Assembly (NCBI RefSeq): GCF_037977385.1
Contig: NZ_CP150277.1
Span: 2,085,001 to 2,149,000 of the forward strand
From: Terribacillus sp. FSL K6-0262
Lineage (GTDB): Bacteria; Bacillota; Bacilli; Bacillales; Amphibacillaceae
Length of the DNA: 64,000 nt
Reading direction: 5' to 3'
Below the pieces are notes generated by a model. It had not been told where the DNA came from, made no database searches, and saw nothing but the letters and a program-made list of their open reading frames with translations. Positions within the stretch are counted from its first letter, which is position 1. Each line of letters begins with the position of its first letter. The translations under genes were made by a program, and so were the position numbers. Shown here piece by piece: positions 1 through 64,000 of the stretch.

Positions 1-1047
1 GGCCTTATCGGATTTGATTTACAGATGATGCTGCCAGCAGCAGCCGGGATCGATGCACGGAAGATTGCCGAACGATTTGCTGGTGTTTTTTATCCGGAAG
101 CAGCTGATGCAATCCAAGAGGAACAAGCTGAAAATAGCGTAGTGATCCGACTTGCAGAAACGGATCCGATTCACCGCTTGCCGATACCCGGGGCGGGATT
201 ATCGGTAGAGGTGCACGATTCGGGATTCGTAACGGCAGCACAGCTTTATCGTATGCCGTATGAGTTGATCGGCGGTGAGGCAGTGATGGATGTTGAGGAA
301 GCGAAAGGGAAATTGCTTGCTGAAGCACCGATCATGCTTGCGGCCGAAGGTGACGAGGCAGTTTATAAGCTGTCGGATCAGGTTATTGGTGTGCATGCAG
401 ACGGTACGATACTATATGCTGAATTTCCGCCGATGCTTTCGGATATCGAGATGGAAGCTGAACCGGGGGATTGGGCAAGTTTGATGGGTGTGACGGATGA
501 CTTCATCAATTATCATAACGGACATGGTGTACAGCTTTGGGCGGAGAAATCCATTGTGGATCAGCATCCAATCGAGGAAATACCAGACCAGGTTGCCGTC
601 CGGAAGAATCAGGATATATTGTTTTACTCTGGGGCCACACCATGGAGCAGAGACAGGAAATGGACGGAGGAGGAGCTAAGGCAGCAGGCCGTCCGCTTTC
701 TTGCAGCAGTCGCAGACCAGCCTTTGGAAGAGTGGAAACACGCAGGTGCACAGCTGGCCGCGGATACGGCAATCGAGGATGAGCTCGAGCCGGCATACAT
801 CTTCCTTTTTGCTTATACGAAGTCTGGTATTCCTGTTGAAGGAGTGGAAGCGAGCATCCATGTTGGTATCCATTCCGGACTGGTCAGGGAATGTATCATC
901 GACAGAGTGCCGGTTGCTATTCAACACGGGGAACCAGTTTCTGATGGACAAGCAAAGGAGCGGATTGCCGATGTACTGGAGCTGCAATTAGCTTGGATCG
1001 CATTGCGGGAAGAAAATCGATATGAGCTGGTATACGTACGGAAATAA
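1..1047 (+). CDS. YcdB/YcdC-like repeat-domain protein, C-terminal part
   Basis: The reading frame is open from the first base of the window to a TAA, so the 5' end lies outside; an internal ATG at 25 has no convincing ribosome binding site. At least 348 residues are visible. They are soluble and acidic, with PepSY/YcdB-like elements: a segment with IPVEGVEASIHV near the end resembles the 'G-IPVEGD-I-V-VD' pattern of the YcdB/YcdC repeat family. Such proteins are usually exported and of unknown function. The assignment rests on this pattern only. No downstream partner is evident, since the next gene has its own upstream gap. Confidence 0.55.
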   Translation, partial: GLIGFDLQMMLPAAAGIDARKIAERFAGVFYPEAADAIQEEQAENSVVIRLAETDPIHRLPIPGAGLSVEVHDSGFVTAAQLYRMPYELIGGEAVMDVEEAKGKLLAEAPIMLAAEGDEAVYKLSDQVIGVHADGTILYAEFPPMLSDIEMEAEPGDWASLMGVTDDFINYHNGHGVQLWAEKSIVDQHPIEEIPDQVAVRKNQDILFYSGATPWSRDRKWTEEELRQQAVRFLAAVADQPLEEWKHAGAQLAADTAIEDELEPAYIFLFAYTKSGIPVEGVEASIHVGIHSGLVRECIIDRVPVAIQHGEPVSDGQAKERIADVLELQLAWIALREENRYELVYVRK

Positions 1048-1137
1048 AAGGGAGATATAGGTTTCCGGCAGCTTGATAACGGTTACTTAATAGATATCTG
1101 ACGAAAAATCAGGCTATCTTACTTAAAGGGTGATCGC

Positions 1138-2928
1138 ATGTTCAGTATTGGTGAAATCTTTTTTATCTTGCTGTCTTGTGCCTTCTTCATGGCACTGGTT
1201 GCAGTCGTATCCTACTATATGACGAAAGGGAATGTCAGCACGGCTGATGAGTACTTCCTTGCCGGGCGCGGCTTGACGGGTGTATTCATTGCCGGGTCTT
1301 TGCTGCTGACGAACCTATCGGCCGAGCAGCTGATCGGACTGAACGGACAAAGCTTCACAAACAATATGTCCGGTATGGCATGGGAAGTGACAGCTGGTCT
1401 GGCAGCCATCGTCATGGCGATTTTCCTGCTGCCGAAGTTCCTCGGCATCGGGATTTCCACCATCCCGGAATTCCTGAGCAAACGGTATGATGAGACCGTG
1501 CGGCGATTGACCGTCATTTTGTTCCTGCTCGGGTATATGTGTGTGACAATCCCTTCCATGCTCTATTCGGGCGGTGTATCCGTCCTCCAATTATTCGATC
1601 TTCCGGAGCTTCTGAACATTTCATATACACAAGCATTGTGGCTGACGGTTTGGTTCGTCGGCATCATAGGTGCCATTTATGCGATATTTGGCGGACTGAG
1701 GGCGGTGGCGGTATCGGATACGCTGAACGGAATAGGCTTGGTCTTCATTGGCTTTCTTGTCCCGATACTTGGCTTTATCCTGCTTGGAAACGGAAATATG
1801 GTGGATGGGATGAAGCATATTGTGCAGAATAGCCCGGAGAAGCTGAATGCCATTGGAAGCAGTACAGACAATGTTCCGTTCTTCTCCATCTTTACGGGTA
1901 TCCTGTTTGCCAATCTGTTTTATTGGGCGCTGAACCAATACGTCATCCAGCGTACTTTAGGGGCAAAGAATCTGGCGGAAGGACAAAAGGGTGTCCTTTA
2001 CACAGGTTACCTGAAGCTCTTGGTTCCGATATTCATGCTGATACCTGGAATCATCGCATTCCATTTGTATGGCGATTCCATCCGGAATGGGGATTTGAGC
2101 TATCCGACTCTTGTCAGGGATGTATTGCCGGTATGGATGCTGGGCTTTTTCCTCGCTGTATTATTCGGGGCTGTTCTGAGCAGCTTTAACTCCATCCTGA
2201 ATAGTGTCGCCACTTTACTGGTGCTGGATATCTACCAGCCTGTTTTCGATCCGGATGCTTCAGATGATAAATTGATCAAGGTCAGCAAGATCCTCGGGAT
2301 CATCATTGCACTTGTTTCCTTCTTTGTGGCGCCATTTCTGATGTATGCACCGGATGGGTTATGGAATCTTATCAGGCAGTTTACAGGTTTCTTCAATATT
2401 CCGATTCTGGTCATTGTGCTGATGGGTATGATTTTCAAGCGTGTTCCTTCTTCGGCGGCTAAAGTGGTGATCATCTTCCATGTCGTTGCTTATTATATGA
2501 TGGTATGGGGATTCCGGCAGATATTTGACTGGGATCCGGGCATCAATTATATCCATGTGTATGGAATCCTGTTGGCGATCGAGGTTGTGTTTATGCTCAT
2601 CATGGCCAAAGTAAAGCCGCTGGAATCAATCAAACCTATATTCTATGCGGAGAATGGGGAGGATCATCTTGTCCCGTGGAAGCATGCCATACCTGTATCG
2701 ATCACATTGATTTTTTCCATTGTCATCTTTTATGTCGTCTTCTCCCCGATAGGATTAGCTTACGAGAGTGCAGCTGTATCGAAGTGGTTCTGGCCGGTGA
2801 TTGCAATACTTGTCGCGGCAAACATCGTACTTTATTTCATTTCCATAAAAGTATGGCATAAAAAATATAGCAAGTATGTGGAAAAACAGACGGAGAGCGC
2901 TCGTAAAACGCGCCTCAGCGGAGATTGA
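1138..2928 (+). CDS. Sodium:solute symporter (SSS family, SglT/YidK-like)
   Basis: A 596-residue integral membrane protein with about 13-14 hydrophobic segments. It would move an organic solute, most likely a sugar or related compound, inward with Na+. The fold markers are an early stretch with FLAGRGL and LLTNLSAEQLIGLNG, and the central GAIYAIFGGLRAVAVSDTLN signature typical of SSS carriers. The length fits the SglT/YidK branch, which is longer than PutP or PanF. ATG is preceded by AAAGGGTGATCGC. The gene is monocistronic: a strong terminator follows directly. The substrate cannot be read from sequence and no catabolic neighbour helps. Confidence 0.85.
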   Translation: MFSIGEIFFILLSCAFFMALVAVVSYYMTKGNVSTADEYFLAGRGLTGVFIAGSLLLTNLSAEQLIGLNGQSFTNNMSGMAWEVTAGLAAIVMAIFLLPKFLGIGISTIPEFLSKRYDETVRRLTVILFLLGYMCVTIPSMLYSGGVSVLQLFDLPELLNISYTQALWLTVWFVGIIGAIYAIFGGLRAVAVSDTLNGIGLVFIGFLVPILGFILLGNGNMVDGMKHIVQNSPEKLNAIGSSTDNVPFFSIFTGILFANLFYWALNQYVIQRTLGAKNLAEGQKGVLYTGYLKLLVPIFMLIPGIIAFHLYGDSIRNGDLSYPTLVRDVLPVWMLGFFLAVLFGAVLSSFNSILNSVATLLVLDIYQPVFDPDASDDKLIKVSKILGIIIALVSFFVAPFLMYAPDGLWNLIRQFTGFFNIPILVIVLMGMIFKRVPSSAAKVVIIFHVVAYYMMVWGFRQIFDWDPGINYIHVYGILLAIEVVFMLIMAKVKPLESIKPIFYAENGEDHLVPWKHAIPVSITLIFSIVIFYVVFSPIGLAYESAAVSKWFWPVIAILVAANIVLYFISIKVWHKKYSKYVEKQTESARKTRLSGD

Positions 2929-2936
2929 TGAAAGCA

Positions 2937-2964
2937 AAAAAGCCACTCGGAAGAGTGGCTTTTT
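2937..2964. terminator. Rho-independent terminator (bidirectional type)
   Basis: Twelve-base arms AAAAAGCCACTC and GAGTGGCTTTTT enclose the loop GGAA, starting 8 bases after the symporter stop. A-run and T-run on the two sides allow termination from either strand; the convergent ykoT-like gene ends about 100 bases downstream. Confidence 0.9.
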
Positions 2965-3067
2965 CATTGCTACTGAGCACACAGCAGCAAACAAAACAGA
3001 AATATTTTGGGGGTATCCTGTTTGTAAGATATTCTAACAGAAAAGTCGCTGGTATGCAAAATTTTTG

Positions 3068-4060
3068 TTAAGTTTTCGTTAAGTTATGGCTGTCTCGTTT
3101 GCGCATTTGTCCTAGGATGCTATCGATCGTATATAAAGGACGCTTCTTTACTTCAGCAAAAATCGTACCAATATATTCACCGATGATACCGATTGCCATG
3201 AGCTGCAATCCCCCGAGCAGCCAAATGGAGATGATCAGGGAAGTCCAGCCCGCATCCGGATTGCCGAATACTTTTTGTATGGCTGCATACCCTGCGGCCA
3301 TTATGCTGACAAGGAAAAGGAGGAAGCCGACTGCCACAATGAGACGGATAGGAGCGACACTGAATGAAGTGATGCCTTCAAAGGCGAAATTGAGCATTTT
3401 CCTCAATGGATATTTCGTTTCTCCGGCAAGCCGGGGCTTTCTCTCATACGTCACGATATCGGAGCGAAACCCGATTTGCGGAATGATTCCCCTGAGGAAT
3501 ATCTTTGATTCGCTGTAACGACTTAATTCTGTAAGGGCCCGTCTGTTGAGCAGCCGATAATCGGCATGATTGGATATCAGCCGGATTCCGAGCATTTCCA
3601 TCACCCGATAGAAGATTGCAGCGGTATTTCGCTTGAAACCGGTATCGGATGTACGATCATTCCGTACGCCATAAACGATTTCATAGCCTTCGAGGTAGCG
3701 GAGCACGAAAGTCCTTATCACCGATATGTCGTCCTGTAAATCAGCATCCAATGTAATGACACAATCGGAGTAATCCTTCGCATGCAGCATGCCAGCAAGC
3801 AGGGCTCGCTGATGGCCTGCATTAGCGGCCAATTTGATACCCGTGACAAGCTGATTGGCCAGATGCTCTATCTTGATCAGCTGCCAAGTGTCATCCTTGC
3901 TGCCATCATCGACGAACAAAATCGTGCTTGCAGGTGAGATAAGCTGCTCCTGCATCAACGCTGCCAAGGTGGAGGTAAGCTTGGAGCATGTGTCTGTCAG
4001 GATTTGTTCTTCGTTATAACAGGGAATGACCAATGTCAGTACAGGTAATGAAGCAGTCAT
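3068..4060 (-). CDS. ykoT: Glycosyltransferase family 2, DPM1/GtrB-like (YkoT-like)
   Basis: A 330-residue GT2 enzyme predicted to transfer a sugar from a nucleotide donor to a polyprenyl phosphate. The N-terminal GT-A domain shows LVIPCYNEE, LFVDDGS and TLDADLQDD (the DXD region). Two hydrophobic helices near residues 235-310 anchor it in the membrane, followed by a GEYIGTIFAEVKKRP motif usual for this family. The ATG at 4060 overlaps the stop of the upstream gene as ATGA and has GGAGAG before it, so translation is coupled. The partner resembles B. subtilis YkoS, and the pair matches ykoT/ykoS there. The acceptor and sugar are unknown. Confidence 0.85.
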   Translation of the reverse strand: MTASLPVLTLVIPCYNEEQILTDTCSKLTSTLAALMQEQLISPASTILFVDDGSKDDTWQLIKIEHLANQLVTGIKLAANAGHQRALLAGMLHAKDYSDCVITLDADLQDDISVIRTFVLRYLEGYEIVYGVRNDRTSDTGFKRNTAAIFYRVMEMLGIRLISNHADYRLLNRRALTELSRYSESKIFLRGIIPQIGFRSDIVTYERKPRLAGETKYPLRKMLNFAFEGITSFSVAPIRLIVAVGFLLFLVSIMAAGYAAIQKVFGNPDAGWTSLIISIWLLGGLQLMAIGIIGEYIGTIFAEVKKRPLYTIDSILGQMRKRDSHNLTKT

Positions 4061-5757
4061 TTGCTCTCTCCTTCCGTACGTACTCGATATAGATGGACAA
4101 TCCAAGCGGAATCGGGATGATCGAAGCTCCGTTCGTATTGCAGATCATTGGCATCCGCATTGTCGATCAAGACCGATGAGAGCACATAAGATGCGCCTAA
4201 ATGCCGTAACGCTTCTGCATTCAAATCGAGATCCTTGATTGTGCGATCGGTGTCTTTACGGAAATCATAATGCTTTCCGAGCTCGGCCGAGAAAATGTAT
4301 AATCGGCTCCCCCACTCATCGAAATAGCGTTTCAGATCCTTGCTTTTTGCCAATTCATCTTCAATGACCTCACGGAAACGGTGCTTGTAGCTCAATGGGA
4401 TGATGTTGTTGTATGTATCGACAGTGTAAAAACCGTTGTATTGAGCGATGGCGGGATGCAAGCCGATGCTGGCCACCTTATAAGTATGTTGGGGCATCCC
4501 GATATACTCGCGGATTTCGCTGAATTGTTCCACAGCATAAAAAGCCCCGACGGAAGGTGTATCCTTATAAAGGCCATACACGATTTCTTCATTGGATAAT
4601 GCCAATACGATAAGCTGCAAGCATAGGCAAATATAAACAAAAACGCGTATACCCCGCTTACCAAGCTGCCAAAGCAGATAACAAGCCAACCCGAAGCTTG
4701 CATAGATGACAAGCGGCCGCAGGAAGTGGAAGCGGGCAAAGTTGAATGCAGAAAGCAAATCGATATGCTCCTTTGGTATTTTCCAAATTTTGTTGAACCA
4801 GAGGGCATACCAAAATGATAGGAGTAAATTCAATCCCGTCAGGACGAGATAGATGTTCATGGGCCTTGTCCGTCGCCTGCTAAAGAGAACAGTAAGCAAA
4901 GCAATCGCCAGCACCGGCAAAATGATGACGGTGTGGAGGGTCATCACATGATTATGTCCCAGCACGAAGTTTTTCCAGAACAAGCGGAGTGTCTGGTCGA
5001 ATTCCTGTCTGGAGGACACGAATTCAACCCGATGCATGGTTTCTGAGCCAGCTATCATGGTATAGACTAGCCGGTAATCCGCTGCCAGGAATAAAGCTGT
5101 CATCCAGATGATGCTTCCCAAGAAACGCAGATTGAGCCTGCGATAACGAATCAGATCAATCAGCCAAATGATTCCCATGAGCGCAAGGAAAAAAAAGAAT
5201 CCCAAAACGAAACTGGCGTATAGCGGCAATAAAGAAATCGCAATCCAATGCTTCCAGCTCGCTTTATTTGCGCGTATGGATAGGAAAGCCCATAGCGCCA
5301 AGGGATGCCCCATCGTGCTGAGCATCCCGGATGGCCAAAATGGTGTAAGGGCGAATGCGAGGGAAACAAGAGCCGCAATCCAATGTGCTTTGATGTTGCG
5401 GATGACATGTGTGCGAAGCAGCAAATACATCCCGGCAAATGCAATCAGCCGGGTGAGCAGCTGACTGATTGCATAAGCGGTCATCGTCGGAAACCAGGCA
5501 TGGAGCCAAACGATCAGCGTCCATTCCGTTCCCAGTGCATCCCGGGGCAGGCCGCCTATGATTTGGGGGATGACTGCATGGACTCCGCCAAATATTTGTC
5601 CGCTTTCAGCGAGTACTTTATACCAAGCGAGGTTGGAGTCGAGATTATCATGCACTCGGATATGGGCGTCGTTTCCAAGAAGGAATAGGGGAGAGGCGAA
5701 TATCAGTATAGCTGCCACGCAAAGCATGATGGCTTTTTTGTTTGCATATGTCCGCAT
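4057..5757 (-). CDS. ykoS: DUF6044-type polytopic membrane protein (YkoS-like)
   Basis: About 566 residues with roughly 10-12 transmembrane segments and a C-terminal extracytoplasmic domain of about 180 residues. The N-terminal part has the acidic loop HIRVHDNLDSN after the first helix, which is characteristic of DUF6044/YkoS proteins and reminiscent of GT-C glycosyltransferase active-site loops. The start is placed at ATG 5757, with GGGAGG 11 bases upstream; a GTG three codons earlier sits too close to that site. It is coupled to the glycosyltransferase by an ATGA overlap. Inference: the pair attaches or modifies an envelope sugar, with this protein using the lipid-linked donor. Confidence 0.75.
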   Translation of the reverse strand: MRTYANKKAIMLCVAAILIFASPLFLLGNDAHIRVHDNLDSNLAWYKVLAESGQIFGGVHAVIPQIIGGLPRDALGTEWTLIVWLHAWFPTMTAYAISQLLTRLIAFAGMYLLLRTHVIRNIKAHWIAALVSLAFALTPFWPSGMLSTMGHPLALWAFLSIRANKASWKHWIAISLLPLYASFVLGFFFFLALMGIIWLIDLIRYRRLNLRFLGSIIWMTALFLAADYRLVYTMIAGSETMHRVEFVSSRQEFDQTLRLFWKNFVLGHNHVMTLHTVIILPVLAIALLTVLFSRRRTRPMNIYLVLTGLNLLLSFWYALWFNKIWKIPKEHIDLLSAFNFARFHFLRPLVIYASFGLACYLLWQLGKRGIRVFVYICLCLQLIVLALSNEEIVYGLYKDTPSVGAFYAVEQFSEIREYIGMPQHTYKVASIGLHPAIAQYNGFYTVDTYNNIIPLSYKHRFREVIEDELAKSKDLKRYFDEWGSRLYIFSAELGKHYDFRKDTDRTIKDLDLNAEALRHLGASYVLSSVLIDNADANDLQYERSFDHPDSAWIVHLYRVRTEGESK

Positions 5758-6179
5758 TATTCCCACATCCTCCCACAGTAATGGTGTTAGTATGCAGCAT
5801 CGGACAAAGCTCTATTCAAAATACCCGGGATGCCGAGCATCCGCGGGTTATAGGATGATTCAAAATCCGCTTGGAGGAGAGAGGATCTTGTACTTAGTCA
5901 GGCCAAAGTCTGCGAAACTCTTGCAGCTGTTTTTCGACAGGTGACTAAAACAGGGCGATGGACGTTTGATCATTATGCTGAATGAACGTTTGATCAATCA
6001 TGAAGCACTCGACTGTCCGGATGCCAAGAAACCCGGTGTTTGCCTGGTTAGGGCAGTTTTTTTATTTGTGGCTAAAGTAAGGATTACCTTGATTGGACAG
6101 GCATGGTAACATAAGTTTATTAAATAAATTCGAATCATGACGCAAAACATTTACTGACTGCAACCTAGGAGGCGATTGT
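5758..6179. other. Intergenic leader between divergent ykoS and purT
   Basis: This 420-base gap has no gene longer than a few codons. It holds a direct repeat of the 11-mer ACGTTTGATCA at 5962-5972 and 5986-5996 (24-base period), a terminator-like hairpin at 6012-6065 in the purT direction, and an AT-rich stretch before purT. A short frame starting TTG at 5888 behind GGAGGAGAG encodes only 18 residues. No known riboswitch consensus was recognised. Confidence 0.5.
6012..6065 (+). terminator. Terminator-like hairpin in the purT leader
   Basis: Outer arms ACTGTCC (6012-6018) and GGGCAGT (6051-6057) pair with one G-U and run into seven T residues. An inner CCA..AAAC / GTTT..TGG helix fits between them. 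It lies 115 bases before the purT start, so it either ends an upstream leader transcript (attenuation) or separates purT from readthrough. Confidence 0.5.
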
Positions 6180-7352
6180 ATGTTTCAAACGAAAAAACTG
6201 CTGCTGCTCGGATCTGGAGAACTGGGGAAAGAGGTCATAATCGAAGCGCAGCGGCTTGGTGTGGAGACGATCGCAGTAGATCGGTATGACAATGCTCCGG
6301 CAATGGCTGTGGCCGATCGCAGCTATGTCATCGATATGCTTGATCAGGAAAAGCTCAGACAGATTGTGGAATGGGAGAAACCGGATTTTCTTGTTCCGGA
6401 GATTGAAGCAATTGCTACAGATGCATTGATTGAATTGGAGAAGGAAGGCTATCTCGTCGTACCGACTGCAAAAGCGGCACAGCTGACGATGGATCGTGAA
6501 GGCATCCGCCGTTTTGCTGCAGAAACATTGGATATTCCGACTGCAGGCTATCGTTTTGCGGATACATATGAGGCATTTCGGGACGCGGTGGAGGAAATTG
6601 GCTTTCCGTGTGTCATCAAACCATTGATGAGTTCATCAGGAAAAGGACAAAGTGTCTGCCGAAGTCAGGAGGATATGGAGAGGAGCTGGCAGCTGGCGAT
6701 GGAAGGCGGAAGGGTTCAGAAACCGCGTGTCATCGTCGAGGAATTCATTCGGTTCGATGCGGAAATCACATTGCTGACCGTCCGCGCGATAAATGGTACT
6801 TTCTTCTGCGAGCCAATTGGGCATGAACAGGAAAATGGCGATTATATCGCGTCATGGCAGCCGCATCAGCTGACAGCATCACAGCTGGAACAAGCGCAGG
6901 AAATAGCAGAGCGTATTACAACAGGATTGGGCGGCTACGGTTTATTCGGAGTCGAGCTCTTCCTTGCCGGGGATCAAGTATATTTCAGTGAAGTATCGCC
7001 GCGCCCGCATGACACCGGCATGGTGACGATGGTGACACAGCAGCTGTCACAATTCGCCTTGCATGTACGAGCGATACTCGGGCTGCCGATTACAGAAATC
7101 AAACTTGTGCAGCCCGGTGCGACCAGTCCATTAAAGGCTGATGCAGCTTACGACTCTTATCATATTTCAGGTATGCGGGAAGCGCTGCAGGAGCCGCAAA
7201 CGCAGATTCGTGTCTTCCGTAAACCAGTGACGACAGCAGGGCGCAGAGTTGCTGTTGCCTTATCTGCTGCCGATACGGTGAATGAGGCGAGACAGCGTGC
7301 GGAACAGGCAAGGAAACGTCTTAAAGTGGAGGGGCAGGATGAATTATCATAA
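6180..7352 (+). CDS. purT: Formate-dependent phosphoribosylglycinamide formyltransferase (GAR transformylase 2)
   Basis: A 390-residue ATP-grasp enzyme that makes formyl-GAR from GAR, formate and ATP in step 3 of purine synthesis, replacing the folate-dependent PurN. The N-terminal LLLGSGELGKEV binds substrate. The ATP-grasp core has PLMSSSGKGQS and VEEFIRFD, and FSEVSPRPHDTGMVT carries the metal/phosphate residues. Length equals the family norm. AGGAGG lies 8 bases before ATG. A small gene overlaps its 3' end by 14 bases, indicating one transcript. Confidence 0.95.
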   Translation: MFQTKKLLLLGSGELGKEVIIEAQRLGVETIAVDRYDNAPAMAVADRSYVIDMLDQEKLRQIVEWEKPDFLVPEIEAIATDALIELEKEGYLVVPTAKAAQLTMDREGIRRFAAETLDIPTAGYRFADTYEAFRDAVEEIGFPCVIKPLMSSSGKGQSVCRSQEDMERSWQLAMEGGRVQKPRVIVEEFIRFDAEITLLTVRAINGTFFCEPIGHEQENGDYIASWQPHQLTASQLEQAQEIAERITTGLGGYGLFGVELFLAGDQVYFSEVSPRPHDTGMVTMVTQQLSQFALHVRAILGLPITEIKLVQPGATSPLKADAAYDSYHISGMREALQEPQTQIRVFRKPVTTAGRRVAVALSAADTVNEARQRAEQARKRLKVEGQDELS

Positions 7353-7680
7353 CCTGACTTTTCGGGCGGTCACGAATACAGACAATGGTGAAACCACCAG
7401 TGATACCATCTTCCATTATCGGCAGGAAGGGAAGATTCTCACCGCAGAATATGCCGGCGGTGCCATTCTGGAAGGAAGGCTGATCGGTTTGGTCGAAGCA
7501 GATGGCAAGCTCCGTTTCCGTTATCATCACATCAATGATCATCAGGAGCTGCGGAGCGGGCAATGCGTTTCCGTTCCGGAAATATTGGCAGACGGCCGGA
7601 TACGGCTGCATGAGCAGTGGCAATGGATGTTCGATGATGATTCCGCTGGACAGTCCATTGTGGAACAGGTGAGGGAGTAG
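7339..7680 (+). CDS. Small conserved protein of the type often mislabelled 'n-acetylglutamate synthase'
   Basis: The ATG at 7339, with GGAGGGG just upstream, overlaps the purT stop by 14 bases, so the protein is 113 residues and probably translationally coupled. It is a soluble beta-rich protein with FHYRQEG, AEYAGGAILEGRLIG and HEQWQW motifs, reminiscent of a short repeated beta-meander. Homologues carry the name 'n-acetylglutamate synthase' without evidence; no acetyltransferase motif is present. Function is unknown. Its place behind purT suggests co-expression, not a demonstrated role in purine synthesis. Confidence 0.75.
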   Translation: MNYHNLTFRAVTNTDNGETTSDTIFHYRQEGKILTAEYAGGAILEGRLIGLVEADGKLRFRYHHINDHQELRSGQCVSVPEILADGRIRLHEQWQWMFDDDSAGQSIVEQVRE

Positions 7681-7761
7681 AAGATTTGCATTTCCTGGAG
7701 ATATTAACTGAGCTGGTGGTGATTCGTATTAAAAGCAACCAAGGAAACGAGTGATGTTCGG

Positions 7762-7932
7762 ATGAAAAACACTTCGATTTTCCTGCTTGGCATCATGCAG
7801 TTCGGATAGTGCATCCAAATAGGAATCTGCTGCAAAAGAGGCTAAGGAAGACGGGGAGGGGACGGTGGATATTAGTGCGATATAGGAAGTCAGCACAGAA
7901 GCGCCGCTGTCGATGCTTAAAGAACAGAATGG
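7762..7932 (+). pseudogene. Decayed lipoprotein gene fragment
   Basis: ATG AAA at 7762 opens a frame that stops after 15 codons. From 7766 the +1-shifted frame reads KTLRFSCLASCSSDSASK, a degenerate signal peptide with a lipobox-like LASC. It then continues with lysine/glutamate-rich linker residues (SAAKEAKEDGEGTVDIS) typical of solute-binding lipoproteins, interrupted by TAG at 7820 and TAG near 7877. The coding character up to a strong terminator at 7933 suggests the N-terminal remnant of an exported lipoprotein broken by a frameshift and two stops. The parent family cannot be named. Confidence 0.45.
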
Positions 7933-7972
7933 AAGACACGGAAACAATTGTACTGTTTCTGTGTCTTTTTTT
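7933..7972 (+). terminator. Rho-independent terminator
   Basis: AAGACACGGAAAC and GTTTCTGTGTCTT form a 13-base stem (one G-U pair) around a 9-base loop and run into TTTTTTT. It would end the purT transcript after the decayed fragment. Confidence 0.85.
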
Positions 7973-8203
7973 GATGTTTCTCAGAGTGCGGCTGCATTCC
8001 ACATGAAAATAGCGTCCAGCATTATTCTTGATAGGAAGCGGGAATTGATGAACCAGCACCATAATGATTGGTTTTACGTTAATAGATGGCAATCACTTTG
8101 TGAGTGGGTAAAATTTCGATGGGTAAATGCACTGTAATTTTTTTGTAAATAACCGTGCAGGTAAAGCGGCATAAGGTATAGTGGAAGAAAAAGGAGGTTT
8201 CCC

Positions 8204-9523
8204 ATGGAAAGCAAACGCTTGAAGCAGATTTCCAATCAAAGCAGTGGATTCGGCTTTCTCTTTTCCCTGCCGATTTTGTCATGGGCGTTATATGACTTTG
8301 CCAATACGATATTTTCTTCCAATATCACAACTGTCTTTTTTCCATTCTATGTAACGGATACAATCGGTACTACGGCGGAATTGGAACAGCTCGGAAATGC
8401 GCTGATATCCTATGCAAATGCGCTGGCCAGCTTCTTTCTCGTCATCTTCTCGCCGTTATTCGGGGTCTGGATCGATCAGACGGGCTATAAGCAGCGTTAT
8501 GTCATCCGATTCGCTGCCATCTCCATTTTGTGTACGGTTTTAATGGGGCTGTTTGCGGGATGGGATTCAGATGGGATACTATGGGGGCTTCCAGTACCTT
8601 TTGTAGCGACTGTCCTGATGTTTGTACTGGCAAAATTTTTCTATAATAGCAGTCTCATATTCTATGATGCGAAAATCAGTGACTTGGTGCCGAGGGATCG
8701 TCTGTCGATATTATCGGGGTTCGGCGTGGCTGTGGGCTATATGGGCACTCTGGCCGGTTTGATGGTTTACTTCTTGCTCGATGACGGCTATGAATATGTT
8801 TTTTTGGCAACGGCGGCTCTCTATCTGGTATTTACACTTCCGCTGCTATTTTTCTTAAGGGAAGAACGCTCGATGCAGAAGAAATCCGGGAATGGCCTGC
8901 TATCGGGATATAAAGAAATCATCGCTACCATCAGGGAGATCCGGAAACATCGGTCGATATTCCGATTCATGATTGGTTATTTCTTCGTCAACGATGCAAT
9001 CGCAACCACCATTGCTGTCATGAGTGTCTATGCCGTCACAGTAGTAGGATTCAGTTCCGGGCAGTTCATCATCCTCTATCTTGTTTCCACGGTCACGGCA
9101 ATCATCGGGTCTTTCTGCTTTGGTCAGATAGCCAATAAAATCGGGGCACATCGATCATTTTCCTTGGTTGCGGTAATCATGGTGATTGCTTTGACCATCG
9201 GGGTATTGGCTGCTGCCCAATGGATGTTCTGGATAGCCGGCAGTCTTTTCGGAATTGCCCTTGGGTCGATCTGGGTCACATCGCGGATTTTGATTGTGGA
9301 TTTATCCCCAACTGAAAAGCAGGGGCAGTTCTTTGGGCTGTTTGCGTTCTCTGGAAAGGTGTCATCCATCATTGGTCCGATGATTTATGGGAGTATAACG
9401 CTTGCGTTGAAAGATTTTGGGGATTTGGCTAGCAGAGCTGCCTTGACATCGCTCATTTTGCTGACAATCATCGGTCTGCTCGTACATATCGCGAAGACGC
9501 CGGATAGGATGGCAGTGCGTTAA
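8204..9523 (+). CDS. MFS transporter, UMF1/Atg22-like family (YxiO-like)
   Basis: A 439-residue carrier with about 12 membrane helices. The N-terminal SWALYDFANTIFSSNITTVFFPFYV is the hallmark of the UMF1/ATG22 branch of the major facilitator superfamily, and the size matches B. subtilis YxiO. Bacterial members are uncharacterised; eukaryotic Atg22 exports amino acids from vacuoles. The start has AAAGGAGG nine bases upstream. The region 7973-8203 before it holds no recognisable gene. The gene overlaps the next, convergent one by 4 bases, with no terminator between them. Confidence 0.8.
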   Translation: MESKRLKQISNQSSGFGFLFSLPILSWALYDFANTIFSSNITTVFFPFYVTDTIGTTAELEQLGNALISYANALASFFLVIFSPLFGVWIDQTGYKQRYVIRFAAISILCTVLMGLFAGWDSDGILWGLPVPFVATVLMFVLAKFFYNSSLIFYDAKISDLVPRDRLSILSGFGVAVGYMGTLAGLMVYFLLDDGYEYVFLATAALYLVFTLPLLFFLREERSMQKKSGNGLLSGYKEIIATIREIRKHRSIFRFMIGYFFVNDAIATTIAVMSVYAVTVVGFSSGQFIILYLVSTVTAIIGSFCFGQIANKIGAHRSFSLVAVIMVIALTIGVLAAAQWMFWIAGSLFGIALGSIWVTSRILIVDLSPTEKQGQFFGLFAFSGKVSSIIGPMIYGSITLALKDFGDLASRAALTSLILLTIIGLLVHIAKTPDRMAVR

Positions 9524-9873
9524 TGCGCCTGCCATTCATCCAGTGAATCTACGAAGGTGCCGGAGAAGTGCACACTTCTTGCGATATTGAAAAGCTGTAC
9601 TTTCGCTAAAATGGAAATAGGATTGATGATGACGATGTTACGGAAACCAAGTTCATCATATAACTTAAAAGCATCAGCAATTCGATAGACCAGATCCTGC
9701 TTTATCACATTCAAATGGATGAGATCAACGATGAGATCATATTCCGAGGCCTGGATCGACCCGAATGTTTCATAAAGAGTCTCCATGAATGCTGTGGATT
9801 CCTTATTCTTAAAGAACCCTTCCGCTGTGATGCGAAGCACCTTCTCTTTGTCATCAACTTCAAATTTGTACAT
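9520..9873 (-). CDS. STAS/SpoIIAA-like small cytoplasmic protein
   Basis: A 117-residue protein without signal or membrane segments. The pattern of beta strands and helices (YDLIVDLIHLNV, then LYDELGFRNIVIINP) resembles SpoIIAA-like/STAS folds used in protein-protein switching. No conserved phosphorylatable serine in a DSSG-like loop is evident, so the role is unclear. It overlaps the convergent UMF1 carrier by 4 bases, which may cause antisense interference. AT-rich DNA lies upstream. Confidence 0.7.
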   Translation of the reverse strand: MYKFEVDDKEKVLRITAEGFFKNKESTAFMETLYETFGSIQASEYDLIVDLIHLNVIKQDLVYRIADAFKLYDELGFRNIVIINPISILAKVQLFNIARSVHFSGTFVDSLDEWQAH

Positions 9874-10371
9874 ACTGAATTACTCCCCAAACTTCATTCC
9901 TTAACGGGCTTAAGCGTACTAGCTTTGCCGAATTATGTCAATTAACCATTTCACTTCTTTACACTTGTAAGGGTTCCATTTTATTGGAATTTATAAGTGT
10001 ATATTGCACTAGTGTTTTCCCTCTCCTAAAGCAAAGCCCGCTGTCATGCAATTCTTTAAATCGAGCATTCTGGTTCTCTTTTCTTGTTTACCCAGATTAT
10101 GGGTTAGTCGTTCATGGATATAAAGTTCTTTTATAGCCCATGAACAAAGGATAACCTTCTATATTAAGGTTTTTATTACAATATAAACCAGATTTAGTCT
10201 GAGCAATTTGTCCGTTCACCTTCCGGATGTTCTGCTGAGCCTGGTTTGTGATTTCTGCTGCTTATGAGCCATGCATACAGACCTATCGATATAGTTTCAT
10301 TCCATTACCTCCTGCTCTTCCCGGTATTTGATATACTAGCTAACAATAGAAGCGATTTGGGAGGAAGAGGA
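9874..10371. other. AT-rich intergenic region, no gene recognised
   Basis: About 500 bases upstream of both the STAS-like gene and azlC. It is visibly lower in GC than its surroundings. It contains the inverted-repeat element at 10102-10156 and a -10-like TATACT at 10332-10337 in front of azlC. No reading frame with coding character was seen. Confidence 0.5.
10102..10156. repeat. Three-tier imperfect inverted repeat
   Basis: Arms GGTTA / TAACC, GTTCATGG / CCATGAAC and ATAAA / TTTAT nest around the loop GTTCT, separated by small internal loops. The stem-loop is long and AT-rich, without a T-run, so it is not a plain terminator. It could be an operator or a structured RNA. Confidence 0.5.
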
Positions 10372-11100
10372 ATGGCAGATGTGAGCGTATCGATGGAGGC
10401 GGAGGAAAAGAGGGATATGACTTTCAGGCAGGGCGTAAAGGATTGCATTCCAACCTTGCTTGGTTATATCAGCATCGGGATTGCTGCCGGCGTGGTCGGT
10501 GTTGCGGCCGGAATCAGTGCATTGGAGGTCGTGCTTTTGGCGTTACTGGTATATGCTGGATCAGCACAGTTTATTTTTGCAGCCTTGGTGCTGGATGGGA
10601 GTCCGGCAGCTGCAATCATATTGACGACCTTCATTGTGAATCTCCGTCATTTCTTGATGAGTGCGACACTTGCACCGCATTTTACACAGTATTCTGTCTG
10701 GCGGAACATCGGAATCGGCATTCTGCTGACAGATGAAACCTTTGGGGTTGCTTCTGGCAGACTTCAGCTAAAGCAGCGGATGAGTGCAAGCTGGATGAAC
10801 GGACTTAACATCACTGCTTATTTATGCTGGATTGTCTCTTGTGCTGCTGGTGCACTATTTGGGAACTGGCTGTCGGATCCAGAGGCATTCGGGCTGGATT
10901 TTGCCCTGACAGCTATGTTCATTGCGCTGCTTGTGCTGCAGCTCGATGCCATTGAATCGGCAAAATTAAAGCATCATCTGCGGCTGATGGGGTGCATTGT
11001 CCTCTTGATGGCAGGCTTTTCATTCTTTGTCAGTTCCCATATGGCCGTGCTGCTTGCTACAATCATAGGAGCAACGATTGGAGTGGTGACAGAGAAATGA
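10372..11100 (+). CDS. azlC: Branched-chain amino acid exporter large subunit
   Basis: A 242-residue membrane protein of the AzlC family, the large subunit of a two-part exporter for branched-chain amino acids and their analogues. Motifs include the glycine-rich GVAAGISALEVV, LVYAGSAQFIF and FIVNLRHFLMSA, all typical of AzlC. The start is set at ATG 10372 because GGGAGGAAGAGGA precedes it; an in-frame ATG 36 codons upstream lacks such a site. Its last codon and stop overlap the azlD start as ATGA, so the subunits are coupled. Confidence 0.92.
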   Translation: MADVSVSMEAEEKRDMTFRQGVKDCIPTLLGYISIGIAAGVVGVAAGISALEVVLLALLVYAGSAQFIFAALVLDGSPAAAIILTTFIVNLRHFLMSATLAPHFTQYSVWRNIGIGILLTDETFGVASGRLQLKQRMSASWMNGLNITAYLCWIVSCAAGALFGNWLSDPEAFGLDFALTAMFIALLVLQLDAIESAKLKHHLRLMGCIVLLMAGFSFFVSSHMAVLLATIIGATIGVVTEK

Positions 11101-11420
11101 CCACTTCTTTATCTATGCTGCTGCTGATAGCTGCTTGCGCGGCAGTGACAATAGTGCCTCGGGTCCTGCCATTTTTAATAATACGGAATTTGAAATTACC
11201 AGTCGTCGTCATGAAATGGCTATCTTATATACCTATATGCATCCTGACTGCGCTTGTCGTCTCTAGTGTGCTGGGGGAGGGCGGGGCGGCATCCTTTGAT
11301 TGGCAGGCCATCGTGATCATCATTCCAACAGTCTTATTTGCACTTTGGACAAAGAGTCTGTTGTTTACAGTCATAGTTGGCGTTGTGCTGATGGCTGCCT
11401 TGCGTTTATTGATTGGATGA
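11097..11420 (+). CDS. azlD: Branched-chain amino acid exporter small subunit
   Basis: A 107-residue protein with four hydrophobic helices, the partner of AzlC. The family pattern of VTIVPRVLPFLI early and KWLSYIPICILTALV in the middle is present. Translation starts inside the azlC stop (ATGA). A strong bidirectional terminator follows ten bases after the stop. Confidence 0.92.
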   Translation: MTTSLSMLLLIAACAAVTIVPRVLPFLIIRNLKLPVVVMKWLSYIPICILTALVVSSVLGEGGAASFDWQAIVIIIPTVLFALWTKSLLFTVIVGVVLMAALRLLIG

Positions 11421-11429
11421 CAAGAAAGA

Positions 11430-11456
11430 AATCCCGATGCAGTCTGCATCGGGATT
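11430..11456. terminator. Bidirectional terminator between azlD and garD
   Basis: Twelve-base arms AATCCCGATGCA and TGCATCGGGATT around a 3-base loop. T-rich tracts follow on both strands, serving azlD (plus) and garD (minus), which converge here. Confidence 0.88.
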
Positions 11457-11463
11457 ATTGTTT

Positions 11464-12996
11464 TTAGGTGACAGGTGCGGGATTGAAGAGGGCAAGATCA
11501 TTATGGGTGCCCCAATGATCGGCCCAGGTCTTTTTTCTGCCGCTTGCTGCATCCAATATGAAATGGAATATCTCCCAGCCAACCTCTTCCAATGTTGCTT
11601 CTCCGGTAGCGATCGTTCCGGCATTGATATCGATTAAATCCTTCCATTGCTCCTGCAGGGCGGTGCGGGTCGATATCTTGACAACTGGAGCCATTGCCAG
11701 ACTGTATGGGGTTCCGCGTCCGGTTGTGAACAGCTGCAGATGAATACCGGAAGCAAGCTGCAGTGTACCGCAGACAAAGTCACTGGCAGGTGTGGCGGCA
11801 AATAGCAGGCCTTTTGTCCCGGCTCGTTCTCCTGGAGCAAGGACATCCATGATGGTGCTTTGCCCTGACTTGGCAACAGAGCCCAACGCTTTTTCCACTA
11901 CATTGGATAAGCCGCCTTTTTTGTTCCCGGGTGATGGATTGGCACTGCGGTCAGCCTGACCGGAAGCTAAATAGCGATCATACCAATCCATTTCTCGTAC
12001 CAGCTTTTCAGCGACTTCCTTGCTGGCGGCGCGCGGTGTCAGCAAATGGATGGCATCACGGACTTCCGTCACCTCGGAAAACATCACGGTTGCACCAGCA
12101 CGGACAAGCAAATCGGATGCGTAACCTACGGCAGGGTTTGCGGTAACGCCGGAAAATGCATCGCTTCCGCCGCATTGCGTACCAATGACAAGTTCGGAGA
12201 CTGGGCAGGTTTCTCGTTTCCGGCTGTTCAGCTTGGCAAGTATTACTTCCGCTTTTTCGATGATTTTATTTACCATTGCATGAAATCCCTGCTGATCCTG
12301 GAGCATGATGATATCACTGTCGTCACCGCTTGGATTCACACGTGAGGGAATGAGTTTTTCGCAGCCAAGACCGATGACCAGCGTTTCCCCGCCAAAGTTG
12401 GGATGGCGGGCTAAATTTTGGACGGTGCGAATGGGGATGACAGCTTCCGGCGCTTGAATGGCGACTCCGCAGCCGTAGGTATGATGAAGCCCGATGATGT
12501 CATCTACATTTGGATAGTTTGGCAGGATTTCCTGTTTCAGCTTTTTGACTGCATGATCCATTACACCGACGACACATTGGACACTGGTGATGATTCCGAG
12601 TATGTTTTTGGTACCGACTGAACCATCCGGATTGCGGAAGCCTTCGAATGTATAACCTTCCAATGGCTCCATGGGGGCAGTGGGTTCCGGGGACAGAGAG
12701 AGATCGTCAAGCGGAGGAGGAGTCGGCATGAGCAAATGACGCTCCTGGACCCAGCTTCCGGCAGCGATGTCGGTCGTGGCATGGCCGATGACCTCCCCAT
12801 AACGGATAATGGGTTCTCCGGTCTTGATGGACCGAAGGGAAATTTTGTGACCTTGAGGGATACGTTCTAGCGTGATAATTTCATCATCGTCCAGGATAGT
12901 GCCGGCAGCAAGGCCGCCATCGGTGACAGCGATGGCGACATTGTCCTGCGCATGTACTTTGACAAAATAGGGGTTTGTCGCAGCTTTTGATTTCAA
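11464..12996 (-). CDS. garD: Galactarate dehydratase
   Basis: A 510-residue enzyme of the altronate/galactarate dehydratase family that converts meso-galactarate to 5-keto-4-deoxy-glucarate. An N-terminal SAF domain (about residues 15-95) is followed by the catalytic domain with [41 protein letters not shown] and the C-terminal [10 protein letters not shown]. This ending and the [19 protein letters not shown] block match GarD better than UxaA. The start is TTG at 12996, eight bases behind AGGAGG; the nearby ATG is out of frame and stops at once. A perfect cre site lies just upstream. No gudD or aldolase gene is adjacent. Confidence 0.9.
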
Positions 12997-13012
12997 TGCA
13001 TATTCCTCCTTT

Positions 13013-13026
13013 TGTAAACGATTTCA
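13013..13026. promoter_or_regulatory. CcpA cre site upstream of garD
   Basis: TGTAAACGATTTCA matches the consensus TGWAANCGNTNWCA at all positions on both strands. It lies directly before the garD ribosome binding site, a position suited to catabolite repression of sugar-acid use. Confidence 0.8.
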
Positions 13027-13072
13027 TAAAAGGGCATTAAAAAAGAATGGGGCTAATTGTTATTTTGTTTAA

Positions 13073-13083
13073 TTGTATGACTA
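13073..13083. promoter_or_regulatory. Candidate GntR/FadR-type operator before garD
   Basis: TTGTATGACTA fits the general FadR-subfamily pattern TNGTNNNACNA exactly. Sugar-acid genes are often under such regulators. No GntR gene is in the window, so this stays tentative. Confidence 0.3.
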
Positions 13084-13103
13084 ATAGAAGCGGATGTCAA
13101 TAT

Positions 13104-13150
13104 CAGCTGGAAAAAGCAACGGAATATCATACCGCTGCTTTTTCCAGCTG
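13104..13150. terminator. Bidirectional terminator at the end of the DHA2 carrier gene
   Basis: CAGCTGGAAAAAGCA and TGCTTTTTCCAGCTG pair perfectly, extended inward by CGG/CCG around the loop AATATCATA. The core AGCAGCGG / CCGTTGCT is flanked by A5 and T5, the bidirectional layout. The stop codon of the carrier lies in the hairpin, so it separates this gene from garD. Confidence 0.85.
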
Positions 13151-14485
13151 CCTTGAATAAATGGCTGTAAGCAAGAAAGCCAAGCCGGTGATGGAGAGTA
13201 CAATCATTAATCTCCGGAAGCCGGGGAGGGAAAGGTCAGCACCAAAGACAATTGCCAAGACAACGGAAGAAAGAATGGAACCCAGGTATCTGCATGTCTG
13301 AAAGAGACCTGAGCTTGTCCCGACGATATTTTCGGGAGAGGCATTCAGCATGGAAGCTTGCAAGGTTACATTTCCGATACCGTAGCTGATACCCAGAAAA
13401 ATGAGGATGACCCCGATATTTCCGAGTGTGAGCCGTTCTGATAAAACTGCCATACCAGCTGTACCGCCGATCATAAGCACAGCCCCGGCTATCGTAGGGA
13501 TACTGGTACCGGAGCGGTCGATCCAGCGTCCCATCATGAAGGATATCAATGTACTTGCACCTGAAAGGAAAATCATCATCAGTCCGCTTGTTTTCAAGCT
13601 GTAGTGCAAGGCGTCCTGAAAAAAGCTCGGCAGCCCGAAAAAGAGACTGTAGTTAAAGACATTCAATAGGATGAACTGGATGTAGACAAGGGTCAGCCTT
13701 CTGTTGCTCTGCAAAAGTCGTACATCGATAAAAGGATGATCTGCATGCAGTTCGCGATAAATGAAAGCTGCCAAAAAGAGGACCCCCGTACCTAGCGGGA
13801 TATAATGGATACCGTGCTCGAAAGACAAAAGGAAATACAATAGAAAGCTCATGCCAAGAGCAAACAAGATGATGCCGATGCTATCGAGCTGCTTCCAAAA
13901 TTCGCGCAAGGTATAATGATTGGTTTTTGGATCTTTCGGGACTGCGGACCATGTCAGTAAAAAACTTAGCAGAATGAACGGTGCATTTACGGTAAAAATC
14001 GCCGGCCATCCTGCAAAGTCAATCAAAAATCCCCCTGCAGTCGGGCCGAAAGCAGACATGGAGGAAGTGAAAATCGACAGGATGGCAAGTGCCGATGCTT
14101 GTTTTTCGTGAATATGCGTCCGCACAAGTGCCATTCCGGCAGGGTAAATGGAACTGCTGCCGATGGCCTGAAAGAGCCTCATTCCCAATAAAATCAAAAA
14201 CGTGCCTGCAAACGGGGCTCCGATTGCGGATACAGCCACTAGAAGCAGACCGGCCAACAGCATCTTGCGCCGCCCGATCAAATCCCCGACCTTACCTGCA
14301 ATCGGTACGACGATGGCGCTGGCTAGATAGTAGGTGGAGATAAGCCAGGAAACGGTAGCGAAGGTCAGCGAAAATTCATGCTGGATGGCATGGAGAGCCA
14401 ATGAAATCATGGAAGAGTTCAACGGGTTCAGCATCGTTCCTGTTGCAATGGCTGTCAGGAATAGACCACGCTGTTTTTTATTCAT
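13127..14485 (-). CDS. MFS drug-type exporter, DHA2 family
   Basis: A 452-residue carrier with about 14 hydrophobic segments. NSSMISLALHAIQHEF and WLISTYYLASAIVVPIAGKVGDLIGRR show the DHA2 (EmrB/QacA-like) motifs D1 and A. It exports hydrophobic or cationic compounds by proton antiport; the substrate is unknown. ATG 14485 overlaps the TGA of the remnant isochorismatase gene (GCATGA) when that gene is read in its ancestral C-terminal frame. The two therefore once formed a coupled operon. Confidence 0.82.
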   Translation of the reverse strand: MNKKQRGLFLTAIATGTMLNPLNSSMISLALHAIQHEFSLTFATVSWLISTYYLASAIVVPIAGKVGDLIGRRKMLLAGLLLVAVSAIGAPFAGTFLILLGMRLFQAIGSSSIYPAGMALVRTHIHEKQASALAILSIFTSSMSAFGPTAGGFLIDFAGWPAIFTVNAPFILLSFLLTWSAVPKDPKTNHYTLREFWKQLDSIGIILFALGMSFLLYFLLSFEHGIHYIPLGTGVLFLAAFIYRELHADHPFIDVRLLQSNRRLTLVYIQFILLNVFNYSLFFGLPSFFQDALHYSLKTSGLMMIFLSGASTLISFMMGRWIDRSGTSIPTIAGAVLMIGGTAGMAVLSERLTLGNIGVILIFLGISYGIGNVTLQASMLNASPENIVGTSSGLFQTCRYLGSILSSVVLAIVFGADLSLPGFRRLMIVLSITGLAFLLTAIYSRQLEKAAV

Positions 14486-14819
14486 GCATGTTCACCATAC
14501 CGAGGGAATCTTTTGTGATGCGGATTCTGTGTTTCAAGGTCGGTCTTGCAGGCAGTCTCATCCGGCATCGTGTCCGTGATGACAAGCTGATCATATCCCC
14601 AGCGGCAAGAAGCAGTGCTTTCCTGCTATGATCCTCCGCGGCAATCTGTTTTATGCCAATGAAAGCTCCCACATTCCGCTGCGCCCCCGCAAAATCCGGC
14701 TTTCCAGCTTGCAGGCGCTCATCGAGTGCAGACCAAGCTGCAGATCCTTCGCCCGGGAAAGTGACGATCCCTTTCTGTAAATCGATCGGCACCAATATCG
14801 TGTTATTAAAATTGCGCAT
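14478..14819 (-). pseudogene. Isochorismatase-like cysteine hydrolase, internally deleted and frameshifted
   Basis: ATG 14819 behind GGAGG starts MRNFNNTILVPIDLQKGIV, the N-terminal strand and aspartate of isochorismatase-like hydrolases. The frame keeps only about 113 residues, against about 180 in intact members, and the tail (RMRLPARPTLKHRIR) looks unnatural. The alternative frame of the same DNA reads DQLVITDTMPDE then HHKRFPRYGEHA, close to the usual 'D-V-VTDAM' and 'RIFPR-G' end of the family. That frame stops exactly on the start of the downstream carrier. This points to loss of the middle, including the catalytic cysteine region, plus a frameshift. Confidence 0.6.
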
Positions 14820-15167
14820 GATTGTTACCTCCAAATTTCTCTCTGTTGTTAATGTGACCATTCCGGTGATTCTTACACATCCCTAATAGGATTCACTTAT
14901 CCGCTTTATGGGTAAGGTTATAGTGCCTCTTCATTGAATGTGGTGGAATATTTTGCTTCAATAGATAATTGAGCATGCTGAAGGAAGGATACGGCGGCAC
15001 TGTCCAGTGGCTTGTATCACTTTGAATGACTCGCTGCATTTACGTTTATACTAAGCGATGCCATGTCATTTAATCCTGATTAGTTCACTCAGACTTTTTT
15101 CTTTACTTTTGCTGATGTTGGACGTACACTGTTGAAGTTAAAAATTATAGAAAAGTGGGTTTGGTAC
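14820..15167. other. Intergenic region upstream of the cystine transporter
   Basis: About 350 bases between the divergent remnant and the ABC operon. A 48-codon minus-strand frame (14893-15039) begins at ATG without a ribosome binding site and is not convincing. No clear promoter or riboswitch was recognised; a polyT stretch near 15095-15105 is not preceded by a stem. Confidence 0.4.
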
Positions 15168-15989
15168 ATGAAGAAAGCACTATTAGGTCTACTATTTATG
15201 TCAATATTTGCAATTCTCGCCGCCTGCGGCAACGGAGATGATTCCGCGTCCGATTCAGGTGATAATGGCGGTAATTCCGATCTTTGGCAAGAAGTTCAGG
15301 ATAAAGGTGTAATTACTGTAGGAACGGAAGGAACTTATGCTCCGTTCACTTTCCATGACGATAATGGGGAGCTTACAGGCTATGATGTAGATGTGATGAA
15401 GGAAGTCGGCAAGCATCTGGGCCTTGAAGTGAAATTTGAAGAAACACAGTGGGATTCCATGTTCTCTGGTTTGAACAGCGCGCGTTTCGATGTTATCGCG
15501 AACCAAGTGGGTAAAGGGCAGAACGACGAACGTGTCGGACAATATGACTTCTCCGATCCTTATACAAAATCCCAGTCGGTTGTCGTGACAGCTGCGGATA
15601 ATAACGAAATAAAATCAATCGAGGATGTGGAAGGCAAGACATCCGCACAGTCTTTGACAAGTAACTATAATGCACTTGCCGAAGAAGCAGGAGCGAAAAT
15701 CGAAGGTGTCGAAGGGCTGGCGCAATCCATTCAGCTGATTGAACAAGGCCGTGTCGATCTTACTTTCAATGACAAACTTGCTGTCCTTGATTATTTGAAT
15801 AATACCGATGAGGATGCACCAGTGAAAATTGCTTTCGAGACTGGCGAGCCATCCGAGACATACTTCACTTTCCGCAAAGATAGCGGGGAGATCGTGGACC
15901 AGTTCAACAAAGCACTTGATGAGATGCGTGAAGATGGTACATTAGCTGAAATCTCAACGAAATGGTTTGGCGAAGATGTTAACAAGTAA
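15168..15989 (+). CDS. tcyA: Amino-acid (cystine-type) ABC transporter substrate-binding lipoprotein
   Basis: A 273-residue family-3 solute-binding lipoprotein. The signal peptide ends in the lipobox LAAC (cysteine near residue 21). The mature protein has [21 protein letters not shown] and [23 protein letters not shown], the ligand-binding elements. The [20 protein letters not shown] segment resembles cystine binders (TcyA/FliY). The start is ATG 15168; the longer TTG form would put charged residues before the signal. It is first in a three-gene importer whose order, binding protein-permease-ATPase, equals tcyABC of B. subtilis. Cystine specificity is inferred from similarity. Confidence 0.78.
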
Positions 15990-16674
15990 TATGGTATTCG
16001 GCGGGATTGTCATCCCTTGGGAGCTGTTGCAGCAGTCATTCTGGCCGATACTGATCGAGGGGATCAAAGTCACGATCCCCTTGACTCTTATTTCATTCTT
16101 TTTTGGTATCATCATCGCACTCATCACGGCACTGGTAAGGATTTCGAAGATCAAGCCATTGCGGTGGATTTTCTCTGTTTACGTATCTGCCATCCGAGGC
16201 ACACCGCTGCTCGTTCAGTTATTCATCATTTTCTACTTGCTGCCGGAATTGAATATTATGATCGATCCGTATCCGACAGCTATCATAGCCTTTTCCTTGA
16301 ATGTAGGGGCATATGCATCGGAAATCATCCGGGCATCCATCCTCTCGGTTCCAAAAGGACAATGGGAGGCGGGCTTTACGATTGGGATGACATATCGGAA
16401 AACGCTGTTTCGTGTCATTCTTCCGCAGGCATTGCGAGTATCCGTGCCGCCTTTATCCAATAGCTTCATCAGCTTGGTGAAGGAAACATCGCTGGCATCC
16501 CAGATTCTCGTAACCGAGCTGTTTCGCAAATCACAGCAAATCGGTGCCACCAACCTGGATCAGATTGTCTATATTTATATCCTGGCTGCCTTCATTTATT
16601 GGATCATCTGTTTCGTCCTGTCGCTGGTCCAGCATCAGCTTGAGCGCAGATTAGACCGTTACACAGCAAGGTAA
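15976..16674 (+). CDS. tcyB: Amino-acid ABC transporter permease (TcyB-like)
   Basis: A permease of about 232 residues with five membrane helices and the HisM-type loop [18 protein letters not shown], which contacts the ATPase. The start overlaps the binding-protein gene: ATG 15976 (or 15991, after its stop) follows a weak GGCGAAG, implying translational coupling. [13 protein letters not shown] is the usual motif near the second helix. It forms a homodimer channel in this importer class. Confidence 0.82.
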
Positions 16675-16686
16675 GGAGGGATAGCA

Positions 16687-17433
16687 ATGCTAGCAGTAAA
16701 AGGTTTAAAGAAAACTTTCGGTACAAATACAGTGTTGAAATCCATCGATTTGCAAGTGGATAAAGGCAAGGTGATTGCGATCCTCGGACCATCGGGTTCC
16801 GGGAAGACAACGCTATTGCGCTGTTTGAATGCACTGGAGATTCCGGATGAAGGAATCGTCGGCTTCGAGGACCATCAAGTGGATTTCAGCCAGAAGGTCA
16901 AACAGCAGGAATTGATCAAACTGCGCCGCAAATCAGGCATGGTGTTTCAATCTTATAATCTATTCCCGCATCGTACGGTGCTGGAAAATGTCATGGAAGG
17001 ACCTGTTCAGGTCCAAAAACGAGACAAACAGACTGTACGGAACGAAGCCATCGAATTGCTTGATAAAGTAGGACTAAAGGATAAAAAAGATCTGTATCCG
17101 TACCAGCTTTCGGGCGGACAGCAGCAGCGGGTGGGGATTGCCAGGGCGCTTGCAATCAAACCGGAGCTCATGCTGTTCGATGAACCAACTTCCGCGCTCG
17201 ATCCGGAACTGATCGGGGAAGTGCTCCGAGTCATGCGCGATTTGGCCAATGAAGGCTGGACGATGGTGGTCGTCACGCATGAGATCAAATTCGCCCAGGA
17301 AATCGCCGATGAAATCATCTTTATCGATGGCGGCGTCATTGTCGAAAAAGGATCGCCGGCAGAAGTGCTTTCGAACCCAAAAGAAGATCGTACACAGCGC
17401 TTCCTGCACCGGATATTGAATCCGACAGAGTAA
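16687..17433 (+). CDS. tcyC: Amino-acid ABC transporter ATP-binding protein (TcyC-like)
   Basis: A 248-residue ATPase that powers the importer. It has Walker [11 protein letters not shown]-loop [11 protein letters not shown], signature LSGGQQQR, Walker [15 protein letters not shown] and the switch histidine in VVVTHE. AAGGAGGGATAGC precedes ATG. The stop lies within the first bases of the 287-bp repeat element, which may also act as the terminator of the operon. Confidence 0.88.
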
Positions 17434-17718
17434 AGAGGCTGGGACAATAACTAATTTTCCAGTGCTTAAAACCGAATCTTATTCTTGAGCCCTGCTTCGG
17501 CAGGACACTCCGCTTTCCACGGGCCCGGCCTCAGCCTCCTCGTGGAAAGGTCACCACTGCGGGGTCTTCAGCTCGCGCTGTTCCCGCAGGAATCTCCGTG
17601 TTCTCCCTACGCTAGGAGATAACTAATCAAAAAACCGAACTTATGCAAATTTTCGTATGAAGATTTGCAATATAGTTCGGTTTTTATTTGGCTAAAACAC
17701 TTTTATCCCAGCCTCTTT
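17432..17718. repeat. 287-bp nested inverted-repeat element
   Basis: Terminal 13-base arms AAAGAGGCTGGGA (17432-17444) and TCCCAGCCTCTTT (17706-17718) bound the element. Inside are the GC-rich segment CCGCTTTCCACGGGC...CTCGTGGAAAGG and an inner hairpin AAAACCGAACT..TGCAAAT / ATTTGCA..AGTTCGGTTTT at about 17633-17687. From memory, intergenic repeats in related Bacillaceae begin with 'GAGGCTGGGAC' and contain the 'CCGCTTTCC-CGGGC' block. No protein is encoded, so it is MITE-like or a structured RNA. It overlaps the tcyC stop and may terminate that operon. Confidence 0.75.
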
Positions 17719-17809
17719 TTGTTTATTTTTTTAAGTGATTCAATTGATAAAGGTAATTTAGTTACCGATAATAAGTATGAAGTACATATTCTGAGAGGGG
17801 ACTTAAGAG

Positions 17810-18577
17810 ATGGAATTCAAAGACAAAGTGGTACTTATTACTGGGGCGGCAGGCGGAATCGGAATTGCGGCTGCCAAGAAATTCGCTGCTGAAGGGGCGA
17901 AGCTGGCTTTGGTGGATCTTTCCAGGGAAACATTGGAAAACGCTGCAGCATCCATCGAGGCAGAGAAATTACTGCTGTCAGCCAATGTTGCGAAGGAAGA
18001 GGACGTAGTGAATTACGTACAAAAAACAACAGAGCATTTTGGCCGGATTGATGTATTTGTCAATAACGCTGGTATCAATGGGGAATTCGCGAATATCGTC
18101 GATTCTTCTGTGGAGAATCTGGAAAAGGTGCTCGCTGTCAATGTAGTCGGTGCTTTCCTCGGATTGAAGCATGTATTGAAAGTGATGACAGCGCAGAAAA
18201 GCGGTGCAGTGGTGAACACAGCTTCCAACGGCGGGTTGCTTGGAGCTCCAGGCATGAGCGCTTATATCGCTTCGAAGCATGCGCTTATCGGCCTTAATAA
18301 AACAGCTGCATTGGAAGTGGCTGATTATGGCGTCCGTGTAAATGCTGTTGCACCATCTGGAGTGGATACGGCAATGATGCGTTCCATCGAAACAAATGCG
18401 GCAAAAGGACATGAAGAAGAAGCCAGAAAAGGCTTTGAAGCGAGCGTACCGATGAACCGTTATGCTACGGCAGAAGAGATTGCCGATTTGATGCTGTTCC
18501 TGGCTTCTGAGAAAGCTTCCTTCATTACAGGCTCTTATTACCGCATCGATGGCGGACAAGGAACAACTTCCGCTTGA
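17810..18577 (+). CDS. Short-chain dehydrogenase/reductase
   Basis: A 255-residue classical SDR using NAD(P). Motifs: TGAAGGIGIA for the cofactor, NNAG, catalytic serine region NTASNGG, YIASK with the Tyr-Lys pair, and VNAVAPSGVDT. An acidic LVDLSRE after the second strand favours NAD(H). The length fits FabG/glucose-dehydrogenase-like enzymes or butanediol/acetoin reductases; the nearby butanediol dehydrogenase makes the latter conceivable. GAGAGGGG lies before ATG, and a terminator follows directly. Confidence 0.85.
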   Translation: MEFKDKVVLITGAAGGIGIAAAKKFAAEGAKLALVDLSRETLENAAASIEAEKLLLSANVAKEEDVVNYVQKTTEHFGRIDVFVNNAGINGEFANIVDSSVENLEKVLAVNVVGAFLGLKHVLKVMTAQKSGAVVNTASNGGLLGAPGMSAYIASKHALIGLNKTAALEVADYGVRVNAVAPSGVDTAMMRSIETNAAKGHEEEARKGFEASVPMNRYATAEEIADLMLFLASEKASFITGSYYRIDGGQGTTSA

Positions 18578-18582
18578 TTTTG

Positions 18583-18615
18583 AAACACGCCGGTCAAATG
18601 ACAGGCGTGTTTTTT
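18583..18615. terminator. Terminator between SDR and convergent LysR gene
   Basis: AAACACGCC and GGCGTGTTT pair around a 12-base loop and end in T6 on the plus strand, six bases after the SDR stop. The LysR stop codon lies in its loop. Confidence 0.88.
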
Positions 18616-19556
18616 ATATGCGTGTATAAGTCCGGGGCCGAATGTGCATGTGCCTCTTCCTTGGCGATGATCGTCTCTTCCAGCTCATGTAAAAAGGTCT
18701 TGGCTACACGGGAAAGTGTATTGTTTCCGTGATAAACATAGCCAAAAGCGTAAGTTTGATAAAAGGGAGGGGCAAAATGGAGCAGCGTGATGTCTTTGCT
18801 TCTCGATAATTCGGCATCGGTCCGGAAGGCATAATCGAATCCGATATTGATTGCAGTCTCATTTTCCACCATATTCCGGATCGTCTGGACATTGTTCGTC
18901 GTGAACAGGATGTCGTATTGCAATGACTTGAACTGGCGCATGAAGGCTTGGATATAAGCATCATTATAAAGGACGATCGGCTGTTTGATGAGCATTTCTT
19001 CCGTGATGAATTTTTCCTTGGCCAGCGGATGCCGATTATTGACAGCTGTGACCATATGCCCATCCAGCAGTCTTTTAAAGACCAGATTGCGATATTTTTG
19101 TACTTCTTTTTCTGTATAGATGACCAGCCCGATATCCACTGCTTCGGCTGCCACTTTCCTCATGATGTGCTGGGAGGTATGCTCGAATAAGGATGCCTTG
19201 ATATTCGGATGGCGCTTGCGGAATTTAGCGAATAATTCCACGAGAATCTGCATCGGTCCGGGGAAGCTGGCAATTTTGAGCTCTCCATTCAAGGACTCGG
19301 TATATGTCTCCGCTTCGTCGGTGAATTCCTGCAGCTTCTCCAGCACAGCCTCCGCATGCCGGACAAGCTTCTTGCCTTCTTCTGTCGGTGTCGTGCCGGT
19401 CCGGGAGCGGCTGAATAAGCTGATATTCAGCTCCCTTTCCAGGTTGGTCAATGCCTGGCTCAGAGCAGGCAATGTCACGTGCTGCTCGGCTGCCGCTGCT
19501 TTCAGTGAACCTGATCTTGCAATGGCGACGATATATTTCAATTGCTCGATTGTCAT
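18594..19556 (-). CDS. LysR-type transcriptional regulator
   Basis: A 320-residue regulator. The N-terminal winged helix (EQLKYIVAIARSGSLKAAAAEQHVTLPALSQALTNLE) binds DNA, and a type-2 periplasmic-fold effector domain follows. The start is ATG 19556 with GAGGG six bases upstream; an ATG two codons earlier is too close to that site. It is divergent from butanediol dehydrogenase, separated by about 120 bases with an ATGAT-N13-ATCAT inverted repeat. This suggests, but does not prove, that it controls that gene. The effector is unknown. Confidence 0.88.
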   Translation of the reverse strand: MTIEQLKYIVAIARSGSLKAAAAEQHVTLPALSQALTNLERELNISLFSRSRTGTTPTEEGKKLVRHAEAVLEKLQEFTDEAETYTESLNGELKIASFPGPMQILVELFAKFRKRHPNIKASLFEHTSQHIMRKVAAEAVDIGLVIYTEKEVQKYRNLVFKRLLDGHMVTAVNNRHPLAKEKFITEEMLIKQPIVLYNDAYIQAFMRQFKSLQYDILFTTNNVQTIRNMVENETAINIGFDYAFRTDAELSRSKDITLLHFAPPFYQTYAFGYVYHGNNTLSRVAKTFLHELEETIIAKEEAHAHSAPDLYTHIKNTPVI

Positions 19557-19679
19557 GTCCATCCCTCATTTAGTTAAGCAAACGTTTATTTAAGTTAAAT
19601 GATCCGAAATTTATTATATCATTCAGCAGTATTATACTGAAAATGCAGTCGGAAATGCTGATAAAAGGGGATGTTAGAA

Positions 19680-20726
19680 ATGAAAGCATTACGTTGGCAT
19701 GACAAGAAAGATGTCAGATTGGAAGAAATCGATGAGCCTGTCATCAAACCGAATCAGGTGAAGATGAAGGTGAAATGGTGCGGCATTTGCGGAAGTGACT
19801 TGCACGAATATCTTGGCGGACCGATTTTCATACCCGTCGATGAACCGCATCCGCTGACTGGGGAAGTGGCTCCGGTGACAATGGGGCATGAATTTTCGGG
19901 AGAGGTAGTCGAAGTGGGACCTGAAGTGAAAGATTACCAGATTGGCGACCGTGTAGTCGTGGAACCAATCTTTGCAACGCATGGACATCAAGGGGCATAT
20001 AATTTGGACAAGCAAATGGGCTTCCTGGGTCTTGCCGGCGGTGGCGGCGGCTTGAGTGAATATGTAGCCGTCGACGAAGAGCTCCTGTTCAAGCTCCCGG
20101 ATTCTTTGAGCTATGAGCAAGGTGCGCTGGTAGAACCGTCTGCCGTAGCTTTATATGCAGTACGTTCCAGTAAAGTGAAAGCCGGGGATAAAGTGGCTGT
20201 CTTCGGCTGCGGACCAATCGGCCTGCTTGTCATTGAAGCATTGAAAGCTGCAGGAGCTGCTGAAATCTACGCAGTTGAGCTTTCACCGGAACGCCAGGCG
20301 AAAGCGGAAGAGCTGGGTGCCATTGTTGTAGATCCAAGCAAGGTGGATGATACAGTGGAGGAAATCAGGAGATTGACTGATGGCGGTGTGGAAGTTGCTT
20401 TTGAGGTGACAGGCGTTCCAGTAGTCTTGCGTCAGGCAATTCAGTCTACTGATATCGGCGGTGAAACGATGATCGTCAGCATCTGGGAGAAACCTGCTGA
20501 AATCATGCCGAATGACATCGTTATCCAGGAACGTTCCGTAAAAGGCATCATCGGCTATCGCGATGTTTTCCCTCAGGTGCTATCCTTGATGGAAAAAGGG
20601 TATTTCTCTGCTGAAAAGCTGGTAACGAAGAAAATCAAGCTTGATGAAGTGGTGGAAGAAGGCTTCGAAAGCCTGATCAAAGAAAAGAACCAAGTGAAAA
20701 TACTTGTTCAATCCGAACAAAAATGA
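19680..20726 (+). CDS. bdhA: (R,R)-butanediol dehydrogenase
   Basis: A 348-residue zinc-dependent medium-chain dehydrogenase interconverting acetoin and 2,3-butanediol with NAD(H). Catalytic zinc ligands are in CGICGSDLHEY and GHEFSG, followed by VVEPIF, the cofactor motif GCGPIGLL and the acidic VELS. The usual four-cysteine structural zinc cluster is lacking, as in the YdjL/BdhA branch. Start ATG 19680 is nine bases after GGGG. It is alone between a divergent LysR gene and a strong terminator. Confidence 0.88.
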   Translation: MKALRWHDKKDVRLEEIDEPVIKPNQVKMKVKWCGICGSDLHEYLGGPIFIPVDEPHPLTGEVAPVTMGHEFSGEVVEVGPEVKDYQIGDRVVVEPIFATHGHQGAYNLDKQMGFLGLAGGGGGLSEYVAVDEELLFKLPDSLSYEQGALVEPSAVALYAVRSSKVKAGDKVAVFGCGPIGLLVIEALKAAGAAEIYAVELSPERQAKAEELGAIVVDPSKVDDTVEEIRRLTDGGVEVAFEVTGVPVVLRQAIQSTDIGGETMIVSIWEKPAEIMPNDIVIQERSVKGIIGYRDVFPQVLSLMEKGYFSAEKLVTKKIKLDEVVEEGFESLIKEKNQVKILVQSEQK

Positions 20727-20760
20727 AGAAAAAGCGGATGCCCGGGCATCCGCTTCTTCT
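20725..20760. terminator. Bidirectional terminator between bdhA and the aldo/keto reductase
   Basis: The perfect palindrome AAGCGGATGCCC/GGGCATCCGCTT (20732-20755), flanked by GAAGAA and TTCTTC, serves two convergent genes. Confidence 0.85.
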
Positions 20761-21692
20761 TATCGGAAAATCTTATCGATAGCTTCGATATCCTCAGCAG
20801 TCAATTTGACATCCAATGTCTTCAGGTTATTCAGTACTTGTTCCGGACGTTTTGCTCCAGGGATGATGGCATCGATGCTATCGCGAGTCAGGTACCAAGC
20901 GAGCACGACATGAGCAATCTCTGCATCCTTCCTGGAAGCGATGCCCCGCAGCTGATCCACTTTTTGAAGATTCTGTTTGAAGGCTTCTCCTTGGAACAGT
21001 GGATCGTTCGCACGCAAATCATCAAACTTCGTATTCTCATCGTATTTACCGCCAAGCAAGCCGGAGGCAAGCGGGAAGTAAGGTACGAAGGAAATATTAT
21101 TTTCGGCTGTATATGGAAGCAGGTCTTTTTCCGCACCGCGTTTGAAAAGATTATATTCCGATTGCAGCACATCTACATAGCCATCGACATTCGCTTCTTT
21201 AAGCTGTTCGATAGAGAAGTTGGAAACACCGATGCTTTTGATTTTACCTTGGTCTTTCAGTTCTTTCAAAGCGCCGACAGCTTCTGCTTTCGGTGTATCT
21301 TCATCAGGGAAATGGATATAGAATAAATCGATATAATCCGTCTGCAGACGTTTCAAAGCACTTTCCACCGAATCCTTCAGGAATTTCGGCGAATTATCCA
21401 TCTTCGTCCCGCCATCGATGATTTTATGGGCAGCCTTGGTTGCGATGACGATATCGTCGCGTTTTCCGCTTTCTTTGATTACTTGCCCGACAAGCTCTTC
21501 GGATCGTTCTGGTCCATAAATAAAAGCTGTATCAAAGAAATTCATCCCATTTTCGATCGCTTGGCGGACAACCTCCTTGCCTTGTTCCTCATCCAGATTC
21601 GGATAGAGGTTATGGCCTCCGACCGCATTCGTACCGACTCCAATCGGATTAACGTATAATCCTGACTTGCCTAACTGCACGCGTTCTGTCAT
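20760..21692 (-). CDS. iolS: Aldo/keto reductase, IolS-like
   Basis: A 310-residue NADPH-dependent aldo/keto reductase with the tetrad Asp-Tyr-Lys-His in [17 protein letters not shown] and FYIHFPD. The length and the blocks [14 protein letters not shown] and QLKEANVDG agree with IolS of B. subtilis, a member of the AKR11 group. No inositol genes are present, so the physiological substrate is open and the symbol is by similarity. AAAGGAG lies upstream of ATG. Confidence 0.8.
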
Positions 21693-22187
21693 TTCTTGCT
21701 CAGCTCCTTTTCATTAGTCTGTCTTAACTTTAGCAAATGCATGTGCATATATGGAAAGGATTTGCTTGGACAAGAATGGAAGGGGAATAGGGTGAAAGTG
21801 ATCCTGGTAATGTGATAGAAAGTGTTGTTTGCCTGGACATATGAATTTGGACTTTTGAATAAGGGCCGGAGAGGGATGGTCGTTGTGAATGGAGCAATTG
21901 TCTGTTTTCTTATTTTATCCCTTTTTTGATTTTCGCTATGTTCCTATCAAAAAGGAAAGGGGCCTTGCTATGACACAATGCCCGGGAGCGAAAAAGCCCA
22001 ATCTATGATGAAGTGGCTTTATGCAATTTCATGGGGAAGATTATCCAGGTATCAGCTTTGGTATCCTGCTATGTGCTTTAAGTGCAAAGTTTGATATCGA
22101 AGTATCATCGACAATAGGGCTTATTTTACTGTCAGCTCTATGACTGTTTGCATTACGCAAATACAAAAAAACAGATTCAAAAAGAAT
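21693..22187. other. Intergenic region with a membrane-protein-like remnant
   Basis: About 500 bases without an intact gene. A 40-codon plus-strand frame (22021-22143) encodes a hydrophobic stretch with FGILLCALSAKFDIEVSSTIGLILLSAL. Its frame continues after the TGA with LFALRKYKKTDSKRM, the cationic end expected of a helix. This looks like a small membrane protein interrupted by one stop. Upstream homopolymer runs (T6, A5) flank short decayed frames. Confidence 0.4.
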
Positions 22188-22220
22188 GGCGTGTGAAATC
22201 GTATTTCGATTTCACACGCC
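22188..22220 (-). terminator. Terminator of the MMPL transporter gene
   Basis: Perfect 14-base arms GGCGTGTGAAATCG and CGATTTCACACGCC enclose TATTT. On the minus strand it is followed by ATTCTTTTTG, consistent with the end of the MMPL transcript. Confidence 0.8.
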
Positions 22221-22249
22221 GCTCTTAGTCATCATCTTCCCGTGTCAAA

Positions 22250-24448
22250 TCAAGCCTGTGCCTTCTGTTCATTCTGTTCGGATTGCTGTATGCGCTTCCT
22301 CCAAGGCCAGAATGCCCATTTGCCAAGAATGGCTGTCATGGCTGGTACGAGGAAAGGACGGACAAGGAAGGTATCCAGAAGTACACCTATTGCCGTGATC
22401 GTCCCGAAATGAACAAGAATTTGAATAGGCAGAGTCGTCAAAACGGCAAATGTTGCTGCCAGGATCAAACCTGCAGAGGTGATGACACCGCCGGTATGGG
22501 CAACACCGTCTGCAATCGCTTGTTTAAGCGGCATCGTTTTGCTGCGTTTCCAAATGCTTGAGATCATGAAGATATTATAATCTTCCCCAAGCGCAACGAT
22601 GAATACAAATGCATACAGCGGGATGAATCCTTGGATTGCGTCGACGCCGAATCCATGATGCAGGATAAGCCAGCCGAGTCCCAATGCGCTGAAGAAGGAA
22701 AGCAGGACGGTCGCAACGAGATAAATCGTTGCAGTCACGGAGCGTAAATATGTCAGCAGCAGCAAAGTGATGAAGCCGACAACGATGGGGATGATCCATT
22801 TTTCGTCATGCTTGGTCACTTGCTGTGTATCATATTGTTCTGCTGTCTGACCGCCGATCCAAACGCTGTCGGCATCACCGGTGACAGCTGCCACGGTTTC
22901 TTTGATGTCGGGAACGTGAGCCATTGCTTCGTTTGAATAAGGGTTTTCATTCAATTCAAGCTGGATACGGATCAGTCGATCATTCGATTTTGCTTGCTCG
23001 GGATCCACCACAGCCGCCGTATAAGGTAAATCGTACAAAGCAGCATGCACTGCTTCGGGGTCATCTGTTTCCGTGATGACCGATACCGGGGCAAGCTCTC
23101 CTGCATTCATATGATCTTCGAGGATTTCAAAGCCCTCCTTTGAAGGCATGCCATCCGGAAAGGAAGACAGCGTATCATACGTATAGGTGATGCGCGAGGA
23201 AATTCCGGCCAGCACACCGAGTACAACGATGGTGATGATGGCGATTTTCCAAGGATGTTCCGTGACAAGGCTGCCGACAGCATTACCGATTTTGTTATGG
23301 GGCTTCTTGGTATGGACAGGCTTTCCTTTGTCTTGTGCTCTCTCCTTTTGCATCTCCGCTGTTCTGGGAATGAAAGGGAAGAAGGAGACACGGCCGATGA
23401 TTGCAAGCAGCGCTGGTACAAGTGTCAGGCTCGCAAGCAGCATAATGAAGATGGATATCGCGAAAGGTATCGCGAATCTGTTGATGGATCCGTAGTCTGC
23501 AGCGAGCAAGACCAGCATCGCGACGATGACCGTCAGCCCGCTCATGGCAATAGCGCCGCTTGCAGAAGCAAGGGATCGGATAAGTGCTGTTTTCTTGCTT
23601 TTTATCTCCCAAAGATTTTCCCGGAAGCGGGTGATCAAGAACAGGCAGTAATCGGTACCTGCCCCGAAGAGCAATACAGTCATGATTGCGAGTCCTTGTG
23701 AATCAAATGAGATCGACTCGGCTTCTCCCAATGCACCAAGGATCGGACTGATGACCAAATAAGCAAATCCGACACCGATAAGAGGCACCAATGCCAATAT
23801 TGGAGAGCGATAGATGACCAATAGGAAAATAAGCACGATCAGTACAGTTGCAAAGAGAAGTGTGGTATCCCCCTGAGAGAAGAGGCTGACAGCATCGGCA
23901 GAAATACCAGCTGGACCTGTCGTCCGAACGAGTAAGTTGCCGCTGTCCAATCCTTGTTCGAATGGATTCTGCTCAAAGGCATCATTTGCTGCAGATTGGA
24001 TCTTTTCAAGCCCTGCTTCCACTGTATCCGCAGCTGTTCCGTCAGCAAACAGAATCGGCATGACGAGTGTGGTCCCATCATCCGAAAGCTGTTCCTTCAA
24101 AGCTGGAAGCGGGATATCCTGAAATGGGGGAACTGCGGCAGCTTTTATCTCGGCATCCTGCAAACCTGCGCTGTACTGCTGTATTGCCTGCAGATCTTCA
24201 TCCGAAAGGCCATCTTCCTGGTACCAGGTCAGCAAAGCAGGCAGACCGCTGTTATCGGAGAATTCTTCTTCGATGATGCGCGCCGCTTCCTCGCTGTTTG
24301 TGTCATTCAAGAATGTTTCGGCTTGTTCGTCTTCCTGTGAGTTTGCTTGCGGCAAAGCAAGATTCAATGCAAGTGCAAGGACAATCCAGGCTGCTAAAAT
24401 GACCCATCGCCCGGATTTACTGCTTATGAATGCACCTATTTTTTGCAT
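22250..24448 (-). CDS. MMPL/RND-superfamily membrane transporter (YdgH/YerP type)
   Basis: A 732-residue transporter with two six-helix halves, each preceded by an extracytoplasmic domain. Markers are the first helix WVILAAWIVLALALN, GTDYCLFLITRFRE after the fourth helix of repeat one, and the equivalent GEDYNIFMISSIWKR in repeat two; the aspartates belong to the proton relay. Such proteins export lipids or amphipathic compounds. ATG has AGGAGGG seven bases upstream. It is directly downstream of a TetR gene, and a conserved operator stands before each, so it is probably induced when the repressor binds a toxic ligand. Confidence 0.87.
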   Translation of the reverse strand: MQKIGAFISSKSGRWVILAAWIVLALALNLALPQANSQEDEQAETFLNDTNSEEAARIIEEEFSDNSGLPALLTWYQEDGLSDEDLQAIQQYSAGLQDAEIKAAAVPPFQDIPLPALKEQLSDDGTTLVMPILFADGTAADTVEAGLEKIQSAANDAFEQNPFEQGLDSGNLLVRTTGPAGISADAVSLFSQGDTTLLFATVLIVLIFLLVIYRSPILALVPLIGVGFAYLVISPILGALGEAESISFDSQGLAIMTVLLFGAGTDYCLFLITRFRENLWEIKSKKTALIRSLASASGAIAMSGLTVIVAMLVLLAADYGSINRFAIPFAISIFIMLLASLTLVPALLAIIGRVSFFPFIPRTAEMQKERAQDKGKPVHTKKPHNKIGNAVGSLVTEHPWKIAIITIVVLGVLAGISSRITYTYDTLSSFPDGMPSKEGFEILEDHMNAGELAPVSVITETDDPEAVHAALYDLPYTAAVVDPEQAKSNDRLIRIQLELNENPYSNEAMAHVPDIKETVAAVTGDADSVWIGGQTAEQYDTQQVTKHDEKWIIPIVVGFITLLLLTYLRSVTATIYLVATVLLSFFSALGLGWLILHHGFGVDAIQGFIPLYAFVFIVALGEDYNIFMISSIWKRSKTMPLKQAIADGVAHTGGVITSAGLILAATFAVLTTLPIQILVHFGTITAIGVLLDTFLVRPFLVPAMTAILGKWAFWPWRKRIQQSEQNEQKAQA

Positions 24449-24465
24449 GCATATTCCCTCCTAAT

Positions 24466-24487
24466 TAATTTATCGATCGATAAGTTA
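24466..24487. promoter_or_regulatory. TetR operator before the MMPL gene
   Basis: TAATTTATC-GATC-GATAAGTTA has 9-base arms differing at one position. It matches the inverted repeat in front of the tetR gene and lies just upstream of the MMPL ribosome binding site. Confidence 0.7.
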
Positions 24488-24492
24488 TACCC

Positions 24493-24530
24493 AAAAAATA
24501 AAAGATTATGTGCATAATCTTTTATTTTTT
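24493..24530. terminator. AT-rich perfect hairpin at the end of tetR
   Basis: Eighteen-base arms, A6TAAAAGATTATG and its exact complement, with the 2-base spacer TG. It covers the tetR stop codon and ends in T6 on either strand, separating tetR from MMPL transcription. Confidence 0.75.
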
Positions 24531-25130
24531 CCGGATTCCATCAAAAAGGATATCTGCGAGCATCTTCGATTTCTTGTCGGCGAACGTTCTTCTTGCTTCC
24601 TGTTCCTGCTTGGAAGGAGGGAGGGAAGATTTCATCATTTCGAGGACGAAAAAGCTCAGCTCCATCGGTGATGCAGAAGTCACTGATTTTATCTCCCCTT
24701 TGGCCATTCCCTCCGTGACTGTCTGCATCACAGGATTGAAGTAGCTCCTCATCCACCAATCCTGGATGGTTTTCTGATGTTCCTCATCAATTTCATATTG
24801 CAGATCATGAAACATCTGCGTCATATCACCTTGATGGTTCATGATCATAAAATAGGCTATTTGTCGTATACGATCCTTACTATCAGCATGATCCTGCAGT
24901 ACATGTGCCATCGCTTCTTCTGTCTGCACCATGGTGGAACGGACAACCTCCAAATAGATGGCCTGTTTATTAGGGAAATGGTGATATAGAGCAGGCTGTG
25001 TAATTCCGCATTCCTCTGCGATGCGGCGGGTGGATATCGCCCTGTAGCCGTGTGTCATGAAAAGCCGTTCAGCTGTCCCGATAATATTCCGCTGCGTCTG
25101 TTCAGCGGAAACTTCTTTTTTCCTCGCCAT
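24522..25130 (-). CDS. TetR-family transcriptional repressor
   Basis: A 202-residue regulator. The N-terminal HTH (ISTRRIAEECGITQPALYHHFPNKQAIYLEV, residues about 30-60) is canonical; the remaining helical domain binds the ligand. GAGG lies eight bases before the ATG. The matching operators upstream of itself and of the MMPL transporter indicate autoregulation and control of export. The C-terminus (IRKK) ends within the AT-rich terminator. Confidence 0.9.
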   Translation of the reverse strand: MARKKEVSAEQTQRNIIGTAERLFMTHGYRAISTRRIAEECGITQPALYHHFPNKQAIYLEVVRSTMVQTEEAMAHVLQDHADSKDRIRQIAYFMIMNHQGDMTQMFHDLQYEIDEEHQKTIQDWWMRSYFNPVMQTVTEGMAKGEIKSVTSASPMELSFFVLEMMKSSLPPSKQEQEARRTFADKKSKMLADILFDGIRKK

Positions 25131-25147
25131 ATGTCTAACCTCTTCAA

Positions 25148-25169
25148 TAACTTATCAAATGATAAGTTA
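25148..25169. promoter_or_regulatory. TetR operator before the tetR gene
   Basis: TAACTTATC-AAAT-GATAAGTTA is a perfect inverted repeat with 9-base arms. It has the same half-site and spacing as the element before the MMPL gene, and sits between tetR and the divergent hydrolase, where it could affect both. Confidence 0.72.
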
Positions 25170-25241
25170 ACTCATTTTATTTTAAAAAGCAACACTTGAT
25201 ATGCTTATTGTAAAATATAATACAAATAAGGGGGTAGTGAT

Positions 25242-26177
25242 ATGGGAAAGAAAGGTATATTACTTTCTGCTGCGGGCCTTTTCGGAGGATATACGCTGCT
25301 TGTGACACAGCTCGTCAATAAGGAGCTGCGCCATATGAAAGCCTTCACGGAGGAAGAGACGATCAAACGTGAGGTGGAGGCCGGGCGCTACGACAAAGCA
25401 GCTTATGATAGACTGCGTAAGGAAGAGTTCGATGTCCCTTCCAATGAGGGGAAAATATATGGCACGCATTACGTGGGGAATCCAGATTCCAGGCATGTAG
25501 CAGTCATCTCGCATGGAGTGGCTGTCACTAAATATAATTCCATCAAATATATGAACATATTCCTGGAGCTGGGCTTTAACGTCGTTTTATACGATCAGCG
25601 CAGACACGGACTTTCCGACGGCAGCAGTATTACGTATGGCTACCACGAAAGACATGATCTGGCTCGGGTGATCCAGTGGACGAAGGAACGGTATGATTAT
25701 GATTTGAAATTGGGTGTGCATGGTGAATCCATGGGAGCAGCAACCGCGCTGCTTTATGCAGGGACAGTGGAGGATGGTGCCGATTTTTATATAGCTGACT
25801 GCCCTTACAGTGATTTTGCAGAACAGGTTGCCTATCGGCTGAAAGTTCAATTCCGTTTGCCGCGTCAAGTTTTCTTGCCGGCAGCAGAATTGATTGTCCG
25901 GAAAATGGATGGATACCGCTTCCGGGATGTATCCCCGATAAATGCCATAGCCAATATCGAAAAGCCTGTCCTCTTTATCAGCAGTCTGCCAGATTCGTAT
26001 ATTCCAGTGCAAATGACGAGGGACTTGTACGCACGGAAACAGAAGGGGTACAAGCAGCTGCATTTATTCGAAAAGGGCGATCATGCCATGTCCTTGGCCG
26101 AGAATAAACAGGAGTACGAACGAGTGGTGAAACGATTCCTGCAGGAGATAGGGATGGAGGCTCAGCCTGTCGGCTGA
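25242..26177 (+). CDS. Alpha/beta hydrolase with N-terminal anchor (YqkD-like)
   Basis: A 311-residue hydrolase. An N-terminal hydrophobic helix (ILLSAAGLFGGYTLLV) probably anchors it to the membrane. The hydrolase core has HGVAVTKYN at the oxyanion side, nucleophile elbow GVHGESMGAA, aspartate in SLPDSYIP and histidine in KGDHAMS. The layout and size fit YqkD of B. subtilis, whose substrate is not known. GGGGG precedes ATG. It is transcribed away from tetR, across a gap containing the operator. Confidence 0.82.
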   Translation: MGKKGILLSAAGLFGGYTLLVTQLVNKELRHMKAFTEEETIKREVEAGRYDKAAYDRLRKEEFDVPSNEGKIYGTHYVGNPDSRHVAVISHGVAVTKYNSIKYMNIFLELGFNVVLYDQRRHGLSDGSSITYGYHERHDLARVIQWTKERYDYDLKLGVHGESMGAATALLYAGTVEDGADFYIADCPYSDFAEQVAYRLKVQFRLPRQVFLPAAELIVRKMDGYRFRDVSPINAIANIEKPVLFISSLPDSYIPVQMTRDLYARKQKGYKQLHLFEKGDHAMSLAENKQEYERVVKRFLQEIGMEAQPVG

Positions 26178-26185
26178 GCCTTTTT
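26159..26185 (+). terminator. Terminator overlapping the hydrolase stop
   Basis: GGCTCAGCC-TGTC-GGCTGAGCC followed by TTTTT; the TGA stop is part of the stem. Confidence 0.9.
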
Positions 26186-26261
26186 CCATGTCGAAATTTA
26201 GCGTACCTTTCTTCCATGCTATCAATTGCTTTCCAAGATAACAAGGTGCTACCATAGCTAT

Positions 26262-26275
26262 TGTAAGCGGTTCCC
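26262..26275. promoter_or_regulatory. Weak cre-like site before dhaS
   Basis: TGTAAGCGGTTCCC matches 12 of 14 positions of the cre consensus, about 65 bases upstream of the dhaS start. Two mismatches on one side keep this tentative. Confidence 0.3.
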
Positions 26276-26338
26276 GAAATCGTCATCTTGCATCACGACG
26301 CTTAGACAAAACTAGAATACAATCTGAGGAGGATTTCT

Positions 26339-27823
26339 ATGAGTCAATTAGCAGCAGGTGTGCATGAGAAAGTGGAGCGTTTTTTGAATGGAACGAAGAA
26401 ATTGTATATCAATGGAGAGTTCACGGCAAGTGCAACGGAGAAGACATTCGAATCATACAACCCAGCTACTGGTGAAGTACTGGCAACTGTCTATGAAGCC
26501 GGGGCAGAGGATATCGATCGTGCGGTGAAAGCAGCGCGCCAGGCTTTCGATGAAGGTCCGTGGTCGACGATGACAGCAGCGGAACGAAGCCGTATCATGT
26601 ACAAGCTGGCCGACTTGATGGAAGAACATGCAGACGCACTTGCCCAGCTCGAAACGCTGGACAATGGGAAACCGATCAGGGAAACGACAAACGCGGATAT
26701 TCCGCTGGCTATTGAACATATGCGCTATTACGCAGGCTGGTCGACAAAAATCGTCGGACAGACAATACCTGTGAACGGCCCATATTTCAATTACACAAGA
26801 CATGAAGCGCTTGGTGTGGTAGGACAGATCATTCCGTGGAACTTCCCGCTCCTGATGGCGATGTGGAAGCTCGGTGCGGCACTGGCCACTGGCTGTACGG
26901 TGGTACTGAAGCCAGCGGAGCAGACACCGCTGTCCGCATTATACCTAGCAGAACTGGCAGAGGAAGCAGGATTCCCGGCTGGCGTTCTCAATATCGTGCC
27001 TGGATTCGGCGAAACAGCGGGCCAGCCGCTTGTCGATCATCCGCTCGTGGATAAGATTGCTTTCACCGGCTCCACCAGCGTCGGGAAGCAGATCATGGCC
27101 AATGCATCGAAAACATTGAAGCGAGTGACGTTGGAGCTTGGCGGCAAGTCCCCGAATATCGTTTTGCCGGATGCGGATCTGACCAAGGCAATCCCTGGTA
27201 CGCTGAACGGTGTCATGTTCAATCAAGGACAGGTATGCTGCGCTGGATCACGTGTCTTCATCCAGAAAAAGCAATTTGATAATGTGATTGCCGATATGGC
27301 TTCCCACGCAGAAAAAATCAAACAGGGCGCTGGCATTCATGCAGATACCGAGATTGGTCCGCTCGTATCATTGGAGCAGCAGGAACGAGTGCTTGGCTAT
27401 ATCGAGAAGGGAAGAAGTGAAGGGGCGGAGCTCGTCACTGGCGGGGGCAAACCGCAGGAGCAGGGCTATTTCGTCTCGCCGACGATCTTTGCCGATGTAC
27501 GGGATGAAATGACGATTGCCAAGGAGGAAATCTTCGGCCCGGTCATTTCGGCAATGCCTTACGATGACCTCGATGAACTGATTCGCCGGGCGAATGACAG
27601 CGAATACGGCCTGGCTGCCGGCGTCTGGACACAGGATGTCACAAAAGCACATTATATCGCCAACCGCCTCCGTGCCGGTACAGTGTGGGTCAACTGCTAT
27701 AATGCCTTCGATGCGGCATCGCCATTCGGAGGATATAAACAATCCGGTATCGGCCGGGAAATGGGTTCGTATGCTTTGGATAACTATACCGAAGTGAAAA
27801 GTGTTTGGATCGGAATGGAATGA
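26339..27823 (+). CDS. dhaS: NAD(P)-dependent aldehyde dehydrogenase (DhaS-like)
   Basis: A 494-residue aldehyde dehydrogenase oxidising aldehydes to acids. It has IIPWNFPLLMAMWK, the glutamate motif LELGGKSPN, catalytic cysteine in GQVCCAGSR and FGPVISA. Identity blocks such as ETLDNGKPI, AIEHMRYYAGW and YNAFDAASPFGGYKQSGIGREMG agree with DhaS of B. subtilis. GAGGAGGATTTCT precedes the ATG. It is monocistronic with its own terminator. The physiological substrate cannot be told from sequence. Confidence 0.88.
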   Translation: MSQLAAGVHEKVERFLNGTKKLYINGEFTASATEKTFESYNPATGEVLATVYEAGAEDIDRAVKAARQAFDEGPWSTMTAAERSRIMYKLADLMEEHADALAQLETLDNGKPIRETTNADIPLAIEHMRYYAGWSTKIVGQTIPVNGPYFNYTRHEALGVVGQIIPWNFPLLMAMWKLGAALATGCTVVLKPAEQTPLSALYLAELAEEAGFPAGVLNIVPGFGETAGQPLVDHPLVDKIAFTGSTSVGKQIMANASKTLKRVTLELGGKSPNIVLPDADLTKAIPGTLNGVMFNQGQVCCAGSRVFIQKKQFDNVIADMASHAEKIKQGAGIHADTEIGPLVSLEQQERVLGYIEKGRSEGAELVTGGGKPQEQGYFVSPTIFADVRDEMTIAKEEIFGPVISAMPYDDLDELIRRANDSEYGLAAGVWTQDVTKAHYIANRLRAGTVWVNCYNAFDAASPFGGYKQSGIGREMGSYALDNYTEVKSVWIGME

Positions 27824-27824
27824 A

Positions 27825-27858
27825 CAAAGCCTGCGCATCCCATGCGCAGGCTTTGTTT
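27825..27858. terminator. Terminator after dhaS
   Basis: Fourteen-base perfect arms CAAAGCCTGCGCAT / ATGCGCAGGCTTTG around CCC, followed by TTTCC. Confidence 0.88.
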
Positions 27859-27889
27859 CCTTTATAGTAGGCAAACCATTGAAGCAGGT

Positions 27890-28114
27890 TCAATGCGGTG
27901 TACGTCTTTGCTGCACGTATACTTTGACAATCCAAGTCAATCGACTGATGAATATCGCCATCCCCAGCAGAAGATAAAGAAGTGATCTGTCCAGTTCATT
28001 CCATCCTATCAAGGATGAATAGATGATTCCTATGGAGAATAATATTAGGAGGCTATTAAAGGTTATGGTGAATGTCTTATATGATCTGTTCAATTTTAGT
28101 CCCTTCCTCTGCAT
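27890..28114 (-). CDS. Small membrane protein with two helices
   Basis: A 74-residue frame with two hydrophobic helices (FNSLLILFSIGIIYSSLIGW and LLYLLLGMAIFISRLTWIV) and basic ends, so probably a hairpin in the membrane with both termini inside. ATG 28114 lacks a good site. The TTG at 28093, seven bases behind AGGAAGGG, is a better start and would give 67 residues. No family is recognised. Confidence 0.5.
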   Translation of the reverse strand: MQRKGLKLNRSYKTFTITFNSLLILFSIGIIYSSLIGWNELDRSLLYLLLGMAIFISRLTWIVKVYVQQRRTPH

Positions 28115-28263
28115 AAACGAAGTAGCATGTACAAGACAGCTCTATATTTAAATAATTTCTTTCATTTCAGTTAAATTATACCACAAAATAAACTGGTATG
28201 CCCTGCTGAACAAAGGAAGGGGAAGAGTCGTGTGGGTTCCATTGCGAGATATTCTGCCAAGAG

Positions 28264-28305
28264 AAAAAGCCGAACATGGGCAAATTTCTCATGTTTCGGC
28301 ATTTT
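28264..28305 (-). terminator. Terminator of mhqD
   Basis: AAAAAGCCGAACATG and CATGTTTCGGCATTTT pair around an 11-base loop; on the minus strand the stem runs into TTTTTCTC, 30 bases after the mhqD stop. Confidence 0.82.
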
Positions 28306-28334
28306 GTGTAATCAGAATGCTTGGTTCCAGGCGC

Positions 28335-28940
28335 TCAGAAGTGTTTACGATACCACTCCGCTGCTGCTTGGACTTCTGTATGGGTGAGGCTGTGTCCATT
28401 GCTCTCCCAGTGAATGGATGGTTCAGCGCCAGCATCGCGAAGCATTTGCTCAAGCTCGATTGCCTCGGATCTCGGGCAAATGGGATCATTGTCGCCTGCC
28501 GTGATGAAGACAGGCGTTCCTTGCTGCTTGGCGAGTTCGATATGTCGTCTAGGCACCATCGGATGATGCAGGATCGCTCCTTTTAGCGAATCGCTGAAAT
28601 GGTAGAGGAGGCTTGCTGCAATATTGGCACCGTTGGAGTAGCCGACTGCGATTATCTGATCCCGGTCGAATCCGTATTTTTCAGCTGCTTCATCAAGGAA
28701 ATCACGCAGCTCCCCGGTACGGAAAATCAAATCCTCTTCATCGAAGACCCCTTCTGCAAGACGTTTGAAGAAGCGGGGCATACCATGTTCGGAGACATTT
28801 CCCCGTACGCTCAAAACCGCTGCGTCAGGATCGATCATATCAGCCAGCGGCAACAGATCTTTTTCGGTACCGCCCGTACCGTGCAGCAATAGAAAGGTCG
28901 GTTTGTTTGCTTGTTTGGCTGCTTTGAAAACATGAATCAT
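28335..28940 (-). CDS. mhqD: MhqD-type carboxylesterase/phospholipase
   Basis: A 201-residue alpha/beta hydrolase: LLLHGTGGTEKDLLPLA, nucleophile elbow GYSNGAN, aspartate in TAGDNDPICP and histidine in SNGHSLT. It resembles MhqD (YodD), made in B. subtilis under catechol and quinone stress. It lies 14 bases downstream of a MarR-family gene preceded by a perfect MhqR-type box, which supports the name and points to induction by electrophilic quinones. AGGAGG-like AAAGGAGG precedes ATG. Confidence 0.85.
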   Translation of the reverse strand: MIHVFKAAKQANKPTFLLLHGTGGTEKDLLPLADMIDPDAAVLSVRGNVSEHGMPRFFKRLAEGVFDEEDLIFRTGELRDFLDEAAEKYGFDRDQIIAVGYSNGANIAASLLYHFSDSLKGAILHHPMVPRRHIELAKQQGTPVFITAGDNDPICPRSEAIELEQMLRDAGAEPSIHWESNGHSLTHTEVQAAAEWYRKHF

Positions 28941-28954
28941 CTTTATTCCTCCTT

Positions 28955-29407
28955 TTATTTATTGATGGAAGCACCCTCGGCATATAATCCCAGTGTTTTG
29001 ATATGCTCGATGACTTGCGCTTTTTCATCATCGTCAAGACCTGCCAGAATGCTGTGGATCGCTTGTTCATGTTTAGGGAAGTAGTCCTCCATGAATGCGC
29101 GGCCCTTATCTGTCAAAGTGGCAAAGGTAATGCGCCGATCCTCCGGGCAGGGACGTCTTCTGATCATCTCTTTCTGGACCAGGCGATCCACTACATACGA
29201 GATGCTGCTGCTGGATAATAAAACTTTACTGCCGATTTTCTGGATTGGCTGGTCTCCTTTATGAAATAACAGTTCCAGCACAGCGAATTCCGTTAAATTG
29301 ATTCCTTGCTTCTTGATATCCTCCTCGACCCGCTTTTTGATGGATTGGAGAGCCCTTGTCAATACAATGAATAGCTTTAACGATAAGCCTACGTTATCTG
29401 CCGCCAT
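28955..29407 (-). CDS. mhqR: MarR-family regulator MhqR
   Basis: A 150-residue winged-helix repressor: LTEFAVLELLFHKGDQPIQKIG, recognition helix VLLSSSSISYVVDRLVQK, and wing EDRRITFATLTDKG. It represses genes for quinone detoxification. The first gene of the mhqR-mhqD operon, it has the known MhqR inverted repeat 20-40 bases upstream, implying autoregulation. Few cysteines are present apart from one in the wing (RRRPCPEDRR), so ligand rather than thiol sensing is plausible. Confidence 0.87.
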   Translation of the reverse strand: MAADNVGLSLKLFIVLTRALQSIKKRVEEDIKKQGINLTEFAVLELLFHKGDQPIQKIGSKVLLSSSSISYVVDRLVQKEMIRRRPCPEDRRITFATLTDKGRAFMEDYFPKHEQAIHSILAGLDDDEKAQVIEHIKTLGLYAEGASINK

Positions 29408-29425
29408 AGTCGTTCACGCTTCCTT

Positions 29426-29445
29426 TTATCTCGAATTCGAGATAA
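29426..29445. promoter_or_regulatory. MhqR box
   Basis: Perfect palindrome with arms TTATCTCGAA / TTCGAGATAA. It equals the MhqR operator described in B. subtilis (TATCTCGAA-TTCGAGATA) and stands directly upstream of mhqR. Confidence 0.85.
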
Positions 29446-29505
29446 TTATATGCAATTATGGTCAGGTTGTCAACAAGGAAGGAGCCGGGGGTTCCGGCTC
29501 TGTGT

Positions 29506-30744
29506 TTATTTGGCTTGTTCCTCGAACAGTTTTGCGATTTCGATGATGACTTTTGTAGCTTTTTCCATATTATCGACAGAAATGTATTCGAATTTTCCGT
29601 GATAGTTCTCGCCGCCGGTGAAGACGTTCGGGGTCGGCAAGCCCATATAAGAAATCTGTGAGCCGTCCGTTGCACCGCGGATTGGTTTGATCACTGGCTC
29701 TATATCCAGGCGTTTCATGGCATCGGATGCAATGTCGACGATTTCCATGACAGGCTCTATTTTTTCACGCATGTTGTAGTATTGGTCACGCATATGCAGC
29801 TCGATGCTCTTGTCACCATATTCAGCTCGGAGCTCTGCGGCGATTTCTTCGAATAAAGCCTTTTTCGCCTCGAATTTGTCCCGATCATGATCACGAAGGA
29901 TATATTGGAGTTTTGTCTGTTCCACATCTCCTTGGAAAGAAAGCAGGTGGAAGAAGCCTTCGCGGCCTTCCGTATATTCCGGAGCTTCATCCTCAGGGAG
30001 CTTGGCATGGAATTCCATGGCTATTTTCATACTGTTTACCATTTTGTTCTTTGCTGTTCCTGGATGCACATTGTTGCCGTTGAACGTGATTTTCGCCTGG
30101 GCGCCGTTGAAGTTTTCATACTCCAGTTCGCCTAGCGGACCGCCATCCATAGTGTAAGCGTATGCTGCACCGAAAGCCTCCACATCGAATTTATGGGGAC
30201 CGCGGCCGATTTCTTCATCGGGCGTGAAAGCGACGCGGATTTTGCCATGCTTGATTTCCGGATGCTGGATCAAGTATTCCATCGCGGTCATGATTTCGGC
30301 GATGCCGGCTTTATTATCGGCACCGAGAAGTGTTGTGCCGTCTGTCGTCATCAAAGTATGTCCCTTGTAGCCAGGCAATTCAGGAAATTCGGCTGCGGAC
30401 AGAACTACATCAAGCTCTTCATTGAGGGTGATATCATTTCCGTCGAAGTTCTCGATCACCTGCGGATTGACATTCTTTCCGGTGAAATCCGTCGCGGTAT
30501 CGACGTGGGCCATGAAACCGATCACAGGTACATCTTTGTCGGTGGTAGCCGGCAGTGTCGCCATTACATAGCCATTGTCATCGATCGTCACTTCTTCCAT
30601 GCCGATCTGTTTCAGCTCATCGACTAGCATATTGGCGAGCTCAAGCTGCCCTGGGGTGGAAGGAGTCGTTTCGATGTCTTCATTGGATTGTGTATCCACT
30701 TTTGCATATGTAGTAAGACGGTCGATCAATGTTTGTTTCATCAT
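29506..30744 (-). CDS. pepT: Peptidase T (tripeptide aminopeptidase)
   Basis: A 412-residue dinuclear zinc peptidase of family M20B that releases N-terminal residues from tripeptides in the cytoplasm. Metal and catalytic residues sit in [37 protein letters not shown] and the C-terminal [22 protein letters not shown] stands six bases before ATG 30744, which is preferred to an ATG two codons earlier that touches the site. It is a single gene. Confidence 0.95.
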
Positions 30745-30793
30745 CTTCATCTCCTTGAAGTTTATGCTTCTAGTGTAGCACGAAAGGTATATC

Positions 30794-30822
30794 CTGAAAC
30801 AGCTGCAGCATCTGTGTATAAT
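30794..30822 (+). promoter_or_regulatory. Likely sigma-A promoter of the FAD oxidase gene
   Basis: A perfect -10 TATAAT at 30817-30822 and a weak -35 CTGAAA at 30794-30799, 17 bases apart, about 30 bases before the start codon. Confidence 0.55.
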
Positions 30823-30851
30823 AGGGAGAAAAAGAAACTGGGGGAAGTACT

Positions 30852-31952
30852 ATGCATATTGCAGTTGTCGGCGGAGGTATTGCCGGAGCGAGCACAGCCT
30901 ATCATCTGGCAAAGGCCGGGAAGAAAGTGACGATCATCGATTCGAAAGCGAAAGGGCAGGCCACAGCAGCTGGAGCTGGCATCATTTCCCCGTGGCTGTC
31001 CAAACGTGTCCGGATCAAGCCTTATTTTACCCTGGCTAAAGCGGGTGCGCTTTATTATCCGAGCCTGCTGGAGCTGCTGAAGGAGGATGGCCAGGCAAAT
31101 GTCAGCTACAAGCAAGTAGGGGCATTATATGTCAGTGCCAGTAAGAAGCGGTTGGATGAGCTGGAGAAGCTCGCCTATAAACAGAGGATTGACACACCGG
31201 AAATCGGGGAAATCAAGAGGTTGAGTGCAGAAGAAGCCAGAGGGAAATTCCCGCCGCTGCGCGAGGATATGACGGCTCTCTATCTGGAAGGTGCGGCGCG
31301 TGTGGATGGACGGCAGCTGCTGCAGGCTTTGCTTGAGGCAGGAGAAAAGCACGGCGTTCGGTATAAGCAGGGGGAAGCTGTCTTGCTCCATGAAGGAAAC
31401 AACAAAGTCCTTGGAGTACGTGTCGGTGAGGAGATGATCGAGGCAGATGCAGTCGTGGCAGCGGCAGGAGCTTGGATCAACAATCTGCTGGAACCAATCG
31501 GCCTAAAGCTGCCAGTCGAACCGCAGAAGGGTCAGATCATGCATATGCGTGTGGATGCAGATACAAGTGATTGGCCGGTCATTCTGCCGAAAAGCAGCCA
31601 CTATTTGCTTGGCTTCGACGACGGAAAAGTCGTGGCAGGAGCCACGAGGGAAGTAGGCTCAGGCTATGATACGAAACTGACAGCCGCGGGTATGCAGGAA
31701 GTGGTGCGGGAGGCACTGAAGGTCGCGCCGGGTCTCGCGGATGAGGAAGTGGAAGAATTCCGCATCGGTCTGCGTCCTGCAGGTCCGAACCCTTATCCGA
31801 TCCTTGGTCCGGTCCAGGCTGTGGACGGACTTCACCTGGCAGCCGGATTCGGCCCTGCTGGTTTGAATCTTGCTCCATACTCAGGGAAACTGGTAGCAGA
31901 GGCAATACTTGGACGGACGGAAGGCATGGATATTACACCTTATTTGTTATAA
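30852..31952 (+). CDS. FAD-dependent amine/D-amino-acid oxidase (DadA/ThiO-like)
   Basis: A 366-residue flavoprotein: AVVGGGIAGASTAYHLAKAG binds FAD at the N-terminus, and the C-terminal GLRPAGPNPYPILGP and AAGFGPAGLNLAP are typical of the DAO family. It would oxidise an amino acid or related amine to an imino acid. No thiamine genes are nearby, so ThiO is not supported. GGGGGAAG lies before ATG. It is followed after about 50 bases by an esterase gene that may be co-transcribed. Confidence 0.85.
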   Translation: MHIAVVGGGIAGASTAYHLAKAGKKVTIIDSKAKGQATAAGAGIISPWLSKRVRIKPYFTLAKAGALYYPSLLELLKEDGQANVSYKQVGALYVSASKKRLDELEKLAYKQRIDTPEIGEIKRLSAEEARGKFPPLREDMTALYLEGAARVDGRQLLQALLEAGEKHGVRYKQGEAVLLHEGNNKVLGVRVGEEMIEADAVVAAAGAWINNLLEPIGLKLPVEPQKGQIMHMRVDADTSDWPVILPKSSHYLLGFDDGKVVAGATREVGSGYDTKLTAAGMQEVVREALKVAPGLADEEVEEFRIGLRPAGPNPYPILGPVQAVDGLHLAAGFGPAGLNLAPYSGKLVAEAILGRTEGMDITPYLL

Positions 31953-32001
31953 GCTAATAAGAAGCAGCGTATGAGCGTACAGAGAGGAGGAAAGAGATAG
32001 C

Positions 32002-32967
32002 ATGTTGCGGAGAAAAAGGGTATGGATTCCGGGAGTCATCATTTTGGCGAGTGGTGTCCTGCTCCTCATCGGCAGTCTCTTTTCTCCTGAGATTAGAGCT
32101 TTTATGGCAATCGATCAAAGCGATGGACAACCGGATATGCCTTATCCGGATAATGTCGCAGCAGTGAAGGATATTGCCTATCCAACTGAAAATTATGATG
32201 GCAGATTGGATTTCTATTATCCGGAGGATGCCCAAGGAGCACTTCCAATCGTCATCTATATTCATGGCGGCGGATGGGTCGGCGGCGACAAAGAAGCTCA
32301 GAATCCATTCACTATGTGGATAGCTTCCGAAGGTTACTTGGTTGTGAATGTGAATTATGGGCTGGCGCCGGAATATACTTTTCCTTCCCAGCTCTATCAA
32401 TTGAATGATGCAATCAGTTTTGCATTGCGGGAAGCCCCCCGTTATGATGGCGATACAGAACGGGTCTTCGTCGGCGGAGGCTCAGCGGGTGCAAATCTTG
32501 CCGGCATGGTCGCGGCAATGGCAACCAATCCGACAACGGAATCCGTCATTGGTGAGAATTCGGCGCTCCAGCCGGACCAGCTTAAGGGGGCATTGCTGTA
32601 TAATGGTGTCCTGAATCTGGAACAGGCACAGCAGACGGGCTTCAATAATATGACGACATTTCTTTGGTCTTATACTGGTAATAAAGACTTCATCGATGAT
32701 CCGCGTCTGCGGGATATGTCACCGGTGTTCCAGATTACCCCGGATTATCCCCCGACATTCATTTCATCCGGTGAAACCGATAAACTGCATTCGCAAAGTG
32801 TGGAGATGGCAGATGAATTGGATGCGGCCGGGGTAGAGGTGGAAAGGATGTTCTTCGACGCTTCCCATCCAGCAGCCGGGCATGAATATCAGCGAAAATT
32901 ATATTTGGAGGAAGCGCAATACAGCTTCGATCATATGATCGATTTCCTTCGAACGCATTCGGAATGA
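32002..32967 (+). CDS. Membrane-anchored or secreted alpha/beta hydrolase (HSL/carboxylesterase type)
   Basis: A 321-residue esterase-like protein. A basic N-terminus and hydrophobic helix (IPGVIILASGVLLLIGSLF) give a signal anchor. The catalytic core has the oxyanion motif YIHGGGWVGG, nucleophile GGGSAGAN, aspartate in SSGETDKLH and histidine in HPAAGHEY. AGGAGG-like GAGGAGGAAAG precedes ATG. A terminator overlaps the stop codon. Substrate unknown. Confidence 0.83.
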   Translation: MLRRKRVWIPGVIILASGVLLLIGSLFSPEIRAFMAIDQSDGQPDMPYPDNVAAVKDIAYPTENYDGRLDFYYPEDAQGALPIVIYIHGGGWVGGDKEAQNPFTMWIASEGYLVVNVNYGLAPEYTFPSQLYQLNDAISFALREAPRYDGDTERVFVGGGSAGANLAGMVAAMATNPTTESVIGENSALQPDQLKGALLYNGVLNLEQAQQTGFNNMTTFLWSYTGNKDFIDDPRLRDMSPVFQITPDYPPTFISSGETDKLHSQSVEMADELDAAGVEVERMFFDASHPAAGHEYQRKLYLEEAQYSFDHMIDFLRTHSE

Positions 32968-32998
32968 CCACAAGGGAAAATCCTTGTGGTCATTTTTT
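32963..32998 (+). terminator. Terminator after the esterase gene
   Basis: AATGACCACAAGG and CCTTGTGGTCATT around a 6-base loop, then TTTT; the TGA stop is in the ascending arm. Confidence 0.9.
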
Positions 32999-33069
32999 AT
33001 TTTCATACCCTATGGAATTTACTGTAAAATATCTATATAATTAGAAAATACAGAAAAGGGGGGGATACG

Positions 33070-34320
33070 ATGCGGTTTCGGGATTTTCATCCAAATATAA
33101 AGATAAGGCTTGTGGAATCCTTCGTTTCCAGTTTGATCGGCAGTATGGTGACACCATTCATGACCATCTATCTGGCAATGCATTTCGGAGCGAAAGTAGC
33201 TGGACTGCTGCTGCTCGTCAATGTATTCGTCGGAATCGGGATGTCATTGATTGGCGGTTACTTCAGTGATTTATTCGGGCGGCGCAAGATAATGCTGCTG
33301 GCTGAAACACTTAGGCTGGTGGCATTTTTCATGATGATGGTAAGCAATTCACCGTGGTTCGAATCACCTGAGATTACATATGGCATGATCATGCTGAACA
33401 GTGTTTGCTGGGGACTGGCAGGGCCGGCCAATGATGCGATGCTGATTGACGTCAGTACACCAGATCAGCGGCGGCTGATTTATTCCATCGGCTATTGGGC
33501 GAGTAACTTGTCCATTGCTTTAGGCGGAATCGCCGGTGCGTTCATGTTTGAGAACTATTTATTTGAATTATTCCTGGCGCTGACAATCACGGCAGCGGCA
33601 ACATTGTTCGTGGTCTACTTTTTTATCGCGGAGACACATTTTCCGCAGAAAGTGGAAGTCAAGCCATTCCAGCACATCACCCAAATCTTTGGCACTTATC
33701 AGTCCGTCATGCGCGACCGGCTGTTTGTCTGGTTCATCGCAGGGGGGATCTTGGTTTTGAGTATGGAATTCCAGCTGACTAGTTATATTGGTATCCGGCT
33801 GGCAGAGGAAATGCCAACACAGCAATTTCTCTTCTGGGAAGTGGATGGCGTGAAAATGATGGGGCTTTTGCGGAGTGAAAATACGATCCTGGTTGCTTTG
33901 CTGGCCTTATTTGCTGCCAAACTCATTGCCGGGATGAAGGATAGAGTGGTACTTGTCGCCAGCTGTCTCATCTTTACGATGGGTTATGCTGCGCTGACAT
34001 TCTCAAATGATATTTGGGTGCTGTTCATCATGATGGCAGTACTCACCGTCGGGGAAGTGTTCCGGGTGCCTGTGGAACAATCCTATATGGCGGCGATCCC
34101 TCCAGATGATAAACGCAGTGCGTATATGGCTTTCGGGGGACTTCAATATAATCTATCCATGCTGATTGTCTCGTTGACAGTCACGCTCAGCGGATTCGTG
34201 TCATCCATCGCGATGGGCATCTTGCTTACCCTGATCGGTCTGGCAGGGACTTTCATCATGTATATGATCACTCCGCAGCTGGATATCCGGAAACTTGAAG
34301 CAGAACAAAAGGCAGTATGA
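33070..34320 (+). CDS. MFS transporter (DHA1-like)
   Basis: A 416-residue carrier of about 12 helices. After helix 2 comes GGYFSDLFGRRKIML, the motif A of the superfamily. The first segment (SFVSSLIGSMVTPFMTIYLAMHFG) and PANDAMLIDVSTPDQR in the first half suggest a drug:H+ antiporter-1-like exporter of the YttB/YqjV type. GGGGGG precedes ATG, with an AT-rich TATAAT about 30 bases upstream. The ligand is not predictable. Confidence 0.8.
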   Translation: MRFRDFHPNIKIRLVESFVSSLIGSMVTPFMTIYLAMHFGAKVAGLLLLVNVFVGIGMSLIGGYFSDLFGRRKIMLLAETLRLVAFFMMMVSNSPWFESPEITYGMIMLNSVCWGLAGPANDAMLIDVSTPDQRRLIYSIGYWASNLSIALGGIAGAFMFENYLFELFLALTITAAATLFVVYFFIAETHFPQKVEVKPFQHITQIFGTYQSVMRDRLFVWFIAGGILVLSMEFQLTSYIGIRLAEEMPTQQFLFWEVDGVKMMGLLRSENTILVALLALFAAKLIAGMKDRVVLVASCLIFTMGYAALTFSNDIWVLFIMMAVLTVGEVFRVPVEQSYMAAIPPDDKRSAYMAFGGLQYNLSMLIVSLTVTLSGFVSSIAMGILLTLIGLAGTFIMYMITPQLDIRKLEAEQKAV

Positions 34321-34411
34321 TTACGACAAGTGCGGACACAATCGGACAGAAAAGTACATGCATAGTATGAAAATAGGAAGGAGCAGGGCGCGCAGAGAGG
34401 GGTAGGAGAGC

Positions 34412-34819
34412 TTGGAGCCCGCAAAGAACAGTGATTACATCTCGCGTACAGAGCTCTTGGAAATGCAGCTTAAGCTTCGGGAGGAATTTCAACGGGATAT
34501 CGATGGCATCAGGGAAGATTTGGTCAGCATCAATAAGAAACTGCTGCCTTTGGGAAAGTGGCTTGAAAACATTGACAGTCACACAGCAAGAATGGCTGTT
34601 ACACTGGAAAAGCAAATGGATGCACAGAATCAGATCATGGAGAAGCTGTATGAACAGGAAAGGAAAATACAGGAACTCGAATCGAATGCCACTTTCAAAA
34701 AGGAGAAGCTGCGAGTCAAAGGTGCTATCTTAATCAGTATCATTTCTCTGCTTGGTGCTGGTTCCGGCGTTGTCATGATATTTGGAAAGCGCTTGGCGGA
34801 ACTGTTATTCGGCAGCTAG
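34412..34819 (+). CDS. Coiled-coil protein with C-terminal membrane anchor (XhlA-like topology)
   Basis: A 135-residue protein starting at TTG 34412 behind a GGGGTAGGAGAG site. Residues 8-105 are charged heptad-like helices; the C-terminus has one hydrophobic helix (AILISIISLLGAGSGVVMIFG). The topology resembles XhlA/haemolysin-like proteins of phages. No phage genes surround it, so it may be a domesticated or unrelated membrane-tethered coiled coil. It ends before a bidirectional terminator. Confidence 0.6.
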   Translation: MEPAKNSDYISRTELLEMQLKLREEFQRDIDGIREDLVSINKKLLPLGKWLENIDSHTARMAVTLEKQMDAQNQIMEKLYEQERKIQELESNATFKKEKLRVKGAILISIISLLGAGSGVVMIFGKRLAELLFGS

Positions 34820-34862
34820 TTTTTTAATCATATCCAGATTCAAGTTCTGCTCCTTCCGCATA

Positions 34863-34892
34863 AAAAAGACGAGGATCATTCCTCGTCTTTTT
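34863..34892. terminator. Bidirectional terminator before czcD end
   Basis: AAAAAGACGAGGA and TCCTCGTCTTTTT pair around TCAT and serve the plus-strand coiled-coil gene and the minus-strand czcD. Confidence 0.9.
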
Positions 34893-35860
34893 CAGTGCGC
34901 ATGGATATGTGTATGGGAATCGGCATCGTGCTGGCACATGAGGGATTCTTCATGAGTATGGGCAGCTGTTTCCATCTGGATGGTCACATGACCGATTCCA
35001 AGGTGCTCCAGATCATGCTCGATTTTCCGCAGCATGACCTGACTCTGCTCGACCAGCAAGTCACCTTGTACGACTGCGTGACAGGAAAGGGCATTCTGTC
35101 CGCTGGTGATGCTCCATACATGTAAATCATGAATGGAGATGATACCTGGTGCCTTTTCGATACAATCAATGATTTTTTGCATCTCTACATTGCGAGGTGT
35201 ACCTTCCATCAGCACATGGATGGCATCCTTCGTCACCCGCCAGCCGCTCAGGATCACCAGGGCGGCAACGATGACGCTTGCAGCTGGATCGGCCCAATTC
35301 CAGCCGAACAGAAGTACGAGCAATGCAGCAGCAATCGCACCGACTGACCCAAGCAAATCGCCGATAACATGCAGGAAAGCTGCGCGCACATTCAGATTCT
35401 CACTTGTATCACCGCGCATCAGGATCCAGGCAACCAGAACGTTGACAAGGAATCCGATAATGGCAATGATCAGCATACCGCCTGATGCTATTTCTGCAGG
35501 CTCGCGGAAACGCTGGATTGCCTCATAAAAGATATAAAGGGAAACAAGGATCAAGGTGACGCCATTGAATAGCGCAGCAAGTATTTCAAACCGTTTATAG
35601 CCGTAGGTCTTGCTGTAATTGGCTACGCGCTCACCCAGAATGAAGGCAAACAGACCGACGCCAAGTGATACCGCATCACTCAGCATATGCCCGGCGTCCG
35701 AGAGCAGGGCGAGGCTGTTGGTCAGGAAGCCTCCGACAGCTTCCAGCAGCATGAATCCTGCCGTCAGGATGAAACTGATCAGTAAGGCTTTTTTATTCGC
35801 ATTGTGTCCGTGATGATGGTGATGACCATGTCCATGATCACGTGCATGTCCGTGTCCCAT
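34892..35860 (-). CDS. czcD: Cation diffusion facilitator, Zn2+/Cd2+/Co2+ exporter
   Basis: A 322-residue CDF exporter exchanging divalent metal for protons or potassium. A histidine-rich N-terminal tail (residues 3-19) and a His-rich C-terminus (HTHEESLMCQHDADSHTHIHAH region) bind metal. Helix 2 contains LLSDAGHMLSDAVSL and helix 5 HVIGDLLGSVG, whose His and Asp residues make the transport site. It follows czrA by 18 bases, forming the czrA-czcD operon. Confidence 0.93.
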   Translation of the reverse strand: MGHGHARDHGHGHHHHHGHNANKKALLISFILTAGFMLLEAVGGFLTNSLALLSDAGHMLSDAVSLGVGLFAFILGERVANYSKTYGYKRFEILAALFNGVTLILVSLYIFYEAIQRFREPAEIASGGMLIIAIIGFLVNVLVAWILMRGDTSENLNVRAAFLHVIGDLLGSVGAIAAALLVLLFGWNWADPAASVIVAALVILSGWRVTKDAIHVLMEGTPRNVEMQKIIDCIEKAPGIISIHDLHVWSITSGQNALSCHAVVQGDLLVEQSQVMLRKIEHDLEHLGIGHVTIQMETAAHTHEESLMCQHDADSHTHIHAH

Positions 35861-35878
35861 ACATATTCCTCCGATAGA

Positions 35879-36187
35879 TTAATTATGGCAGGCGTGGCTG
35901 ATGGCTTCTGTCAGTAAATCGATGACGTGTTTGTCATCGTGTGAATAATAAATTGTCGTACCTTCCCGTCTCGATTTGACCAGCCGGATCTTTTTCATCG
36001 AGCTCAGCTGATGAGACACGGTGGATTGATGCAGCTGAAGCTTCTCTGCTATCTGATTGACACTGCATTCCTGATCGAGCAGCAGGTGCAGGATCCGTAT
36101 GCGTGTCGGATCACCGAGGGCTTTGAAGATTTGCGAAACGTGTGTCAGCCTCTCTTCTGTCAGTTCCGAATGTGTATCATGCTTCAT
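35879..36187 (-). CDS. czrA: ArsR/SmtB-family zinc-responsive repressor CzrA
   Basis: A 102-residue winged-helix repressor: [31 protein letters not shown] and the recognition helix [13 protein letters not shown]. The last helix carries [19 protein letters not shown], the Asp-His...His...His arrangement of the alpha-5 zinc site of CzrA/SmtB. The ArsR-type alpha-3 CVC motif is absent, supporting Zn or Co sensing. It is first in the operon with czcD, and an inverted repeat lies upstream. Confidence 0.92.
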
Positions 36188-36211
36188 ATGCAGACGCTCC
36201 TCTTATTTGCT

Positions 36212-36233
36212 TATATGCATATATTAGCATATA
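36212..36233. promoter_or_regulatory. Candidate CzrA operator
   Basis: TATATGC-N8-GCATATA, perfect 7-base arms, 25 bases upstream of the czrA start. Position and AT-rich dyad fit ArsR/SmtB operators. Confidence 0.6.
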
Positions 36234-36255
36234 TAAATACTCTAAGCAAATTCTA

Positions 36256-36669
36256 ATCTTACTTTCATATATAAGAATCCTATCAATCAAAAGAGGAAAA
36301 TGGCATGATGGCTGGCTGTAAGCCATGCGATAAGTAACAGGCAGAAAGAGTCAGGAAGAAAGTATCTCCCCGATAAGGAGCTTACAAATATTTTACAAAG
36401 AGACCCCCATACGGCGATGTTTACCAGGATCTTATGCATCCGGCTCTATAGAGGCAGGAGGATAGTTAGGATTAAGAAACTAAACAAAGTAAATATCCTT
36501 TTATGAGAATGGCAAGATTTATAGCCTATGGGTACGATATACAAATTTCGGTTTTTGTCGAATACTTATACCCAACGAATTTGCGGAAGGGAGGTCGCAG
36601 CGGGGAGCTTCTTGCAATGTATGCAATTAAGAAAAACAAGGTGACAACAAAAAGGGAGGTAGTGATGAA
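36256..36669. other. Long leader upstream of the SulP gene
   Basis: A 414-base region without a convincing gene. It contains a hairpin with arms GCATG..GGC and GCCATGC at about 36304-36330, a CAAATTTCG...CGAATTTG dyad at 36542-36584, and the small dyad TTGCA/TGCAA near 36613. A 10-codon frame (MMAGCKPCDK) at 36305 has an AGAGG site but is too short to call. No known riboswitch consensus was recognised. Confidence 0.4.
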
Positions 36670-38259
36670 ATGAAAAGACTTGGAAGATACAGCGGCTATG
36701 ATTTGCAGGCGCTGCGCCGGGATATCATTGCGGGCATCATTGTCGGTATCGTCGCCATTCCGCTTGGCATGTCCTTTGCTATTGCGTCGGGGGTCAATCC
36801 TGAATATGGACTGTATACAGTCATCATCGGCGGTCTGCTTATTTCATTGCTTGGCGGATCGAGATTCCAAATTGGAGGACCGACTGGAGCGTTTGTTCCG
36901 ATTCTGTTAGGCATTGTCATTCAATTTGGTTATCAGGATCTCCTGCTGGCCGGGATGATGGCGGGGATATTGCTTGTCATATTCGGGCTGCTCAAGCTCG
37001 GCAGCTTGATAAAATTCATCCCGCGTCCAGTAGTGGTCGGGTTTACGGCCGGCATCGCCGTGATCATCTTCACCGGACAAATAGGGAATTTCACAGGTAT
37101 TCAAGCGGAGCAAGAAGAAGGATTCCTTCAAAAAATGCAGGCATTGCTTGCGGCCGCGGATACAATCAATATCTACAGTCTGATTATCGCGGCCGTATCC
37201 CTTGCTGCCATCCTCCTTACGCCGAAAATCCTGCCGAAAGTACCGGGAGCGCTAGTGGGGCTGATTTTATCGACGATTGTGGCTGTGCTCTTTTTCCAGG
37301 GACAGGTAGCAACCATCGGCAGTGTATATGGCGATATACCGAGCAAGCTGCCGCAGCTTCAGTTACCTGAGGTTACATTGGACAAGATCATTTACCTGCT
37401 GCCCTCTGCGATCGCTATTGCCTTATTGGGAGGAGTGGAGTCGCTTTTGTCAGCGACAGTCGCTGATAATATGGCCAAAACCAAGCACCACAGCAACCGC
37501 GAGCTAGTCGGGCAGGGAATAGCGAATATTGCCGTTCCCCTCTTTGGTGGCATTCCAGCAACAGGCGCGATTGCCAGGACCGCAACGAATATAAGGAACA
37601 ACGCCTACTCGCCTGTCTCCGGAGTGGTGCATTGCATTTTTGTCCTGGTCATCCTGCTTCTGTTTGCGCCGTATGCTTCGGCAATCCCGCTTGCCAGCAT
37701 GGCCCCGATTCTTATGGTTGTTGCCTGGAATATGAGCGAGCGCAAGGAGGTCGCCCATATCATCCGGATGCGTACATTTGATTCATTCATCCTGATTGTG
37801 ACCTTTGCGCTGACAGTGCTTGCCGATCTGACAGTAGGTGTCGGCTGCGGCTTGCTGCTTGCCTTTGTCGTTTTCGTCAAACGGATGAGCACAGTGCTCT
37901 TTGTGAAAGATGAACAAATCCATGTCCAGGAAACCGACGGTGTGCGGATGTGGAAATTCGAAGGACCTTTATTTTTCGGATCCACGGATATCCTGGAGGA
38001 AGTGGTGGAAAAGACAATGGAGGAGGAACCAGACTCCCTCATCCTTGATTTACAGAAGGTTTCCTATATGGATACATCAGCTGAAGCGGCTTTGCATAAG
38101 CTCGTTGATCATTATGAAACCGCCGATAAGCAACTGCTCTTTCTCGGTGTGCATGGCCAGCCGGAACGATTGCTTCATAAAACCGGCCTGCTTGCCAAGG
38201 TTGGGGAAGAGTATACTGTGAGCAAACGGGAGGAAGCGGTCCGAATATGTACCTCCTAA
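36670..38259 (+). CDS. SulP-family anion transporter with C-terminal STAS domain
   Basis: A 529-residue transporter. About 12 helices carry the SulP pattern, for example AGIIVGIVAIPLGMSFAIASGVNPEYGLYT near the N-terminus and FGGIPATGAIARTATNIRNNA in the middle. The last 130 residues form a STAS domain (VWKFEGPLFFGSTD-like, then SLILDLQKVSYMDTSA). Substrates in this family include sulfate and bicarbonate. GGGAGG precedes ATG by ten bases. The 410-base leader is unusually long. Confidence 0.87.
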   Translation: MKRLGRYSGYDLQALRRDIIAGIIVGIVAIPLGMSFAIASGVNPEYGLYTVIIGGLLISLLGGSRFQIGGPTGAFVPILLGIVIQFGYQDLLLAGMMAGILLVIFGLLKLGSLIKFIPRPVVVGFTAGIAVIIFTGQIGNFTGIQAEQEEGFLQKMQALLAAADTINIYSLIIAAVSLAAILLTPKILPKVPGALVGLILSTIVAVLFFQGQVATIGSVYGDIPSKLPQLQLPEVTLDKIIYLLPSAIAIALLGGVESLLSATVADNMAKTKHHSNRELVGQGIANIAVPLFGGIPATGAIARTATNIRNNAYSPVSGVVHCIFVLVILLLFAPYASAIPLASMAPILMVVAWNMSERKEVAHIIRMRTFDSFILIVTFALTVLADLTVGVGCGLLLAFVVFVKRMSTVLFVKDEQIHVQETDGVRMWKFEGPLFFGSTDILEEVVEKTMEEEPDSLILDLQKVSYMDTSAEAALHKLVDHYETADKQLLFLGVHGQPERLLHKTGLLAKVGEEYTVSKREEAVRICTS

Positions 38260-38278
38260 AAATCGCAAAAAGAGCGGA

Positions 38279-38325
38279 AAGCAAGCGGCTCCCATCCTTC
38301 CTGTGGGGCTGCTTGCTTATTTTTG
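38279..38325 (+). terminator. Terminator after the SulP gene
   Basis: AAGCAAGC-GGCTCCCA and its imperfect complement TGGGGCT-GCTTGCTT enclose TCCTTCCTG; ATTTTTG follows. Confidence 0.8.
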
Positions 38326-38406
38326 TTCCCTTACCGGAAGAAGCAGGGTGCCGGAATAGATGCATAAGCTGTTAGTTTGGGGATTGGTCGATGTATACCG
38401 ATTCCT

Positions 38407-38435
38407 TTATGTTTTAGGATTCTTACCGATATAAA
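38407..38435 (+). promoter_or_regulatory. Probable promoter of the surface protease gene
   Basis: -35 TTATGT at 38407-38412 and -10 TATAAA at 38430-38435 with a 17-base spacer, about 35 bases before the start codon. Confidence 0.4.
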
Positions 38436-38470
38436 AGATAAGAGTCTACCTAGTGAGAGGGATATTGCAG

Positions 38471-40648
38471 ATGAAGAAGCTATTCTTGAAGCAAAGTGTA
38501 TGTGCTTTGCTGTTGGCAGGTTTGATTTCCCAGATTCCAATTGGGAATGCGTATGCAGAAGAAGAACAGCAAATGGTCGTCGTTTATGAAAACGAACAAG
38601 GTGAAAAAGCCATTCAGGACAGCGGTGCTGCAGTGGAGGAGCAATATGGCCACTTATCAGCTGCTGCAATATCTGCAGATACAGAAACAATCGATGAATT
38701 GAAGAAAGACCCTGATATCAAGTATGTGGAACCAGATAGTAAAATCCGTATTGCGGATAATGGCGAAAGCCAGCCTTCGCAGGCAGCGGCCCTGGAACAG
38801 TGGAATCTTGCATCCATACATGCTCCTATGGCTTGGGAAGATGGGCTGACGGGCAATGGGGTGAAGATAGCCATCATGGACAGCGGTATTTATCCGCATG
38901 ACGATTTAGAAATTGCCGGAGGTTTTTCGGCTGTCGATTATACAACATCTTATGAAGATGATGAGGGCCATGGAACCCATATAGCCGGCATCATCGGAGC
39001 AAAGCATGATGGACAAGGCATAGACGGCATAGCACCCGATGCGGATCTTTATGCGGTCAAGGTGCTGGACCAGAACGGTGAAGGATATCTTTCCGATCTT
39101 TTGGAAGGAATAGACTGGGCTATTGCGCAAAACATGGACATCATTAATTTGAGCATGGGAACGGCGGATAAAAGTGACGCACTGGAGGATGCCGTAGACA
39201 AAGCTTATCGAGCCGGTATTTTGTTGGTGGCAGCAAGCGGAAATGAAGGAGCGGGACATCCAGTTGATTATCCTGCAGCTTATGAGCCTGTCATTGCGGT
39301 ATCCGCTACCGATCCAAACAACGATATCACGTCGTTTTCATCGGTCGGGGATGAAGTGGAGTTTGCAGCTCCGGGAGCAGATATCTCAAGTACATTACCA
39401 GGCTCCGATTACGGAATGATGAGCGGGACCTCGCAGGCAACTTCCCATGTCACCGCCATGCTTGCCATTTTGAAGCAGCAGTTTCCGGCTGATACTAATG
39501 CACAATTGCGGCAGCTCCTTCAGCAATATAGCATGGATCTTGGTCAGGAGGGCCGCGATGGACTGTATGGTTATGGGATGATTCAATACCCTGCACCAGA
39601 AAGTGATGACGGAATTGTACCAGGAGGGACGGAAGGAAACAGCTCCCAAGATGATGTGAAAGAAAATGTTCCGACTGAGGATTTACAGGCACTTGCTGAT
39701 GAAGTTGGCATGACATTGGAAGAATTGGAAGATTTGTTTGCGGCGAACGGCTTGGATTTATATAGCTACCAAAACATGGGCGAAATCTATCACGTCATGT
39801 ATCAAGACGTTAATCAAGTTTCTGTCTATCTTCTATTGGAGAAAATCGGATTGAAGCGAGAGGAGCTTGATCGGCTGCTTGCTGCTGATAGTGTGACGCT
39901 GGCCGACTTTGCAAGTTTGGAAGAACTCGCGGACTATGTCTCCGTTACAGGCAGCAAGGACTTTGACGCGTTTTGGGAGGAGGCATCCTCTGCTTTCCAA
40001 GAGATAGGCATGAGTGAAGAGGAGGGCAGAAATCTATATGATCATCTGGAGTCCGTGCTGGGCAGCGTTTCGGATGACACTATCGCGGGGATCGAGTCAC
40101 TGCGTGATCGTGCAAAGGGTATAGGTGATTTGGGCAGCCTCGATGATCTGGAGGATGGACAGAGAAGTGAACTGGTATCTTTGTGGCATGACTTCCTTGC
40201 ACTATTCCAACTCAAAGCAAAGTTCCATCTTATTGAAGGTGATAAGGAGACGGAAGTGACGGCCGAGGAGCTTTCCCGGCTGGCCGATATTGGTGAACAG
40301 ACCCTGCGAGTGGAATTGTATGATACTAAAGATGGATTTCTGTTGGATCTTTCCTTCGATGGCAGGCAATTGGAACACGTATCGGCAGGCTCTCCCGAGG
40401 AAGCAAAACCTGACGTGGTGCCTGCTCAAAAGGGCGAGGAACCAGAAAGGGACGCCGGAGAAATCAAGCTTACATATAAGACGGCAGAAAGTGCGGGGCA
40501 AGGGTCGGAGAAAAATCAAGCTCATCAAGATCCCGAAGGACAACGCCTGCCAGATACAGCTTCTCTGATCGGTAATCTAGTGACAGCAGGTCTGACCTTG
40601 ACTGCAGCTGGTTTCATTCTGTATGCACGGAACCGATATACGAAATAG
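38471..40648 (+). CDS. Wall-anchored subtilisin-like protease with acidic domain and LPDTA sorting signal
   Basis: A 725-residue exported protein. A signal peptide ends at AYA; an I9-type propeptide (about residues 25-90) precedes the S8 catalytic domain with Asp in IAIMDSG, His in GHGTHIAGI and Ser in MSGTSQATSHV. After about residue 390 comes a long acidic helical region resembling the 'processed acidic surface protein' family. It ends with LPDTAS, a hydrophobic helix and a basic tail, a class D-type sortase signal (LPXTA rather than LPXTG). The start is ATG 38471 behind GAGAGGG; a GTG six codons upstream is less likely. No sortase gene is in the window. Confidence 0.85.
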   Translation: MKKLFLKQSVCALLLAGLISQIPIGNAYAEEEQQMVVVYENEQGEKAIQDSGAAVEEQYGHLSAAAISADTETIDELKKDPDIKYVEPDSKIRIADNGESQPSQAAALEQWNLASIHAPMAWEDGLTGNGVKIAIMDSGIYPHDDLEIAGGFSAVDYTTSYEDDEGHGTHIAGIIGAKHDGQGIDGIAPDADLYAVKVLDQNGEGYLSDLLEGIDWAIAQNMDIINLSMGTADKSDALEDAVDKAYRAGILLVAASGNEGAGHPVDYPAAYEPVIAVSATDPNNDITSFSSVGDEVEFAAPGADISSTLPGSDYGMMSGTSQATSHVTAMLAILKQQFPADTNAQLRQLLQQYSMDLGQEGRDGLYGYGMIQYPAPESDDGIVPGGTEGNSSQDDVKENVPTEDLQALADEVGMTLEELEDLFAANGLDLYSYQNMGEIYHVMYQDVNQVSVYLLLEKIGLKREELDRLLAADSVTLADFASLEELADYVSVTGSKDFDAFWEEASSAFQEIGMSEEEGRNLYDHLESVLGSVSDDTIAGIESLRDRAKGIGDLGSLDDLEDGQRSELVSLWHDFLALFQLKAKFHLIEGDKETEVTAEELSRLADIGEQTLRVELYDTKDGFLLDLSFDGRQLEHVSAGSPEEAKPDVVPAQKGEEPERDAGEIKLTYKTAESAGQGSEKNQAHQDPEGQRLPDTASLIGNLVTAGLTLTAAGFILYARNRYTK

Positions 40649-40765
40649 CGTAACAGGAACGACAAAGCTGACAATCCGCCGGCAGTGCGATCTTGAGTGG
40701 ATTTCTCAGGATCAAAGGATAACCTGGATAGCAAATTGACAGCTTCTGAAACAATAATCAGTTTT

Positions 40766-40797
40766 AAAAAGGCATTCCGCTATGGAATGCCTTCTTT
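40766..40797 (-). terminator. Terminator of uvsE
   Basis: AAAGGCATTCC and GGAATGCCTT around GCTAT; on the minus strand T5 follows. It lies immediately after the uvsE stop. Confidence 0.8.
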
Positions 40798-41753
40798 CAT
40801 AGTTCAACTGCTGCTTCGCCGATTCGCTTTACGCCTCGAATACAGGAAATATCCTCTGCCAGCCGCAGTGCTGCCTTGTCCTTCTGTTTTGCTTCAATCA
40901 TGAAATCCAAGGATTGGCCGATATCCTTCAGATGCTTGATCAGCGGCATCAGAAATTCCGCATCTACATAATCAGCGTGACTGCGATATGCGTTCTCTGA
41001 TTTAGGGGAAGAAACATGGATTTTCGGCACATGCTTGCGGTTTTGCCATGTAGCCATGAAGCGCGGGAGGATTTCCTCCAGGGGCTCCCTTTCTGTGTGA
41101 TTTGCCATGTAGTGGTGAAAATCGAACATCATTGGTATCCGATGCCTTTCACACACTTCCAGCGTTTCGGCTGCTGTGTAGGTTTTATCATCATTTTCCA
41201 ATGTCATTTGCGCTTTGATCGGTTCAGGAAGCTGCTTGATGTTTTCCTGGAATCGTTCCAACGCCAGCTCTTTGTTTCCGTACGCGCCTCCGATATGGAT
41301 ATTGATATATGCTTCCTCTTCTAATCCCATTGCAGTCAGCATATTGTAATGGTATTGCATATCTTTGATGGCATTTACCGTGATATGCGGTTTATCGCTT
41401 GTAAAAAGGGTAAACTGATTCGGGTGAAAGCTCACTCGGATGCCGTGATCCCGTACCAGCCGTCCGATTTCTCCGTACAAGTCGGTAAAGGGTGAAATAT
41501 AATCCCACCCTGCTTCTTCATGGGTGGCCAGCGGAGCAAGCGAAGAAGAAAAACGGTAGAGGTTGATCTGATGGGCGATATTATAATGAAGGATCCGGGT
41601 TGTACGTTCCAGGTTTTCCTTTGTCAGTGCGTGCAGTTTGGCTTTCCGCTCATCGTTTCCGAGTCTGGACCACCTGGCGAATGTCATGGTCTTCGCCGGG
41701 GATGCTTCATATAAATTCAAGGCAGTTGCTGCATAGCCGAAGCGGATGATCAT
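40797..41753 (-). CDS. uvsE: UV damage endonuclease (UVDE)
   Basis: A 318-residue TIM-barrel nuclease that cuts DNA 5' to pyrimidine dimers and other lesions, starting alternative excision repair. Metal-binding and catalytic elements are IRVSFHPNQFTLF, AYINIHIGGAYG, MTLENDDKTY, MMFDFHHYMAN and KIHVSSPKSE. The start is ATG 41753 with AAAGGAGATG upstream; a longer in-frame form lacks a site. In spore-formers such enzymes support spore UV resistance. It is divergent from the DUF4178-PspA operon. Confidence 0.93.
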   Translation of the reverse strand: MIIRFGYAATALNLYEASPAKTMTFARWSRLGNDERKAKLHALTKENLERTTRILHYNIAHQINLYRFSSSLAPLATHEEAGWDYISPFTDLYGEIGRLVRDHGIRVSFHPNQFTLFTSDKPHITVNAIKDMQYHYNMLTAMGLEEEAYINIHIGGAYGNKELALERFQENIKQLPEPIKAQMTLENDDKTYTAAETLEVCERHRIPMMFDFHHYMANHTEREPLEEILPRFMATWQNRKHVPKIHVSSPKSENAYRSHADYVDAEFLMPLIKHLKDIGQSLDFMIEAKQKDKAALRLAEDISCIRGVKRIGEAAVEL

Positions 41754-41798
41754 ACAATCATCTCCTTTGTGACGATCTAAAGCTATGTTCCCCTTCTT

Positions 41799-41863
41799 TT
41801 GACATCGATAATCCTGTTTTGGAATAGTAAGTCCATGCATGTCCGGCTGTACACCTGTATAAT
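41799..41863 (+). promoter_or_regulatory. Promoter candidates of the DUF4178-PspA operon
   Basis: A perfect -35 TTGACA at 41799-41804 is followed after 18 bases by AATAGT. A separate perfect -10 TATAAT is at 41858-41863 with a poor -35. Either could start the operon. Confidence 0.4.
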
Positions 41864-41947
41864 TAGAAACAAGCAGGAAAAAAGTTTGGAACCTTTTGAA
41901 TCCCTGCCCGTATAAGAAGGTACAAGATAAGAGGATGGTGAAAGGTT

Positions 41948-42460
41948 TTGGGTATTCTTTCCCGTATATTCAAGAAAAAAGCTCCTGAGCGTCCTGCTGT
42001 GAGGGAACGTAATGCACTTTCCATCCAAGTGGGGGACATTGTCGAATATGACTTGGTCACGTATGAAGTAGTCGGCAAAATCACATCCCGCCAAGGGAAC
42101 TATGAATGGTTTGACTATCAGCTGGTGGAAGGGGATACAACATTGTGGCTCTCCGCGGAAATGGATGATGAATTGGAGCTGGGTATATATAAAAAAATCC
42201 CGCTTTCGGTGTCAAAACCATATCCGAAGCAGTTATCGTACGAGGGCCGGACTTACTACCTTGATGAGCAAGGTGAAGCGCGAGTCGTCGGGGAAGGAAG
42301 AAGTCGTAATGTGAATGGCTCCATCGTTCATTTTGCAGATTATTATGATGAAGATGAAGAGCATTTCCTTGGTCTTGAGGGCTGGGGAAGTGAAATAGAG
42401 GTCAGCTACGGCTATGAAATCAAACCGCGTGAAATCAAAATAATTGCGGGTTCAAATTAA
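41948..42460 (+). CDS. DUF4178 protein, first gene of a PspA operon
   Basis: A 170-residue soluble protein starting at TTG 41948 behind AAAGG. After a basic N-terminus (MGILSRIFKKKAPER) comes one DUF4178 domain: IQVGDIVEYDLVTYEVVGKI, then EWFDYQLVEGDTTLWLSAEMDD. DUF4178 proteins occur next to PspA and DUF350 genes in many bacteria, but their biochemical role is unknown. The pspA start follows by 25 bases, and the five genes to 45904 are closely spaced on the same strand. Confidence 0.78.
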   Translation: MGILSRIFKKKAPERPAVRERNALSIQVGDIVEYDLVTYEVVGKITSRQGNYEWFDYQLVEGDTTLWLSAEMDDELELGIYKKIPLSVSKPYPKQLSYEGRTYYLDEQGEARVVGEGRSRNVNGSIVHFADYYDEDEEHFLGLEGWGSEIEVSYGYEIKPREIKIIAGSN

Positions 42461-42485
42461 AAGATCAAAGGAGAGAATGAATAGT

Positions 42486-43154
42486 ATGTTCAAATTTTTT
42501 AATCGTGTGAAGACAGTCGTAAGCTCTGAATTGAATGCAATGCTGGATAAAGCCGAAGATCCGGTGAAAATGCTGGATCAGTTCATGCGTGATATGGAAG
42601 CGGATATCAGGGAAGCGGAAACTGCCGTTGCAAAACAGATAGCCAATGAAAAGATGCTTAAACGCAAGTATGATGATGCCAAGGCGATGGCTGATAAGCG
42701 TCAGAAGCAAGCAGAAACAGCTGTCGAAGCAGGTAATGATGATTTGGCTCGCCGTGCCCTGGAGGATAAGCAGACACATCAGCAGACGGCTGATACACTT
42801 TATGCATCCTGGGAGCGTGCATCCAGCGATGCAGCTGCCATCCGTCAGAAACTGGATGAAATGAAAAAAGAATACGCAGAAATGAAACTGAAAAAGGATT
42901 CCTTGAAAGCACGTGCTGAATCTGCCAAAACACGCACGAAGATGAACCGCACCATGTCCAGTATCGGCAGTGATGAGTCACGCAGCGGCTTCGAGCGTAT
43001 GGAAGAAAAGGTGCTGCAGTATGAGGCAGAGGCGGAAACCAGCGAGGACCTTTCCAAATCGAATCGCTCCCTCGATGATGAATTCGCTGCTTTGGAGAAA
43101 AATGGCGTCGACGATGAGTTAGCTGCCCTTAAAAAGAAAATGGGCAAAGAGTAA
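42486..43154 (+). CDS. pspA: PspA/IM30 family membrane-stress protein
   Basis: A 222-residue, almost fully helical coiled-coil protein of the PspA/IM30/Vipp1 family, related to ESCRT-III. These assemble on the inner membrane face and preserve its integrity under stress. The N-terminal amphipathic helix FKFFNRVKTVVSSELNAMLDKAEDPVKMLDQFMRDM is typical. The start is ATG 42486; an ATG three codons upstream (42477) is possible, since AAAGGAGAGA spacing suits neither perfectly. It is the second gene of the operon; a weak terminator follows, which would make it more abundant than later genes. Confidence 0.9.
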   Translation: MFKFFNRVKTVVSSELNAMLDKAEDPVKMLDQFMRDMEADIREAETAVAKQIANEKMLKRKYDDAKAMADKRQKQAETAVEAGNDDLARRALEDKQTHQQTADTLYASWERASSDAAAIRQKLDEMKKEYAEMKLKKDSLKARAESAKTRTKMNRTMSSIGSDESRSGFERMEEKVLQYEAEAETSEDLSKSNRSLDDEFAALEKNGVDDELAALKKKMGKE

Positions 43155-43178
43155 GCAGCCAAAGCCATCGGCAGGCTG

Positions 43179-43203
43179 ACCCTTGCGTGAAGCAAGGGTT
43201 TTC
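43179..43203 (+). terminator. Intra-operon attenuator-like hairpin
   Basis: ACCCTTGC-GTGAA-GCAAGGGT then TTTTCG, 25 bases after the pspA stop and 46 before the next gene. A short T-run suggests partial termination. Confidence 0.6.
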
Positions 43204-43248
43204 GTCTGTCTGCTGTACATAAGAAAAAGGGAGAAGGGAGGAGCTTTC

Positions 43249-43899
43249 ATGAAATATTGGCTGGCGGGTATCTGCCTGTGTTTTGTCCTCATCCTGGCTG
43301 GCTGCGGTAGTTCCGGTGATCAGTCTGCTTCTGTCAGCGATATACCTGATGAACCGGATAAGGAAACAGTCACCTCAGAATTTGAAAATAGTGCAGGGGA
43401 ATCGATCGAGACATTGATAGACAATAACTTCTATTTGCTCGATGTTGTTTCAGGAGATAGAAGCACCAGCGCAAATGTCTATGCAACGCGCCTTTATTCA
43501 GTGGACGAATTAGAAGAGCTGTTTAAGCAAACAGAAGGTCCTGATGAGATCAGCGATAAGAAAAACGGACAGCAAATCATGGTTTATGATGATGTCTTCA
43601 TCACGCTGAAACCTAGTGAAGAAGACGATGATGTCACCTTGATCGAAGTCGCGGACCGCAACTTTGTGCGCGAAAACTACTCACCGAACTATTTAAATAC
43701 ATTCTTTACATTTGCGCTGTTGAACTCCCTTTTTGGCAGCAATTGGAGCCAGACCAGAATGGATACTTGCCAGAACGGCGGGTGCTACGGAGGCTATACG
43801 TCGACATATCGGTCGGATGATGGCAGCGGCGGCACAGGAAGCACTGTACGACGCGGTACATCCGGCTATCGCGGCGGAGGGCCGGATGCAGGTAAATAA
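43249..43899 (+). CDS. DUF4247 lipoprotein
   Basis: A 216-residue lipoprotein with signal peptide ending LILAGC. The DUF4247 domain has the features IETLIDNNFYLLDVVSG and FVRENYSPNYLNTFF-LLNSLFG. The C-terminal 50 residues are Gly/Ser/Thr-rich and contain two cysteines (CQNGGC). GGGAGGAG precedes ATG 43249. It sits on the outer face of the membrane in an operon with PspA. Role unknown; it may sense or stabilise the membrane from outside. Confidence 0.8.
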   Translation: MKYWLAGICLCFVLILAGCGSSGDQSASVSDIPDEPDKETVTSEFENSAGESIETLIDNNFYLLDVVSGDRSTSANVYATRLYSVDELEELFKQTEGPDEISDKKNGQQIMVYDDVFITLKPSEEDDDVTLIEVADRNFVRENYSPNYLNTFFTFALLNSLFGSNWSQTRMDTCQNGGCYGGYTSTYRSDDGSGGTGSTVRRGTSGYRGGGPDAGK

Positions 43900-43930
43900 A
43901 GATAAACCATAAATAAGGAGGCATAGATTC

Positions 43931-44326
43931 ATGAATCCATTTCTATCAACGTTTTTGTATTTTGCCATTGCGGTTGTAATCGTCATCATTGGTCTTATCA
44001 TCTTTGAGCTGATCACGCATAAGTACCGGGACTGGGAGGAAATAGAAAAGGGCAACACAGCGGTGGCGTTGTCGATTGGCGGTAAGGTCATCGGGATCTG
44101 TCTTGTATTATCATTCTCCATTTATCACAGCAGCGAGCTTTGGGAAACGCTTATCTGGGGGGCTTATGGTGTCGTTCTGCAGATGGTAGCCTACTTCGTA
44201 TTCGAAGGGGTGACGAGGCGTTTCTCTGTCCAATCCAAGCTGAAAGAAAACAATATCGCTGTCGGAATCATTTCCTTGGCAGTTTCAGTCGGACTTGGAT
44301 TCGTCATCGGTGCATCCATTACGTAA
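43931..44326 (+). CDS. DUF350 membrane protein
   Basis: A 131-residue protein with four predicted helices, one DUF350 unit pair. It includes FALIIF-like FELITHKYRDWEEIEKGNTAVALSIGGK, the conserved loop between helices 1 and 2. DUF350 is also found in the E. coli yjfI-yjfC cluster (YjfL) beside a PspA-like protein, so the pairing is ancient. AAGGAGG precedes ATG; the next gene follows by 27 bases. Confidence 0.87.
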   Translation: MNPFLSTFLYFAIAVVIVIIGLIIFELITHKYRDWEEIEKGNTAVALSIGGKVIGICLVLSFSIYHSSELWETLIWGAYGVVLQMVAYFVFEGVTRRFSVQSKLKENNIAVGIISLAVSVGLGFVIGASIT

Positions 44327-44353
44327 GTTAAAAGCGGTTCGGAGATGAAAGAG

Positions 44354-45904
44354 ATGCAAGAGAAAGTATCGAATAAAACGTCATTCATATATTGGGCTTC
44401 AGGTATCGTTTCGATTTGCGGTATCATTTTCGAAGTCTTATTCGGGGCCCTAGGGTCCTATATTCTCGGAGATGGTGTGAAGCAATATACACTTACCATC
44501 TCTTTGTTTTTGACTGGTATGGGGATCGGTGCCAGCGTCAGCGAACGGGTGACGAAGCGGCTGATCCTGGCATTCATTTATATCGAATTCTTCGTGGCCT
44601 TGATCGGGGGATTCTCCAGTTTTACCATGTTCGGAATCACGGCCTATACTCCTGATGGAACAGATGCATTCTATCTATATTTCGTGACGCTTATCGTCGG
44701 GGCGCTCACTGGGGTGGAGCTGCCGATCCTCATCCGTAAAGCGAATGAGATCGGAGAGACGCTCGGCCGAAGTACGGCACGCGTCCTATTCAGTGATTAT
44801 GCGGGGGGACTGATCGGCGGGCTGCTTTTTGCCTTCCTGCTGCGCCCGCAATTCGGTATCGTCAAATCGGCATTTTTAGTCGGACTTGTCAATTTGGCAG
44901 TGGCGCTCATCGTTCTCTGGCTGTTTCGCGCGGAAGTGAAGCGCGTTGCCTTGCATGCCGCCGTCGGGATCGTCATTGGAATCATGCTCATCCTTGGTGT
45001 CTTTTTCGGGGAGGAGACTGCATTTTCCTTCGAGCAGAAGCTGTACGAGGATCCGATCATTCATATGGAACAAAGCCAGTATCAAAATATCATCCTTACC
45101 CAGGATGGAGATGATCTGCGGCTGTATTTGAATGGCGGCTTGCAGTTCAGCTCGTTCGATCAGCATCGGTACCATGATGCACTCGTCCATCCGGTCATGT
45201 CCCAAGCCAAGCAGCATGATCATGTGCTGATTCTTGGCGGAGGGGATGGTTTGGCTGCGAATGAAATCTTGAAGTACGATGACGTCCAGGATATCACGTT
45301 GGTCGATCTCGACCCTGCAGTGACCGAATTGGCGAAGACGGAGCCGAGACTGCTAGATCTGAATAATAGATCTTTATTAAATGATAAAGTGACCATCCAT
45401 AATCAGGATGCCTTCAACTACTTGAAGGAGACAGATCGGATGTATGATGTCATCATCGTGGATTTGCCCGATCCGAATGATGAGAGCTTGAACAAGCTTT
45501 ATACCGAAGAATTCTACTCATTGGTACGCAATCATATGAATCCCGAGGGAGCGATGATCGTCCAAGCGACCAGCCCGGTGTTTGCGACCGAGTCTTACTG
45601 GACGATAGACGAAACCATTCGTGCAACAGGACTGGAAACGGAAAATCTGCATTTGGATGTGCCGAGCTTCGGTAATTGGGGCTTTGTCATGGCCAGCAGA
45701 AACCCGATCGATCCGGATGAACTGGAAGTCACGGTACCCACGGAATATTTGAAAACGTCCATGATTCCAGGCATGACTGAATTCGGCAAGGATGAAGATA
45801 GGGAAATCACCAATTCAGATGGGGAAACCGTGTCACTGCGGCCGAATACATTGGTCGATCCGCACTTGATCGAGATTTACCAGCAGGAATGGAAGCATTA
45901 CTGA
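44354..45904 (+). CDS. Membrane-fused spermidine-synthase-like aminopropyltransferase
   Basis: About 516 residues. The N-terminal 215 form about seven helices (GALGSYILGDGVKQYTLTISLFLTGMGIGA and so on). The C-terminal half is a spermidine-synthase fold with ILGGGDGLAANEILKY for decarboxylated AdoMet, DLDPAVTE and VDLPDPND with the catalytic aspartate. It would add an aminopropyl group to putrescine or another amine at the membrane. ATG 44354 is eight bases after GGAG; an ATG three codons earlier is too close. Last gene of the PspA operon; its end overlaps the convergent Lrp-type gene by 7 bases. Confidence 0.87.
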   Translation: MQEKVSNKTSFIYWASGIVSICGIIFEVLFGALGSYILGDGVKQYTLTISLFLTGMGIGASVSERVTKRLILAFIYIEFFVALIGGFSSFTMFGITAYTPDGTDAFYLYFVTLIVGALTGVELPILIRKANEIGETLGRSTARVLFSDYAGGLIGGLLFAFLLRPQFGIVKSAFLVGLVNLAVALIVLWLFRAEVKRVALHAAVGIVIGIMLILGVFFGEETAFSFEQKLYEDPIIHMEQSQYQNIILTQDGDDLRLYLNGGLQFSSFDQHRYHDALVHPVMSQAKQHDHVLILGGGDGLAANEILKYDDVQDITLVDLDPAVTELAKTEPRLLDLNNRSLLNDKVTIHNQDAFNYLKETDRMYDVIIVDLPDPNDESLNKLYTEEFYSLVRNHMNPEGAMIVQATSPVFATESYWTIDETIRATGLETENLHLDVPSFGNWGFVMASRNPIDPDELEVTVPTEYLKTSMIPGMTEFGKDEDREITNSDGETVSLRPNTLVDPHLIEIYQQEWKHY

Positions 45905-46341
45905 TCATCTCTTGGCAGGAGGGCTCGATAAGCCACCGGAGAGGTCAGTACTGTGGATGTATTGAAAGCACCATATGGAATCAGCCGGTCGATTAATTCA
46001 CGCATGCCGTTCATGTCGGGGACGGCTGCTTTCAATAAATAATTGATCGGCCCGGTCACCCGATGGCATTCGAGCACTGCTTCTTCTTTGGCAATCAAAT
46101 TTTCAAACTCCAAGTGGGAAATCTTCAATTCACTGACCTGGATGAACAGCAGGATATCCAGGCCCACCTTCGCATGCGCGACACGGGCAGTATAATGCTC
46201 GATGACACCGCGTTCCTCGAGCCTAGCCATCCTCTCTGAAACACTCGGTCTGCTCAGGGCCAGCTTTTTGGATAACTCGCTGATTGTGATACGGCCATCG
46301 TGCTGCAGCAATTCCAGTAAAGCGCGGTCAATGTGGTCCAT
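45898..46341 (-). CDS. Lrp/AsnC-family transcriptional regulator
   Basis: A 147-residue regulator: HTH (DGRITISELSKKLALSRPSVSERMARLEERGVI) followed by the RAM/AsnC ligand domain (LLFIQVSELKISHLE... GPINYLLKAAVPDM). Start ATG 46341 lies behind AAAGGAAGG; an in-frame start six codons upstream lacks a site. Close to LrpC-type proteins that respond to amino acids. An inverted repeat upstream may be its own operator. It is divergent from the YitT-like gene. Confidence 0.87.
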   Translation of the reverse strand: MDHIDRALLELLQHDGRITISELSKKLALSRPSVSERMARLEERGVIEHYTARVAHAKVGLDILLFIQVSELKISHLEFENLIAKEEAVLECHRVTGPINYLLKAAVPDMNGMRELIDRLIPYGAFNTSTVLTSPVAYRALLPRDDQ

Positions 46342-46362
46342 GATTCGCCTTCCTTTCACATT

Positions 46363-46419
46363 GCAGGTAATCCCTGCATATAATTTTCATTATGAATCTC
46401 AATATGAAGTATTGCCTGC
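46363..46419. promoter_or_regulatory. Candidate Lrp-type operator
   Basis: GCAGGTAAT and ATTGCCTGC (one mismatch) face each other across 39 AT-rich bases, between divergent genes. Widely spaced dyads suit Lrp oligomers. Confidence 0.35.
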
Positions 46420-46555
46420 AAAAATCTATTCATTTCTCATGTTATTTATTCTAACATAGAAAGTGAATTAACAGGATGTCGTGATTTATGACCGCCCATA
46501 TCACGATCGTGGGCTTGTTTCAACATGGATTCTGACTCGGAGAGGAGCAAATCAT

Positions 46556-47167
46556 TTGCTGCAAAAGTATTTGAAAATCGTCCTTGGCTGCTTCCTGGCA
46601 AGCCTAGGCTTGTATATGCTGAAAAACGCAGAGCTGGTGACAGGAGGAACGGCAGGACTTTCATTGGGATTATCCTATCTGCTGGCCTTGCCCTTTGGTG
46701 TCGTATTCTTTATCGTCAATATTCCATTCTACATCTTTTCATTCATCAATATGGGGTGGCGCTTTACGGTGACTACAATCGTATCCGTATCGATCCTGAC
46801 CTTGTTCTCGTTCCTTCATCCGTTATATCCCGCTATCGAACTTCCAGGCATTGTCGCAGCTGTCGGGGGCGGCTTGATCGTAGGATTCGGCTTGATTATT
46901 TTATTCATGAATCAAGCATCGCTGGGAGGAGCGAATATCCTCGCCTTGTTCCTGCAAAAGCGTTTCGGAACAAACCCAGGAACAATCAACTTCATTTTTG
47001 ATTTTTGCGTCGTGATGGTAAGCCTTTATTCGGTAGGTCTTGTCAAAGGCATCTATTCCGTTGCTTCCATTGCGGTGACATCATTTGTCATCAGCTACTT
47101 CAAGGAAAAGTTTGCAAAGCCTTTGCCAAAGCCAAATACAGCGCCAGTTGCCCAAGCAGCCGAATGA
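46556..47167 (+). CDS. YitT-family membrane protein, short form
   Basis: About 203 residues with five or six hydrophobic helices. The start is TTG 46556, eight bases after GGAG. The N-terminal LGCFLASLGLYMLKNAELVTGGTAGLSLGLSY and MNQASLGGANILALFLQKRFG are the conserved YitT/DUF161 blocks. The usual C-terminal DUF2179 domain of YitT proteins is missing, so this is a short form. Its function is unknown; the context next to an AsnC regulator suggests it could be controlled by it. Confidence 0.78.
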   Translation: MLQKYLKIVLGCFLASLGLYMLKNAELVTGGTAGLSLGLSYLLALPFGVVFFIVNIPFYIFSFINMGWRFTVTTIVSVSILTLFSFLHPLYPAIELPGIVAAVGGGLIVGFGLIILFMNQASLGGANILALFLQKRFGTNPGTINFIFDFCVVMVSLYSVGLVKGIYSVASIAVTSFVISYFKEKFAKPLPKPNTAPVAQAAE

Positions 47168-47192
47168 ACGAAGGAGAAATCCTTCGTTTTTT
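47167..47192 (+). terminator. Terminator after the YitT-like gene
   Basis: AACGAAGGA-GAAA-TCCTTCGTT followed by TTTT. Confidence 0.88.
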
Positions 47193-47345
47193 GAATTGGC
47201 CGGGGAGGGGGCGAATGGATGGAGAATGCTTGAAAGCATCCGCAGCTTGTATTTCTGCTTCGCTGATTATTCGAATCTACGAGCAACCTTATAGGAATGC
47301 GAGCAGTTATTTTCTGGAATTCATCATAAATAGACTTCTTACTGA

Positions 47346-47374
47346 TTGTTGTTGAGGTGCTTTTGTTATATGAT
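47346..47374 (+). promoter_or_regulatory. Probable sigma-A promoter of aguA-aguB
   Basis: -35 TTGTTG (47346-47351) and -10 TATGAT (47369-47374) with a 17-base spacer, about 48 bases before the aguA start. Confidence 0.55.
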
Positions 47375-47422
47375 ATTCCGGAAAGTCTGTTTTAAAGAAT
47401 CTATGATAAAGAGTGATGATGA

Positions 47423-48454
47423 ATGGAACAACATTTGACATATACGATGCCTCCGGAATGGGAGAAGCATGAGCGTACACTGATTAGCTGGCCGGTAAAA
47501 GATTCCATGGTGTACCCGGAGGATTGGGAAGCTGTTTGTAAAGGTTATGCGGAACTGATCCTGGCTATCGCGGAATTCGAACCGATTACGGTATTGGTGA
47601 ACGCAGAGGATCAAGATGCAGCGTCTTCTTATGTGGGACAAGCTGAGAATGTGACATTGCTTGAAGTCTCCCATAATGATGCATGGCTGCGTGATAATGG
47701 TCCGACATTCGTCCGGGACGAAGCGGGCAAGCTGGCAGGTGTGAACTGGCGTTTCAATGCATGGGGAGAGAAGTATTTCCCATGGGATCTGGATGATGCG
47801 GTGGCTCCTGCGGTCTTGAGCCACTTAGGCATTCAACAATTGGATGCTCCATTGGTATTGGAGGGCGGATCCATTCATGTGGACGGGGAAGGCACCCTGA
47901 TCACTACCGAGGAATGCCTTTTGAACCCGAACCGCAATCCTGATCTGTCCAAAGAGGATATCGAGGCTTATCTCCGTCGATATCTTGGTATTGAAAAAGT
48001 GATTTGGCTTAAACGCGGTGTTGCTGGAGATGAAACAGACGGACATGTCGATAATATCGCTTGCTTCGCGGCACCTGGTAAGCTGCTGCTGCAGGTGACA
48101 GATGATCCAGACGATGAAAATTATGAGATTACGCAGGAAAACCTGCGGATCCTTGATGAGACGAAGGATGCCAAAGGCCGTCAAATCGAAGTCATCGCAG
48201 TCCAGCAGCCGCCGAAGGCCACTTGGAATGACACGCGTTTGACATTGAGCTATATCAATTTCTATTTTGTGAATGGCGGCATCATCCTTCCTGTGTTCGG
48301 CAATACTGCCGCAGGAACAGATGAACGGGCGATCAAATTGCTTCAGGAGCAATTCCCGGATCGCCGGATCCGTACGATTGATGGACTGGCTATCATCAAA
48401 GAGGGCGGAAATGTGCATTGTACGACACAGCAAATGCCCGCAATAAAGGAGTGA
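47423..48454 (+). CDS. aguA: Agmatine deiminase
   Basis: A 343-residue guanidino-modifying enzyme that turns agmatine into N-carbamoylputrescine and ammonia. It has HNDAWLRDNGPTFV, LEGGSIHVDGEGT, DETDGHVDNIA with the catalytic histidine, and GGNVHCTTQQ with the nucleophilic cysteine. This fits the peptidyl-arginine-deiminase-like fold. The amidase for the next step follows by five bases, so the two make putrescine from agmatine. Confidence 0.95.
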   Translation: MEQHLTYTMPPEWEKHERTLISWPVKDSMVYPEDWEAVCKGYAELILAIAEFEPITVLVNAEDQDAASSYVGQAENVTLLEVSHNDAWLRDNGPTFVRDEAGKLAGVNWRFNAWGEKYFPWDLDDAVAPAVLSHLGIQQLDAPLVLEGGSIHVDGEGTLITTEECLLNPNRNPDLSKEDIEAYLRRYLGIEKVIWLKRGVAGDETDGHVDNIACFAAPGKLLLQVTDDPDDENYEITQENLRILDETKDAKGRQIEVIAVQQPPKATWNDTRLTLSYINFYFVNGGIILPVFGNTAAGTDERAIKLLQEQFPDRRIRTIDGLAIIKEGGNVHCTTQQMPAIKE

Positions 48455-48459
48455 ATCGA

Positions 48460-49335
48460 TTGAGAAAAGTAACCGTGGCTGCCACACAGATGGCTTGTTC
48501 TGGTGCAGTGGAAGAGAATATCGCCAATGCCGAGAAGCTTGTCCGCCAAGCTGCTGCAAAAGGCGCGAATGTCATTTTGCTGCAGGAGTTGTTCGAGACA
48601 CCTTACTTCTGCCAGAAGGAAAAGCCTGCTTATTATGCGTATGCAACAGAGCTGGACCAGAACAAAGCGGTGCAGCATTTCAAACAGGTGGCAAAAGAGC
48701 TTGGTGTGGTACTCCCGATCAGCTTTTATGAGAAAAAGAATAATGCAAACTATAATACAGTCGCTATGATCGATGCAGACGGATCTGTACTTGGCATCTA
48801 CCGGAAAACACATATTCCCGATGGACCAGGCTATGAGGAGAAATATTATTTTTCACCTGGGGATACTGGTTTCAAGGTATGGGATACGAGATTCGGAAAA
48901 ATCGGTGTCGGTATTTGCTGGGATCAGTGGTTCCCGGAAGCTGCTCGCAGCATGGCGCTCCAGGGAGCGGAAATCCTGCTATATCCAACAGCGATCGGCT
49001 CAGAGCCGGAGGATGCAAGCATCGATTCGAAGGATCATTGGCAAATGTGCATGCGCGGTCATGCAGCAGCCAATTTGGTGCCTGTCTTGGCATCGAATCG
49101 GATCGGAGTAGAGTCGGATGATGATTCGTCCATCACATTCTATGGTTCTTCCTTCATTGCTGGACCGCAGGGGAATTTGCTTAAGGAAGCAGGACGTACA
49201 GAAGAAGAAATCCTAATGGAAACATTCGATCTGGATGAACTCGCGATGCAGCGAGTGGAATGGGGTCTGTTCCGTGACCGCCGTCCGTCGATGTACCGCA
49301 ATCTCCTGAGCTCCGATGGCTCGACAATCATATAA
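48460..49335 (+). CDS. aguB: N-carbamoylputrescine amidase
   Basis: A 291-residue nitrilase-superfamily enzyme releasing putrescine, CO2 and ammonia. The Glu-Lys-Cys triad lies in LLQELFETPYFC, YRKTHIPDGPGYEEKYYF and GVGICWDQWFPE. It starts at TTG 48460, eight bases after AAAGGAG that overlaps the aguA end; an earlier in-frame ATG lies inside aguA. A terminator follows at once. Putrescine made here could feed the aminopropyltransferase 2.5 kb upstream. Confidence 0.94.
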   Translation: MRKVTVAATQMACSGAVEENIANAEKLVRQAAAKGANVILLQELFETPYFCQKEKPAYYAYATELDQNKAVQHFKQVAKELGVVLPISFYEKKNNANYNTVAMIDADGSVLGIYRKTHIPDGPGYEEKYYFSPGDTGFKVWDTRFGKIGVGICWDQWFPEAARSMALQGAEILLYPTAIGSEPEDASIDSKDHWQMCMRGHAAANLVPVLASNRIGVESDDDSSITFYGSSFIAGPQGNLLKEAGRTEEEILMETFDLDELAMQRVEWGLFRDRRPSMYRNLLSSDGSTII

Positions 49336-49339
49336 AACA

Positions 49340-49371
49340 AAAGCTGCCGGCTAGTCCTGGCAGCTTTTTTT
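49340..49371 (+). terminator. Terminator after aguB
   Basis: AAAGCTGCC and GGCAGCTTT around a 10-base loop, then T4, with one extra G-C pair at the loop side. Confidence 0.88.
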
Positions 49372-49540
49372 AATGGCGCATCATGACAGCAACGCCTGCT
49401 ATACATAAACCAGTCCCGATCTGTCTCGCAGCTACATCCAGATCAAGTAACCGCGCCAATTTCGGCAAGTCCTGCAAAATGATGATAGATAAGAAGATGA
49501 TTTTATCCCCTTGTATGTAATACCCATACCGCAGCTGAAA
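49370..49540 (-). pseudogene. C-terminal fragment of a membrane protein
   Basis: The minus-strand frame encodes about 56 residues ending KLARLLDLDVAARQ, IGTGLCIAGVAVMMRH and a stop, preceded by YIQGDKIIFLSIIIL. Hydrophobic helices with a cationic end look like the tail of a multi-helix carrier, for example of DMT/EamA type. No start codon with a ribosome binding site exists and a stop bounds it upstream, so it is a remnant. Confidence 0.4.
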
Positions 49541-49546
49541 TCAAAT

Positions 49547-49572
49547 AAAAACGACCCTTGTCAGGGTCGTTT
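49547..49572 (-). terminator. Terminator of the osmoprotectant operon
   Basis: AAACGACCCT and AGGGTCGTTT around TGTC; on the minus strand it is followed by TTATTTG, a few bases after the stop of the binding protein. Confidence 0.88.
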
Positions 49573-49574
49573 CA

Positions 49575-50474
49575 TCAGTCCTTGAGCAGATCATTTGCCT
49601 CGAGGAAGTCCTTGGCTACACGTTCTACACTCTTTTGCTCAATATCCACTTGGTAGTTCAATTCACGCAAGGTATCCTCTGTCAGGGCCTTCTGGAGCGG
49701 ATCCAGCAATTCCGTCAGCTCCGGATATTCATCAAGCGTTTCTTGGTTGATGGTAGCAGCATAATTGTAGGAAGGGAAAAACTTCTGATCATCTGCCAAT
49801 ATTTTCAGATCCATTGATTTAATCTGCGGATCCGTTACAAATGCTTGGGTGACGTCGATTTCATCGTTTTCCAATGCTGTGTAATAAAGACCTATTTCCA
49901 TTTCGCGGATATTGGAAGGAGGCACATCGAATCCATAATATTCTTCTAATCCAGGCATCCCATCTCTCCGATTCCTGAATTCCGTCTCCATGCCGAATCG
50001 GAGATCCTCAGGATTTTCTTTCGCATAAGCTGCCAAGTCACTTAAAGTTTCAATGCCTAATTCATCGGCTTCTTCCTGCTCCATGACGAGTGCATAAGTG
50101 TTGTTGGCATCGGTCAAGTTTGTCCAAGCCACGCCGTTCTTCTTATCCAATTCCTTAACCTTTTGCATCGCCTCGTCTTTATCCGCTATCGGCTCTTGAT
50201 CCAAATAGGTGACAAGTGCTGTACCAACATACTCCCATGTCATATCCACCTGTCGAGTCTCGATTGCTTGACGCATGGCAGAGGAGCCTAGATTTTGAAT
50301 TTCTTCGACATTATAACCGTTATCCTCCAATATGAAGGCTGTCATTTTGGCTATCACGAGCTGCTCAGTAAACGTTTTCGCTCCGACGGTAATGGTTTTC
50401 CCGCCAGGGCCGCATGAACTTAGCACGACTAATAAAGCCGTCAATAAGGCGAATAGGGTCAATCTTTTTTTCAT
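49575..50474 (-). CDS. Glycine betaine/choline-type ABC transporter binding lipoprotein (OpuC/YehZ-like)
   Basis: A 299-residue solute-binding lipoprotein with lipobox LSSC. The mature part has KTITVGAKTFTEQLVIAKM, a MRQAIETRQVDMTWEYVGTAL segment and a C-terminal lobe typical of quaternary-amine binders (OpuAC type 2/YehZ). The start is ATG 50474 behind AAAGGA; a longer frame has no signal. It is last in the operon permease-ATPase-permease-binding protein, the order of yehWXYZ rather than opuCABCD. Confidence 0.85.
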   Translation of the reverse strand: MKKRLTLFALLTALLVVLSSCGPGGKTITVGAKTFTEQLVIAKMTAFILEDNGYNVEEIQNLGSSAMRQAIETRQVDMTWEYVGTALVTYLDQEPIADKDEAMQKVKELDKKNGVAWTNLTDANNTYALVMEQEEADELGIETLSDLAAYAKENPEDLRFGMETEFRNRRDGMPGLEEYYGFDVPPSNIREMEIGLYYTALENDEIDVTQAFVTDPQIKSMDLKILADDQKFFPSYNYAATINQETLDEYPELTELLDPLQKALTEDTLRELNYQVDIEQKSVERVAKDFLEANDLLKD

Positions 50475-50493
50475 CGATTCAGGTATCCTTTCT

Positions 50494-51243
50494 TTACGGA
50501 TTTTGTGCTTTTCTGGCAAGCCGGAGTCCTTTTGGCACCAAGGCGAACTGCAGCCACTTGAATAGATAATCAATCACGATGGCAAGCAGTGTGACGGGAA
50601 CGGCTCCGGACATCAAAAATGCATTATCGAAAAGGCGGATACCTGTGAAAATCCATACACCCAGGCCTCCTGCACCGACTAGGTAAGCAAGTGCAGCGGT
50701 TCCGATATTGATGACCAATGCGGTCCGAACCCCCGCTATGATCGAGGTGAGTGCATTTGGAAGCTCGATTTTCCAAAGAATCTGTGTATTCGTTAGTCCC
50801 ATCCCTTTGGCTGCATCTTTCATATTGTCATCGACAGAGTCGATGCCGGCAATCGTGTTTTGCAAGATTGGCAGCAGGGAGTAGAGGAATAAGGCAACGA
50901 TGGCTGCGCTGATTCCGATACCCAGAAACCCCATGGCAAGTGCAAGCACAGCCAGGCTCGGAATCGTCTGACCAAGATTCGCAATGCCGACAATCAGCCA
51001 TTCCGATTTGCGGAATCTAGGACGTGTGACAAAGATACCCAGTGGTACAGCGAGCAGCACTGCAGCAGCTCCTGAAAGGAGTACGATCGTGATATGCTCA
51101 CCAAGCAAGCGCAGGAAAGTATCCGGCTGTTCCGCAATCTTACGGAACATATCATTGGCGAATGCCCAAACAAAGAAGGCGATGAGGAGCGCCCAAAAGA
51201 TAAGCTTGATGATCAAAGCGATGGTTTTATTTGTCCGTTCCAT
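50494..51243 (-). CDS. Osmoprotectant ABC transporter permease
   Basis: A 249-residue permease with about six helices. GAAAVLLAVPLGIFVTRPRFR and GQTIPSLAVLALAMGFLGIG precede the contact loop MKDAAKGMGLTNTQILWKIELPNA. A third hydrophobic group before the end is usual for OpuCD/YehW. Start ATG 51243 has AGGGGGC upstream; a longer in-frame start is less likely. Thirteen bases separate it from the ATPase stop. Confidence 0.85.
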   Translation of the reverse strand: MERTNKTIALIIKLIFWALLIAFFVWAFANDMFRKIAEQPDTFLRLLGEHITIVLLSGAAAVLLAVPLGIFVTRPRFRKSEWLIVGIANLGQTIPSLAVLALAMGFLGIGISAAIVALFLYSLLPILQNTIAGIDSVDDNMKDAAKGMGLTNTQILWKIELPNALTSIIAGVRTALVINIGTAALAYLVGAGGLGVWIFTGIRLFDNAFLMSGAVPVTLLAIVIDYLFKWLQFALVPKGLRLARKAQNP

Positions 51244-51256
51244 GATCAAAGCCCCC

Positions 51257-52228
51257 TCAGACGCTCTCCTTGATCTCACGGTGCAGGAACTGCTCGATCA
51301 AGTCCAAAGTGATACTGCCTTTACGCGTACCATTGTCGTTTTCCACGATTAATTGATCCGCTTCCTGGTTTAAGATTTTCGAGATGGCCACACGCAGGGA
51401 AAGATTCTCGTTGATATTCTGAGAATCAGGAGACTCCAGCACAGGCTTTAATGTCAAGGCATCAGCCAAGTCTTTCACTGTATACAGGCTCATGCTTTTC
51501 AGCACGCGGTCCTGACCGACGAACTCTGCGACAAAGCTGTTGGAAGGTTTGTTCAGCATCCTTGCTGGTTCGGCGTACTGCATCATCTTCCCGCCTTTGA
51601 GCAAGGCGATTTTATCTGCCATCTTGACGGCTTCATCAATGTCATGACTGACAAAAAGGATCGTCTTCTTGAGCTCTTTTTGAATTTGCAGGAATTCCTC
51701 CTGAAGGTGTGTGCGGATGATCGGATCCAGGGCTCCGAACGGTTCATCCATGAGCATGACCGGCGGGTCGGCAGCCAAGGCGCGGGCTACGCCTACGCGC
51801 TGCTGCTGACCTCCGGAAAGCTCATGCGGATATCGTTTCCGGTATTCATCCGGCTTCAAGCCGACGAGCTCCATCAACATGTTGAAGCGATCGCGCATTT
51901 TCTTTCTGTCCCAGCCCAGCAGGTTGGGCACAATCATGGCATTGTCTTCGATATTCATGTTGGGGAATAGTCCATTGGATTGAATGACATACCCGATATT
52001 ACGACGCATTTCTATCTTATTGGAATGCCGTACGCTTTTGCCATTGAGCATGATGTCGCCATCCGTGATGCTCTCCAGCTGGTTCACCATGCGAAGCAAG
52101 GTCGTCTTTCCGCAGCCGGAAGGACCCAGCATGATAACCAGTTCACCATCTTCGACTGTAAAATTCATATTTTCAATAGCCTTTACATTGCCGTTATATA
52201 CCTTTGTTACATCGTTGAAATGAATCAT
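51257..52228 (-). CDS. Osmoprotectant ABC transporter ATP-binding protein
   Basis: A 323-residue ATPase of the quaternary-amine transporter family: Walker A GPSGCGKTT, Q-loop VIQSNGLFPNM, signature LSGGQQQR, Walker B MLMDEPFGALDP and LFVSHD. The C-terminal 80 residues may be a single or degenerate CBS domain (SLRVAISKILNQEADQLIVEN). OpuCA normally has two CBS domains, so ionic-strength sensing could be weaker. It follows the first permease by 13 bases. Confidence 0.87.
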   Translation of the reverse strand: MIHFNDVTKVYNGNVKAIENMNFTVEDGELVIMLGPSGCGKTTLLRMVNQLESITDGDIMLNGKSVRHSNKIEMRRNIGYVIQSNGLFPNMNIEDNAMIVPNLLGWDRKKMRDRFNMLMELVGLKPDEYRKRYPHELSGGQQQRVGVARALAADPPVMLMDEPFGALDPIIRTHLQEEFLQIQKELKKTILFVSHDIDEAVKMADKIALLKGGKMMQYAEPARMLNKPSNSFVAEFVGQDRVLKSMSLYTVKDLADALTLKPVLESPDSQNINENLSLRVAISKILNQEADQLIVENDNGTRKGSITLDLIEQFLHREIKESV

Positions 52229-52241
52229 AATGTCACCCTTA

Positions 52242-52925
52242 TTATTTTTTTACACCCTTAGGCGTAAATAGATTTTCGATCAGACGCAGGAACAAATCGG
52301 CAATCAATGCCAAAATCGCAACCGAGATGGCACCTGCCAATATCATTGTATTATTGGTGCGAAGTATCCCTTGGTAAATGATACCTCCAAGACCCCCTGC
52401 ACCAATCAGCGTAGCAATGGCACCGACACCGATATTCAGGACAGTGGCAGTGCGGACTCCGGCCATGATCAATGGCAGGGCGTTTGGAAGCTCCACTTTG
52501 TAAAGACGCTGGAAAGTAGTCAGGCCGATACCGTTGGCGGCATCCCGTATATTGGGATCTACATTGCTGATTGCTGTGTAAGTATTCCGGATGATCGGTA
52601 GCTGTGAATAGAGAACAAGTGCAATGATAGCCGGTAAAGTACCGATTCCTTCGTTGATGAGTGAAAGAATTGGAATCATGATTCCAAATAATGCGAGGCT
52701 TGGAATAGTCATCATGATGGAAGCAATTTGAAGAATGGTTGAGGCTGCGTATCTATTGACGGAGCAATAGATACCTAATGGGACGCCAATCACAATGGCA
52801 ATGATGATTGCTGAACCGACAAGCTTGATATGGTCCCATGTATATCCGAGTATGAATGTAAAATTAGTTGTAAAATAATCGATTAAATCTGTAATGGGAG
52901 GGCACCTCCTGAATTTGTCATGCAA
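52242..52925 (-). CDS. Osmoprotectant ABC transporter permease (first gene)
   Basis: A permease of 217-227 residues with ITDLIDYFTTNFTFILGYTW at the N-terminus, GVPLGIYCSVNRYAA, MMTIPSLALFGIMIP and the loop NIRDAANGIGLTTFQRLYKVELPNA. The only standard start is ATG 52925, without a good ribosome site; residues 2-10 are unlike relatives. A strong AGGAGG (52905-52910) instead precedes an ATT codon at 52895-52893, which would give a start like those of homologues. The AGGAGG can pair with CCTCC just after it. It heads the operon. Confidence 0.8.
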   Translation of the reverse strand: MHDKFRRCPPITDLIDYFTTNFTFILGYTWDHIKLVGSAIIIAIVIGVPLGIYCSVNRYAASTILQIASIMMTIPSLALFGIMIPILSLINEGIGTLPAIIALVLYSQLPIIRNTYTAISNVDPNIRDAANGIGLTTFQRLYKVELPNALPLIMAGVRTATVLNIGVGAIATLIGAGGLGGIIYQGILRTNNTMILAGAISVAILALIADLFLRLIENLFTPKGVKK

Positions 52926-53333
52926 AAAGCTCTTGTCAGGCTTTTGCTACCTATTGTTATACCCAGATAAACCAACATCCTAACATGAAAGTATAGCCAT
53001 TACAAAGGCTGGTTCAACTTATAATACGGAGCATTGAAGAGGAAATAAGAGGAATACAGCCTTAGGGATGGCTGAGGGTATTAAATAAAGGAATTTCCTG
53101 TTCGACAGAAGGCGGGGACTTGGCTTAATGAAATTTAAAATAACTGAAAATTAAATAATATTACTAAAAATATATTTACTTCTCCCCAAAAAGGGTGGTA
53201 GTATATCTAAATACTAATATGTACTCATTAAAAATGTACTAGCACATAAGGAGTCACGCCCTTATGTGAAAAGAGAGAATGCAAAGCTGAGTAGTCAGAA
53301 TTGAATGACTATTCAGGAGAGGGAGCGGGAAGA
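52926..53333. other. Intergenic region between osmoprotectant operon and PTS IIC
   Basis: About 400 bases, AT-rich in the middle. Structured elements near the IIC start are a hairpin CACATAAGG-N8-CCTTATGTG at 53243-53268 and TAGTCA-N8-TGACTA at 53292-53311. A repeated GTACT motif occurs at 53221-53225 and 53236-53240. The 5' portion (to 53130) holds no gene. Confidence 0.45.
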
Positions 53334-54353
53334 ATGAAGGAATATTTTATCGAGCGAATGTACAAAGCATCACAAGGAATGGCAAATGCAGTCCTCGTGA
53401 CCCTCGGTATTGGTTTATTGATGGAAACCTTTGGTGAGTTTCTGAACTGGCCGACATTGATTGCTGTCGGTACAGTCGCGAAAGCATTGCTGGCACCAGC
53501 TTTAGGAGCGGGAATCGCTGTTCAGCTGGGCGGCAATACACTGGTCGTCTTCAGTGCGATGATCAGTGCGACAATCGGCGGTGCTGCAATGACTGTCGGC
53601 GATGACGGCTTGCTGACATCGATGGTGTCCGGTCAGCCGATCAGTGCTGTCCTTGCGGCGGTGGTCGCTACCTTTGTAGGAAAGAGGGTAGCAGGGAAGA
53701 CACCACTTGATATGATGGCCATCCCATTTGCGGCGGTATTTGTGGGGGGTATTGCAGGGGCGGGTCTTGCAGCTGTGACAACACCGTTACTGACATGGAT
53801 GAGCGGACAGATTGCCAACTCTGTTTCTGGTTCACCATTGCTTGCATCCATCGTCATTTCGTTGGTATGGAGCATTCTGTTGATGACACCAGCATCATCG
53901 GCGGCATTGGCGATCGCCTTGCAGCTGGATCCGGTATCCAGTGCTGCAGCATTGATTGGCTGTACTGCCCAATTCGTCGGATTCACTTTCATGAGTATCC
54001 GTCAGAATGATCTCGGTGGTTTCCTGGCACAGTTTGTCATTACACCGAAAGTACAATTCCCTAACTTGATCAAGAATCCAGCACTTGTCATCCCGCCATT
54101 CGTCGCTGCTGTCGTATGTGCTCCGATTGCGACAGTGCTGCTAGGTTTTACGACATCCTATGAACTGGCAGGTTTGGGCTTAAATTCATTCATTGCGCCG
54201 CTTAATATTCTGGCAAGCCAAGGCGTGGAAGCTTTCTTGATTTACTTGGCAACAGGTGTCATCCTGCCGCTGATCATCTCGCTTGGACTTTATCATGTCA
54301 TCAAATCAATCGGATGGGCCAAGGCCGGCGACCTGCGCATGGAAATCCAATAA
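53334..54353 (+). CDS. PTS sugar transporter subunit IIC, orphan (PTS_EIIC_2 type)
   Basis: A 339-residue membrane protein with about 10 hydrophobic stretches rich in Gly and Ala, with the pattern ALGAGIAVQLGGNTLVVFSAMISATIGGAAMTVGDDG of the PTS_EIIC_2 family. The usual IIA and IIB partners are missing here, so it may work with other components or be a non-PTS transporter. ATG 53334 has GGAGAGGGAGCGGG upstream; an earlier start lacks one. The leader carries two hairpins. Confidence 0.75.
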   Translation: MKEYFIERMYKASQGMANAVLVTLGIGLLMETFGEFLNWPTLIAVGTVAKALLAPALGAGIAVQLGGNTLVVFSAMISATIGGAAMTVGDDGLLTSMVSGQPISAVLAAVVATFVGKRVAGKTPLDMMAIPFAAVFVGGIAGAGLAAVTTPLLTWMSGQIANSVSGSPLLASIVISLVWSILLMTPASSAALAIALQLDPVSSAAALIGCTAQFVGFTFMSIRQNDLGGFLAQFVITPKVQFPNLIKNPALVIPPFVAAVVCAPIATVLLGFTTSYELAGLGLNSFIAPLNILASQGVEAFLIYLATGVILPLIISLGLYHVIKSIGWAKAGDLRMEIQ

Positions 54354-54359
54354 TCAGGG

Positions 54360-54384
54360 CCGCAGCTGTGAAGCTGCGGTTTTA
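54360..54384 (+). terminator. Terminator after PTS IIC
   Basis: CCGCAGCT-GTGA-AGCTGCGG then TTTTATC. Confidence 0.85.
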
Positions 54385-54449
54385 TCATGCAGTTTTACAT
54401 AATATTGATATACTGAAGGGAGATAAAATAAGAAAGAAGGATATCCTTC

Positions 54450-55397
54450 ATGAATCATCTGAATCGTGTACTCGCACGATATATGCCTTTCCTGACTCCG
54501 CTCAGCGTAGTGGCAGGCATCCTTCTCGCTGATATCCTGCATCACGGGGAATCACTGGTTCCTTGGATTTTTGCTGGCATGACCTTTGCCGGAAGCTTAT
54601 CAGCCGATTTCGGCAGCCTGCTGCATGCAGTTAAAAAACCAGGACCGATGCTGCTAGCTTTTGCCGTTCTTCATTTCATCATGCCTTTGCTGGCTTTTGG
54701 CCTTGGACATCTTTTCTTCCCGGGGGATGTGTACACCATTACAGGCTTTGTGCTGCTCACAGCCATACCCACTGGTATCACCGCATTCGTTTGGGTTGCA
54801 ATGCAGGAAGGGGATATCGGTATCACTTTATCGACCATCTTGATCGGGACCTTGATTTCCCCTATGCTGGTGCCGATGATTCTGCATGTCCTTGTTGGCG
54901 GTGATGTACAGCTTGAGGTACTGCCGATGATGGAGGATCTGCTGTGGATGATTGTCGTTCCTTCGCTAGCAGGCATGCTTGTCAATCAATTTTGCAGCAA
55001 GCAGCTCACAAGCACGTTAAGTACAAATCTTGCTCCATTCTCAAAGATAGGCCTGATAGCGGTGGTATCCATTAATGCGTCCGTAGTGGCTCCTCAACTA
55101 AAAGAGATGGATTTGACTGTCATGGGAATTGTGCTGCTCGTTTTTTGTTTGTCCTTTGGCGGCTATCTGCTTAGCTGGTTTCTCGGAAAGTCATTTGGGT
55201 ATGGGAGGCAGGAGATAGTCAGTGTCACCTTCATCGGGGGGATGCGGAATATCAGTGCAGGTGTGGTGCTGGCTGTAAGCTTCTTCCCGGCTCCTGTCGC
55301 CATACCGGTAGTGATCGGAATGCTGTTCCAGCAGGTTTTGGCTGCCGTATTCTCCAGCCTTTTGAAGAAATATGAACCACAGCAAGCTGCTGCTTGA
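54450..55397 (+). CDS. Bile acid:sodium symporter family (BASS/PanS-like)
   Basis: A 315-residue protein of about 9-10 helices in the BASS family, which carries organic anions such as ketopantoate or bile acids with Na+. Features: FAGSLSADFGSLLHAVKKP near helix 3, FVLLTAIPTGITAFVWVAMQEGD, and GGMRNISAGVVLA in the second half, the crossover region. The substrate is not predictable. AGAAGGATATCC precedes ATG. Confidence 0.82.
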   Translation: MNHLNRVLARYMPFLTPLSVVAGILLADILHHGESLVPWIFAGMTFAGSLSADFGSLLHAVKKPGPMLLAFAVLHFIMPLLAFGLGHLFFPGDVYTITGFVLLTAIPTGITAFVWVAMQEGDIGITLSTILIGTLISPMLVPMILHVLVGGDVQLEVLPMMEDLLWMIVVPSLAGMLVNQFCSKQLTSTLSTNLAPFSKIGLIAVVSINASVVAPQLKEMDLTVMGIVLLVFCLSFGGYLLSWFLGKSFGYGRQEIVSVTFIGGMRNISAGVVLAVSFFPAPVAIPVVIGMLFQQVLAAVFSSLLKKYEPQQAAA

Positions 55398-55399
55398 AC

Positions 55400-55427
55400 G
55401 AAGACCGTCTGTGCGGTCTTCTTTTTT
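55400..55427 (+). terminator. Terminator after the BASS gene
   Basis: GAAGACCG-TCTGTG-CGGTCTTC then TTTTTT. Confidence 0.88.
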
Positions 55428-55487
55428 GTGTTTACTTTTCAATCATTTAGGCAATGCCTCTAACATGACATGGAAAGGAGGATGCTT

Positions 55488-56231
55488 ATGTGGGAAGCGT
55501 TGCTTTGGGGCGCCATTGCAGGTTCAGCTAGTTTGATTGGAGCTGTCTTGCTAATGCTCATCCCGGTAAAAAAGCGGATCATCGGCTTTATCATGGCCCT
55601 TGGTACAGGGGCATTGATTGGTTCCACCTCTTATGAATTACTGGAGGAAGCATATGAAATCAGCGGAGGCTTGCAAGAAGAGGCAATAGGTTTTCTTGGA
55701 GGAGCAATCATCTTCACTATATTGGATATAGTCATTTCGCGAAGAGGCGGGAAAAATCGCAAGCGGACACGTTTGCATGAGACGCATAATAAAGAGGATA
55801 AGGGTTCGGGATTGGCGATCTTTGCGGGAACCGTGATGGATGCCATTCCGGAATCAGCCATGATCGGTCTAAGTTTGGCAAGTGGAGGGGGTGCCAGTAC
55901 AGCATTGATTGTTTCGATTTTCATCAGTAACTTTCCAGAAGGTCTTTCCAGCACTTCCGGTATGCAAAGCAGCGGTTATTCAAGAAACCGAATCCTTTTG
56001 ATGTGGTTGGCCGTAATGATGATATCAGCACTCAGTGCACTTGTCGGAGCAGTGCTGCTGCAGGATACCAGCTCCAGTACAAGAGCAATCCTCAATTCGT
56101 TTGCAGGAGGAGCGATCATTGCAATGGTTGCTTCCACGATGGCGCCCGAGGCATATGAAGAGGGAGGCCCGGCTGTGGGTATCGTGACAGCAGTGGGAAT
56201 GTTTGTCGCCTTCTCTCTTGCGCATGTTTAG
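55488..56231 (+). CDS. ZIP-family divalent metal transporter
   Basis: A 247-residue protein with about eight helices. Metal-binding helices are present: MDAIPESAMIGLSLA and SIFISNFPEGLSSTSGM, with His of typical ZIPs replaced in part by Pro-Glu pairs as in bacterial ZIPs. A short cytoplasmic loop with RGGKNRKRTRLHETHNK follows helix 3. The start is ATG 55488, six bases after GGAGG; the ATG six codons upstream overlaps that site. Direction of transport is likely inward, for zinc or another divalent metal. Confidence 0.83.
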   Translation: MWEALLWGAIAGSASLIGAVLLMLIPVKKRIIGFIMALGTGALIGSTSYELLEEAYEISGGLQEEAIGFLGGAIIFTILDIVISRRGGKNRKRTRLHETHNKEDKGSGLAIFAGTVMDAIPESAMIGLSLASGGGASTALIVSIFISNFPEGLSSTSGMQSSGYSRNRILLMWLAVMMISALSALVGAVLLQDTSSSTRAILNSFAGGAIIAMVASTMAPEAYEEGGPAVGIVTAVGMFVAFSLAHV

Positions 56232-56281
56232 GGAGTGTTCAAGAAGGGGAAATAAGAACCAAAGAATGGAGGCGTTTCAAT

Positions 56282-56392
56282 ATGAAAAACCTTGTTCGGA
56301 AAGCGATTAAGTATGGACCGGTCGTCTATCCAATCGTCAAAAAGATAATCAATAAAAGGAAAGCCAAGCGCTCAGGCAGGGCTTCATATTAA
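56282..56392 (+). CDS. 36-residue strongly basic peptide
   Basis: ATG 56282, nine bases behind GGAGG, opens a 36-codon frame ending in TAA: it begins MKNLVRKAIKYGPVVYPIV and ends KKIINKRKAKRSGRASY in outline. Eleven or more Lys/Arg, no acid residues, and an amphipathic VVYPIVKKII segment. The terminator directly behind it and the good ribosome binding site support a real gene. The pattern resembles small uncharacterised Bacillaceae peptides. It could bind membranes or nucleic acid. Confidence 0.7.
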   Translation: MKNLVRKAIKYGPVVYPIVKKIINKRKAKRSGRASY

Positions 56393-56422
56393 AAAACGTG
56401 AGAGCATCTGCTCTCACGTTTT
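56393..56422. terminator. Bidirectional terminator between peptide gene and ugpB
   Basis: AAAACGTGAGAGC-ATCT-GCTCTCACGTTTT, perfect 13-base arms; both neighbours converge here. Confidence 0.9.
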
Positions 56423-56425
56423 CTT

Positions 56426-57754
56426 TTATCTGCTCCTGCTGCCTTTCTCGAGTGCGGTATCCACTTCAGCTGCAGCTTTGTCCAGAGCGGTTTTCGGGTC
56501 TTCACCTTGATAAAGGCTTTCCATGCCGGTTACAATTTGCTGGCGTGCCTCAGGGAAAATGGAGATCAAAGCGCCTTGCGTAGCTGTGCTCGGAATCGTG
56601 TCATGAAGCTGATCCACTGTAACTTTCAATTGCGGATACTTCTCCCATTCCTGCTTGACGATATCTTCCTCGTAAGCTGCTGGATTGATAGCAAAGTAGC
56701 CTGATTCCACATGCCATTTTGCCTGTACTTCCGGTGTGGATAGGTACTTCATGAAGTCCCAGGCGGCTTGCTGCTGATTTTCATCGATATCCTTTGCCAT
56801 CCAGAGGGAAGCACCGCCGATGATGACGCCTTGCGGATTGACATCGTCAGGGTGAGGCAGGTATGCAACGCCCACTTCGAAATCAGCGTTATCGACAAGC
56901 CCTTTGATACCTGCCGAGGAATCCAGCATCATCGCCATTGTGCCGGCCTGGAAGGATGCGCGCATATCATCCCAGTTCTGACCGCTATTGTAATACGTGC
57001 CTGCTTCGTACATATCACTGATCAATTCAAAAACTTTCTGCCCTTTTTCATCATTGAAAGCAGCCTTCGTTGCTTCACCTTCGCGTCCATTTTCGTTATT
57101 GACATACATACCGCCTTGCGTTGCAAGCAATTCCTCGAAGAACCATCCATAGTTCAGAATGGATAGACCATACTGCGTTGTCTTATCGCCTTCTTTGATT
57201 GTCAGCTTTTCGGCAGCTTCCTTCAATTCGCTGTACGTGCGAGGAGCTTTCTCCGGGTCCAGGCCTGCTTCCTTGAATGCATCCTTGTTGTAGACAAGGA
57301 CCGGGGTGGAGGAGTTGAAAGGCATGGAATACTGCTCGCCGCCGACTTGATAATAGGAGGAGATATTTTCTTCCCATTGGGATGTGTCGTAGTTTTCTTC
57401 ATCGATGAACTTTTGGACGGGCTGGATATTCCCGCTGTCGATCATCTGTTTCGTACCAGCTTCGAAAATCTGTGTGACCGCCGGGGCATCTGCGGTTCCA
57501 GCCACGGTTTTCAGCTTTGTCAGTGACTCCTCATAAGAGCCTTGATAGACCGGTTTAACCGTATATTTGTCCTGTGAGCTGTTGTATTCATCCACGATTT
57601 CATTGATGCTGGTTTCCAATTCCCCGCCCATGGCATGCCAGAAGATGATTTCTGTCTTGCCATCCTCCGTTGTGCTGCTTGCAGAATCGGTTCCGGAACA
57701 AGCGCTGAGAAATAGTACGAATAAAACAGATAACCCTGCTAATAGTCTTTTCAT
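56426..57754 (-). CDS. ugpB: Glycerol-3-phosphate ABC transporter binding lipoprotein
   Basis: A 442-residue solute-binding lipoprotein with lipobox LSAC. Residues match UgpB: IIFWHAMGGELE, YQGSYEESLTKLK, PFNSSTPVLVYNKDAFKEAGLDPEKAP. E. coli UgpB binds sn-glycerol-3-phosphate and glycerophosphodiesters. The start is ATG 57754 behind GAGG; another ATG one codon earlier is possible. Last gene of ugpC-A-E-B, 19 bases after ugpE. A phosphodiesterase gene 3.6 kb away fits the same function. Confidence 0.87.
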   Translation of the reverse strand: MKRLLAGLSVLFVLFLSACSGTDSASSTTEDGKTEIIFWHAMGGELETSINEIVDEYNSSQDKYTVKPVYQGSYEESLTKLKTVAGTADAPAVTQIFEAGTKQMIDSGNIQPVQKFIDEENYDTSQWEENISSYYQVGGEQYSMPFNSSTPVLVYNKDAFKEAGLDPEKAPRTYSELKEAAEKLTIKEGDKTTQYGLSILNYGWFFEELLATQGGMYVNNENGREGEATKAAFNDEKGQKVFELISDMYEAGTYYNSGQNWDDMRASFQAGTMAMMLDSSAGIKGLVDNADFEVGVAYLPHPDDVNPQGVIIGGASLWMAKDIDENQQQAAWDFMKYLSTPEVQAKWHVESGYFAINPAAYEEDIVKQEWEKYPQLKVTVDQLHDTIPSTATQGALISIFPEARQQIVTGMESLYQGEDPKTALDKAAAEVDTALEKGSRSR

Positions 57755-57773
57755 CATACAACCTCTTTCGTTT

Positions 57774-58586
57774 TTATTTGATTGCACCTTGCGTCAGACC
57801 TTTTTGCAGTTTTTTCTGTCCAGCGAACAACAGCAGCAGGGTAGGAAGGATCACGATGACAACGCCGGCCATCACGATTCCCCAATCAGAGGCTATTTCC
57901 TGTGTTTGCAGCTGCTTAAGGCCGATTTGGACAGTTCTAGACGATTCAGTATTGGTGACCAGGAGCGGCCAAAGATACATATTCCAGTTAGTGAGAAAGC
58001 TGTAGATGCCCAAAGTGATCAAGCTGGATCTGCTGACCGGCAGGATGACATTCCAGAAGAAGCGGAATCTTGAAATACCGGCAACCTGGGAAGCTTCATA
58101 CAGTTCCTGGGGGATGGTCTTGAAATGCTGGCGCAATAGGAAGGTTCCGAATGCCAAGGCAAAGAAAGGAACCGTCAAACCTATATAGCTGTTTGTCCAC
58201 CCAAGATTTTGCACGGTCATGAAATTTGGTACCATTGTCGCTTCCCACGGGATCATCATCGTGGAGATGAACAGGAAGAATAGAAAGTCCCTGCCTTTGA
58301 ATTTCATGAAAACAAAGGCGAATGCTGCCAGGCTGCTTACCAAGAGCTGCCCGAACATGACGATGGCCGATGTGACGAAGCTGTTGATCAGATATGTCAG
58401 CAGCGGCACTTTTTCGAATACTTCCAAGTAGTTATCCAGGGACAGGCTGCTTGGGAGCAGCCTGCCGTCCAGTACTTCTCCGCCTTCCATGAAGGAAATG
58501 CTGAAGGCGTAGAATATCGGAAACATCATCACGGCGGCACAGATGACAAGGACGGTATACAGGCTGATGCGTTTTGCGATGATCAT
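57774..58586 (-). CDS. ugpE: Glycerol-3-phosphate ABC transporter permease, MalG-like
   Basis: A 270-residue permease with six helices. The ATPase contact loop EASQVAGISRFRFFWNVILPVSRSSL is conserved, as is FMTVQNLGW before it. The ATG overlaps the ugpA stop by 4 bases. Homologues with the binding protein of the Ugp family transport glycerol phosphate. Confidence 0.86.
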   Translation of the reverse strand: MIIAKRISLYTVLVICAAVMMFPIFYAFSISFMEGGEVLDGRLLPSSLSLDNYLEVFEKVPLLTYLINSFVTSAIVMFGQLLVSSLAAFAFVFMKFKGRDFLFFLFISTMMIPWEATMVPNFMTVQNLGWTNSYIGLTVPFFALAFGTFLLRQHFKTIPQELYEASQVAGISRFRFFWNVILPVSRSSLITLGIYSFLTNWNMYLWPLLVTNTESSRTVQIGLKQLQTQEIASDWGIVMAGVVIVILPTLLLLFAGQKKLQKGLTQGAIK

Positions 58587-59506
58587 TGATAATGCACCTT
58601 CCTTTCACCCAGCTTGAACTGCAGGACTGTAAGCAGCAGGACACAGAAGAACAAAATGACTGCCTGGGCACTCGCTGCCCCGACATCATTATTGATGAAT
58701 GCGTCCTTGTAGATGGAATAGACGACGACATTCGTCGATTCCACCGGACCGCCTTTTGTAAGGATATCGATTTGTCCGAATGTCTGGAATGCATTGATGA
58801 GTGATACGGTCACGATGAAAAACAGTGTAGGTGATAACATCGGCAGTGTAATGCGGCGGAGCTGATAAAAATAGCTTACGCCGGCTACTTTCGCATTCTC
58901 ATAAAGATGTGGGTCGATATTCTGCAATCCGCCAAGTATGATCAGATAGGCAAAACCAGTATTCATCCAGATCGTCGATAGGGAAACTGCCAGCAGAGCA
59001 TAATCGGGATCCTGGAGCCATTGGATTGCAGGAAGGCCCAGCCATTCGGCAATTCTGCTGAATACACCGATCGAGGGATTGTACATGAACATCCATATGA
59101 CGCTGGATGCTGCAACGCTCATTCCCATTGTCGAGGAGAAAAGGGTCCGGAAGAAGCCGATTCCCTTCATCTTTTCATTCGTCAGCAATGCCAGGAACAG
59201 CGCCAGCAGAATTCCGGCGGGGACGGTGTACAGGACGAAAAGGATCGTTGCTTTGACGCTGCTGCGGAAACTGTCAGAGCCAAGGATATACTGATAATTC
59301 CCAAGGCCGGCGAATTCGAATGGGCCCATCTGGTCAGCCAGGAAGAAGCTCAGATAGATGGTTCGGAACATGGGGTAGAAAACGAATACCCCGAACAGGA
59401 TGATGGAAGGAAGCAGGTAAAGCCAGCCTTCCAGGAAGGCGAAAGGGTTCCGTTTGGGACGTTCCTCATGAGAAGGAACTGGCTGCAGGTCCCGCGCGGC
59501 GTTCAT
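58583..59506 (-). CDS. ugpA: Glycerol-3-phosphate ABC transporter permease, MalF-like
   Basis: A 307-residue permease with six helices and the loop ENAKVAGVSYFYQLRRITLPMLSPTLFF. The hydrophobic N-terminus (PFAFLEGWLYLLPSIILFGVFVFYPM) is family-typical. The start overlaps the ugpC stop by 4 bases and its own end overlaps ugpE, so the three are coupled. Confidence 0.86.
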   Translation of the reverse strand: MNAARDLQPVPSHEERPKRNPFAFLEGWLYLLPSIILFGVFVFYPMFRTIYLSFFLADQMGPFEFAGLGNYQYILGSDSFRSSVKATILFVLYTVPAGILLALFLALLTNEKMKGIGFFRTLFSSTMGMSVAASSVIWMFMYNPSIGVFSRIAEWLGLPAIQWLQDPDYALLAVSLSTIWMNTGFAYLIILGGLQNIDPHLYENAKVAGVSYFYQLRRITLPMLSPTLFFIVTVSLINAFQTFGQIDILTKGGPVESTNVVVYSIYKDAFINNDVGAASAQAVILFFCVLLLTVLQFKLGERKVHYQ

Positions 59507-60627
59507 CTGAGCACCTCCCGAGCAGCTTGCTTCGGCTGTCCGTCATTCGCTGCCCAAAGGAGCCGGCCGCTGTCCTTTGAAAAAAGATGAATTGCGTCCA
59601 AGTCAAAGCGGATAGGAATCCTGTCTCCGACAGAGAACTGCCATTGTCCGTTCCATCTGGCGATCCATTGTTCATCGGCATCATCAAGCGTGAATGCTAT
59701 GAGGGTTTCTGTGCCGAGTATTTCGGTGTTGACGACCTCCGCTACGGCGTCTGCTTGTTCCGGAGCGGAAAACAGGATGTGCTCGGGCCTTATTCCGATT
59801 TGGACATTTTTCCCTGAGGTACTTGTATTTCCTTTCATCGGATTCGGCAAGATGCATTGCGGGGACAGCGTGATCCTGCTTGGTGACACATTTGCTTCCA
59901 TGACATTCATGGCAGGTGATCCGATGAAGGTCGCGACGAAGGTATTGGCAGGATGATTGTAAATATCGAGCGGTTTGCCGATTTGCATCGGTACGCCTTC
60001 ATGCAGGATCATCATCCGGTCTGCCATCGTCATTGCCTCGGTCTGGTCATGTGTGACATAAATCATCGTGATTCCCAGTTTCCGCTGTATCTGTCTGATT
60101 TCCGAGCGCATCCTGGTACGCAGTTTTGCATCCAGATTGGATAGGGGCTCGTCCATCAGGCAAAGAGGGGCTTGGGTCACGATGGCCCTGGCCAAAGCGA
60201 CCCGCTGTCTTTGACCGCCGGATAATTCCCGCGGTTTGCGTTTCAGGTAATCTGTCAAGCCAAGCATATCAGCAGCTTCCAGACAGCGGCGCCTTTGTTC
60301 CTCGCGTGAAATCTTCTTTGTATGTAAGCCGAAAGTGATATTCTGTTCCACATTCAAGTGGGGGTAGAGGGCATAATTCTGGAAAACCATGGACAAATCC
60401 CGCTTATTCGGTGGGGCCTCATTCATCCGCTTGCCATTCACGAATAAGTCCCCGCCTGTAATCTGCTCCAGACCGGCAATCATGCGCAGTATGGTGCTCT
60501 TCCCGCAGCCAGAGGGACCGACAAGGACGAAGAACTCTCCTTGCTGCAGCTGCAAATCCACTTGATTGATTACATTTTTCTTTCCGTCGTATGACTTCTT
60601 CAATCCCGCCAGCTCAACATGTGTCAT
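59503..60627 (-). CDS. ugpC: Glycerol-3-phosphate ABC transporter ATPase
   Basis: A 374-residue ATPase of the MalK/UgpC group: Walker A GPSGCGKST, signature LSGGQRQR, Walker B LCLMDEPLSNLDAKLR, and a C-terminal OB-like regulatory domain of about 130 residues (PSRITLSPQCILP, IGIRPEHILFS). It begins the operon at ATG 60627 behind AAAGGAG. A cre-like site stands upstream. Confidence 0.87.
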   Translation of the reverse strand: MTHVELAGLKKSYDGKKNVINQVDLQLQQGEFFVLVGPSGCGKSTILRMIAGLEQITGGDLFVNGKRMNEAPPNKRDLSMVFQNYALYPHLNVEQNITFGLHTKKISREEQRRRCLEAADMLGLTDYLKRKPRELSGGQRQRVALARAIVTQAPLCLMDEPLSNLDAKLRTRMRSEIRQIQRKLGITMIYVTHDQTEAMTMADRMMILHEGVPMQIGKPLDIYNHPANTFVATFIGSPAMNVMEANVSPSRITLSPQCILPNPMKGNTSTSGKNVQIGIRPEHILFSAPEQADAVAEVVNTEILGTETLIAFTLDDADEQWIARWNGQWQFSVGDRIPIRFDLDAIHLFSKDSGRLLWAANDGQPKQAAREVLR

Positions 60628-60697
60628 AATCTGCTCCTTTCTGAAAATTCATCTATACTATAACGAGTGAAAATTGAGCTATTGTGAAGTGGAAATA

Positions 60698-60711
60698 AAA
60701 AAGCGTTTACA
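60698..60711. promoter_or_regulatory. cre-like site before ugpC
   Basis: On the minus strand TGTAAACGCTTTTT fits 12 of 14 positions of the cre consensus, about 70 bases before ugpC. CcpA control would fit an importer for glycerol phosphate. Confidence 0.5.
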
Positions 60712-60723
60712 CGGAGGCAGGAA

Positions 60724-60749
60724 ATGAGCTTTGTTTTTACAAAGCTCAT
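60724..60749. repeat. Perfect 11-base palindrome upstream of ugpC
   Basis: ATGAGCTTTGT-TTTT-ACAAAGCTCAT lies between the ugp operon and the terminator of the GlsB-like gene. No T-run follows on the minus strand. It could be an operator or a weak terminator. Confidence 0.45.
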
Positions 60750-60769
60750 ACATTCGGGCAATGAAAAAA

Positions 60770-60799
60770 GGACTTGCAGGTCATATGACCTGCAAGTCC
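60770..60799 (-). terminator. Terminator of the GlsB-like gene
   Basis: A perfect 30-base palindrome, arms GGACTTGCAGGTCAT / ATGACCTGCAAGTCC; on the minus strand T6 follows. Confidence 0.88.
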
Positions 60800-60811
60800 C
60801 TTCATGTTCTG

Positions 60812-61063
60812 TTACTTTTTGCGCATTCCGCGTAAAATGAGGCTCAACACGAAAACAAAGATGATGGCGCCAATCAAGGCCGGGATGATGGCCATACCCG
60901 CCAAGTCAGGGCCGAAATCGCCGAAAATCAGTCCGCCCAACCAGGCTCCGATGATACCGGCGATGATATTTCCGATGATGCCTCCCGGAACATCACGTCC
61001 AAGGATCAATCCGGCAAGCCAGCCGATGATACCGCCGACGATGAGATATAAGATGAAACTCAT
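60812..61063 (-). CDS. GlsB/YeaQ/YmgE-family stress membrane protein
   Basis: An 83-residue protein with three hydrophobic, glycine-rich helices: ILYLIVGGIIGWLAGLILG, GIIGNIIAGIIGAWLGGLIFG and the last with IIPALIGAIIFVFVLSLI. The family (transglycosylase-associated) is induced in stress; catalytic activity is not shown. The start is ATG 61063, with GGAGGTAG upstream; an earlier frame is not needed. Confidence 0.88.
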   Translation of the reverse strand: MSFILYLIVGGIIGWLAGLILGRDVPGGIIGNIIAGIIGAWLGGLIFGDFGPDLAGMAIIPALIGAIIFVFVLSLILRGMRKK

Positions 61064-61330
61064 GATAACTACCTCCAGAATTATTGTTGTATTGTGCTGT
61101 ACTACTAGCATTCCCTAAGTATGCAATCTGCAAACGTGGCTTGTGGCGCCTTTGTATGTTTACATGTTCTTAAGATAAGCTGCATCATTCTAAACAGCAG
61201 CTCAACATCCCCTTAATAAAAAGCCTTTATATTGAAAGTACAAGAAAATAAGGAAAGATCACTGTCCAAAGTTCGAAGATTACGATCTTACGAAGATTAC
61301 AATCCAGATAACCCCAGGGAGATGATCCGA

Positions 61331-62143
61331 ATGACAAATCAGTTTAGTCCATCGTACGAGTCCGTAACCACTAAATCCCTCGATAGTCAGTCCGTTCACC
61401 GAAGTATCATGCCTGTTATCGCACATCGCGGTGCTTCTGGATTCGCGCCCGAGAATACAATTGCTGCTTTCGATTTGGCTCTGGAGATGAACGCTGACTT
61501 TATTGAGCTGGATGTACAAATGACAAAGGATGGCCAGCTTGTCGTCATTCATGATACATCCATCAATCGTACAGCAGCCAATGCACCGTCAGAGACTGTA
61601 TTTGTTAAGGACCTTACCTTTGCTTCCTTGCAGAATTATGATGTGGGCGCAGGATATGATTCTGTATATGAAGGGCAGCGTATCCCGCTGCTGGAGGATG
61701 TGATCAGACGGTATAAGGGGAAGACAAAGTTCCTCATTGAACTGAAGTCCCCTGAACTCTATGACGGAATAGAGGAAGCTTGCGCAGAATTGCTGGAGCG
61801 ATATGAATTGGCCAATGTCTTGCATGAAGAGGTAATCCTGCAGTCATTCAATTTTGGATCGGTTGCTTATCTTTCCCAGCTGCTGCCATATGTGCCGCTT
61901 GGCGTGCTGACGTCAAGAAGTGCCGATCTTACCAATCGCAAACTTGATAAGCTTGCTGCTTATACAGATTATGTGAATACACATTTCACCAATGTGACGC
62001 TGGACGATACATTGGTTAGTAGGATCCATTCACGCGGAATGCGTATCATGCCATGGACGGTCCGGGCACCGGGGGAAGTCCAGCCGCTGATCCGAGCAGG
62101 TGTCGATGGTATCATCACAGATTATCCGAATTATGTGAAATGA
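61331..62143 (+). CDS. Glycerophosphodiester phosphodiesterase
   Basis: A 270-residue GDPD-family enzyme splitting glycerophosphodiesters to glycerol-3-phosphate and an alcohol. Active-site residues: IAHRGASGFAPENT, DFIELDVQMTKDGQLVVIHDT and LIELKSP. The start is ATG 61331, nine bases after GGGAG; a longer TTG form from 61232 adds an unusual charged head. Without a signal peptide it acts in the cytoplasm, like UgpQ. It lies next to the ugp importer and would process its cargo. Confidence 0.87.
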   Translation: MTNQFSPSYESVTTKSLDSQSVHRSIMPVIAHRGASGFAPENTIAAFDLALEMNADFIELDVQMTKDGQLVVIHDTSINRTAANAPSETVFVKDLTFASLQNYDVGAGYDSVYEGQRIPLLEDVIRRYKGKTKFLIELKSPELYDGIEEACAELLERYELANVLHEEVILQSFNFGSVAYLSQLLPYVPLGVLTSRSADLTNRKLDKLAAYTDYVNTHFTNVTLDDTLVSRIHSRGMRIMPWTVRAPGEVQPLIRAGVDGIITDYPNYVK

Positions 62144-62144
62144 G

Positions 62145-62224
62145 AAAAGGAGACCTATTTTGAACTGCCTCCCCAAAAGTTTTGGTAACTTCTGGGGGGC
62201 ACACCATTTTACGGGTCTCCTTTT
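62145..62224 (+). terminator. GDPD terminator split by a small IS3-like relic
   Basis: AAAAGGAGACC (62145-62155) and GGTCTCCTTTT (62214-62224) are the arms of a plain terminator. Its loop contains a 44-base block (62162-62205) flanked by the direct repeat ATTTT at 62157-62161 and 62206-62210. The block has inverted ends CTGCCTCCCCAAAAGTT and AACTTCTGGGGGGCA, like the termini of IS3-family elements. Removing the block with one repeat restores a compact 11-bp stem-loop. Confidence 0.65.
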
Positions 62225-62231
62225 GCATGTA

Positions 62232-62378
62232 TCATCTATTCTGAACGAGTCGAAGCAATTCGAATGCTTTATCCCCAGCGAGTGCTGCGAGATCTTCCCA
62301 GCACTCATCGCGCTTCAGGTCGAGTTCCACAATCTGTTTGGCTAAATCAAGGGCTTCCTGATCATATGCCACGTGCAA
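62232..62378 (-). CDS. Small acidic protein, 48 residues
   Basis: Minus-strand frame starting TTG 62378 (or GTG 62372) behind AAAGGAGCGTC and ending TGA. It begins HVAYDQEALDLAKQIVELD and continues with KRDECWEDLAALAGDKAF, then ELLRLVQNR. Amphipathic helices, regular charge pattern and a good ribosome binding site mark it as coding. No family was recognised. It lies between GDPD and tnrA on the opposite strand. Confidence 0.65.
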   Translation of the reverse strand: MHVAYDQEALDLAKQIVELDLKRDECWEDLAALAGDKAFELLRLVQNR

Positions 62379-62484
62379 GACGCTCCTTTCCGGTATCTCT
62401 TTTTGCTGTTACGTTCAGTATACGTATATCCAAATTGCCATGCATCAAACATGTAAGCGATGCTGACGAACTTTTTTTGTTGTT

Positions 62485-62501
62485 TGTTAGGTTTCCTTAC
62501 A
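62485..62501. promoter_or_regulatory. TnrA/GlnR box upstream of tnrA
   Basis: TGTTAGGTTTCCTTACA fits the box TGTNANAWWWTNTNACA with two mismatches, symmetric about the centre. It lies 70 bases before the tnrA start, in line with autoregulation known in B. subtilis. Confidence 0.65.
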
Positions 62502-62569
62502 TAATACTAGGATGAATGGAAAGTTGCGGTATAATGTTAAGTAACAGCACATGGTGATGAGGTGAACAG

Positions 62570-62896
62570 ATGAGTAATGAGCCTTCTTATAAGAACAGGA
62601 AAGTGATCACAATCGGCATTGTGAGCGAGCTGACTGGTCTGACTGAACGCAAGATTCGTTATTACGAGGAACGCAAGCTCATTTTTCCGGAACGTTCAGC
62701 GAAGGGAAATCGCAAGTACTCTTTTTCGGATGTAGAGCAATTGATCGAAATCGCCAACAAAAGGGAAGAGGGTGTGCAAACCTTCGAAATTCGTCAGCAG
62801 ATGCTGAGAGACAAGAGGAAGGAAGCGGAACGGGAAAGCCGCCAGCAAATGCTGCGTGGTCAAATCAATGCCCGCTTTGGCATACAAAGAGAATAG
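62570..62896 (+). CDS. tnrA: Global nitrogen regulator TnrA
   Basis: A 108-residue MerR-family protein. The DNA-binding half VITIGIVSELTGLTERKIRYYEERKLIFPERSAKGNRKYSFSDVEQL is nearly TnrA/GlnR. The C-terminal helix with GVQTFEIRQQM and the final RQQMLRGQINARFG is the glutamine-synthetase-binding segment of TnrA, without the longer GlnR tail. It activates nitrogen-scavenging genes in nitrogen limitation. A TnrA box and an own terminator flank it. Confidence 0.93.
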   Translation: MSNEPSYKNRKVITIGIVSELTGLTERKIRYYEERKLIFPERSAKGNRKYSFSDVEQLIEIANKREEGVQTFEIRQQMLRDKRKEAERESRQQMLRGQINARFGIQRE

Positions 62897-62934
62897 CTGT
62901 GTGTACGTATGTGTTGGGAGGCCTTGTACACAGG

Positions 62935-62962
62935 AGAGCCGGATGTCTGACATCCGGCTCTT
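62935..62962 (+). terminator. Terminator after tnrA
   Basis: GAGCCGGATGT-CTG-ACATCCGGCTC then TTGTT. Confidence 0.85.
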
Positions 62963-62992
62963 GTTCATCTTTTCCGGCTATGGATGAATTTT

Positions 62993-63145
62993 TTATGCGC
63001 TCCTTGACGCTGATGCATATTTAGGATGAACCGACCATTCGCGCAGGAATTCAGGGGTGATTCTTTTGCCTTTTCGCTCTTCCGCAAATATATCAAATTT
63101 ATGATAATAGTAGTCATATCGGAGAGCGGATTTCAGGATGGACAT
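62993..63145 (-). CDS. Uncertain short frame, possible remnant
   Basis: Fifty codons on the minus strand, with DYYYHKFDIFAEERKGKR and ITPEFLREWSVHPKYASASR near the end. The composition looks coding, but there is no ribosome binding site before the ATG and a competing plus-strand frame (63138-63368) overlaps the start. It may be a fragment of a lost gene. Confidence 0.25.
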   Translation of the reverse strand: MSILKSALRYDYYYHKFDIFAEERKGKRITPEFLREWSVHPKYASASRSA

Positions 63146-63374
63146 GAAAAAGAAGCGGGATCCTGTCGCTCTTTGGGAATTGATCAATCGCTCGTTTGAT
63201 GCCGTACATGAATCGTTGCGGAACCATACAGCCAAACAAATCCCATTATCTTTTCGGATGACGGGACTACCAGGGAAACGGGATAATTTTTCTATTATTT
63301 TTGAAATTATATTGACAACGTTTGGATTGGGAGGTAAAGTAACAAACAGATCAACAACAAAAGTATAATGAAAT

Positions 63375-63536
63375 TCTTATCAAGAGTGGCGGAGGAACAG
63401 GTCCTATGAAGCCCGGCAACCAGATCAGTGATCAGGTGCTAATTCCTGCAGACGGCGAAAAGCCGTACTGAGAGATAAGAGAATTAGTGCATATGTATAC
63501 CATGCGCCTCTCTTAATCCGGAGAGGCGCTTTTTTA
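63375..63536 (+). ncRNA. SAM-I riboswitch (S-box) with terminator
   Basis: The P1 helix is TCTTATC (63375-63381) with GATAAGA (63474-63480). Between them are conserved S-box parts: GAGTGGCGGAGG, GAAGCCCGGCAACC, and the CTGCAGACGGC..GCCG stem. A terminator GCGCCTCTC / GAGAGGCGC with T6 follows at 63504-63535. High S-adenosylmethionine would stop transcription before the binding-protein gene. A strong -10 TATAAT is at 63364-63369. Confidence 0.92.
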
Positions 63537-63575
63537 TTGTAGTTGATAACAGCGAAGGAAAAAGGGGAGAGCAAC

Positions 63576-64000
63576 ATGAAAAAAATCTTAAGTTTTGGAC
63601 TTATCGGATTATTGGCGTTATTTTTAGCAGCGTGCGGCAATGATAAATCTGCTGCGCTGGCAAATGATAAAATTTTGGTGGGTGTCAGCGGGGGACCGCA
63701 TGAGCAAGTCATGGAAAAAGTAAAAGAATTGGCAGCGGATGAAGGAATCGATGTCGAAATCAAGACATTCAATGATTACAATACACCAAACAGTGCGCTG
63801 GATGATGGCAGTCTGGATGCGAACAGCTATCAGACACTTCCTTTCCTGGAAGATCAAGTGAAGAATCAAGGATATGAATTAGAGGAAGTATTCAAGACCT
63901 TGACTTTCCCGATGGGGATTTATACAGATAAGATTTCGGATATTTCCGAGTTGAAAGAGGGAGACAAAATCGCTGTACCGAATGACCCTGCCAACGAATA
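63576..64000 (+). CDS. metQ: Methionine ABC transporter binding lipoprotein MetQ, 5' part
   Basis: At least 141 residues before the window ends. The signal peptide ends in LAAC; the mature protein is of the NLPA/MetQ family (ILVGVSGGPHEQVMEKVKEL, FNDYNTPNSALDDGSLDANSYQTLPFLE). It binds methionine for import. GGGGAGAGC precedes ATG. It sits directly behind an S-box. The usual order metNPQ is not seen upstream, so permease and ATPase genes may follow outside the window, or this is a stand-alone metQ. Confidence 0.88.
   Translation, partial: MKKILSFGLIGLLALFLAACGNDKSAALANDKILVGVSGGPHEQVMEKVKELAADEGIDVEIKTFNDYNTPNSALDDGSLDANSYQTLPFLEDQVKNQGYELEEVFKTLTFPMGIYTDKISDISELKEGDKIAVPNDPANE

What the first reader, a model, noticed from the sequence alone, without database searches (positions are those of the whole stretch)
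41948..45904. Five-gene PspA membrane-stress operon with a membrane-fused spermidine synthase
Seen: DUF4178, PspA/IM30, DUF4247 lipoprotein, DUF350 and a seven-helix plus spermidine-synthase fusion, closely spaced on one strand. Known: PspA protects membranes, and E. coli yjfI-yjfC pairs a PspA-like protein with DUF350 and an amine ligase-like enzyme. Inference: parts on the inner face (PspA, DUF4178), in the membrane (DUF350, synthase) and outside (lipoprotein) form one device that modifies lipids or wall with polyamines, or exports them, to guard the membrane. The roles of DUF4178, DUF4247 and DUF350 are undescribed.
Basis: partly seen in the sequence, partly recalled or inferred. Interest (0 to 1): 0.78.

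Follow-up and report, generated by a model that had tools for sequence, protein, structure and literature searches.

The report
Stress operon with lysine-tailed surface protein
A membrane-stress gene cluster couples a membrane-anchored polyamine-type enzyme to an exported protein whose very last amino acid is nearly always lysine, suggesting that the enzyme works outside the cell and decorates that lysine, which a simple mass measurement could test.

Summary
The five genes are real, adjacent and on one strand, in a Terribacillus-like genome. The order DUF4178-PspA-DUF4247-DUF350-7TM/aminopropyltransferase (SYN) recurs beyond the genus: 25 of 80 named loci, 10 of 11 SYN+ Bacilli genomes. A sigma-W-type promoter motif precedes it in 22 of 24 Bacillaceae-type loci (background 106 of 4000). 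A related operon is in print (Ravi 2024).

New here: beside SYN there is nearly always a predicted exported protein with a tail ending in (G/H)K-COOH: 68 of 80 loci across phyla; controls 0 of 80, 0 of 62, 1 of 57. The tail's host proteins show no visible similarity. In Bacilli, DUF4247 ends RGGGxxxGK in 11 of 11 genomes with SYN and in 0 of 28 without, where 27 end in two basic residues. The 13 SYN-less loci put in a tree form one clade, so this may be one event. Charge pattern puts the synthase domain outside in 80 of 80 sequences.

Best reading: SYN is an outward-facing aminopropyltransferase that modifies the C-terminal lysine of the surface protein, hypusine-like. The association is shown; the reaction is inferred.

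The parts
41887..41912 (+). sigma-W/ECF-type promoter motif TGGAAC-N16-CGTA
   Evidence: Only + strand match in the 64-kb window to a TG(A/G)AAC-N15..18-CGTN scan; one - strand match with N15 and CGTT at 49574. Motif at least 9 of 10 upstream of the operon in 22 of 24 Bacillaceae-type loci, background 106 of 4000; own sigW gene 311 bits, cut-off 243. Consensus recalled.
41948..42460 (+). DUF4178 protein, predicted cytosolic, TTG start
   Evidence: PF13785 1.7e-34; best solved-structure match E 0.16
42486..43154 (+). PspA/IM30 protein
   Evidence: PF04012 3e-48; the genome's second PspA-family protein sits beside LiaF-, kinase- and regulator-like genes
43179..43199 (+). stem-loop between pspA and the DUF4247 gene
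   Evidence: 8-bp stem; judged by eye, no shuffle control; not listed by the terminator scan
43249..43899 (+). DUF4247 protein, predicted lipoprotein (ILAGC)
   Evidence: PF14042 3.7e-8
43870..43896 (+). codons of the C-terminal tail RGGGPDAGK
   Evidence: RGGG...GK in 11 of 11 Bacilli; GGG...GK in 31 of 31 DUF4247 HMM hits of the 80 named loci
43931..44326 (+). DUF350 membrane protein
   Evidence: PF03994 6.1e-38; a DUF350 hit near SYN in 68 of 80 named loci
44345..45904 (+). SYN: seven-helix domain (about residues 16-222) fused to an aminopropyltransferase domain (223-519), predicted to face outside
   Evidence: NF002956 602.9 bits; the domain matches solved spermidine synthases, best E 8.4e-45; topology by charge 80 of 80; donor-site residues conserved

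Best explanation
A device under sigma-W-type control whose enzyme modifies the tail of its own surface protein. Shown: the gene unit, the promoter motif, the tail, and the association of tail and enzyme. Inferred: (1) SYN has its aminopropyltransferase domain on the outer face; (2) its seven-helix domain with conserved acidic residues, perhaps with DUF350, passes or holds the cationic donor decarboxylated S-adenosylmethionine (dcSAM) made by SpeD; (3) the Gly-rich tail of DUF4247 enters the active site and the epsilon-amine of the terminal lysine, a peptide-borne mimic of putrescine's aminobutyl arm, receives one or more aminopropyl groups (hypusine-like); (4) the now polycationic tail binds the anionic membrane surface or wall, while DUF4178 and PspA on the inner face link this to membrane repair. 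Where SYN is absent a basic tail is encoded directly (..KRR). In E. coli the analogous exported proteins end in GG beside peptide-spermidine ligases.
For: Tail: 68 of 80 SYN loci hold an ORF with a hydrophobic segment ending in (G/H)K within 2.3 kb upstream; antisense 0 of 80, downstream 0 of 62, far upstream 1 of 57. Not selected by ending: DUF4247 HMM hits 31 of 31; DUF4178 hits over 230 aa with a later helix 12 of 13, the 13th (L103) cut by the locus end; short DUF4178 proteins 0 of 37. Of 27 further loci with DUF350, 14 have a small helix ORF directly before it by my position rule, and in 13 of these 14 loci one ends in (G/H)K. DUF350 hit present: tail in 65 of 68; absent: 3 of 12. Bacilli contrast: 11 of 11 SYN+ end GK; 0 of 28 SYN-, 27 of those end in two basic residues. 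Net charge of the last 12: +1..+3 (11 SYN+) against +4..+6 (17 distinct SYN- ends). Outside: K+R on loops 2, 4, 6 exceed those on loops 1, 3, 5 and the flank after TM7 in 80 of 80 sequences, mean 9.0 against 3.4. Acids within helices: E30 78/80, E81 72/80, E125 79/80, D151 80/80. Donor-site residues as in SpeE, acceptor-side motifs changed and fixed. SpeD in 11 of 11 SYN+ Bacilli genomes; AdoMet_dc-type gene near SYN in 13 of the 56 loci L071-L126 (one Pfam-tested). E. coli YjfM and YgiB end in GG beside genes annotated peptide--spermidine ligase.
Against: No modified protein has been seen. An outside domain needs its donor outside, for which I know no precedent. The 13 SYN-less loci in the tree are monophyletic (support 1.0), so 11/11 against 0/28 may be one event, and their gene order differs; the four f39-family SYN-less genomes with DUF4247 were not in the tree. 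No such contrast was run outside Bacilli. Nine loci have SYN with neither a DUF350 hit nor a tail (L060, L078, L088, L092, L100, L103, L119, L124, L125; L060, L119, L124 and L125 have under 2.3 kb upstream), so SYN can exist without this partner. L108 has DUF350 but no tail was found. G082's second DUF4247 ends GK with no SYN beside it, though in a SYN+ genome. The rule was widened from GK to (G/H)K after seeing data. Topology rests on charge only, the second helix is weak, and no structure model could be made.
Confidence: 0.45

Rival explanations
1. SYN is a membrane-anchored but ordinary polyamine synthase (spermidine or similar); the polyamine stabilises the membrane or is exported, and the tailed protein only docks on or regulates SYN.
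For: Scores as a polyamine aminopropyltransferase (NF002956); catalytic aspartates and donor-site residues kept; AdoMet_dc-type genes in some operons; Ravi 2024 proposes polyamine sensing.
Against: 10 of the 11 SYN+ Bacilli genomes have at least one further spermidine-synthase-type match; acceptor-side motifs differ consistently; does not explain a nearly fixed C-terminal lysine in dissimilar proteins or its absence in SYN-less Bacilli.
Confidence: 0.27
2. The C-terminal lysine is a wall-anchoring site, joined by its epsilon-amine to peptidoglycan as in Braun's lipoprotein, and SYN has a separate task.
For: Predicted exported protein, flexible tail, terminal lysine; the Lpp precedent (recalled; Lpp papers seen only in the listing).
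Against: In Bacilli the GK ending goes with SYN, and most SYN-less ends are arginine, which could not form that link. L,D-transpeptidase genes were not searched.
Confidence: 0.13
3. The tail is a recognition or cleavage signal (for assembly with DUF350/SYN or for a protease), not a substrate.
For: Gly-rich tails ending at a fixed residue can be docking signals; tails occur on dissimilar hosts.
Against: In the 11 SYN-less stretches that keep PspA, DUF350, DUF4178 and DUF4247 the ending is not GK, which points to SYN rather than to the other partners.
Confidence: 0.15

Closest known systems
PspA / 7TM-spermidine-synthase / DUF350 / DUF4178 / lipoprotein operon of Ravi et al. 2024 (mSystems, PMC11237479; passages read)
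   Same: PspA, DUF350, DUF4178, a lipoprotein and the 7TM synthase; polyamine or aminopropylation link proposed
   Different: No CesT/Tir (YjfI-like) gene in this operon; the lipoprotein is DUF4247, which they place in a variant without PspA; the words lysine, glycine and sigW do not occur in their main text, so I take the tail and the promoter as not described there; supplements were not read
E. coli yjfIJKLMC and ygiBC (peptide-spermidine ligases YjfC/YgiC; Pederick 2023, seen only as a citation)
   Same: yjf: PspA-like YjfJ, DUF350 YjfL, partner protein with a Gly-rich C-terminus, polyamine enzyme
   Different: ligase (ATP-grasp, recalled) instead of aminopropyltransferase; the two partners end in GG, not GK
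Hypusine/deoxyhypusine modification of eIF5A
   Same: works alike in the model: polyamine-derived arm put on a lysine epsilon-amine
   Different: aminopropyl from dcSAM instead of aminobutyl from spermidine; exported C-terminal lysine; no homology of enzyme or substrate claimed
Bacillus lia and pspA-ydj operons
   Same: PspA-family protein linked to envelope stress
   Different: other partners; the window's genome has a separate lia-type locus (L046, Pfam)

Membership tests
Ravi 2024 second CesT/Tir-PspA operon group | 7TM domain fused to spermidine-synthase domain, with DUF350 and DUF4178 | tested here: met
Ravi 2024 second CesT/Tir-PspA operon group | CesT/Tir-like (DUF2170) gene paired with pspA | tested here: not met
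   no room for a further gene in the operon; flanking genes are UvdE and Lrp/AsnC on the other strand. Such a gene elsewhere in the genome was not searched. Hence not filed as a member; a Bacillota variant of the theme
Ravi 2024 second CesT/Tir-PspA operon group | lipoprotein of the Ctha_1186 kind | tested here: not met
   Pfam gives DUF4247 only
canonical SpeE spermidine synthase | dcSAM-site and catalytic residues | tested here: met
   alignment of 47 SYN with 17 canonical Bacilli SpeE; which residues bind the donor is recalled
canonical SpeE spermidine synthase | conserved TYPSG/GPA acceptor-side motifs and equivalog score | tested here: not met
   SFG and N.S instead; TIGR00417 132.9 bits, cut-off 249.55. 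The link of these motifs to the acceptor is recalled
NF002956 polyamine aminopropyltransferase | score over curated cut-off | tested here: met
   602.9 against 472
sigma-W regulon | TGAAAC-N16/17-CGTA promoter and a sigW gene | tested here: met
   the window's own site has one mismatch (TGGAAC)
sigma-W regulon | transcription by sigma-W | not testable with these tools
   needs an experiment
GspS/YjfC peptide-spermidine ligases | ATP-grasp enzyme | tested here: not met
   no such match among the ten proteins scanned
hypusine-like lysine modification | polyamine-derived group on a lysine | not testable with these tools
   needs mass spectrometry
Lpp-type wall anchoring | terminal lysine joined to peptidoglycan | not tested
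   terminal lysine present; L,D-transpeptidases not searched

The most novel reading that the evidence does not exclude
Bacteria of many phyla carry an extracytoplasmic aminopropyltransferase that converts the C-terminal lysine of a dedicated exported protein into N6-(3-aminopropyl)lysine or a longer polyamine arm: a hypusine-like protein modification outside the cell. Three solutions give the same cationic tail: aminopropylated GK, spermidine-ligated GG (E. coli type) and encoded KRR (SYN-less Bacilli).
Probability: 0.38. Interest if true: 0.92.

Novelty: new variant of a known kind. Interest (0 to 1): 0.74.

Why it matters
It turns a list of unknown families (DUF4178, DUF4247, DUF350, 7TM synthase) into one testable machine with a proposed enzyme, donor and acceptor atom. 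If true it would be a new post-translational modification, an enzyme acting on the far side of the membrane from where its donor is made, and a reason why polyamine enzymes keep turning up beside PspA. It also offers a natural substrate idea for the E. coli peptide-spermidine ligases, whose neighbours end in GG.

Tried and rejected
Set aside: lipid or wall polyamination (not tested; nothing met here points to it). Rejected as an argument: cysteine content (mean 1.3 in the SYN domain, 2.6 in canonical SpeE; not decisive). aguA-aguB as part of the device: seen near the operon only in the window and L034 of the same genus. Solved-structure searches with the DUF4178, DUF4247 and DUF350 profiles gave nothing useful (best E 0.16, none, 0.16). 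A DNA pattern search for the tail was spaced one base wrong by me and is no evidence (7 of 151 genomes). Papers not held: Pederick 2023, Li 2019 and PMC3500776. Thirteen structure-prediction attempts met a full queue, so there is no model and no fold search.

Post hoc choices and dropped rows: tail rule widened from GK to (G/H)K; ORFs ending MGK (PspA ends) left out of the observed count, not of its controls. L111 and L122 have FGGK tails but fell under the hydropathy cut. Promoter spacing widened from N16 to N16/N17, where N16 alone gave 15 of 28; the 22 of 24 leaves out L071, L072, L077 and L095 (scores 7, 6, 8, 8) and L060 (no upstream sequence). In one search one DUF4247 per genome was read; second copies in G114 and G136 were not read, that of G103 was (basic end). 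The 16 SYN-less stretches are 16 of 33 SYN-less genomes with DUF4178. The charge count used 17 distinct SYN-less ends typed, not every genome.
Full report
OBSERVATION. Family scans confirm each. The window lies in a 3.35-Mb single-contig genome; the nearest named relative of the synthase is Terribacillus aidingensis, 90% identical (records of the window's own genome may be left out there). The genome has a further 277-aa spermidine-synthase-type gene, SpeD, sigW and a second PspA-family protein beside LiaF-, kinase- and regulator-like genes.

CONSERVATION. Among 151 Bacilli-class genomes NF002956 exceeds its cut-off in 11. In 10 of these 11, the window included, the five genes stand in the same order; in the eleventh (G082) the contig ends after DUF4247. 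In G019 a gap of about 950 nt separates DUF350 from the synthase. Some unnamed and named genomes may be the same species. Beyond Bacillota the operon thins to DUF350, a DUF4178-like protein, a small tailed protein and the synthase. Among the 56 loci L071-L126, AdoMet-decarboxylase-type genes lie nearby in 13, amine-oxidase-type in 13, Band-7 in 8 and, in five Campylobacterota loci, a PLP-decarboxylase-fold gene (one member of each cluster tested by Pfam).

REGULATION. The motif TGAAAC-N16/17-CGTA (sigma-W consensus, recalled) precedes the operon: TGGAAC-N16-CGTA at 41887-41912. In the ten Bacilli loci, eight score at least 9 of 10 upstream of the called start; L040 has a perfect site just after its first, probably too early, start codon; L035 fails (background 66 of 3000). 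In 24 Bacillaceae-type loci 22 score at least 9 (background 106 of 4000); L067 and L070 fail. L071, L072, L077 and L095, outside that set, scored 6 to 8 with N16. SYN-less operons have the motif upstream of pspA in 11 of 13.

THE TAIL. Aligning DUF4247 showed an invariant C-terminal RGGG...GK in 11 of 11. Scanning ORFs near the synthase in the 80 loci, 76 of 2716 same-strand ORFs end in GK against 11 of 3422 antisense and 14 of 5028 distant (the 76 include some PspA ends). With a stricter rule (hydrophobic segment, ends (G/H)K, stop within 2.3 kb upstream) 68 of 80 loci have one; antisense 0 of 80, downstream 0 of 62, far upstream 1 of 57; 65 of 68 with a DUF350 hit, 3 of 12 without. Of the 68 ends, 49 fit GGG...GK; the other 19 are listed and are mostly Gly/Ser- or Arg/Tyr-rich. 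Chosen without looking at the ending: DUF4247 HMM hits 31 of 31 (25 of 31 with a lipobox-like pattern); DUF4178 hits over 230 aa with a later helix 12 of 13, the 13th (L103) being cut by the end of its locus; short DUF4178 proteins 0 of 37. Of the 27 remaining loci with DUF350, 14 have a small helix ORF directly before it by my position rule; 13 of these 14 have one ending in (G/H)K (17 ORFs, 13 so ending). Hosts of the tail are DUF4247 proteins, DUF4178-helix-tail fusions, and single-helix proteins mostly of 46-80 residues with no visible similarity. The tail thus goes with the part predicted to be outside, not with DUF4178.

NATURAL CONTRAST. DUF4247 occurs in 39 of 151 Bacilli genomes. In the 11 with the synthase it ends GK. 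G082 has a second DUF4247 (26.6 bits, just under the cut-off of 27) away from the synthase that also ends GK. In the 28 without the synthase 0 end GK and 27 end in two basic residues (such as ..VGGxGxITKRR and ..GGGRIMRRR); G041 ends otherwise. Of 16 SYN-less stretches read, 11 have PspA-DUF350-DUF4178-DUF4247; the other five have fewer of these genes. Fisher p = 6e-10 ignores ancestry: the 13 SYN-less loci placed in a tree are one clade, support 1.0, so this may be one evolutionary event. The last 12 residues carry +1 to +3 with the synthase (11 sequences) and +4 to +6 without (17 distinct ends). E. coli YjfM and YgiB, beside genes annotated as peptide--spermidine ligases, end in GG; the ligase activity is from Pederick 2023, which I saw only as a citation.

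THE ENZYME. Against 17 canonical Bacilli SpeE, 47 SYN keep Q247, Y276, E278 (Asp in the window), H282, D301, D323, D355, D373, D376 and Q407 in at least 96% (D376 is Asp in only 59% of the canonical set), while R275, W419, D483 and SFG in place of TYPSG are fixed or nearly fixed in SYN only. That the first group serves the donor and catalysis and the second borders the acceptor is recalled from SpeE structures. By the positive-inside rule loops 2, 4 and 6 are inside in 80 of 80 sequences (window and 79 loci; mean 9.0 K+R against 3.4 on the other side), and the flank after the seventh helix is acidic (net -1.8 against +2.5 on loop 6; 78 of 80 in that sense, 2 ties). This puts the synthase domain outside, with the tail. 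Four acidic residues lie within helices in nearly all sequences (E30, E81, E125, D151), as one would expect of a path for a cation such as dcSAM. SpeD is present in 11 of 11 SYN+ Bacilli genomes. Only a model or experiment can settle topology; the prediction queue was full at all thirteen attempts.

READING. The enzyme and the lysine tail go together; a terminal lysine offers the same aminobutyl amine as putrescine; where the enzyme is missing in Bacilli a basic tail is encoded instead; and the E. coli type pairs a GG tail with a ligase that joins peptides to spermidine. I therefore propose that SYN aminopropylates the terminal lysine outside the cell. What is shown is association; the reaction, the route of the donor and the purpose of the cationic tail are inferred.

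LITERATURE. Ravi 2024 has the operon type and a general aminopropylation idea (passages). The P. aeruginosa bac operon (PMC10948618, abstract, outline and passages) is a related pspA system with biofilm phenotypes and, its authors say, no spermidine synthase. In the titles and abstracts listed by nine searches I saw no paper on such a C-terminal lysine tail, on an outside aminopropyltransferase or on aminopropylated protein lysine; only open-licence PMC papers are held, six of the nine listings were cut, at 10 to 25 titles, and the papers were not read for this. One bacterial aminopropyltransferase survey that I searched for the words (PMC11107197) does not hold 'transmembrane', 'PspA' or 'extracellular'. 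DUF4247 or DUF4178 appears in three held papers.

Noticed in passing
43179-43199: Stem-loop between pspA and the DUF4247 gene; 20 of 26 gaps examined are 40 nt or longer and fold with a stem of differing sequence, perhaps to make more PspA than membrane partners. By eye, no shuffle control; the terminator scan does not list it.
   Followed up: partly
47423-49335: aguA-aguB (agmatine to putrescine) downstream of the operon; also in L034 of the same genus.
   Followed up: partly
L144:3438-6205; L039:5302-7853; L040, L041: The genome's second DUF350 follows a MutS2-type gene; in L039 (Pfam-tested) and, by sequence look only, L040 and L041 the whole five-gene operon follows a MutS2-like gene, so the lone DUF350 may mark a former or ancestral site.
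   Followed up: partly
L043:7079-8731, L044:7996-9753: 550- and 585-aa ORFs with diverged synthase-like similarity and no hit to the operon partners in the stretch; L044's ORF has two synthase-like stretches.
   Followed up: no
L079, L083, L089, L097, L108: Campylobacterota loci place a PLP-decarboxylase-fold gene (carboxynorspermidine-decarboxylase-like by my reading) right after the synthase (L079 Pfam-tested).
   Followed up: partly
L105-L107, L110, L113-L117, L120-L122: Amine-oxidase-type genes directly after the synthase in 12 of the 13 loci that have one (L100 has it before); several start with an apparent export signal: a possible eraser outside the cell.
   Followed up: no
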